Shown here: piece by piece, positions 1-33,107 of the stretch
Layout of the letters: each line of letters begins with the position of its first letter
How positions within the stretch are numbered: the first letter of the stretch is position 1
DNA from: Candidatus Heimdallarchaeota archaeon
Lineage (GTDB): Archaea > Asgardarchaeota > Heimdallarchaeia > Hodarchaeales > Hodarchaeaceae
Direction: 5' to 3'
DNA length: 33,107 nucleotides
Assembly (NCBI GenBank): GCA_020351745.1
Contig: CP070665.1
Coordinates: forward strand, 1,221,371-1,254,477
The notes under the pieces: generated by a model
The model's database searches: none
Told to the model about the DNA's origin: nothing
What the model saw: only the letters and a program-made list of their open reading frames with translations
Position numbers and translations under genes: made by a program

Positions 1-3000
1 ATAATTTCCTTGTGCATCACGTATGAAGATTAAGAAGATATACAATTGATTATCAATCTCTAACTCATAATCATCATCTGATAAAGGAATTGGACGATTA
101 GGAACAATAAATTTTCCAATATTTTCACTTTTGTTCAACGTAGACCGAGGTATTTCGAAGTAATCCAAAACTGTTCGGTCAACAAACCATAAGTAATAAT
201 GAATTAGCTGTACATGTGCCGTGAATTCATGACTGTTAGTATCTTGTCCTATTAACCGTAATTCAATAGTTTCACCAGGATTCCAACTTGGAATATCTGC
301 TGAAGTTTCGATATCTCTATAATAATCAATGGATTGGCCTTTAATCATACTTTTTGTGTTAAATGTTGGTTCAGGATCCGGAATAATGAAAGATCCTCGC
401 TCAGTCTTCAGTAAAACCGTGAAATTCCCTATTTCGACCCAAATTTGTATTTCATATGAATAATGACCTGTTGAAAAATTCACTGGTACAGGCCAATAAA
501 GAGATTGTTGAGTATCAGAATCAATAGATAATACAGTTTCGTTTACTATTTCCTCCAGAGTATCGAGAGGGGGAATAATTACATCAAGGGTGTCTTCGAG
601 CTGATTAGAAATCAAGAGAATAGATTGTACCGAACTAGAAGTAGAATGACTAAGAAAAAAATTAATTCCTTTGTCTATAACAAAGTCATATGAATCTTCA
701 TCAGCCCAAGATGGTAAAATCACGTTAGAAGAAGCAGAAAAATCTATTTGAAGTTCTTTGACCTCAGGAAGACCACTAAAATCAAAAAAATCGAATTCTT
801 TCAATGTTAATTGACCATTCTTGATAGATACTGATATCCTTTGATTTGAAATTTCGCCAAGAGGAACAACCAGACGATGATGTTGTAATGTAGTATTGAA
901 TATTAATGAACTCTCCAGAGGAGAACTTCCATTTGAGATTTCTACTGAAAGAATTGATTCATTAGAATAATAAGCTGAAATCTCTAGCTGACGACTAGGG
1001 GAAATTTGGGAGTTAACTGTCAACCCATTGTCAGGTTTTAACCAATTAAAAATATTGCTTACAAAATGCTGACCATCATCGGTCGAGAGAAAGGAGGAAT
1101 AAAGCCAGGGCTCACTTCCCAGGATCAAAACTTTACCTTTGCCGTCAATTGGCTCAAATGCTGCTGCAACAAGATAGGATTGATCCATAACCCAGGCTTG
1201 ATACTTTAAAGAGAGGTCATTTTGATTGCTGGTAAACGCAGTACCCATCTTTAGAGGAATTTCATTGACTCCTTCAAATAATGGATTTCCTACCTCCCAA
1301 TTTACCTCTACTTCTTGGGGAGATAATGGAATAATATTACGATTTCTACCATTATCTGTGTAGTTTACAAGATCCAACCGATCGGTGAAATTCACAGGAA
1401 TACCCAGATCTGATGAAAGTCGTGAATAGGCATCTAGATTGAAATATGGAAAAGCAGAGGTTACTAAGAGAATGGATCCACCTTGGTTGTGAAATTTGGT
1501 AATAGAATTTAGTTCTTCCTCACTTATGGGGTATTCTAAATCAGTAAGTACCAAAATATTGTTTTGTGACAAGTTTTGCCATGTAAGAGTACTCTCGTAC
1601 TCATTCATATCGAATTGTAAATTGGAAACAAGAAAACCATCCAAAGCTCTATAATTGAAAAAAGGTGAATCATCCTTACCAGTATAATGTGTGTCCCAAT
1701 ATATCTTAGAATTGGGGTTGTTTAGGGTGAAAGCAAGAGGAATCACATTCTTAGTGCCGTGAAAAGTGTAACTGATGTTTCCGTGATAAGTACCTGGAGC
1801 AGTATTCAACGGAATGGTTATGTTTAATGATTTTTCAAAATAGCCTGCAGTAGATTGTACATGTAAAGATCTATTAAAAGCAATAAACTTTTCAATAGAG
1901 CTGGAAATATCCCAAGTAATAGTACCACCAGTTCCTGTTATAAATGAAATACCCATTCGAGCATGGTCTCCAGGAAAAGCGACTCGTTCAGCAAATTCAA
2001 TAGGCTTATCATTCTCTGCTCTAGGTAAGGACGAAATTATGTTGAAACCTCTAGAGAGTTCTGAGAGCTTTAGTAATTCAGAAGCTCTTCCGACATTTAC
2101 CAATCCACTTCCTTGAGTGTAGAGAGACTCATTCATATCAACGGCAGATTCCTGAAGCGCGGCTCGAATAGCCAGTGGAGTCGCTTGGGGGTATTGCTGC
2201 TTCAGTAATGCAACTGCTCCACTAACAACTGGTGTTGCCATACTCGTTCCTGAAAGAATCATATAATCTTCTAATTCTACATTCACAAGAGATTCATATG
2301 CCAGCTCTATTAGACACCCAGGAGCTAAAGGAGCAATAATTTGTACACCTGGTGCAACAACATCAGGATCAACCTTAAAATTAAAAGAAGGTCCACGACT
2401 TGAAAAGGATGCGATGTTATAACTCCCGTTTGTTGCTCCTACTGTAATGGCTTTACGAGCGGAAGCTGGGGATCCTATAGAAGCTAATTCATCATCAGAA
2501 CCCTCATTACCAGCAGCTATTACCACGGATATCCCAGCATCGACTGCGCTATCAACTGCAAGTGTCAACTCATCTCCTGAACCCCAAGGAGATGATTGGC
2601 CAAAACCTATTGAAATTGAAATAATATCAACCGATTGATCTATCGCTTCATCAATAGCTGCAAGCATTGCTTCTTGGGTGGAATGGCCTGACATGTCTGC
2701 TGCTTTCAAATTAACCAAATCCGCATTGTAAGCAACACCTCTGTATGTCGAACCACCACCTGCTGCAATACCAGCCACATGGGTACCGTGTCCATGGTAA
2801 TCTTGTGTATCTTCTTCTGACTCGGAACTATATCCATACTTAGCCTTAATAAATGACTCTTCATATACAATCCTTCCCTCAAAATCCCCGTGTGGAGGAT
2901 CCCCGTCGATCCCAGAGTCAATGATTGCAATTTTTACATTCTTTCCATCGACTCCTTCATTCCAAAGAGCACTCGTATTGATGATTTCTGAGGGTGGAAT

Positions 3001-3414
3001 ATAAATTGGTTGTTGGCTCTCACTCACCATCTGGGGGTTGAGTTGCTCGATTGAGGGAATGACCTTCGTATGTTGAGAGATTTGTAACCGTGAATAGATA
3101 TCAGGATAAGTTTTCTGAATCATGGGAAGAGTATTCTCTTGGAAAGTTACAAAACCAATAGGGAAGTTGCGATACAGGTGTAAGTACGATGGATTAAATT
3201 GATTCAAAACTTGGGTGATAAGATTTTTTTCAGAGGGACTATAAGAAAATAATAAGTTAACTTTCGTGGATTCTTGACCAATCATTTGAGGAGAGAAATT
3301 GATATTCTCAATAGTTGTGTCTGAAGTTTCTTGAGGCACATTGTGAAGAGGTAGGATTATCATAAGACATAAAAGAATAATTAAAGGGATTTGGAGGGAT
3401 TTCACAAAAATCAT
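1..3414 (-). CDS. Secreted subtilisin-like serine protease (S8), C-terminus cut by window edge
   Basis: An open frame of 1,138 codons runs from an ATG at 3414 to base 1 without a stop, so the 3' end lies outside the window. Residues 5-22 form a hydrophobic signal peptide or anchor. A propeptide-like stretch of about 130 residues follows, then the S8 catalytic domain. The triad is visible: Asp166 in IAIIDSGIDG, His209 in HGHGTHVAG and Ser391 in SGTSMATPVVSG, with oxyanion Asn303 in AAGNEGS. The protein should be exported and active outside the cell. Beyond about residue 450 it is beta-rich. Residues 619-779 look like a Rossmann-type, GATase/DUF4350-like domain (NILVLTDLEYP, QGGSILLVTS, GKVLILGSEPW); that assignment is inference. 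A TATA-like box lies just upstream and the gene appears monocistronic. The substrate is unknown. Confidence 0.93.
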   Translation of the reverse strand, partial: MIFVKSLQIPLIILLCLMIILPLHNVPQETSDTTIENINFSPQMIGQESTKVNLLFSYSPSEKNLITQVLNQFNPSYLHLYRNFPIGFVTFQENTLPMIQKTYPDIYSRLQISQHTKVIPSIEQLNPQMVSESQQPIYIPPSEIINTSALWNEGVDGKNVKIAIIDSGIDGDPPHGDFEGRIVYEESFIKAKYGYSSESEEDTQDYHGHGTHVAGIAAGGGSTYRGVAYNADLVNLKAADMSGHSTQEAMLAAIDEAIDQSVDIISISIGFGQSSPWGSGDELTLAVDSAVDAGISVVIAAGNEGSDDELASIGSPASARKAITVGATNGSYNIASFSSRGPSFNFKVDPDVVAPGVQIIAPLAPGCLIELAYESLVNVELEDYMILSGTSMATPVVSGAVALLKQQYPQATPLAIRAALQESAVDMNESLYTQGSGLVNVGRASELLKLSELSRGFNIISSLPRAENDKPIEFAERVAFPGDHARMGISFITGTGGTITWDISSSIEKFIAFNRSLHVQSTAGYFEKSLNITIPLNTAPGTYHGNISYTFHGTKNVIPLAFTLNNPNSKIYWDTHYTGKDDSPFFNYRALDGFLVSNLQFDMNEYESTLTWQNLSQNNILVLTDLEYPISEEELNSITKFHNQGGSILLVTSAFPYFNLDAYSRLSSDLGIPVNFTDRLDLVNYTDNGRNRNIIPLSPQEVEVNWEVGNPLFEGVNEIPLKMGTAFTSNQNDLSLKYQAWVMDQSYLVAAAFEPIDGKGKVLILGSEPWLYSSFLSTDDGQHFVSNIFNWLKPDNGLTVNSQISPSRQLEISAYYSNESILSVEISNGSSPLESSLIFNTTLQHHRLVVPLGEISNQRISVSIKNGQLTLKEFDFFDFSGLPEVKELQIDFSASSNVILPSWADEDSYDFVIDKGINFFLSHSTSSSVQSILLISNQLEDTLDVIIPPLDTLEEIVNETVLSIDSDTQQSLYWPVPVNFSTGHYSYEIQIWVEIGNFTVLLKTERGSFIIPDPEPTFNTKSMIKGQSIDYYRDIETSADIPSWNPGETIELRLIGQDTNSHEFTAHVQLIHYYLWFVDRTVLDYFEIPRSTLNKSENIGKFIVPNRPIPLSDDDYELEIDNQLYIFLIFIRDAQGNY

Positions 3415-3450
3415 AAGTATTAACCCACATGTCAGTCAGTCGTGAGAAGA

Positions 3451-3458
3451 TTATAAAA
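3451..3458 (-). promoter_or_regulatory. TATA-like box of the subtilase gene
   Basis: Read on the minus strand this is TTTTATAA, centred about 40 bases before the ATG at 3414. That predicts a start of transcription near 3425-3430 and a short leader. The box is flanked by 6-base inverted arms (AAGATT at 3447-3452, AATCTT at 3457-3462), which could be a repressor site or chance in AT-rich DNA. Confidence 0.4.
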
Positions 3459-3638
3459 TCTTATTTTTATGTTCATCAGAAAATTTGAGAAATAGGTTAT
3501 TTTGGTTATTACTTGAAGTAAAATCTCCATCACACAATGTTTTTTTCGTTATATTTTTTTAATAGCCTTATACACAGAAATACAAAAAGAAAAATGAAAA
3601 AGAAGACTGTTTAATATGGTGATTAAAATCTAATTACT

Positions 3639-3842
3639 TCACTCTATATCTTGTTTCTTCTTAAACTCCTTTAATCCTGCTTCAAGTGTTTTAGCAGCCT
3701 CTTTTTTCCGTCTTTTGTACTCCTCTTCGATTTTATCCTGATCTTCTTCTTTCTTTCTAGCTACTTCTTCCTGCTGTTTACCGCTAATTTTTTCAAATTT
3801 TTTCAATTTCTCAACGGTTTCTTTCTGTTGCTGTCCAGACAT
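3639..3842 (-). CDS. Small charged coiled-coil protein, function unknown
   Basis: A 67-residue protein made almost wholly of Lys, Glu, Gln and Arg in heptad-like spacing, so a single long helix or coiled coil is expected. There is no membrane segment and no catalytic motif. Two in-frame ATGs lie at 3848 and 3842. A strong GGAGGAG ribosome-binding site at 3851-3857 is 8 bases from the second but only 2 from the first, so I choose 3842. The strong site argues that this is a real gene despite its size. It is transcribed toward the subtilase but separated from it by about 220 bases and a separate promoter. I do not recognise a family. Confidence 0.6.
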   Translation of the reverse strand: MSGQQQKETVEKLKKFEKISGKQQEEVARKKEEDQDKIEEEYKRRKKEAAKTLEAGLKEFKKKQDIE

Positions 3843-4141
3843 GGCCATTTCTCCTCCTATAACTGTTTCCTTAGCCTAATATCATTAATGTTAATAAAGT
3901 CAGCTTAAAGATCAATAGGATTCTTAATTATAGAAGAACTAATCCTTAAAAACGTTTCGGGTTCATGAAAGCTAGTAAAATATTAAGAATGATCCAATTG
4001 AGATTAATAACTTGATCATTATGAAAGAAGGTTTCCTATTAACCTAAAAGAATATACAAGTTCCAGATTGTATCCAACCCAAAGACTTATTCTCTGAGAA
4101 AGTTCTATCCTTCACGACTATCATTTCTGGAGATTTTCATC

Positions 4142-5224
4142 ATGATTGACGAAAAAGACTTCTTGGATCTGTTTATACCTGGACCTGTAAATATATCAAA
4201 AGATTGCAGACAAAAACTAACTTTACGCATGATAGCTCACCGTAGTGAGACTATGGGAGAATTACATCGAGACATTGCTACTTACTTACAAAAATTACTT
4301 TTCACAAGCAACCAAATTATATTGTCAACCTCTTCTTCCACAGGACTAATGGAAGCTGCTATTCGAAACTGTGTTGACAAAAAGGGTGTTCTAAATGTTC
4401 TTAATGGAGCATTTGCGGAACGGTGGCACTCAATCGCACTAATGAATGGGAAAGAAGCTGATGCTTTAAATATTGATTGGGGGAAAGCTGTAACAGCTCA
4501 ACAATTGAAGGAGAAATTGGACGAAAAAGAATATGATGCAGTTTGCATAACCCAAAATGAAACCTCTACTGGAGTCACGACTCCTCTTAAGGATCTTTAT
4601 AGAGTAATTAAAGACCATGGATGCCTATTACTTGTTGATGCTGTTTCATCAGCAGGTGGAGTGGAAACACGGGTTGATGAATGGGAAATTGATGTCTACC
4701 TTTTTGGATTACAGAAATGTATGGCCCTTCCACCTGGTTTAGCTGTTGCCTCGGTTTCGGAGGAAGCGTTAAAGATGGCAAAAACCGTACCCAACCGTGG
4801 ATGGTATTTTGACTTTCTTTATCTTAAGAAATACCACGATAGAAATGGAATGCAGCCTGCTACACCTGTTATTCCCATTTATTATGCTCTCCAATATCAA
4901 CTTCACAAGATAGTCGATGAAGAAGGAATCGAGAATAGATGGGCTAGACACACAGAGATGGGTGATTACACTAGAGAATGGGTAAAAGCTAGAGGTCTTA
5001 CTCTATTCGCTGACGAGTCAGTAGCTTCAAACACTGTAACTTGTGTGAATAGCTTAGGTATTGATGTACCCAAACTCAAATCTGATTTAATGAAAAAAGG
5101 GTACCTATTTGCGACTGGTTATGGAAAATTTAAGGAAAAGAATTTTAGGATAGCCCATATGGGTGATCGAACTTTAGAGGAGCTAGCAACGTATTTACAA
5201 ACAATTGAGGAACTAATTAGATAA
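4142..5224 (+). CDS. Class V PLP-dependent aminotransferase (serine-pyruvate / alanine-glyoxylate type)
   Basis: This 360-residue protein has the length and motif order of the class V aminotransferases that move an amino group from serine or alanine to glyoxylate or pyruvate. Visible landmarks are the N-terminal FIPGPVNIS loop, the phosphate-cup region STSSSTGLMEAA (62-73), the PLP-ring Asp166 in LLVDAVSS and the Schiff-base Lys192 in FGLQKCMALPPGLA. The TQNETSTGV segment (137-145) is typical of this subgroup. The protein is soluble and cytosolic. The gene starts at an ATG and is followed 150 bases later by the ATPase gene on the same strand, with no sign that they work together. The donor and acceptor cannot be told from the sequence; phosphonate- or cysteine-directed class V relatives are less likely. 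Confidence 0.85.
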   Translation: MIDEKDFLDLFIPGPVNISKDCRQKLTLRMIAHRSETMGELHRDIATYLQKLLFTSNQIILSTSSSTGLMEAAIRNCVDKKGVLNVLNGAFAERWHSIALMNGKEADALNIDWGKAVTAQQLKEKLDEKEYDAVCITQNETSTGVTTPLKDLYRVIKDHGCLLLVDAVSSAGGVETRVDEWEIDVYLFGLQKCMALPPGLAVASVSEEALKMAKTVPNRGWYFDFLYLKKYHDRNGMQPATPVIPIYYALQYQLHKIVDEEGIENRWARHTEMGDYTREWVKARGLTLFADESVASNTVTCVNSLGIDVPKLKSDLMKKGYLFATGYGKFKEKNFRIAHMGDRTLEELATYLQTIEELIR

Positions 5225-5374
5225 TCAATGTAAAAGGTGGAAACTTGGTATTGTGTAGATGTTGTTTTACTAACATATGTGTTTAATAAACGGAAATTAA
5301 GATTTAACTTATCAAAAATGAAGTATTTTATTAACATGATTTAATAAATTGAGAATTGAAGTGAGGGCTTTAAC

Positions 5375-7690
5375 TTGGCCGAGATTTATGATGCTATTAT
5401 CTTAGGGAAAGTTAATCCATTTCGATCTACTTCAGTAGGTGATCCTTGGCAAGCCGAAGTAATCGATGTCCCAGAGATAAATCGAAAAGCTAGTCGTATT
5501 GTTCTTGAAACATTAGATGAAGTAAGATCAACAGGCCGATCAGGCATGTGTATGATCCTTGGAGACGCAGGAGTTGGGAAGACGCACATTTTAGCTCGTT
5601 TAAGGCGAATTGCCAAGGAACAAGACTACCTTTTTATCTCTATACGGCCATTTGGGGATCTTCAACGCATATACGGCCATATTCTCCAGGAGATAATGAT
5701 AAGTCTTCGTAAGAAAGGAGAAGGGGAAAAGTATAGCCCACTCGAACGATTTATTGGTGAAATTGTTTCCCGAGCGTTATCTGATGGTTTACCTGACAAT
5801 CCTGTGGCAAGCAGCCTCGCTGAATCTTTTGGCCAGGATCCCATGAAAATTTTTACATTTAAACCTGAAAAGTTTTATTCAACTAATTTGAGAAAGATGG
5901 CTATTAATTACCTAGCAAGCATTCATCCTGATATAGATATCCAATTCCTAGAAGTACTTTTCCACACACTAAATCCAACGATTAGACCAACTGCGTTTAA
6001 ATGGCTCTCTGGGATAGAAGTATCAGAATCTGATCTTGAACTGTTAGATGTTCCTCATTCCATTGATTCAGAAAATAGATCCTTATTGATAATTCAAACT
6101 ATCTCTGTACTTGCTCAAAAGCCAATTTTATTAAGTTTTGACCAGTTGGAATCAATTTATATCCGCTTCAAACGAGACAATGGCATTCAACTTCTTTTCG
6201 ATTCACTAACTAACCTCTATAATCAGTGTAAACATCTCCTTGTTTTAGCAATGGTACAGTCTATTGTGTGGAGAGAATCAATTGTTGAAGAGGTACCAGA
6301 ATATTCACGTCAGCGAATAGATTATATAACATCGCTTGAACGATTAACAGCTGAAACAGCTTCATTACTAGCTAAAGCCAGAATGGAAACAGAATTTCGC
6401 GACTCAGGTGTGACCCCTCCATTTCCCACCTACCCTTTTACAGAAGAATACATCACAATAGCTAATCAAAATACTAATGGAAATCCTCGTTTGTTTCTTC
6501 GTCATTTACGAGATAGACTAAACGAATTCAAAGATCGAGGATTAATTCGAAAATTAACTAAGTCTGATATCGCTTCGGATGCTAAGAAAGAAGCTGTAGC
6601 TGTAGCTGGAGTACCACCAATGACTCCAGATCAAGTTATTGCTTCAACTGATCTATCAGAGGAGAGTCCCAAGGCAATTATCGATCTTAGACCTGAAGAA
6701 TTGGAAGCACTAGCAGAATTATTTCCAGATGCCGATAAATCAACACCAGAACCAGCTATCAGCACTTCAACGGCACCACTCCCTATAAAAGCCATTGAAA
6801 ATACAGCCATCTCCCCACCCAAAGTGATATCCACACCAAGCGAGATGATAGGGTTTTTAGAGAAGAAATGGGGACAATATGCTCGAGAATTTGAACAAGA
6901 AATCTGGGCGTTTCCTCATCCAGTTCGTCGGGATTTTTTAAAGGGGGTTCTTTATGATATCCTCAACACTTCTATTGAACGTCAGATACCTGTTTATGGT
7001 TTAACAATTCTCAACGTCAGGATTGATCGCCAACTAATCGAAAAAGATGAAAAAGGCCTTGATTTAGTTTTCACATATCAAACCCCTAGGGGGCCAACAT
7101 CCGTAGGTATCGAAATCAACAATTCTGAGCACTCTGCAACAGTTTTTCAGAGTCTCCGACGATTGAAAAAGCTCGTCAAGGGTAATATTCGTCATGCTTT
7201 TATCTTAAGAGATGAAGAATTGTCATTACAGCGAACAGCTTCCAAATCACTGGATTTAGCTCAATCATTATCAGAATATGGTGGGCTATATTATATCGAC
7301 TTTATGTCTAACCAAGCACTTTTAGCAACTAAAAAGCTGATGGAAATGGCTTCAGCAGGAGATCTAACTGTTGGAAGCCACACAGTCTCCAGAAATGAGG
7401 CATTAACTTTTGTTTTTGAGGAATGCCTTAGTCGGATAATAATTTTTCAAACCATTTTTGGTAATCTTAGTGTTAGTGTAAGTGGACCAAGAACAAGTAC
7501 TGACCGTGTTTCAGAGTCATCTGAAGCCATAGAAGCGATTATTTCTATTTTAAAGTTTAATCCCACGATGACAACTGATAGACTATGCCTCTTACTTAAT
7601 CGTAATGAAGGTGAAATTGTTCCTGTTCTAAAAATGCTTGCCATTCGTGGAATGATCTCCTTTGACGGGAAGAATATCCACTTACTCTAA
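5375..7690 (+). CDS. Multidomain P-loop ATPase with nuclease-like region and C-terminal winged helix
   Basis: This 771-residue protein starts at TTG with a GTGAGGG site 7 bases upstream. Residues 1-390 form an AAA/ORC- or STAND-like ATPase: Walker A GDAGVGKT (63-70), Walker B-like ILLSFDQLE (251-259, with Gln after the Asp) and a sensor-2-like NGNPRLFLRHLRD (368-380). Residues 400-490 are a low-complexity, Pro/Ser/Thr-rich linker. Residues 495-660 form an alpha/beta domain in which GLDLVF (Asp563) and VGIEIN (Glu580) are spaced like a PD-(D/E)XK core, but the usual Lys is Asn582, so it may be inactive. Residues 715-771 form a winged helix. The layout suggests an ATP-driven DNA-binding machine in repair, replication control or defence; the role is unknown. 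A T-rich terminator follows. Confidence 0.75.
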   Translation: MAEIYDAIILGKVNPFRSTSVGDPWQAEVIDVPEINRKASRIVLETLDEVRSTGRSGMCMILGDAGVGKTHILARLRRIAKEQDYLFISIRPFGDLQRIYGHILQEIMISLRKKGEGEKYSPLERFIGEIVSRALSDGLPDNPVASSLAESFGQDPMKIFTFKPEKFYSTNLRKMAINYLASIHPDIDIQFLEVLFHTLNPTIRPTAFKWLSGIEVSESDLELLDVPHSIDSENRSLLIIQTISVLAQKPILLSFDQLESIYIRFKRDNGIQLLFDSLTNLYNQCKHLLVLAMVQSIVWRESIVEEVPEYSRQRIDYITSLERLTAETASLLAKARMETEFRDSGVTPPFPTYPFTEEYITIANQNTNGNPRLFLRHLRDRLNEFKDRGLIRKLTKSDIASDAKKEAVAVAGVPPMTPDQVIASTDLSEESPKAIIDLRPEELEALAELFPDADKSTPEPAISTSTAPLPIKAIENTAISPPKVISTPSEMIGFLEKKWGQYAREFEQEIWAFPHPVRRDFLKGVLYDILNTSIERQIPVYGLTILNVRIDRQLIEKDEKGLDLVFTYQTPRGPTSVGIEINNSEHSATVFQSLRRLKKLVKGNIRHAFILRDEELSLQRTASKSLDLAQSLSEYGGLYYIDFMSNQALLATKKLMEMASAGDLTVGSHTVSRNEALTFVFEECLSRIIIFQTIFGNLSVSVSGPRTSTDRVSESSEAIEAIISILKFNPTMTTDRLCLLLNRNEGEIVPVLKMLAIRGMISFDGKNIHLL

Positions 7691-7735
7691 TTTAAAAACA
7701 TTAATTAGACTTTTTTCTTTGATTAGTTTTTAAAA
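7691..7735. terminator. Inverted repeat and T-tracts between convergent genes
   Basis: TTTAAAAAC at 7691-7699 is an exact inverse of GTTTTTAAA at 7726-7734, and a TTTTTTCTTT tract lies between them at 7711-7720. The element starts directly after the stop codon of the ATPase gene and lies just before the end of the convergent winged-helix gene. This fits an archaeal oligo-T terminator, possibly serving both directions. The stem is all A-T except for one pair, so folding may not matter. Confidence 0.45.
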
Positions 7736-7744
7736 GGAGTCTGG

Positions 7745-8215
7745 TTACCATGACTTTAGACTCCACTGTTGAGGAGTATCATTTTTTGTTAATTGAACTT
7801 TACCTTTCCCTGTAATTAAAGCTAGGAATTCCAATGCCTCTTGGATATCATCGATTTCATGAGATGTCTTTTGTGCTAACTCTGAGACACTTTGACTACG
7901 TTTATGGAGAATTTTAATAATTTCAGCTAACGTTTTAATATATTTGAAGCGAAATTCCGTCGGAAGAGGAGGAGTAGAAGCTTCTTTTTTCAGTGTGATT
8001 TTCCATTTCCCATCCAAATCAAGTATTATTTTTCCAAAAGAAGTCATATACTGGAGCATCTGTGTTACTTCTTTTGCATCAGGAACACAAACTCTAATAA
8101 CTCTCGCAATCTGCAACGATGAGAGTGACTCTTCACTTTCTAAAGCTTCAATGATGTTTAACATCCATTTAAACGGAAATTTCTCTCTTTCGATAATCAT
8201 TGGGGGGCAAACCAC
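7745..8215 (-). CDS. Double winged-helix DNA-binding protein
   Basis: A protein of 156 residues from a GTG at 8215, or 151 from an ATG at 8200. Two similar units are visible. Residues 15-75 read as helices, then a turn and a wing ending in GKIILDLDGKWKI. Residues 90-150 contain a second helix-turn-helix (SVSELAQKTSHEIDDIQEALEFLAL) and a wing ending in GKVQLTKNDTPQQWSL. No effector domain or metal site is seen. The GTG lies 4 bases after the stop of the LarE-like gene, so the protein is probably the last member of the operon. It may regulate that operon or act as a general archaeal transcription factor; the target is unknown. Confidence 0.7.
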   Translation of the reverse strand: MVCPPMIIEREKFPFKWMLNIIEALESEESLSSLQIARVIRVCVPDAKEVTQMLQYMTSFGKIILDLDGKWKITLKKEASTPPLPTEFRFKYIKTLAEIIKILHKRSQSVSELAQKTSHEIDDIQEALEFLALITGKGKVQLTKNDTPQQWSLKSW

Positions 8216-8219
8216 ATAA

Positions 8220-9029
8220 CTATTCTGAGGCTATTTCAGGTATCGAGGGACGGTAACCCTCTAAGTCCAATGTAACATAAGAATACCCTAAAACTTGTAA
8301 TTCCTTTACGATTTGAGCAATAATGTTTTTTTCTAGAAGAATAGGAAAATCTTTTGGATTGATTTCTATTCGAGCAATAGTATTATGATCACGGAGTCGC
8401 AACTGGTTCGAAAATCCAAATTTACGTAAAATTCTTTCCCCTTTTTCCACCCTATTCAGTTTTCCCAGAGTTATTTCTTCACCATAAGGGATTCGAGACG
8501 CAAGGCATGCCATGGCTGGTTTTCTCGCTACTGGCAGCTTGTAGTGTGTAGCTATTTGTCTAACTTCCTCCTTGGTTATTTTACCCTCTAATAATGGACT
8601 TTTTACTCCTAATTTTTCTAGAGCTTTCAAACCAGGTCTGTGTCCCTTAATATCTGATTCATTCGTACCGTCAAGAACAATATTATATCCGTTACGCTTA
8701 GCATAATCCATTAAATGAGAAAAAACAAGCAATTTACAATGAAAGCAGCGATTTGGAGGATTTTCCCAAAGATGTGTTTCTGCACCTAGAGAAATTTGAA
8801 TAATTTCATGTGGGATATTTAAATTCTGAGCAATGGTTTTAGCTTCCTCGACTTCTGAGCTGGAAATCCATTCAGAAGTAATTGTTACTAGTTCCATTTT
8901 CTTACAAACTTTTTGAAAGAGTCTTGCTACAACAGTACTATCTACTCCACCAGAAAAAGCAACGATCCCTGACTTATCTTTTAATGGAGCTAAAGCACGA
9001 TGAATCTTTTCTTTTAATTCACTTTCCAT
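8220..9029 (-). CDS. larE: LarE-like ATP-dependent sulfurtransferase (PP-loop)
   Basis: This 269-residue protein belongs to the PP-loop ATP pyrophosphatases. Members of the LarE group adenylate a pyridinium dicarboxylate and insert sulfur to build the nickel-pincer cofactor of lactate racemase. The PP-loop is SGGVDS at 26-31. Also visible are the LarE-type stretch LDGTNESDIKGHRPG and CLASRIPYGEEIT. Cys175 matches the sacrificial cysteine of the Lactobacillus enzyme. Two more cysteines (Cys95 and Cys98 in NRCFHCK) suggest the three-cysteine, [4Fe-4S]-dependent catalytic form. I chose the ATG at 9029 because it gives the usual N-terminus (MESELKEKI); an ATG at 9059 would overlap the upstream gene. 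Neither larB, larC nor larA is in the window, so another thiolation target is possible. Confidence 0.82.
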   Translation of the reverse strand: MESELKEKIHRALAPLKDKSGIVAFSGGVDSTVVARLFQKVCKKMELVTITSEWISSSEVEEAKTIAQNLNIPHEIIQISLGAETHLWENPPNRCFHCKLLVFSHLMDYAKRNGYNIVLDGTNESDIKGHRPGLKALEKLGVKSPLLEGKITKEEVRQIATHYKLPVARKPAMACLASRIPYGEEITLGKLNRVEKGERILRKFGFSNQLRLRDHNTIARIEINPKDFPILLEKNIIAQIVKELQVLGYSYVTLDLEGYRPSIPEIASE

Positions 9030-9033
9030 TAAC

Positions 9034-10113
9034 CTATTTACTCTCCACAATTTTTTCATTTACTCTAGATACACCTGAAACAACCTTAACAATGTGAACT
9101 TTTGCTCCCTTCCGTTGAATAGATCGGCTTACCTCTTCTTCATGACCCGGACAGAGAGCAATCATACACCCACCATTCCCTGACCCAGTAATTTTACAAC
9201 CTAAAGCACCAGCTTCCATTGCTGCTTTAATCATGACCTCAATTTTCGAAGTACTCACATTCAAATGGTCTCGGAGGGAAGCATGGTGACGATTCATGAG
9301 AGTTCCAATATATTCCTCGTCCCAAGTGGATTTTTTAAACTCTAAATGAGCCTCCCGTGTTAATTCGAAGTTAATGACAGCTGCTTTTAACGCATTAAGA
9401 GAAAACTCATCTAATTGCCCTTCAATCGGAATTAATTCCTTTACATCATCAATTGTTAATTCTCGAACCTTTGATGCTTGTAAATATTCTAAACCCTTTC
9501 TCACCCCATTTTTAATAGTTGCTAATGTGTTAAGGGTATCCTTCTTCTCGAGAGAATTTCCTACAACGATTCCAGGTAATTCAGTTAATAGGCGGGTGCA
9601 TCTAATTGGATCAAATTCTTCATAGTTTACATACCCATGAGAGATCACCATGTGATCCTGCATCCCACCAGGTTCATTAAATTCTAATACTTCGGCTTGG
9701 TGGGCGAATCTGGTTATTTCCATTTGAGACAATGGATTATCAAACAATTCAGCAAGAAAAGAAATCCAAATTACGCATAATGCACTAGAAGAGGACAATC
9801 CAGCCTGCATTGGGATGTTACTTGTAATTCTTGCGGAAACACCTTGATCATTAGGGATAATTTCATTTTCTAGCAAAACTTTCACTCCAGAGCGTAAATA
9901 ATCTCGAGGAAATTTGTAACTCGTATTAGTAGCTAAAAATGACTGAGTATCTTGTATATCTGGTAACTCTATATGATATTGACTTGAATTAGTTTTTCCA
10001 CCTGTTATTGTCATAAATAAGTTGACTGCAGCAGGAATAACTGGGAGACCCAGGTAATCTTGGTGTTCCCCAAATAATACAATTCTTCCAGGTGCCTTCA
10101 TGGTTAAAATCAT
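9034..10113 (-). CDS. GHMP-family small-molecule kinase (galactokinase/mevalonate-kinase-like)
   Basis: A kinase of about 359 residues that should phosphorylate a sugar or similar alcohol with ATP. All three GHMP motifs are present: APGRIVLFGEHQDYLGLPVIPAA near the N-terminus, PMQAGLSSSSALCV (ATP-binding loop) in the middle and KITGSGNGGCMIAL near the C-terminus. The GEHQDY variant of the first motif resembles galactokinases (GEHTDY), whereas VILFGEH resembles mevalonate kinases, so the substrate is open. I prefer the ATG at 10113 because GTGAGAG lies just before it and overlaps an in-frame GTG at 10125. The gene is first in the operon: its stop lies 4 bases before the preferred LarE start. 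The link between a sugar kinase and LarE is not explained by known biology. Confidence 0.8.
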   Translation of the reverse strand: MILTMKAPGRIVLFGEHQDYLGLPVIPAAVNLFMTITGGKTNSSQYHIELPDIQDTQSFLATNTSYKFPRDYLRSGVKVLLENEIIPNDQGVSARITSNIPMQAGLSSSSALCVIWISFLAELFDNPLSQMEITRFAHQAEVLEFNEPGGMQDHMVISHGYVNYEEFDPIRCTRLLTELPGIVVGNSLEKKDTLNTLATIKNGVRKGLEYLQASKVRELTIDDVKELIPIEGQLDEFSLNALKAAVINFELTREAHLEFKKSTWDEEYIGTLMNRHHASLRDHLNVSTSKIEVMIKAAMEAGALGCKITGSGNGGCMIALCPGHEEEVSRSIQRKGAKVHIVKVVSGVSRVNEKIVESK

Positions 10114-10231
10114 TAATTCTCTCACTTTTTTTAGCTAAATAATTTATTTTTTATCTAATTCTTCCATACTCACTTTCATTTTATATGCAAGATTATATGA
10201 AATTGCATAATGTATTTCCTCTAATTAATTT

Positions 10232-10249
10232 ACAAAAACTGATTTTTGT
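10232..10249. repeat. Perfect 7-bp hairpin ACAAAAA-CTGA-TTTTTGT
   Basis: Exact arms ACAAAAA and TTTTTGT enclose a 4-base loop. The site lies about 120 bases upstream of the GHMP-kinase operon and 215 bases upstream of the Mrr-like gene. It could be a protein-binding site; because it is A/T-rich it could also be chance. Confidence 0.35.
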
Positions 10250-10277
10250 CGGGTGTACACACAAAGAAATGAATAAA

Positions 10278-10288
10278 GTCGGCGTATT
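10278..10288 (+). repeat. Upstream motif copy 1, GTCGGCGTATT
   Basis: This 11-base motif lies 187 bases before the first Mrr-like gene. A copy with one change lies 169 bases before the second, paralogous gene (10990-11000). G/C-rich words are rare in the intergenic DNA here, which makes the match notable. It may be a shared regulatory site or a remnant of the duplication that made the pair. Confidence 0.35.
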
Positions 10289-10327
10289 TTTCTTATCATG
10301 GAATTAGAAATTAAATGTGTCTTTTTA

Positions 10328-10370
10328 GGGTAGTACCCAGAACCCCAGTACCTACTGGGTAGTACCTACC
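10328..10370. promoter_or_regulatory. Cluster of GGTA/TACC palindromes, probable operator
   Basis: Three overlapping palindromes stand in 43 bases: GGGTAGTACCC at 10328-10338, CCCAGTACCTACTGGG at 10344-10359 (7-bp arms) and GGTAGTACC at 10358-10366, followed by a TACC half-site at 10367-10370. The word GGGTAGTACC occurs twice, 29 bases apart. The cluster ends about 20 bases before the TATA box of the downstream Mrr-like gene, where archaeal activators or cooperative repressors commonly bind. The cognate protein is unknown; the winged-helix protein at 7745-8215 is one candidate. Confidence 0.55.
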
Positions 10371-10390
10371 TACTTATCTTTGGAAGAATA

Positions 10391-10398
10391 TTTATATG
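10391..10398 (+). promoter_or_regulatory. TATA box of the first Mrr-like gene
   Basis: TTTATATG is a good archaeal TATA box. It lies 67-74 bases before the ATG at 10465, which predicts a start of transcription near 10420 and a leader of about 45 bases. The palindrome cluster lies directly upstream. Confidence 0.55.
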
Positions 10399-10464
10399 AA
10401 GCGCGAAAACGAAAAATCCTGTCATACTAACATTATATTCATCAAACCATATTGAGATTGAACA

Positions 10465-10863
10465 ATGCAAGCCGATTTCATTAACAAACCGCTGAATGAT
10501 CTAGTTCTAACGGTGTTTGCAGCCTTGGAATTCGTTACCCTCCATCCTATGCAAGTGCTTAAGCATCCTCTGGCTGACTCACGCTTATCTTACGTTGTAA
10601 AACGCGTAAAACACAATCCATCGCAGAAAAAATCAGAATTCATTGGAGTCATAATTCGTGATTGGAAACGAGTAGTTGGTGTGGGCCAAATCCATAAAGC
10701 AGAGGAGCTTCTCCAAGCCTGTCCTAAACTTTCTCGTGTTTTAATCATCTCTTCTATGGGATTCTCATACTCAGCTAAACGTCTTGCAGATAAAGTAGGA
10801 ATTGGTTTGATGTCACGCGGTGAATTGGTATCCCTATTACAGAAACGGGTTGAAGTCCTGTAA
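10465..10863 (+). CDS. Small stand-alone Mrr-like (PD-(D/E)XK-fold) protein, copy 1
   Basis: A 132-residue protein whose predicted elements follow the restriction-endonuclease-like core of Mrr: an N-terminal helix (9-22), two strands with Asp38 in HPLADSRLSY, a strand ending in Asp66-Trp-Lys68 (FIGVIIRDWKR), a helix starting GQIHKAEELL, a strand RVLIISSMGFS, a helix SAKRLADK and a last strand and helix IGLMSRGELVSLL. Asp66 and Lys68 would be the (D/E)XK pair, so metal-dependent DNA cleavage is possible. No methyltransferase or target-recognition domain is near, so it is not a standard restriction system. It may be a repair or junction nuclease, or a DNA-binding relative without activity. A 124-residue paralogue follows on the same strand. 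Family assignment rests on pattern only. Confidence 0.65.
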   Translation: MQADFINKPLNDLVLTVFAALEFVTLHPMQVLKHPLADSRLSYVVKRVKHNPSQKKSEFIGVIIRDWKRVVGVGQIHKAEELLQACPKLSRVLIISSMGFSYSAKRLADKVGIGLMSRGELVSLLQKRVEVL

Positions 10864-10989
10864 AGAAGTCAGGATACTAGAATCACTATGAAAGAAACCT
10901 CTCCAGAAGATTTTAACTATCTTTTTTTATATTCAAAGAAATTTGTAAAATGACAATCTAGAGGAGATAAATTATTCGAAATTATTTAT

Positions 10990-11000
10990 GTCGGCATATT
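10990..11000 (+). repeat. Upstream motif copy 2, GTCGGCATATT
   Basis: Ten of eleven bases match the copy at 10278-10288. It overlaps the left arm of the inverted repeat at 10992-11023 and lies 169 bases before the second Mrr-like gene. Confidence 0.35.
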
Positions 11001-11023
11001 CGGGAATTTGCTGCTTTATGCCG
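10992..11023. repeat. Inverted repeat CGGCATA...TATGCCG upstream of Mrr-like copy 2
   Basis: Exact 7-base arms (10992-10998 and 11017-11023) are separated by 18 bases. It lies between the two paralogous genes, about 135 bases before the second. It could be an operator or the base of a hairpin that ends the first transcript, but no T-run follows directly. Confidence 0.35.
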
Positions 11024-11158
11024 CTGTAATTTCTCTTTTCCTTTATAGAATCTATCTCATTTTAGTAATCATTGAATTTATCTTATTTAGGTATTACGGG
11101 AAATTATAAAGTTTAATTACTTGCTAATCTCAAATCATAACTAATCAGTGATTGAATC

Positions 11159-11533
11159 ATGTACACTAAATCACTTCTTGATCTTGTAGTAACCGTTTTT
11201 GAAACAATTGGATTTGTCACACACCATCCAATGCAAATATTAACACATCCTCTAGCTGATTCACGACTATCCTACATTTTAACGCGAATAAACTCAAAAT
11301 CAGAGTACATTGGAGTCATTGTCTGTGATTGGAAACGAATCGTAGGAATTGGCCAGATCTGTAAGACAGAAGAACTACTCCACACATGTCCTGAACTCAA
11401 TCAAGTATTGATCGTCTCTGCTATGGGATTTTCACGCGCAGCCAAACATCTTGTAGAAAAGAGGAAAAAAATCAGTTTGATTTCAAAAAGGGAATTAATC
11501 TCATTAATGTTAAAACAACTAGAAATATCATAA
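11159..11533 (+). CDS. Small stand-alone Mrr-like (PD-(D/E)XK-fold) protein, copy 2
   Basis: A 124-residue paralogue of the protein at 10465, identical over long stretches (HPLADSRLSY; the DWKR and VG.GQI blocks; the EELL helix; MGFS). It lacks three N-terminal residues and a 5-residue Lys-rich loop found in copy 1. The candidate active-site residues are kept: Asp34, Asp57 and Lys59 (IGVIVCDWKR). It has its own upstream region of about 295 bases with a possible TATA box (TTATAAA at 11104-11110), so it is probably transcribed separately. Retention of the same acidic and basic residues in both copies suggests that both are functional. The role is unknown; a pair of subunits with divided roles is one possibility. 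Confidence 0.65.
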   Translation: MYTKSLLDLVVTVFETIGFVTHHPMQILTHPLADSRLSYILTRINSKSEYIGVIVCDWKRIVGIGQICKTEELLHTCPELNQVLIVSAMGFSRAAKHLVEKRKKISLISKRELISLMLKQLEIS

Positions 11534-11553
11534 GAAAACTGAAATGATTCCTT

Positions 11554-12897
11554 TCATTTGAACTGTGTTTTAGAGATAGGTAATGCAATTTCTTCAAGAG
11601 CATCTTGTGTTTGACGAATATGTTGGGAAGTGTGTACAAATGACAGAGCTCCTATACCGTGCATCCCACTAATATGTCTGTTCAATAGTGCTAATTGTAA
11701 TAGTGCTTCACCCTTTTTTGCGGTCGAATGGACAATATCATACGGGCATGGATCTTCTATATATTTTGATAAAACATGAAGAGCAATAAAGGATTTATAG
11801 CCTGTAGCGACGAAATTTAATTTCTCATTAGTAAAATATTCATTCATTTCAGTCAAAAATTTCGTACCAGCTTGGTTAGTACGAGTATAGTCTTGATTAG
11901 ACTTCTTTAGTATTTCTAAGGTTTTTAATCCAGCTGCCATACTAAGTGGATGTGCTGAAAAGGTACCTCCTCCAGTCCAAACTCTATTATTCAGCTGTGG
12001 GTTTGCCTGTTCCATAATCTCTTTCCTTCCCCCTACTACCCCAATAGATAAACCTCCTCCAACGATTTTACCCATTGTAGTCAGATCTGGTAAAATTTTC
12101 AATTGATTCTGGAACAATCCATAAGAAAATCTATATCCTGTAATAATTTCATCGAAGATTAATAGAATGTCCAAGCTCTCAGTCAATTCCCTAATCATTT
12201 CTAAAAATTCTAGGGCGACAGGAAAACCTCCTCCTCCACCTAGTACAGGTTCTATTATCACTGCTGCTAAATCATGTGCATTCGCTTGAATTAAGTCCTT
12301 TGTTGCTGTATTATTCGCCTCAAATGTCATTATCCCAGCTTGTTCCTCTGGAAGAATTCCAGGGCCTTCTTTACCAAGAAATGGTGCCTTGACATTATAC
12401 AAAAGCGTATCTGCATAACCATGCCATCCCATTTTCGCCTTTGCTATTAATGGTTTTCCTGTATATGCTCGAGCTAATCGAGTGGCATACATTGTTGACT
12501 CAGTGCCACTAGAACTAAACCTGACCTCCTCAAGACTTGGATTATCATTAATAAGGGTTTCTGCTAACTTAACTTGACCTTCATTTACAGTCCCAAAATG
12601 CCATCCATCTTCTAATTTATCTTTGATAATCTGTTGTATAACAGGATGATTATGACCGAGGAGCATCGAGTAGTGGCCTTGCCAGTAATCAATGTATTCT
12701 AAACCGTCAATATCAATTAAATAGGCATCATGTCCAGATTCAACAAATACAGGAAAAGCTCCGATTGATGGAAGACCTAAATTTCGGATATTATGCGAAA
12801 CCCCCCCTGGTATCTTTTCAACGGATCTCTTCCATAACTCCTCCGACCGTGGCCTTGTTTGGATGAAGTTAGCCAGCTCAACTTTATAGAAATTCAA
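11554..12897 (-). CDS. Class III aminotransferase, glutamate-1-semialdehyde aminomutase-like
   Basis: A 447-residue fold-type I PLP enzyme. It starts at TTG, supported by a GAGG site 6-7 bases upstream and by the lack of a nearby ATG. Landmarks of the HemL group are IPGGVSHNIR (29-38), the phosphate loop SSSGTES (128-134), MGWHGYADTLL (156-166), the PLP-ring Asp249 in IFDEIITGYR and the Schiff-base Lys277 in LTTMGKIVGGGLSIGVVGG. HemL moves the amino group within glutamate-1-semialdehyde to make 5-aminolevulinate for tetrapyrroles. No other haem gene is in the window and many archaeal HemL-like proteins act on other substrates, so I give no symbol. It ends 20 bases from the convergent Mrr-like gene, with a small inverted repeat (AAATGA/TCATTT) between them. 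Confidence 0.82.
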   Translation of the reverse strand: MNFYKVELANFIQTRPRSEELWKRSVEKIPGGVSHNIRNLGLPSIGAFPVFVESGHDAYLIDIDGLEYIDYWQGHYSMLLGHNHPVIQQIIKDKLEDGWHFGTVNEGQVKLAETLINDNPSLEEVRFSSSGTESTMYATRLARAYTGKPLIAKAKMGWHGYADTLLYNVKAPFLGKEGPGILPEEQAGIMTFEANNTATKDLIQANAHDLAAVIIEPVLGGGGGFPVALEFLEMIRELTESLDILLIFDEIITGYRFSYGLFQNQLKILPDLTTMGKIVGGGLSIGVVGGRKEIMEQANPQLNNRVWTGGGTFSAHPLSMAAGLKTLEILKKSNQDYTRTNQAGTKFLTEMNEYFTNEKLNFVATGYKSFIALHVLSKYIEDPCPYDIVHSTAKKGEALLQLALLNRHISGMHGIGALSFVHTSQHIRQTQDALEEIALPISKTQFK

Positions 12898-12980
12898 AAA
12901 GAAACCTCAAGGATCAGCAATGAGAGAATAGTTTTTGAATTTTTATGTATAAAAAGAAAAGAGTGAGAAAGAAAAATCCT

Positions 12981-14408
12981 TCATAATCTCTGGAAGAACT
13001 CTTTTTGTTCGAGTTCTCTGAGTTTGGGGAGCAAATTGTAAAAAACTATCTGTTCAAGATCATCACGAAAAGTCCCAAAATCCTCATCGTCCATGAAAGG
13101 ATCTTGAAGTTTTGATCTTACCTTCAATGCAGGTTCTTCTCCTCTCAAATTCCAAAATATTCGTAATCGATTGTCAGTCAGATGATAAATTGGATCAGAC
13201 AAGTTAATCTTCTTACTGACAACATCAGTGGGCCAACGGGAAAAAACTAAATATGCTCCAAAAAAAAGTAGAAGTGGAATTAGAACAAATCGAACAATTT
13301 CATGTGTTATCAGAGAATTATTAGGGGTACTGCGGAAGGAGATTACAGCTAGTAGTATAGAAATCACAAGGATAAGAAAACCAAATAAAACAGTAAACCA
13401 GTCATTAAATCCTCCGTTAGGTCTGAAACTGTGCCAGAAATTTGGGATCTCAAAACGTGGTTTCTGATCCTTTGTGACCGCATTTTTCTTTTTTAACTGA
13501 TCAAATGACAATGTTTCGGCGAAATAGTGAAAATTATCGTATCTAACTTTCTCTAATTGCCATTCATCTCTTCTTCCACGAAGGTAAACGAAAAAAGGAG
13601 CCCAATCCATATCATGGGTGGCATGGGTAAAGGATGGGGGCTCCCACTTCCAAAAAACCAACGCGATAATAGCTGCTACAAAGAAAATCATACTAATCCA
13701 AGATATTTTTAAGGTCTCTTCCAAAATCAATTCTGTTATCTCTTCACCAGGAATTGGAGGATGCCAAGCTTCAGCACCCTCAACAAAATCCTTTGTCTGT
13801 GAACCTTTACTAATATATATTTCCCCTAAAAGCGCCCAAAATATCACTCCAAAAATGATGAAGAGTTGCCCGTTACTAAAGAAGTATGATCCCTTAGTTA
13901 ATCCTTTTAGGGCTGCAAATAACGCCCTTGCACCCAAGAGAAAGAAAATTCCACCAATAAGCAATACAGAGAGGATTGCATGAGTAAAGGAAAGATAAGA
14001 GTATATCAATGTCCCCAACAATCCGAGCACAAATAGTGGGAGAACAGTCATCCATAGAGAAATGAAAAAACGCTGTTTGGTCCAGATATAAATCCATTGA
14101 ATACAACGTAAATCATCTTCCTCTCTACTTTCTAAAATCCGAAAATAAGAACCGCCCCAAGCTTTAGATTTTCGTTCTGATCGTAATTCAATTCCTGATA
14201 GCTGGATTTCAGGTTCAAATCTTTCAACTAAATGGAAATCCCTCTCGGTCACATCCACAGCATCCAATGGCATCATGAAACCTTTTTTCCTCAATCCTGC
14301 CTTTTCAATCTGTTTTTTTAGGGATTCAGTTTGCCATTTCTCTTCGACAGTTTCTACAACAGCTTCTCGTAAATCCACGAGCTTTCCTTGTAATGCTATA
14401 TCTGTCAT
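12981..14408 (-). CDS. Six-helix membrane protein of unknown function
   Basis: A 475-residue protein. The frame is open up to 14588, but I start at the ATG at 14408 because GGTGAT, the archaeal ribosome-binding motif, lies 3 bases before it and the upstream 60 codons read as AT-rich non-coding sequence. A soluble N-terminal part of about 110 residues (charged, amphipathic helix at 10-40) precedes six likely membrane helices near 115-139, 144-166, 180-200, 236-253, 337-358 and 371-391. A loop of about 80 residues separates helices 4 and 5, and a cytosolic tail of about 85 acidic and basic residues follows helix 6. No transporter or enzyme motif is seen. The gene is divergent from the deaminase at 14663. 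Confidence 0.7.
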   Translation of the reverse strand: MTDIALQGKLVDLREAVVETVEEKWQTESLKKQIEKAGLRKKGFMMPLDAVDVTERDFHLVERFEPEIQLSGIELRSERKSKAWGGSYFRILESREEDDLRCIQWIYIWTKQRFFISLWMTVLPLFVLGLLGTLIYSYLSFTHAILSVLLIGGIFFLLGARALFAALKGLTKGSYFFSNGQLFIIFGVIFWALLGEIYISKGSQTKDFVEGAEAWHPPIPGEEITELILEETLKISWISMIFFVAAIIALVFWKWEPPSFTHATHDMDWAPFFVYLRGRRDEWQLEKVRYDNFHYFAETLSFDQLKKKNAVTKDQKPRFEIPNFWHSFRPNGGFNDWFTVLFGFLILVISILLAVISFRSTPNNSLITHEIVRFVLIPLLLFFGAYLVFSRWPTDVVSKKINLSDPIYHLTDNRLRIFWNLRGEEPALKVRSKLQDPFMDDEDFGTFRDDLEQIVFYNLLPKLRELEQKEFFQRL

Positions 14409-14662
14409 AATATCACCGACAATAAAAACTATATTATCAATACTAGTTTTATAATAGATAGATGTATTAGCTATAGCTTTAAAAATTTGTTTTTTTAAAT
14501 GGTGAGATAATTTTTTAACTATCAAGATATACCTCAAAAAATTCTTACTTATGTAGTTGTACAATAACATTAGATCAAGTAACTCCAAAAACTATCAATG
14601 ATATCGAACTTCTTATCTTGACGACCCTTTAGGATCCTGTATGATTGAGGTGAAAGTTTGAA

Positions 14663-15946
14663 ATGGAATTATTGCTCCAAGATGCGTTGATCATACCTGA
14701 ACCTGACACTACAAAGATTTTTCAAGCAAATATTGTAATAGAGGACAATATCATAAGTGATATTGCACCTAATGCTCAAATACCTGATCCTGAATTCATA
14801 ATTAGCGGGAAATCTCTTGTTGTTCTACCACCTCCAATCAATAGCCACACTCATCTTCCTATGTCGTTACTAAGAGGATATTCTGACAATAAGACATTAA
14901 TGAACTGGCTTCAGGATATCTGGAAAATAGAAGGAAAATTTGACGCCAGGTGGATAACCTTAGGCACAAAATTAGCTTGCCTCGAAATGATAAAAGCTGG
15001 AACAGGGGGCGCTGCAGATTTTTATTTTCATGAAAGTTCAATAGGTAAAGTGATGGAAGAGGCTGGTATCAGAGGATGGCTGGGTGCAGGGATTTTACCC
15101 AGTGCTTTTGTTGATCAAGGAGGATATGAATTTCAATTAAGTGAATTTAATAGAATAATTGAATATAGTAAAGGGTCTCCACTTATTTATGCAGCAATAG
15201 CTCCACATAGTCAAATGACCGTACCAGAGGAGATTATTTCAAAAGCAGCAGACCTCGCAGAAATTCATCAAGTTCCCCTCATGATACACGCTTCTGAAAC
15301 ACGGAAAGAAGTCATGGACTCTGAGGATAAATATGGGGTCCCTCCAATAGAGAGACTTGAGCAAATCGGATTTTTTAGAGAAAAAACAAAAGAAATACTA
15401 GCTCATTGTACTTGGATTACTCAAAGAGAGGTGGAAATATTAGGAAAACATCAAGCAAGTGTTGGATGGTGTCCTGTGTCCGCCCAAAAATTAGCTTATG
15501 GAGGAACCACCCCTGTACCAGAATTACGGAGTGCGGGGGCTTACATTACTCTCGGTACAGATGGAACTGCTTCCAATAACACATTAGACTTATGGCGAGA
15601 AATGCGGGAAGCAGCTAATGTTATTTCTGCTTCAAGATGGGACCCAGCGCTGTATCCAGCTGAACATGTACTTGAAGATACTTGTTGGTCTTTCAGAAGA
15701 AATTTTCATCCTGAATCATTAATCAAAGTGGAAAATCAAGCTGATCTTGTTGTTCTCAACTTTCAAGCACCTCATCTTAAACCAATGCATAATATCATCT
15801 CTAACATTGTTTATGCTGCCAATGGAAGTGATGTCCATTCCTTAATAGTGAATGGTACCCTATTAATGTATAATCGCCAGGTTTTAACCCTTGACGAAAC
15901 AGAAATCATAGATAAAACAGAAGAAAACGTAAAAGAACTGCTTTAA
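14663..15946 (+). CDS. Amidohydrolase, 5'-methylthioadenosine / S-adenosylhomocysteine deaminase-like
   Basis: A 427-residue metal-dependent deaminase of the MtaD/SsnA/TrzN group. It would convert an adenine nucleoside such as MTA, SAH or 5'-deoxyadenosine to the inosine form. Metal ligands are visible: His62 and His64 in NSHTHLPM, His209 in LMIHASE, His248 in LAHCTW and Asp300 in TLGTDGTASNN. The group signature CPVSAQKLAYGGTTPVPEL follows at 270-288. The small N-terminal beta domain (1-55) and its C-terminal completion (ENQADLVVLN onward) are present. The usual threonine/asparagine helix before that (ATINGA-type) is replaced by EDTCWSFRRNF, which may change the substrate pocket. The start is set by GAGGTGA at 14647-14653. 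The next gene in line is a glutamine-synthetase-like enzyme. Confidence 0.84.
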   Translation: MELLLQDALIIPEPDTTKIFQANIVIEDNIISDIAPNAQIPDPEFIISGKSLVVLPPPINSHTHLPMSLLRGYSDNKTLMNWLQDIWKIEGKFDARWITLGTKLACLEMIKAGTGGAADFYFHESSIGKVMEEAGIRGWLGAGILPSAFVDQGGYEFQLSEFNRIIEYSKGSPLIYAAIAPHSQMTVPEEIISKAADLAEIHQVPLMIHASETRKEVMDSEDKYGVPPIERLEQIGFFREKTKEILAHCTWITQREVEILGKHQASVGWCPVSAQKLAYGGTTPVPELRSAGAYITLGTDGTASNNTLDLWREMREAANVISASRWDPALYPAEHVLEDTCWSFRRNFHPESLIKVENQADLVVLNFQAPHLKPMHNIISNIVYAANGSDVHSLIVNGTLLMYNRQVLTLDETEIIDKTEENVKELL

Positions 15947-16082
15947 TTCTGAAAAAGGAAGAAAAAGTCAATCATTAACAATATATTTTAAACTAATTCA
16001 ACCAAATCCCTTCTATTATACTCATTAAGAGAAAATAATTTGAACATATCTGTATAGCGTTGAAAAAAGGAGTAAAACCGAA

Positions 16083-17360
16083 ATGTTCAATATGCTTGAA
16101 ATTAGGTTTGTAGACATTCACGGAACATTAAAAGCTATGAATCTCCCAGTCACAGTTGAAGAAATTAGCACTGCAACTACCGACCCTGTTTTTTCTGAAG
16201 GAATAAACATTGATGGCAGTTCTGTTGCAGGTTTCACATCATTAGAGAATTCTGATTTACATTTATTACCTATCCCAGACAGTTTATTCGAATTACCTTA
16301 CACAGATGAACCTAAATTAGCAGTTATGTGTGAAATTCGACAAGATGGGTCAATTTTTGAGGGGGATACCCGCTCTCAGTTACGAAGTATAATTGAGAAG
16401 CGTCTTACGACTAAAGGACTAACCCTCAAGATTGGACCAGAACCAGAATTTTATCTTTTCAAAGATAATGTCCCTGTTGACCAAGGACAATATGCAGATA
16501 TCTTTCCTAATGCTATTGTTGAAGGAACCGTTAAACGATTCTCTCAATACCTAACAAAAGCCCTAATACACCCCAAAGTTCACCATCATGAAGTAGGACC
16601 AGGTCAGTATGAAATAGAAATCGGATATGAAGAAGCGCTTCGAATAGCAGACATCATAGTCACTTATAAAGCAATCATTAGAGCATTAGCTGCTAAATCA
16701 GGCCCCTATACTGCGACATTTATGCCTAAGCCCTTCATTGAAGAGGCAGGAAATGGAATGCATTGTCACCTTTCATTATGGGAAGGCACTGAAAACCTTT
16801 TTGCGACTTCTGAATCAAACAAGCTCTCATCAATAGCTGAACATTTCATGGCTGGGATCTTAGAACATGCTCAAGCCATGACAGTGTTGGTAGCACCAAC
16901 TGTAAATTCCTATAAGAGATTAGTTCCTGGTTATGAAGCACCAGTTTATGTCGCTTGGGGGCCTCTTAATCGTTCTGCATTAATACGGGTTCCAATGTTT
17001 AATATTCCTCAACTTGCGCGGTTTGAATACCGTTGTCCTGATCCGAGTTGCAATCCATATCTTGCTCTTATCTCCATTGTGACTGCAGGAATGGATGGGG
17101 TCGAACGTGAACTCGAACTGCCCCCACCAGTGAAAAGGAATATTTACAGATTATCATCAAAGGAAAGAGAAGAATTAGATATAAGTACGCTTCCAGGAAA
17201 CCTTTTTGAGGCTCTTTCTTTTCTCGAAAAAGATAAGCTTCTGTGTGACGCGCTTGGTGATCATATTTGCGAAAAATTTTTCCAGTTGAAGAAAGAAGAA
17301 TGGCTCCAATATTCTACACAGGTCACGGATTGGGATTGGAAGAATTATCTTAAGGTTTAA
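16083..17360 (+). CDS. Glutamine-synthetase-family enzyme, copy 1
   Basis: A 425-residue enzyme with the GSI beta-grasp N-terminus (NIDGSSVAGF at 42-51) and catalytic domain. These enzymes form a gamma-glutamyl phosphate with ATP and then an amide with ammonia or an amine. Visible are metal ligands in GPEPEFYLF (118-126) and VGPGQYEIE (171-179), MPKPFIEEAGNGMHCH (214-229, His227), NSYKRLVPGYEAPVY and FEYRCPDPSCNPYLAL. In the signature loop the first Asn of canonical NGSGMH is Ala (AGNGMH); it still fits the broad GS pattern but could mean an amine other than ammonia. No clear adenylylation Tyr is seen. An AAGGAG site lies 10 bases before the ATG. The gene is convergent with copy 2; the ends are 15 bases apart. 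Confidence 0.86.
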   Translation: MFNMLEIRFVDIHGTLKAMNLPVTVEEISTATTDPVFSEGINIDGSSVAGFTSLENSDLHLLPIPDSLFELPYTDEPKLAVMCEIRQDGSIFEGDTRSQLRSIIEKRLTTKGLTLKIGPEPEFYLFKDNVPVDQGQYADIFPNAIVEGTVKRFSQYLTKALIHPKVHHHEVGPGQYEIEIGYEEALRIADIIVTYKAIIRALAAKSGPYTATFMPKPFIEEAGNGMHCHLSLWEGTENLFATSESNKLSSIAEHFMAGILEHAQAMTVLVAPTVNSYKRLVPGYEAPVYVAWGPLNRSALIRVPMFNIPQLARFEYRCPDPSCNPYLALISIVTAGMDGVERELELPPPVKRNIYRLSSKEREELDISTLPGNLFEALSFLEKDKLLCDALGDHICEKFFQLKKEEWLQYSTQVTDWDWKNYLKV

Positions 17361-17375
17361 TGCATATTAGCACTT

Positions 17376-18683
17376 TTAACAATCTAAGTATTGAGATATT
17401 TCCCAAGTAGTAATTTCTTGTTTTTCAAAGCTATGTTCATTGGTAAAATCTAACCACTCATTCATTCGGGCTTCATAATATTCCTGATGAAGAGCTGTCC
17501 CAAGGATCTCCTTTGCAAGAGAACTATTTTTAAATTCCATTAAAGCATCTTTAAGAGATCTAGGTAATAACTCTACTCCTTTTTCTTCGAGCTGCTTTAG
17601 ACTGAGGGCGTCTGCATCAAAATTTGCTTCTTCAGGTGGTTCCAGCTTCTTTCTTACACCCTCTAGACCAGCTTTAAGGAGAAAAGCTAAGGTGAAATAA
17701 ACATTTGTTGCAGCATCTGGAGCACGATATTCCAACCTTCCTGCCTCATAGCCAGGCACCCGAATCAGAGCAGTACGATTTGCAATCCCCCATGTTTTAT
17801 ATACTGGAGCTTCTTTTCCAGGAACCAAGCGTCTATATGAATTTACAATAGGATTGGTTATAGCAGTAATTTCGCTTGCATGGTTAAGCTGACCTGCAAT
17901 AAAATGAAGTGCGAATTCAGATAATTCATTCTCACTACCCTTGAATAGATCATCAGTAGAGGATCTGACCATTTGATGAATGTGCATCCCATTTCCTGCT
18001 TCATCGATAAAGGGTTTAGGCATGAAAGACACAATCCACTCACTATGATTTAGTGCTACCATTTTAGCGATTTGTTTGAAGTATTGAACACTGTCAGCAG
18101 CTTGAATCACTGGTAATGAATCAAACTCGATTTCGTGTTGACCAGGCCCAACTTCTGAATGGAACGTTTTAAATGGAATACTTAGTTGGTCTAATATTTC
18201 AACAATCATTTTTCGTAGAAAATATCCTTTATCCATTGGGGGTAGAACCATATAAGATGCATTATCCGCAGGTTTGAGATCGGATGTTAGCATATAAAAC
18301 TCCATTTCTGGCCTCGCAAAATATGTTGCTTGGAACCCATCAAACAATTCTTTGTTAATTTCAGCTAGAATACGTCTTGGATCAGCAGCAATCCGTTCGT
18401 GAGTGTCAGTACTACGTAAATCACAAAATACACAGGCAGTATTGTCTTGCCAAGGTACTAAGGTTACTGTAGTAGGGTCGGGAACGATAATCATGTCTGA
18501 TTGTTTTGTCCGTAAGAACCCAATACTACTCCCATCAACTCCAATTTGATCAGCTTTGGCAAAAGAGTATTTTGACATCTCAACTCCTTTAAGATGCCCA
18601 TCTGCACCAGTGAATTGAAGTATGAGATATTTTGTTCCTAGTTTCTCCATCCTTTGAATAACAGAACTTCTTATATCAGACAT
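17376..18683 (-). CDS. Glutamine-synthetase-family enzyme, copy 2
   Basis: A 435-residue paralogue of the gene it faces, but clearly diverged. It keeps GVDGSSIGFLRTKQSDM at the N-terminus, ARPEMEFYM and EVGPGQHEIEF as metal-binding segments, MPKPFIDEAGNGMHIH (221-236), NSYRRLVPGKEAPVY, NRTALIRVPG and LEYRAPDAATNVYFTLA. The serine that follows the histidines in most GS enzymes is Met (HIHQMV), and the region around the bacterial adenylylation Tyr is missing it (ANFDADALS). This copy is therefore the less canonical of the two and may be a gamma-glutamyl-amide ligase for a different amine, such as a polyamine. Paralogous GS genes are common in archaea. A direct functional link with copy 1 is inferred only from position. 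Confidence 0.83.
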   Translation of the reverse strand: MSDIRSSVIQRMEKLGTKYLILQFTGADGHLKGVEMSKYSFAKADQIGVDGSSIGFLRTKQSDMIIVPDPTTVTLVPWQDNTACVFCDLRSTDTHERIAADPRRILAEINKELFDGFQATYFARPEMEFYMLTSDLKPADNASYMVLPPMDKGYFLRKMIVEILDQLSIPFKTFHSEVGPGQHEIEFDSLPVIQAADSVQYFKQIAKMVALNHSEWIVSFMPKPFIDEAGNGMHIHQMVRSSTDDLFKGSENELSEFALHFIAGQLNHASEITAITNPIVNSYRRLVPGKEAPVYKTWGIANRTALIRVPGYEAGRLEYRAPDAATNVYFTLAFLLKAGLEGVRKKLEPPEEANFDADALSLKQLEEKGVELLPRSLKDALMEFKNSSLAKEILGTALHQEYYEARMNEWLDFTNEHSFEKQEITTWEISQYLDC

Positions 18684-18775
18684 ATACTAATCTCTCTTCT
18701 TCTTGCCAAAATAGACCTAAACTCAAGAAAGCATAATAGAACCCAGGTTTAGCATCGAAAACAAAAAAAGGAAGT

Positions 18776-19231
18776 TTAGTTTCCTTCTTTTCTATCCTCT
18801 AACATTATCTTGGTTATTTTTGTTGCTGATCCACCTGTAAAACCTCCAAGTAATCCAAATAACCCACAGATTATGATTGACAATAGAACCACTATTATGG
18901 AACCTGGAGGTAACGGAGCACCAAGTACATCTCCTATTGCGGCTAAGAATAAGTCAGCAGTTTTCAATGCACCAGGCATAGTTAAGACCATAATGATAAT
19001 GGATATTAAACGTCCAACCATTGCTCCCAAGGCTGCGAAGAGTCCTGCGTATGCAGAACCGATTATTATGCCAGCAATTATCCCAAATAATACAGGTGAT
19101 AACCAAAATGGTAAGTAAGTAGCAACGGTTAAATCAATAACACCAACACCAATGACGGATAATCCAAACGCAATCGTTCGCCGATATTGCAGGAATGTTT
19201 GAAGATAATCCTGATAAGTTTTCTCACTCAT
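18776..19231 (-). CDS. Small glycine-rich membrane protein
   Basis: A 151-residue protein with a short polar N-terminus (SEKTYQDYLQTFLQYRR) and about four membrane helices (near 20-40, 45-66, 70-88 and 111-134), all rich in Gly, Ile and Ala. The tail is short and charged (EDRKEGN). No known family is recognised. A GGAG site precedes the ATG. The gene begins 20 bases after the stop of the penicillin-acylase gene, so the two are probably co-transcribed. It may help anchor or export that enzyme; this is inference from position. Confidence 0.65.
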   Translation of the reverse strand: MSEKTYQDYLQTFLQYRRTIAFGLSVIGVGVIDLTVATYLPFWLSPVLFGIIAGIIIGSAYAGLFAALGAMVGRLISIIIMVLTMPGALKTADLFLAAIGDVLGAPLPPGSIIVVLLSIIICGLFGLLGGFTGGSATKITKIMLEDRKEGN

Positions 19232-19251
19232 TTCATTTCATCTCCTATTTT

Positions 19252-21846
19252 TTATTTCGGTTTAAGAGTCACTGTGGCTTCTGTATGCTCTTTGGGAAAC
19301 GATTCTGCAGTGTTATATTGGATTAGCATAAGGTGGTACTTACGTTTCATCCATAATTCTAGAGCTTGATCAGCATAGTGTGAATTAGCAGGATTTCCAG
19401 AAGCTCCTCCTGGAAGAACACTCCAACTATTAGATATGTTGTTAAAATCAACTACCATCCTTTCACTTGGACCAGTTCCAGGTCTTCGACCTCCTGCAGC
19501 TAATAGAGTGTAACCGGAACCATCATGGGGGTGAGAACCACCTCCAAAGGAAGGTATTCCAGCCATATGATTGAAAGCCATAATATGATATTCACCCCAA
19601 GTCCATTCATCTACATTTGATCCAAATTCATTTTCTAAGTCTTCCACAGCTTTGAAGAATGCTTTAACTATTATGTCATCACGATCTTCTACTGTTGTGG
19701 TTGTTGTCACGTTATCAAACCATTTAGAATTTGGTTTCTCTTTGACAAAGTATTCTAATATTTCATCTTGAGGGGTTTTTACAGAAATCTCGGCTTTTGT
19801 GTACTCATCCTCCCACACAAATTGACGAAACCGCGACATTGTTGCATAATAGATTGTTGGACCTACACGATCTTTTTTCATTAAGTATCGGTCATTACTA
19901 TTATTCCATGCCTTTAATTCAGCTAGAGCGGTCGCTGCAGTTGTTCCTGATGATATCTCACCTGATCGTTCCATAACATCAATAAAGAATGGTGTGAAAG
20001 ATTCTGAACTGATATCTAAGATGCCTTTATCACCACATTGAGCGTCTTTCATGAAATCGACATCAATCGATCCTGCTGGGGCCTCTCTCAAGTGGCGATC
20101 AATACTTCTACCACGATAACAAGAAGATTGATAACTACTGATATAATAAGGATAATCAGGGCCAGCTGATTTTTGATTTGCAGAGGCAAGATAACCTTGT
20201 GGGGGATTAAGAGCATAAGGAAGTTTATAATAAGGAATATATTCCCAATCTTTATCGAGATTTGGATCTGATCCATTTTGGATAAATCTACCTTGTGGAT
20301 TAAGAGAATTACCATGTGTAAAGTTTCTTTTAACCATTCTACCAGTCGGTCTTAGAGCAATATTTCCATCTGTGTCCGCAAATACAAAATTCTGAGGCGG
20401 ATCATGGAACCATTGCAGCGTGTCATTAAATTCCTCCCAGTTGGTAGCTTTGATTGCTCCATACAATGCCTTAAGTTCATAAGTTGGGCTTTCAGTAGCC
20501 GTCCACCTCATAGCAATCATTGTTTTTCCCCTTACTTCCGCCATTATTACTCCATCTTCAGTATATCTGATTGTTTCTGTGTGATTGCCAAGACCCTTTA
20601 CTGGGATATTAACCGTTCTTTCAATTGGTGATTTCCATGCATTTTCTTTTCCGCTCCAATATTGAGACTTGTCTGCATTCCAGACATATTCATACCAATC
20701 ACATGCATCGTTTCCCACATTAGTCATACTCCAAGCTACATGTGTATTGAAGCCTATAATTATTGCTGGTATACCTGTTAACGTGTAACCAAATATGTTC
20801 AAATTTTCATCCGATGCAACGAGATGAGCTTCATACCAGATCATTGGAAGACTGATTTCTAGATGCGGATCACCAGCCAAGATAGGTTTGCCTGTAACTG
20901 TTTTAGTACCATTTGCTACCCAATTATTAGATCCTATCCCCGACTCTTGGGAAAGTTTTACACTTTCAGGAGTAGCAGCAAGAATCTTATTAATTGCTAA
21001 TGAACGGGCTTCAATGTTTCCACTTAATCTTTGACTATCTTCTGCTACTACTTTTTTCGGTGGAGAGGGGAATGAATAGTTCCCATATGATGGTACGATT
21101 GGTATTTGATAATGAGTCTGGTTTAGCGGAAAAAGATCCTCCATGGCTGTTTCGTTCCCATTAAAGAGTTGATCCCGTAGAATGGTTGCATGTAAATCAT
21201 TCGTTGAATAGGACAACGAATAACTCATTAGTTTGCCATAAACAAATACTTTAAGGGGAGTCCATGGCGTGGGTTCGAATCCCAATAATTTAAATTCAAT
21301 AGGTAGTGTCTTTGTACGTATTCGTTTATTGATTTCATAATTCACGCCTTCACAATATGCATCAATAGAATCCAATATTGTGTCCAGATCTTCATCAATT
21401 TCATAAGTATCTAGAGCCTCTTGAGCAACTTTTTCAAGTCCTAGGGTATGATAAAAAATATCATCCTCAAGGGAATCATTACCTAAGATCTCAGACATAC
21501 GTCCCATGCCAGTTCGTGCGGTCATCTCCATTTGAAAGAGCCTGTCAAACGCATGACAATATCCAAGGGCAAAATAAGCATCTTCGAGGGTCTTTGCATA
21601 GATATGGGGTATCCCCCAGTTGTCACGTTTGATGGTAACAGTATCCCCAATTCCTTTAACTGTCATCGTTTTTGAAGTATAAGTAGAACCATATGATGAG
21701 CTAAAAATTCCTCCAGGGGACACAATCGGTCCAAGAGCGAACATTCCCATTATTGGAGTTGAAAGTACGATTATCAGGAGTACAATTCCTACAATTGAAA
21801 CTGTAAAAACTGCCCCCTGTTTGTATAAATCGCGTGGTAAAGGCAT
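19252..21846 (-). CDS. Penicillin-acylase-family Ntn hydrolase, membrane-anchored and extracellular
   Basis: A protein of about 864 residues that should mature by self-cleavage into alpha and beta chains and hydrolyse an amide bond. A hydrophobic segment near the N-terminus (about 15-40) is a signal or anchor. The alpha chain has RDNWGIPHIYAKTLEDAYFALGY (77-99 from the GTG start), typical of the family. The catalytic nucleophile is the Ser after Gly in ESGIGSNNWV (Ser309 from the GTG, Ser306 from the ATG), directly followed by the NNWV motif, and AWSMTNVGND carries the beta-chain Asn. I start at the ATG at 21846, since GTGAT lies 4 bases before it and contains the in-frame GTG at 21855. Relatives act on penicillins, acyl-homoserine lactones or N-acyl amino acids; the natural substrate here is unknown. 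Confidence 0.86.
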   Translation of the reverse strand: MPLPRDLYKQGAVFTVSIVGIVLLIIVLSTPIMGMFALGPIVSPGGIFSSSYGSTYTSKTMTVKGIGDTVTIKRDNWGIPHIYAKTLEDAYFALGYCHAFDRLFQMEMTARTGMGRMSEILGNDSLEDDIFYHTLGLEKVAQEALDTYEIDEDLDTILDSIDAYCEGVNYEINKRIRTKTLPIEFKLLGFEPTPWTPLKVFVYGKLMSYSLSYSTNDLHATILRDQLFNGNETAMEDLFPLNQTHYQIPIVPSYGNYSFPSPPKKVVAEDSQRLSGNIEARSLAINKILAATPESVKLSQESGIGSNNWVANGTKTVTGKPILAGDPHLEISLPMIWYEAHLVASDENLNIFGYTLTGIPAIIIGFNTHVAWSMTNVGNDACDWYEYVWNADKSQYWSGKENAWKSPIERTVNIPVKGLGNHTETIRYTEDGVIMAEVRGKTMIAMRWTATESPTYELKALYGAIKATNWEEFNDTLQWFHDPPQNFVFADTDGNIALRPTGRMVKRNFTHGNSLNPQGRFIQNGSDPNLDKDWEYIPYYKLPYALNPPQGYLASANQKSAGPDYPYYISSYQSSCYRGRSIDRHLREAPAGSIDVDFMKDAQCGDKGILDISSESFTPFFIDVMERSGEISSGTTAATALAELKAWNNSNDRYLMKKDRVGPTIYYATMSRFRQFVWEDEYTKAEISVKTPQDEILEYFVKEKPNSKWFDNVTTTTTVEDRDDIIVKAFFKAVEDLENEFGSNVDEWTWGEYHIMAFNHMAGIPSFGGGSHPHDGSGYTLLAAGGRRPGTGPSERMVVDFNNISNSWSVLPGGASGNPANSHYADQALELWMKRKYHLMLIQYNTAESFPKEHTEATVTLKPK

Positions 21847-22040
21847 TTTAATCACTACGTCTTTCTTAAAGTTATTTCACTTTCCTTATAGCATTTATAG
21901 AAAGTCTTTTCGTCATAATTGAGTTTTGATTAATACATAAATAAAAAATAAAAGAGTTTTTGAAGTATCAGCAAACAATTCCAATAGAATAACGAAAAAA
22001 TGCTTCAATCCACGTGTTAAATTGAAAAATCTGGCCTTTC

Positions 22041-22050
22041 TTATTATACT
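22041..22050 (+). promoter_or_regulatory. Possible TATA box of the 149-residue unknown
   Basis: TTATTATACT lies about 30-40 bases before the ATG at 22080. A similar word (ATTATACTCA) stands upstream of the glutamine-synthetase gene at 16083. A very short leader is implied. Confidence 0.3.
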
Positions 22051-22079
22051 CAATAGACAAACAGATTAAGAGAGCAACA

Positions 22080-22529
22080 ATGTCTATAATCGCGCCTGAT
22101 CATAATTTAGGTCTGTTCTTCGGGATTATTGAATATAACAACCTGAATCCTACGATTCTTTGGTCAGGATCTACATGGCATTCAGAAATTCAGACCTGGG
22201 ATTTACTTCTAAAGATTCTTGCAATCAAAGATAATCTTGAGGAAGTGGAATGGGGGTTCTTACCTATAATATGGGATGAAGTAGAGATTTTTGCACTGAC
22301 TAAGGCATTTCAAATCAAAGGAATAGGGTCTGCGTATTTAGTTGTTTTTCATCAATCAGCAGAAAAATTAACCCAATTCATTCTCACGAAGGAGGAGGAG
22401 ATGGCTGAGACCTTCAGAGAGATTTTAACTTCCTCTGCTTTTTTTTCAATTCAACAACTTACTAACGAACAACTAAAACAAATTCGTATTAGATGTCAGG
22501 CATACTATGAGATTCTATCTCAAATTTGA
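22080..22529 (+). CDS. Unknown 149-residue protein, possibly of longin/roadblock-like fold
   Basis: No family is recognised. The order of elements is a strand (LGLFFGIIEYN), a strand around TILWSG, a helix (IQTWDLLLKILAIK), then strands EVEWGFLPIIWDEVEIFALTKAFQI and GSAYLVVFHQ, and a long C-terminal helical part (EKLTQFILTKEEEMAETFREIL onward). That beta-beta-alpha-beta-beta-beta-alpha order is what one sees in longin and roadblock-type adaptors, which are common in Asgard archaea near small GTPases, but the sequence match is too weak to claim. There is no membrane segment or catalytic motif. The gene stands alone, divergent from the penicillin-acylase gene. Confidence 0.55.
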   Translation: MSIIAPDHNLGLFFGIIEYNNLNPTILWSGSTWHSEIQTWDLLLKILAIKDNLEEVEWGFLPIIWDEVEIFALTKAFQIKGIGSAYLVVFHQSAEKLTQFILTKEEEMAETFREILTSSAFFSIQQLTNEQLKQIRIRCQAYYEILSQI

Positions 22530-22710
22530 AGTGTACACGATTATTACTACTCCAAGGTGTTTTCATTCTGGCAAAAAAAGATAGATTACAATTAATAGAA
22601 ACTGTATGAACTACCTGTGAATGGATTATTAAATAAAACAATTATCTTTGCCTTTCATGGTTCTTGGCAACGAAAATTATTTATTTTCTTCATTTAAATC
22701 CGTATGTATA

Positions 22711-23367
22711 ATGTTGAAATTGGGTGAACACAAATTATTGATAATAACAATAATCATTCTTCTGTTCTTTTTTCCATATTTAAGTCAATCTAATGCGGAT
22801 TCAACCTACAGGAAAACATGGAATCAATCAAATGGATCAAAATTGAAAATTACAGTTTCATCTAATACTGCTAATCTTTTAGTTGATACATTATATACCT
22901 ACAAAGTTGCTTTAGAAGCTATAGCTTTTGGTTCGAATATAGAAGGATTTTTTTCAATAGCAGTCGGTCTTAGATTTGTAAGTTTTGATAAAACAATTAA
23001 AAGCGATTTAAAATGTAATATTGGGGATCTAACGACAGTCGGTTCTAAAATACACATTTTGATACAATTATCTGTTCCTGCTGCAAATGAATTTTCGCTA
23101 GGTCGTGGTGAATCATTACAGGGGCAGCTTCAATATATTGTTTTTTACTCAGAACAATCAAAAGATTGGAATAAGCATGAGATGGGGCCAAATTATTGGG
23201 CACACCAGACAGATCAATCTATAGGCTGGGAAACAATTTCACAGGGAAAAATAACAAATCCCTTCATCAATAATCTAGAAGTTATTATTATTGCTCTGAT
23301 TACTGTCTCACTGATTAGTTCTGTGATTGTCTTTTATACAATTATTAAAAAAAGAGCCAAGAAATAA
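22711..23367 (+). CDS. Type I membrane protein with extracellular beta-rich domain
   Basis: A 218-residue protein from the ATG at 22711. An in-frame ATG at 22648 exists, but the later start places a clean signal peptide at the N-terminus (LLIITIIILLFFFPYLSQSNA). The outer part of about 165 residues is rich in Ser, Thr and beta-type segments and has NQS and similar N-glycosylation sequons. One membrane helix (about 190-212) is followed by a basic tail ending KKRAKK, which sets the topology as outside-to-inside. No enzymatic motif is seen. It is convergent with the uridine phosphorylase gene, with 24 bases between them. It may be a receptor or surface protein. Confidence 0.62.
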   Translation: MLKLGEHKLLIITIIILLFFFPYLSQSNADSTYRKTWNQSNGSKLKITVSSNTANLLVDTLYTYKVALEAIAFGSNIEGFFSIAVGLRFVSFDKTIKSDLKCNIGDLTTVGSKIHILIQLSVPAANEFSLGRGESLQGQLQYIVFYSEQSKDWNKHEMGPNYWAHQTDQSIGWETISQGKITNPFINNLEVIIIALITVSLISSVIVFYTIIKKRAKK

Positions 23368-23391
23368 TTCTTGCTCAGTTTTCCTCTTTAA

Positions 23392-24132
23392 CTACAATAA
23401 CAGTTTCATTCCAGCAATAGCGGTTTGGATTGACTCAATATGTCCTGCTTTTTTATCTAGTATCAACTCTCCAGTTTCAAAGTCCCCAATGGCTGCCATT
23501 ATTCCTCCAGTTCTCCAACCTCTAATACTTCCCAAAACAAAGAGGGTGGAAACTTCCATCTCGGTTATAAGAGTCTGTCCTCTTTTCCAAATCTCCCATC
23601 TTTCGATAGTTTCTTCTTTTGCAGGAATCATTTCTGGTTCCTCAATCCAAAAAGCATCTTTAGAATGCACTATTCCTTCATGAAACCGATCTTGAAGATT
23701 CAGACTGAATGCTCCTTGTCGTAATGCTAGAACAACATCAGGATGAGCTACTGCAGGAAATTCGAGAGGTAAATATTGCTTTGTTGTACCCTCATCGCGA
23801 ATAGCACCAATAGCAGATACAATATCTCCTAATTTAACTTTAGGATTTAATATTCCAGACGTTCCCACACGAATAATAGTATTTATTCCACATCTTCCAA
23901 ATTCTTCCAACCCAATAGCAGTTGATGGGCCACCGATTCCCATACTGGCAATAATAACAGGATGTTCCTCAATGTAAGCTAGGAATGTTCTGTATTCGCG
24001 ATTGAATGTGATCTCCTGAGGATTTTTCAAAAGCTTAGCGATTACTTCTGTCCGTGCTGGATCGCCAACAATGAACATATGCCGAGATCCTTTTAAATCT
24101 TCTTTAGCCAAATTAATATGATAATGTTTCAT
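23392..24132 (-). CDS. udp: Uridine phosphorylase-like nucleoside phosphorylase
   Basis: A 246-residue enzyme of the nucleoside phosphorylase I family, which splits a nucleoside with phosphate to give the base and ribose-1-phosphate. Visible landmarks are FIVGDPARTEVIAKLL (phosphate site), ASMGIGGPSTAIGLEE, the RVGTSGIL loop, HSKDAFW and the ribose-binding TEMEVSTLFVLG. The pattern is closest to uridine phosphorylases; a purine-nucleoside specificity is not excluded because the base-binding residues cannot be set by eye. An AGGAG site and a TATA box (24167-24174) lie directly upstream, so it is transcribed on its own although it follows the DUF35 gene by 48 bases. Confidence 0.84.
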   Translation of the reverse strand: MKHYHINLAKEDLKGSRHMFIVGDPARTEVIAKLLKNPQEITFNREYRTFLAYIEEHPVIIASMGIGGPSTAIGLEEFGRCGINTIIRVGTSGILNPKVKLGDIVSAIGAIRDEGTTKQYLPLEFPAVAHPDVVLALRQGAFSLNLQDRFHEGIVHSKDAFWIEEPEMIPAKEETIERWEIWKRGQTLITEMEVSTLFVLGSIRGWRTGGIMAAIGDFETGELILDKKAGHIESIQTAIAGMKLLL

Positions 24133-24166
24133 TTAAATCCTTTCTCCTAATTAATAGATCAGTAGA

Positions 24167-24174
24167 TTTTATAA
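24167..24174 (-). promoter_or_regulatory. TATA box of the uridine phosphorylase gene
   Basis: On the minus strand this reads TTATAAAA, about 35-42 bases before the ATG at 24132. It predicts transcription start near 24145 and a leader of some 12 bases that still contains the AGGAG site. Confidence 0.5.
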
Positions 24175-24180
24175 TATACT

Positions 24181-24525
24181 TTAAGGGTGCGTCCAAACAA
24201 AACCAGAGACTGATTTTCCATCAATAACACGGACTTTTCTCCAAACAGCTTTGAGTTTCATTCCCAACTGGACATCCTCAGGCTCAAGTTCTAGTTGACC
24301 TGTATAACGGACTTCTCCAAGATCAATGATGCCTAAAATGAGCGAAGACTTGTCAATACCTGTAGGTGGAGCTTTCAAAATAGTATACGTAACAAGAGAA
24401 CCTTCAGAAGGAAGCTCTACTTCTTCAAAATCCCGATGTTTGCACTGAAGACAGCGACCATGTTTAGGATAATGAACTTCTCCACAATTCAGACATTTAT
24501 ATCCAATTGGCACTTTCTCAACCAT
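24181..24525 (-). CDS. DUF35 protein: rubredoxin-like zinc ribbon plus OB-fold
   Basis: A 114-residue protein with a zinc ribbon at the N-terminus (Cys11 and Cys14 in CLNC; Cys25 and Cys28 in CLQC) and an OB-fold after it (SLVTYTILKAPPTGI...GQLELEPEDVQLGMKLKAVW). In archaea such proteins bridge acetoacetyl-CoA thiolase and HMG-CoA synthase. In steroid-degrading bacteria they bind Ltp2-type aldolases and acyl-CoA hydratases. The ATG at 24525 is preferred: GGTGA lies 5 bases before it and includes an in-frame GTG at 24534 that a gene finder might take. The gene follows the thiolase-fold gene by about a dozen bases, so the two proteins should form a complex. Confidence 0.85.
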   Translation of the reverse strand: MVEKVPIGYKCLNCGEVHYPKHGRCLQCKHRDFEEVELPSEGSLVTYTILKAPPTGIDKSSLILGIIDLGEVRYTGQLELEPEDVQLGMKLKAVWRKVRVIDGKSVSGFVWTHP

Positions 24526-24536
24526 TATTTTCACCT

Positions 24537-25718
24537 TTAGACTCTTGATAAAATAGTAACGACCACATTGTTGCCAAATCCGCCAAAATTTACAGCATAC
24601 GCATGTTTTGGGTTATTAGGAATTTGACGCTCACCAGCCTCTCCTCTAAGCTGCCAAACTAACTCACAGAGCTGTGCAACTCCTGTTGCTCCTACAGGGT
24701 GCCCACGGGCTTTTAATCCCCCTGAAGGATTGACAGGAAAGCGACCAAAGATTTCAGTTTCACCATTACGAACAGCAAGATGAGCTTTACCTCTTTCAAA
24801 AAATCCTGCAGACTCCAGTTCAGCTAATTCCAAAATTTCAAACGCGTTATGTACTTCAGCAAAATCAATGTTCTCTCTCTTTAATTCAGCCATTGAAAAA
24901 GCCTGATCTGAAGCATGCGTCACTGCTTTGAGAAAAGTTGGATCCTCGCGTTCATGGACAGCCATAGTATCCATACCTTGGCCAGTTCCAGCTAATCTAA
25001 TAAGAGGTTTCTCAGAGATTTCCTGTGCTTTTTCCATTGAACACATTATGATTGAAGCAGCACCATCAGTAACAGGACACATATCATAAAGATGAAGTGG
25101 ATCAGCAATGATGGGGTTATTGATTTTCGCTTCTCGAGATGTTAAAATACCTTCCATGGTAATTTTTTGCTGAATGTGAGCATGAGGATTCTTTAGTCCG
25201 TTCGTATGATTCTTGATTGCAATTCTAGCTAGATCCTCTGATGTAACCCCATATTTATTAAAGTAAATTCTAGCTAACATTGCACCGAGAGCAGGAAAAG
25301 TAATACCATAAATGTATTCAGCCTGAGGATGTGACATAGTGGCAATAAAATCAGTAACTACTGGTCCTGGGGCAACACGCATCTTTTCTCCACCAGTGAC
25401 CATAACGCAGTCGTGAATCCCTGAAGCAATGGCCATATAACCTATTCGAGCAGCAGTCCCGCCTGACGCTGGACCATTCTCGATAGATGCACCAACAGCG
25501 GGAAAAAGATTTAGGTAATCGATTAAAGCAGACCCCAATGCAGTTTGATTATTAATTCGGCCAGCTCCCATATTTGCAACAAATAGAGCATCTATTTGAT
25601 CTGTGTCAGCATCCTCAATAGCATCGAGAGAAGCCTCGGCCATCATTTCGATGAGGGAGCCTTCATAACGTCCCCACCGCCTTCCCATTCCAACACCAAT
25701 AATGGCAACATCACGCAT
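24537..25718 (-). CDS. Thiolase-fold enzyme without the catalytic cysteines (Ltp2/SCP2-like)
   Basis: A 393-residue protein of the archaeal/SCP2-like thiolase superfamily. The CoA-binding and C-terminal motif NPSGGLKARGHPVGATG (330-346, His340) is intact. The nucleophilic Cys expected in an ENACASGG-type motif is replaced: it reads ENGPASGG at 80-87, with Pro83 at the Cys position. The second Cys expected in HDCF is Ala292 (HNAF), and the last motif is NFGGFG. Normal thiolysis or condensation through an acyl-enzyme is therefore unlikely. A DUF35 protein follows, as with the Ltp2 aldolases, which also lack this Cys. The start is the ATG at 25718, overlapping the end of the upstream GNAT gene by 8 bases; a longer open frame to 25928 is a shadow in that gene. 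Confidence 0.85.
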   Translation of the reverse strand: MRDVAIIGVGMGRRWGRYEGSLIEMMAEASLDAIEDADTDQIDALFVANMGAGRINNQTALGSALIDYLNLFPAVGASIENGPASGGTAARIGYMAIASGIHDCVMVTGGEKMRVAPGPVVTDFIATMSHPQAEYIYGITFPALGAMLARIYFNKYGVTSEDLARIAIKNHTNGLKNPHAHIQQKITMEGILTSREAKINNPIIADPLHLYDMCPVTDGAASIIMCSMEKAQEISEKPLIRLAGTGQGMDTMAVHEREDPTFLKAVTHASDQAFSMAELKRENIDFAEVHNAFEILELAELESAGFFERGKAHLAVRNGETEIFGRFPVNPSGGLKARGHPVGATGVAQLCELVWQLRGEAGERQIPNNPKHAYAVNFGGFGNNVVVTILSRV

Positions 25719-26436
25719 TAAACCATTCTTCCTTAGTTTTGCGAGTAATTTGAAATACAACATCCTCAGGAAGTAAAATATTACTATTACAATTCCCCAA
25801 AAGTTCCTCTGGAACGGGTCTTTCACCAAAGAGCCGTTCTGGGACGACATAACCTTCCCAATTCTCTTTTGTGAGACAATAAGAAGGTACTCCACCCAGT
25901 TCATGCTCCACTTCGGGACGTGGTTCAAGTCTTAGTTCTTCCATCCAACGACGGAAGCCAATCGGTGATTCAGCTACAATATACACTTCTTCATTTCCAA
26001 GTAGAAAATGATTTTCCATCTTCGCGACGAATAAATGAGCCCCGACACGAAGCCCTCTCTTAAAAGTCATAGTATGAAGACTTATTCCCACTTTTGGATT
26101 AACGGTCAAGCGACTGTTCACAAGTCCGAGAACCTCACCTGTATTTCCATCTTGACCAAGAATTACATACTCATCATGGACTCTGTAATTTATGTAAGCT
26201 AAAAGTTCTCCCAAAATCCTTGCTCCCACAATATCGTAATACTGAAAGTCTGTCAGTTTTACAATATCATAAAATAATGGAATGACTTGTTTGACTTCGT
26301 CTCGATTAATTTGGCGAACAACCATCTTTGTTCCATCAGCTAAATTGATAAATTTTGAGGGGTAGGGCGTGTTTTCAGGATTTATCTTATTTTGCGGAGG
26401 ACGTAACATTTCTTCATCTACTGACATGGTTTTCAT
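25711..26436 (-). CDS. GNAT-like acetyltransferase domain protein
   Basis: A 241-residue protein. Residues 30-165 resemble a GNAT fold: the opening FINLADGTKMVVRQINRDEVKQVIPLFYDI is like the start of GNAT domains that begin with DGT.V.IRPI..ED, and strands GEVLGLVNSRLTV and EEVYIVAESPIGFRRWMEEL follow. A clear acetyl-CoA pyrophosphate loop (R/Q-x-x-G-x-G/A) is hard to place; RGLRVGAHL at 127-135 is the best candidate. The last 70 residues (CLTKENWEGYVVPERLFGERP onward) do not fit the GNAT core. It is the first gene of an operon with the thiolase-fold and DUF35 genes, which suggests a CoA-ester substrate. Start at ATG 26436 or 26427 is unresolved. Confidence 0.6.
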   Translation of the reverse strand: MKTMSVDEEMLRPPQNKINPENTPYPSKFINLADGTKMVVRQINRDEVKQVIPLFYDIVKLTDFQYYDIVGARILGELLAYINYRVHDEYVILGQDGNTGEVLGLVNSRLTVNPKVGISLHTMTFKRGLRVGAHLFVAKMENHFLLGNEEVYIVAESPIGFRRWMEELRLEPRPEVEHELGGVPSYCLTKENWEGYVVPERLFGERPVPEELLGNCNSNILLPEDVVFQITRKTKEEWFNA

Positions 26437-26621
26437 CTCATAAATAGGGATTAAGAAATCGTTTTTTAGGGATTAAAATTCTTTTTCTAGCCATTACCTC
26501 GAATTGTTTTAATTAAGCATTCCTATTAAGACAAACACAACCTTTGAGATTTTAAAAATAGATATCATTTTACTTTCATAAGAGAAAAATACTCTATAGC
26601 AATCCAAGGATGCAAGAAAAA

Positions 26622-27884
26622 ATGAACTTAGGAATTGAAAATGCCTTTACGCGGGAAGGTAAACTGGTGAATATTTTAATTGATTACGGTGTTATCAGAG
26701 AAATAACTGAAACGAAATTGAATGCAGCTGACCAAGTCATTGATGCAAAAGGCTCTTTGGTTACTGAAAGCTTTATTAGCCCTCATAACCACCTGGATAA
26801 GGCATTCATTGGCGATATCATTGAACCAAACGTATCAGGAACTCTTTGGGAAGCTATTCAGAAAACATGGGAGGTGAAAAGAAATTACACAGCAAAGGAT
26901 ATTCAAAAACGAGCTAGTCAAGTTATTGATCAACAGATCAAATATGGGGTAACCCATATTCGAACCCATGTTGATATTGATTCAATAGGTAAATTTATAC
27001 CCCTGAAAGCTCTTCTTGCTGTTAAAGCAGCTTATAAGGATATTATTGATCTTCAAATAGTCGCTTTTCCCCAAGAGGGAATTCTGAAAGATGAAGGGAC
27101 TGAATCCTTATTGTATACCGCAATGGAGACTGGTGCAGATCTAATAGGTGGTATGCCTCATAATGAACATACTCCTCAAGATTCCCAACATCATATTAAT
27201 ATTCTGTTCGATATTGCAAAACAGTTCAATGTGGATATCGATTCTCATACAGATGAGACTGATGATCCGAACTCTCGAACACTCCAGTACCTTGCATCCA
27301 GCACTATTAAGCGTAATTACAATGATCGTGTCGCAGTCGATCATATTTGCTCACTTGCTGCGCAAAATGATTATTATGCAGCTAGAATCATCGATTTAGT
27401 TAAGACTGCGAATATCAACGTTGTATCTAATCCAGGTACAAATATGGTCTTACAGGGAAGATTGGACAGCTATCCTAAACGAGTTGGGATCACTCGTGTT
27501 AAAGAATTGCTCAACGCTGGTGTAAATGTCACCTGTGGTCAAGATTGTATTAATGACCCATATTATCCATTTGGAAAAGGCGATATGCTTGAAGTAGCCC
27601 TATTACTTGGACATGCAGCGAAAATGACTACACAATCTGAGATAGAAACTTTATATGATATGATTACTTATAATGCAGCAACAACAATTGGAATCTCTGA
27701 CCATAAGCTTGATGTTGATACTCCAGCCAATCTCGTTATTCTTCATGGCGTGAAGACCGTAAACGAAGCTATAAGAAAAGCTCCTCCAGCAAGAACGACA
27801 ATAAGAAAAGGAAAAATCATTTCTAAAACCTCCATAACAGAAGATCATTTTTATGAACCAAAACAGGATAGAACTAGTGATTAA
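26622..27884 (+). CDS. Amidohydrolase, cytosine deaminase-like (CodA/AtzC group)
   Basis: A 420-residue metal-dependent deaminase. Ligands and catalytic residues of the CodA group are visible: His55 and His57 in PHNHLDKAF, Gln151 in AFPQEGI (pyrimidine O2 contact in CodA), His209 and Glu212 in DSHTDE, His241 in VDHICS and Asp308 in CGQDCINDPYYP. The GTNMVLQGRLDSYPKR and GITRVKELLNAGVNV segments match CodA closely. At the pocket, E. coli CodA has HDD followed by a Trp; here it is QDC and Tyr, so the substrate may differ from cytosine (isoguanine, creatinine or triazine-type compounds are acted on by relatives). The ATG at 26622 is preferred since AAGGAT lies 10 bases before it; an ATG at 26610 sits directly on that site. 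Confidence 0.82.
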   Translation: MNLGIENAFTREGKLVNILIDYGVIREITETKLNAADQVIDAKGSLVTESFISPHNHLDKAFIGDIIEPNVSGTLWEAIQKTWEVKRNYTAKDIQKRASQVIDQQIKYGVTHIRTHVDIDSIGKFIPLKALLAVKAAYKDIIDLQIVAFPQEGILKDEGTESLLYTAMETGADLIGGMPHNEHTPQDSQHHINILFDIAKQFNVDIDSHTDETDDPNSRTLQYLASSTIKRNYNDRVAVDHICSLAAQNDYYAARIIDLVKTANINVVSNPGTNMVLQGRLDSYPKRVGITRVKELLNAGVNVTCGQDCINDPYYPFGKGDMLEVALLLGHAAKMTTQSEIETLYDMITYNAATTIGISDHKLDVDTPANLVILHGVKTVNEAIRKAPPARTTIRKGKIISKTSITEDHFYEPKQDRTSD

Positions 27885-27922
27885 CCTCATCAGAGTGAAT
27901 CACTGGTAGAGCTAGCGATAAA

Positions 27923-29020
27923 ATGATTCTCATTAAACCCTCTCAATTGATATTTCTGGTTCTTATCTTACCTATATTAACAAAATCACCCTTAATAAAT
28001 TCTGAACCTGTGAACGCTTGGGCCGCTAGAACACATGGATGGCTATCTGAGGTAGCTATTCGATTGATGCCTTCTCCTTGGGATACTCGATTGAATAATT
28101 ACCTACAGTTCTTCCACGTTCACTCTGAAGAACCTGATATTATCCGTCATCAGGCGAGTGGGGTGGAATATATGAAAGAAGCTGCTCGGCATCATGTTGA
28201 TGCTGATGTTAGACCTGATATATATGGAAATGCAACTCATCATCCACAGCCAGAATTTGATATGACCTACAATTCAGACGACCCAAGAAAGAGCAGTGAT
28301 TATCAGCTAGGTGTCGCTCCTTGGGCTGTTGAAAACTGGACAATACGATTATCAGAAGATTTATTGATATATGATTGGGATTCTGAGAAAATACTAATGG
28401 ATATGTGTATGCTAGCTCACTATTTACAGGATTCTTGGATGCCATTCCACGCTGTTTCATACTATGACGGTCAAAAAGTTCCTGTTTATGGACCAGACGC
28501 AGGGTTGTTTTATAAAGGAGGACAAAAAGGAATCCATAATTACATTGAAAAAGATCTGATTGAGAATTTATATACTGGTGAAATTAATGATATTCTTGAG
28601 AAAGTCACAGGTGAAGCTCAACATGTTAATCCTTACATGGCAAGTTTGAGGGGAATTTTAACTGGTCAGGCTGTTGCTGATGAAATTCTTAACGTAGTGG
28701 ATGTCTATGGTTATACATTTGGTGATAATACTTGGTTACGAGCAGTATGGGATTTAACAGGTGATCCTGAGGGTAATTTGACAAAAAGACTTATTAATGC
28801 CAGTATTGAAACTGCTAATGTATGGTATACTGCATTTAAAGATGCAGGCTTGATTGAGAAGGAGACAACAACATCTACCGCAATTACTACCACTACCACC
28901 ACAACGACAAAAAGTCAGACCTCTGTTGGGAGTACAGATTTATCAAATCTAGAGCTGATTGTAATCGCCTCTTTGACTGGAGTCAGTATTTTGACTATTA
29001 TAAAAAGGAGAAAAATATGA
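27923..29020 (+). CDS. Surface-anchored zinc hydrolase of the S1/P1 nuclease - phospholipase C superfamily
   Basis: A 365-residue protein with a signal peptide (about 8-30). The likely mature N-terminus is at Trp33, as required in this family, where the terminal Trp binds zinc. Trp33 and His38 (WAARTH) have the Trp1/His6 spacing of P1 nuclease. Asp93 and His106 or His107 fit the bridging Asp and next His. His166, Asp170 and His176 (AHYLQDSWMPFHA) have exact H-x3-D-x5-H spacing, and His205 and Glu209 (IHNYIE) have H-x3-E spacing as in bacterial phospholipase C. A Thr-rich linker (313-335) leads to one C-terminal helix and a KRRKI tail, so the enzyme is tethered outside the cell. Substrate could be nucleic acid or phospholipid. 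Confidence 0.82.
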   Translation: MILIKPSQLIFLVLILPILTKSPLINSEPVNAWAARTHGWLSEVAIRLMPSPWDTRLNNYLQFFHVHSEEPDIIRHQASGVEYMKEAARHHVDADVRPDIYGNATHHPQPEFDMTYNSDDPRKSSDYQLGVAPWAVENWTIRLSEDLLIYDWDSEKILMDMCMLAHYLQDSWMPFHAVSYYDGQKVPVYGPDAGLFYKGGQKGIHNYIEKDLIENLYTGEINDILEKVTGEAQHVNPYMASLRGILTGQAVADEILNVVDVYGYTFGDNTWLRAVWDLTGDPEGNLTKRLINASIETANVWYTAFKDAGLIEKETTTSTAITTTTTTTTKSQTSVGSTDLSNLELIVIASLTGVSILTIIKRRKI

Positions 29021-29495
29021 TTATTACAAACCACAAACTGATTAATATTACTTCTGGAATTATACCAGTTTTCTTGTAATTCAAGTTGGGAGTCCACATA
29101 AAGAGAGAAGAGCGTACCTTATCTGCTATAGGGTGTAAATAATATTGTTTACCCCATTCGGGGTTATTTTTTCTTGATGCGATATTACGTAAGGTATACC
29201 AATCCCATAAGTCAGGAAGATTGGCAAACAGCATTCCGAACCAATACCCTTGAAAGAAAAGTATAATAATAATAATTCCAGACAGGTATACAAAAATATG
29301 CCATGTAAGCCAGAAATTATCATGAATCCTTTCTGGAGGGTGGTACGTAAGTCTCGAAAGGCCATCCAAGAAGAAGTGCGAGTAAAAAGCGATTATCGCT
29401 ACTAATATTACAGCTAACCACGTTGGTGTCGGAACCACTACGCTAATAAGATACTGAATTAAAATACCTACAATCAAGTGTGTAGGGAGCTGCAT
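28998..29495 (-). CDS. Membrane-bound metal-dependent hydrolase-like protein
   Basis: A 165-residue protein with about four membrane helices (near 7-22, 24-44, 66-86 and 146-164). The opening MQLPTHLIVGILI with a His in the first helix, SHFFLDGLSRLTYHPPE (39-55) and ANLPDLWDWY resemble the YdjM/DUF457 membrane proteins, where His and Asp residues near the membrane may bind a metal. No activity has been firmly shown for that group, so the name is by resemblance only. Its last 23 bases overlap the end of the convergent zinc-hydrolase gene, which excludes a terminator between them. Confidence 0.6.
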   Translation of the reverse strand: MQLPTHLIVGILIQYLISVVVPTPTWLAVILVAIIAFYSHFFLDGLSRLTYHPPERIHDNFWLTWHIFVYLSGIIIIILFFQGYWFGMLFANLPDLWDWYTLRNIASRKNNPEWGKQYYLHPIADKVRSSLFMWTPNLNYKKTGIIPEVILISLWFVIIIFFSFL

Positions 29496-29532
29496 TATTG
29501 GTTTTCCTAGTCAATTCTTTGTAAATAGTAGA

Positions 29533-30096
29533 TTACTTTGAAAATCTTTGATATATAAACCATAAAATACTTACTATCCAAAAAATAACAACAATTATAA
29601 TTAAACCGAATTTAAGAGATGCAAAGATTGACGCTAGTAGGGGAGAAAACGGAGGAAAATTGGTTGGTGATGAAAGCATTAAAATAAGATTAAAATTTTC
29701 TAAGGCATCAAAAAGAGCAGCGACAAAGGGAATCAATGTCATATATAATCCGATGAGTTGTATTTGTCCAGATAGAAGTTTACGGGATATCAGTAGAGTC
29801 ACAGATGCAAGAAAGATCGAATAGGCCACTAGGAACCCAAAATCAACAAGAGTGACATTTAGCTCTTGAGCTACTAAGTCATCTGTCCAGGTGTTGAAAA
29901 TCTGATTGATTTTTTCAGCAGTCCAGGCAAATTCTAATTCCATTACTCCATATGGACTTACAGCTTTCAGTGCTGCTTCTGTTGGACGCATTAACATCCA
30001 GATGATAATAGAAGCAACTGCAGATAATAAAGCAAAAATAATGACAATATTTTGTGATGGAGTTTCTTCTAAGTTCTGTATGTACGAATGTTCCAT
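29533..30096 (-). CDS. Four-helix membrane protein of unknown function
   Basis: A 187-residue protein from the ATG at 30096; an in-frame TTG at 30105 lies inside the likely GAGAG ribosome-binding region. Helices lie near 17-35, 85-105, 113-132 and 157-180, with an outer loop of about 45 residues after the first (PTEAALKAVSPYGVMELEFAW...TWTDDLV) and a short basic tail (YQRFSK). There is no conserved charged residue within the helices that would suggest transport. No family is recognised. It lies 37 bases upstream of the DUF457-like gene and may be co-transcribed with it, and 34 bases downstream of the PhnN-like gene. Confidence 0.6.
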   Translation of the reverse strand: MEHSYIQNLEETPSQNIVIIFALLSAVASIIIWMLMRPTEAALKAVSPYGVMELEFAWTAEKINQIFNTWTDDLVAQELNVTLVDFGFLVAYSIFLASVTLLISRKLLSGQIQLIGLYMTLIPFVAALFDALENFNLILMLSSPTNFPPFSPLLASIFASLKFGLIIIVVIFWIVSILWFIYQRFSK

Positions 30097-30130
30097 TTCT
30101 TTCAACTCTCTGATGAGTATATAACCTATT

Positions 30131-30802
30131 TTATTGATCGGAACCTTTTTTCTGTTTGAAATTTAGATATAGTGTTTTCAGATAATCCGTTAATTCGTTA
30201 ACAGCCTTTTCAAGATCACTATCATTCTGAACTACTTTATCTGGAGGAAGCATGTCAATTTTAGCGTGCATTCGGATCTGTCTTTCATTCAGAAGGTAAT
30301 CAGTTTCTCTCCCTCGAGTTTTAATACGTTTTTCGGCGATGTTGATTGGGACATCAATTAAAACTATTTTTGATTCTGGGTACTTATCACGAGCTTCAGA
30401 GAGAATATTACGTGATACATTTACCAAGACCACTTCCCCTCGTTGAAGAGGAACTTCAAGAAGTGTTCGGGGGCATCCATACCAATTATTGTAAACATAC
30501 CAGGACAATGCATATTCTTCTCTTGATTTTTTTATCAGAAATTCCTCCTCAGATACATAGAGAGATTCCTCTGTTTTATCAGGGGATCTTGTTATATCTC
30601 TTCGAAGTATATTAACAGGAATCTCTTCTATAAAGAGATTATCTGAAGCTTTGCGCATTATTGTATCTTTACCACTGCCTGATATGCCTACAACAAAAAC
30701 CAGCAAATCACTAGCTATTTGAGACTTTATAGTGTTTGAATCCACTTTAGCAAACCACGAAACAAGATTTAAGGCAATTAAAACACAATCTTGTTTTCTC
30801 AT
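30131..30802 (-). CDS. PhnN-like P-loop kinase (ribose 1,5-bisphosphate phosphokinase or guanylate-kinase-like)
   Basis: A 223-residue P-loop kinase of the guanylate kinase superfamily. Walker A is GISGSGKD (39-46); the Asp after Lys, the later RRDITRSPDKTEESLYVSEEEF, YALSWYVYNNWYG and VVLVNVSRNILSEA blocks, and the lid KRIKTRGRE match PhnN. PhnN turns ribose 1,5-bisphosphate into PRPP. That sugar phosphate is also a product of archaeal nucleotide breakdown, so a salvage role with the phosphorylase and deaminases nearby is plausible though not shown. No phosphonate (C-P lyase) gene is in the window. About 30 extra residues precede the core, so the start may be later, for example at the GTG at codon 20. 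Confidence 0.78.
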   Translation of the reverse strand: MRKQDCVLIALNLVSWFAKVDSNTIKSQIASDLLVFVVGISGSGKDTIMRKASDNLFIEEIPVNILRRDITRSPDKTEESLYVSEEEFLIKKSREEYALSWYVYNNWYGCPRTLLEVPLQRGEVVLVNVSRNILSEARDKYPESKIVLIDVPINIAEKRIKTRGRETDYLLNERQIRMHAKIDMLPPDKVVQNDSDLEKAVNELTDYLKTLYLNFKQKKGSDQ

Positions 30803-30966
30803 ATCAAATTTAGCATCTCTTAAAAGTCAACTAAATCTCTTCAGATTCAGTTGATATTAGGATTTCTCTTGATCAGATCGGGTAATTAAAACGAAAATAT
30901 TGGGAATCAATCCAAATATCAATTTCTCTATGACTGAAAGCTGAAGTCTAGAAGATAGTGTGCTTT

Positions 30967-31506
30967 ATGACTAAGTTCATTTTTAAAATTGTTCTTATTG
31001 GGGATGGTGCTGTTGGTAAAACGTCAATTCGTCGTCGATATATGGGAGAAGGCTTTCAAACGGATTTTCTCGCAACAATGGGAGCAGACTTTACGTATCT
31101 TGAAAATCAAATTGATGAACATGAGATTAAGTGGCAGATTTGGGATCTAGCAGGACAACCAGCATTTAGAAATGTCATGAAGGCCTATTTTAAGGGCAGT
31201 ATGGGAGCGTTAGCGGTTTACGACGTTTCCCAACCTAAAACACTAGAAGGTATTGATTCTTGGATCCAAGAAGCTCAATTCCATGCAGAGACATTTCCAG
31301 AATTACCCGTTGTATTAGTAGGAAACAAGATTGATCTAAGAGAAGAAATTCCTAATTGTGTAAAAACAATAAGTGGATTTATCAAAGCAAAATCATTGAA
31401 TGCAGAGTTCATTGAAACTTCAGCAAAAACAGGTGAGAACATCCCTGACGCTTTTACTAGACTAGCACACCAGATCATCTCAAAGACTAATCTCGAAGAT
31501 GAATGA
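30967..31506 (+). CDS. Small GTPase of the Ras superfamily, Rab-like
   Basis: A 179-residue protein holding every G motif: G1 GDGAVGKTS (12-20), G2 Thr37 in LATMGADF, G3 DLAGQ (60-64) with the catalytic Gln64, G4 NKID (120-123) and G5 ETSAKTG (150-156). The pattern (TMGADF, WDLAGQPAFR) is that of the Rab/Ras-like GTPases that are numerous in Asgard archaea. The protein ends in SKTNLEDE with no Cys, so it is not prenylated and must reach membranes through partners, if at all. The ATG at 30967 is preferred over an in-frame GTG at 30958 as it gives the normal N-terminus. No roadblock, GAP or GEF gene is clearly recognisable next to it. Confidence 0.92.
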   Translation: MTKFIFKIVLIGDGAVGKTSIRRRYMGEGFQTDFLATMGADFTYLENQIDEHEIKWQIWDLAGQPAFRNVMKAYFKGSMGALAVYDVSQPKTLEGIDSWIQEAQFHAETFPELPVVLVGNKIDLREEIPNCVKTISGFIKAKSLNAEFIETSAKTGENIPDAFTRLAHQIISKTNLEDE

Positions 31507-31596
31507 ATAAACAATTCGCGTTAAAATCTGATATTTTATTTGAAAAAAGAGGAGAGAGAGAATTTTGTTTTATTCGAATCTTGAGGGATTTTTGCT

Positions 31597-32226
31597 TTAC
31601 ATGCCAAGGAGTGCCCATATCCCACCAGGTTCGTTGAGGAGAACTATTAATAACCCTTGAATGGTGAGAAGACCACAAAAAATGATAACAACAGGAGCCC
31701 AACTGATCAACTGTAATATTCGATCTATTGTAAACTCTGTAAACCATGTAACAACAAATAGAATTCCAACAATGATCACAATTACTAGAATTACGAGCCA
31801 AAGAGGGATTTCGATGTCACCAAGGACTGCTGGACTAGAAACTCCTTCACTAAAATCAGCAAAAAATAAAAATAATCCAGCTAATGCTCCGAAAGCGATT
31901 ACTGCAATAATTGCTGCTATTGGTGTATCTTTAAGTGGTTCCGCAAGCATGGAGGAACCAGCTAAGAAGATCAATAATATTGTTAACCAGTGAACCATTG
32001 TTACTTCAGGAGAATCTGGCATAAATATATCGTCTAAAACCCATTCGTAAATCGCCCAGAGGTTCACTAATCCTATCACTATGCTTGTACCCAAAGCCAA
32101 GTACTTAAGGATACTGGATTCATCGTCCTTTGATTTTAGTAGCTTGTTTATACCATAAGCAAGGCCAATAATGCCTGCAATAATTACAATATAAGGTAAT
32201 AACAGATCTAAAATACTTTCAAACAT
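31597..32226 (-). CDS. Multi-helix membrane protein of unknown function
   Basis: A 209-residue protein with about six membrane helices (near 7-25, 41-62, 80-96, 102-124, 140-162 and 175-198) and short loops, the most polar being LLKSKDDESS after the first helix and a loop with DDIFMPDSPE. No transporter, enzyme or scaffold motif is seen. The start is the ATG at 32226, with GTGAT 4 bases before it; the in-frame GTG at 32235 is part of this site. The arrangement is identical to that of the penicillin-acylase gene. It is convergent with the GTPase gene, with a T-rich spacer of 90 bases. Confidence 0.68.
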   Translation of the reverse strand: MFESILDLLLPYIVIIAGIIGLAYGINKLLKSKDDESSILKYLALGTSIVIGLVNLWAIYEWVLDDIFMPDSPEVTMVHWLTILLIFLAGSSMLAEPLKDTPIAAIIAVIAFGALAGLFLFFADFSEGVSSPAVLGDIEIPLWLVILVIVIIVGILFVVTWFTEFTIDRILQLISWAPVVIIFCGLLTIQGLLIVLLNEPGGIWALLGM

Positions 32227-32389
32227 TTTAATCACTTCTCTAGGATACTGATAATATAACTCTTATTTTTTAATTAATAATAATTAATATTTGTATTGGA
32301 TTTCATACAATTCATATTTGATAGAAATCTTTACATTTCTTTCAATATCCTCTATGAAAAGAAAACTCCAAGTTTCTACAGTTAGAGTT

Positions 32390-33031
32390 CTAAATTCCCC
32401 CAGAAATGATTTTATGAACCACACTTTGATGATATTCGCGAACTAACACCTGATCGAAATTAAGTTCTATATTGAAGAGTTGAGCTAATTTCACACATTT
32501 CACAATGTTAAGCAGGAGTGAGAAGTGTGCATCAGCGATTTCACCCAAACGTTTGATCCCAGCATTGAAGTGATTTAAAAGGTTAGAATCGTTTCCATTT
32601 GGAGTCTTATGAATGCATAATTGTACATAAGAATCATGTAGCTGTTCAATAAGTTCTTCAAAATGATGGACATCAAGAACCTCGAGAACGGAAGAAATAG
32701 CGGTAATGAATAGGATATCTTCTGTCGCAAGACCTTCTCTAAGAAAAGCATGTGTTTTATCATAGAAACGTTGCTGGACAGCTTCTGACTTTAGCTGTAA
32801 AGTTTCTCCAGCCTTCTCTAAAACAATATTATAAGGAGTAGGATCTATTCCTTTCAGATCGTTACTAATTTTATATAAAAAGTCAGAAAACTGATCAAAA
32901 ACACGCTCTGACCCCCGAATTTCAATTTTCAAACGATAAGTGCGATCTGTTATGAGATTAGGTTGTATGAAATACTGTTGGCTGACCAATTGCTTTATTA
33001 CTTCATCCTTATGAATTGGATCCGTTCTCAT
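32390..33031 (-). CDS. Unknown helical protein
   Basis: A 213-residue, mostly helical soluble protein. The first 45 residues contain one likely strand pair (YFIQPNLIT, YRLKIEIRG) and the rest is a series of amphipathic helices. His, Asp and Glu residues (DVHHFEELIEQLHDS and EIADAHFSLLL) are not in a spacing I can link to a metal site. There is no membrane segment. The ATG at 33031 is preferred, since GAGGT lies 5 bases before it and the in-frame TTG at 33037 lies inside this region. An AT-rich promoter-like stretch lies at 33060-33100. No family is recognised. Confidence 0.6.
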   Translation of the reverse strand: MRTDPIHKDEVIKQLVSQQYFIQPNLITDRTYRLKIEIRGSERVFDQFSDFLYKISNDLKGIDPTPYNIVLEKAGETLQLKSEAVQQRFYDKTHAFLREGLATEDILFITAISSVLEVLDVHHFEELIEQLHDSYVQLCIHKTPNGNDSNLLNHFNAGIKRLGEIADAHFSLLLNIVKCVKLAQLFNIELNFDQVLVREYHQSVVHKIISGGI

Positions 33032-33107
33032 GATCAACCTCTAGGAAAATTATGTTGCCATGTAATATTTGATTTTAATATTGAAAATATAACTAGAAAA
33101 TTTATCC

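Follow-up and report, generated by a model that had tools for sequence, protein, structure and literature searches.

The window, i.e., the whole stretch of DNA analysed here, comprises 33,107 nucleotides of contig CP070665.1 from Candidatus Heimdallarchaeota archaeon. The host had been taken for an archaeon in a preliminary description of the window, and its nearest named relatives indeed belong to the Hodarchaeales (Asgard). The reverse strand carries a three-gene unit, whose genes and active-site codons are listed below.

25711..26436, reverse strand: GNAT-like protein of 241 aa, encoded at the head of the three-gene unit (from fold matches and co-occurrence in the genus)
24537..25718, reverse strand: thiolase-fold protein lacking the catalytic Cys, 393 aa, start codon ATG at 25718
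25470..25472, reverse strand: Pro83 codon at the nucleophilic-Cys position, EAACASGG being replaced by ENGPASGG (from alignments to Cys thiolases)
25176..25178, reverse strand: His181 codon (NPHAHIQ), invariant in the Cys-free clade and mostly Gln in Cys thiolases
24840..24851, reverse strand: HNAF, His290-Phe293, corresponding to HDCF, with Ala292 in place of the second Cys and His290 kept (from alignments)
24699..24701, reverse strand: His340 codon in GHPVGATG, the retained thiolase His (from alignments)
24181..24534, reverse strand: DUF35 protein (zinc ribbon and OB fold), 117 aa, GTG start
24442..24495, reverse strand: four zinc-ribbon Cys of the DUF35 protein, C14, C17, C28 and C31, CxxC...CxxC (from the translation)

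The last 8 nt of the GNAT-like gene are at the same time the first 8 nt of the thiolase-fold gene, which is separated from the downstream DUF35 gene by 2 nt. The thiolase-fold protein is recognized by the Pfam models Thiolase_C_1 (134 bits) and Thiolase_N (68.7 bits). The four-cysteine DUF35 protein noted earlier directly downstream was confirmed by this spacing, by the cysteines listed and by the match to OB_ChsH2_C (38.2, cut-off 27.1); the zf-ChsH2 score (22.2) lies slightly below its cut-off (23.2). No Pfam family matches the GNAT-like protein at the usual threshold, and almost all best fold matches of its low-confidence model (AlphaFold2, pLDDT 50) are GNAT enzymes. The AlphaFold2 model of the thiolase-fold protein, built with seven sequences, has a pLDDT of 31, too low for active-site geometry. 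Elsewhere, the window contains a convergent pair of glutamine-synthetase-like genes (16083-18683), identified by eye only and separated by 15 bp, and a gene for a Ras-family small GTPase (30958-31506, Pfam 150 bits), a family typical of Asgard archaea.

In thiolases, the nucleophilic Cys and its backbone NH perform acyl transfer, the second Cys is the base, and a pair of His stabilizes the enolate. As claimed in the preliminary description, both catalytic Cys are absent from the window protein, being aligned with Pro83 and Ala292, and the His of the CoA-end motif is intact (His340 of GHP); the alignments revealed no shifted Cys that could take over the role of the nucleophile. In a 12-sequence alignment of the Cys-free clade (see below), His290, Ala292, His340 and His181 are invariant. 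Within the clade, position 83 is occupied by P, T or S, with no Cys, Ser or Thr conserved there throughout. The HN of HNAF is confined to the window protein and its closest relative, the remaining orthologues having HDAF. The missing second Cys alone is unremarkable, because HDAF is also found in the Cys-bearing thiolase 7yvy.

Our survey was limited to genomes of Asgard archaea and of a small second phylum, and families are given by anonymous labels (e.g., f19). Counting the window's own genome, eight members of the genus carry the thiolase-fold gene, one copy being a fragment without the motif. The six complete congeners (84-89% identity to the window protein) all have ENGPASG, the 22 loci in Asgard genomes outside the genus (49-54% identity) all have NGPASG, and the relative from the second phylum has NGTASG. 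The nucleophilic Cys is thus absent in every orthologue read at this position (seven in the genus with the window, 22 other Asgard, one from the second phylum), so that errors of sequencing or reading frame do not account for its loss. Among the other thiolase homologues in the class, the majority retain the nucleophilic Cys, yet it is missing from several separate groups; hence the loss is recurrent. Among these, two groups from Heimdallarchaeia, one with GNASG and GDPFGATG (L030, L059, L078 and L079) and the other with EASG or GASG (L063, L067, L074 and L077), are nested among Cys thiolases, and several of their members have lost the GHP His as well. The window's own genome encodes one close homologue of the thiolase-fold protein and one classical thiolase; as it is 71.5% complete, absences there carry little weight.

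Nesting within Cys-bearing thiolases would have contradicted the preliminary description, and was not seen. In the first tree, the window protein belongs to a clade of 29 rows, all Cys-free (support 100/93). Among them are members of families f26 and f28 and the Sulfolobus tokodaii protein ST0096 (PDB 4yzo); the branch containing the latter has a support of 98/86. In the second tree, which included 16 clade rows and 19 Ltp2-like proteins gathered by a search with the NF005892 model, the clade stays together (99/96). The Cys-free clade is an old and widespread archaeal family, which in these trees lies outside the Cys-bearing thiolases. ST0096, deposited as a putative acyl-CoA acyltransferase, shares with the window protein His at the His290 and His340 positions and the NPxAHI motif, but differs in having Ser at position 83, HDMA where others have HDAF, and a long branch; no function of ST0096 was reported in the papers found. 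The NF004720 model (thiolase domain-containing, mixed subfamily; cut-off 420) scores the window protein at 415.5, four clade members at 427-488 and one at 414, and it also accepts Cys thiolases (529 for the L009 protein). The archaeal acetoacetyl-CoA thiolase equivalog NF053570 yields 357 against a cut-off of 600. With the archaeal acetoacetyl-CoA thiolases that have a DUF35 partner (6esq, NF053570; 7yvy, overall the closest solved sequence), the window protein has in common the fold, the partner and the His of HDxF and of GHP; it differs from them in lacking the nucleophilic and second Cys and in its gene partners.

The preliminary description had likened the pair to Ltp2-type aldolases. Ltp2 and Sal rely on the catalytic Tyr of YDHF/YDCY and have a DUF35 partner (PMC12329534). 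They resemble the window pair in this partner and in the thiolase fold without nucleophilic Cys, but their catalytic Tyr has no counterpart in the clade: in the alignment, the Tyr position of YDxF/YDCY is His in all 16 clade rows and Tyr in 19/19 Ltp2-like rows, which also lack the thiolase GHP-GATG motif (19/19). The Ltp2 family model NF005892 scores the window protein at 151.4 versus a cut-off of 469, and the Ltp2-like rows form a separate clade (100/100) in the second tree. Membership in the Ltp2/Sal family was therefore rejected, and as a family claim the analogy fails, although a sister relation of the Cys-free clade to the Ltp2-like proteins is not rejected by the AU test (p = 0.194). 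Thus, a Cys-free thiolase homologue and a nearby DUF35 gene are by themselves insufficient to call an Ltp2-type aldolase. Tandem pairs of Cys-free thiolase-fold genes were observed in five other loci (L056:1968-4367, L065:1075-3482, L070:1974-4354, L072:1965-4354 and L182:6671-9034); one partner in each carries YDPF, which puts a Tyr where Ltp2/Sal have the catalytic one, and its grouping with the Ltp2-like proteins is weak (66/89). By their residues, these pairs are better candidates for archaeal aldolases than the window protein.

The order GNAT-like, thiolase-fold, DUF35 is that of the Hodarchaeales unit. The GNAT-like gene is always upstream in the genus, being present in exactly the eight members that have the thiolase-fold gene and absent from the four that do not. 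The DUF35 gene adjoins the thiolase-fold gene in 6/6 complete congener loci and also in other lineages. Outside the genus, in other Asgard lineages and in the second phylum, the pair adjoins a mutase gene of the methylmalonyl-CoA mutase (MCM) type, and a thiolase-fold gene followed by DUF35 and an acyl-CoA mutase is a recurrent arrangement in several Asgard families. Where both genes were located (38 related, hence not independent, genomes, for which the calculated chance value presumes too much independence), they are at most 25 kb apart in 22, always with the mutase downstream and in the same orientation, and in 10 of these 22 the space between them suffices for DUF35 alone; in the remaining 16 genomes they are on different contigs (14) or far apart on one contig (2). 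An MCM match is present in 57/60 thiolase-positive genomes. In the window's own genus the mutase is not kept next to the pair, the partner there being the GNAT-like gene. In two loci of families that we take to be Loki-type (L188:4952-17410 and L189:5116-15515), Ras-like small GTPase genes and other genes separate the thiolase-fold gene from the DUF35-mutase pair.

At the positions where 2-hydroxyisobutyryl-CoA mutase, the best PDB match of the linked mutases, has Ile/Gln, these have the Tyr/Arg of the MCM type, and the substrate assignment suggested by that match was rejected on these grounds; a second mutase in L141 has Phe/Gln, as in isobutyryl-CoA mutase. The roles of these residues are presumably those generally accepted for the family. 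Genes for the B12-binding subunit, MeaB and BtuR lie alongside in L133 and L141, the latter also having an epimerase gene. A 2-oxoacid:ferredoxin oxidoreductase is encoded immediately upstream in L134, and genes for ADP-forming acyl-CoA synthetases are found nearby in several loci. The mutase link is new here for the Cys-free thiolase-DUF35 pair: our literature search found no paper connecting DUF35, thiolase and methylmalonyl-CoA mutase, and none for Hodarchaeales either.

In other Asgard lineages, MmdA (PF01039), the biotin-dependent methylmalonyl-CoA decarboxylase/transcarboxylase, is encoded near the mutase; it shares this location with the pair but has an unrelated fold and needs biotin. 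A PF01039 carboxyltransferase is present in only eight of the 60 Asgard genomes that are thiolase-positive, so that in the other 52 the methylmalonyl-to-propionyl step is left without the usual enzyme. The eight all belong to the window's genus. There, the PF01039 protein, as seen in G005, differs from MmdA (323 bits versus 880 for an f28 protein), and its gene is accompanied by those for crotonase, biotin carrier and biotin carboxylase. Clade members of f26, f28 and G231 occur in genomes having an MmdA-type carboxyltransferase, in f26 and f28 inside the carboxyltransferase (propionyl-CoA carboxylation) clusters themselves. Genes for a pyruvate/oxaloacetate carboxyltransferase (5S-like, a transcarboxylase subunit) and for a biotin carrier immediately precede the clade member in f28 (L172, L177 and L184), where a neighbouring DUF35 gene is lacking. 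Replacement of the biotin carboxyltransferase by the pair as a general rule is weakened by these MmdA-type clusters and by PF01039 in G231; it holds only for families f12-f16, f19 and a single f20 case. Moreover, since this contrast tracks a few deep lineages, it is confounded by ancestry.

Judging from gene order and active-site residues, the Cys-free pair probably works at the methylmalonyl-/propionyl-CoA node. We propose that the window pair is a CoA-thioester enzyme that would have kept nothing of thiolase chemistry but its enolate half. General thiolase structure suggests that Pro83 would also deprive the acyl-enzyme oxyanion hole of its backbone NH; acyl transfer would be lost, while a His-His pocket holding the thioester or its enolate would remain. 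Thiolysis by the normal route is unlikely in such an enzyme, and this part of the preliminary description stands with the loss of both Cys; the aldol cleavage or formation suggested alongside is one among several fitting enolate reactions. As the His pair is all that is kept, the chemistry left would be decarboxylation, for which no base is needed, or aldol cleavage, for which one is.

Our best guess, a tentative one, is decarboxylation of methylmalonyl-CoA to propionyl-CoA. The mutase would turn succinyl-CoA into methylmalonyl-CoA, the pair would decarboxylate the latter with neither nucleophile nor base, as the KS-Q decarboxylases do, and DUF35 would hold CoA and complete the active site. 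In KS-Q, which is Cys-free and decarboxylates (methyl)malonyl thioesters, two His coordinate the substrate carboxyl (PMC12267109). The KS-Q decarboxylases (e.g., GfsA KSQ) share with the window protein the thiolase-superfamily fold, the loss of the nucleophilic Cys and the two retained His, but act on ACP-bound substrates within polyketide synthases, so that the likeness would be one of analogy alone. Trypanosome SLP, which likewise lacks the nucleophile, decarboxylates malonyl-CoA weakly, as stated in PMC12329534. The route from succinyl-CoA via methylmalonyl-CoA to propionyl-CoA is coherent if methylmalonyl-CoA is decarboxylated by something, and crotonase-type decarboxylases may be an alternative to one of thiolase fold. 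That the Cys-free thiolase-fold protein and DUF35 form a biotin-independent methylmalonyl-CoA decarboxylase closing this route in Asgard archaea without biotin carboxyltransferase is possible but rather doubtful. Beside the transcarboxylase subunit and biotin carrier of f28 a plain decarboxylase would be wasteful, which counts against the decarboxylase reading, as does the missing mutase link in the window's genus.

It is less likely that the pair is an aldolase at the same node, interconverting a 2-methyl-3-hydroxyacyl-CoA with propionyl-CoA and an aldehyde and thereby feeding propionyl-CoA into the methylmalonyl route. An absent nucleophile with a retained enolate pocket suits such chemistry, yet His290 or some other residue would have to replace the Ltp2/Sal Tyr, which is His in every clade member. 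The DUF35 partner, common to Ltp2 and Sal, and the unrejected sister relation to Ltp2-like proteins argue for an aldolase, and so does the position of clade members at the propionyl-CoA carboxylation clusters of f26 and f28; however, no aldehyde-handling gene was recognized in the neighbourhoods read, and in lineages without carboxyltransferase the propionyl-CoA would not reach the linked mutase.

Similarly improbable is a pseudo-thiolase, that is, a non-catalytic CoA-binding or scaffolding subunit assembling a mutase or carboxylase complex via DUF35. Divergent members with 42-54% identity to the window protein still share an invariant His290 and His340 and a large part of the thiolase core, a conservation that would be needless for a pure scaffold. 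The variable position 83 and the coupling of the clade member to the 5S-like and biotin carrier genes in f28 would fit a scaffold, as would some Loki-type genomes, which keep DUF35 alone beside the mutase with the thiolase gene several kb off. DUF35 tethers the enzymes in the thiolase/HMG-CoA synthase complex, as discussed in PMC12329534.

An acyltransferase or thiolase still working through another nucleophile, as the closeness to thiolase 7yvy might suggest, is very unlikely given Pro83, the lost second Cys and the lack of a conserved Cys, Ser or Thr at position 83 across the clade. Least credible is an Ltp2/Sal-type aldolase proper, for which the Cys-free thiolase fold and the DUF35 neighbour speak and against which stand the missing Tyr motif, the kept GHP His, the separate clade and the low family score (151 versus 469).

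A family annotated so far merely as thiolase-domain proteins thus gains a metabolic address beside methylmalonyl-CoA mutase. Should the decarboxylase reading be true, it would add an enzyme class and explain how propionate could be formed by Asgard lineages in which biotin carboxyltransferases are missing. As the biotin enzymes have served to score Asgard archaea for propionate fermentation (PMC7015854), lineages using a biotin-independent decarboxylase would have been overlooked.
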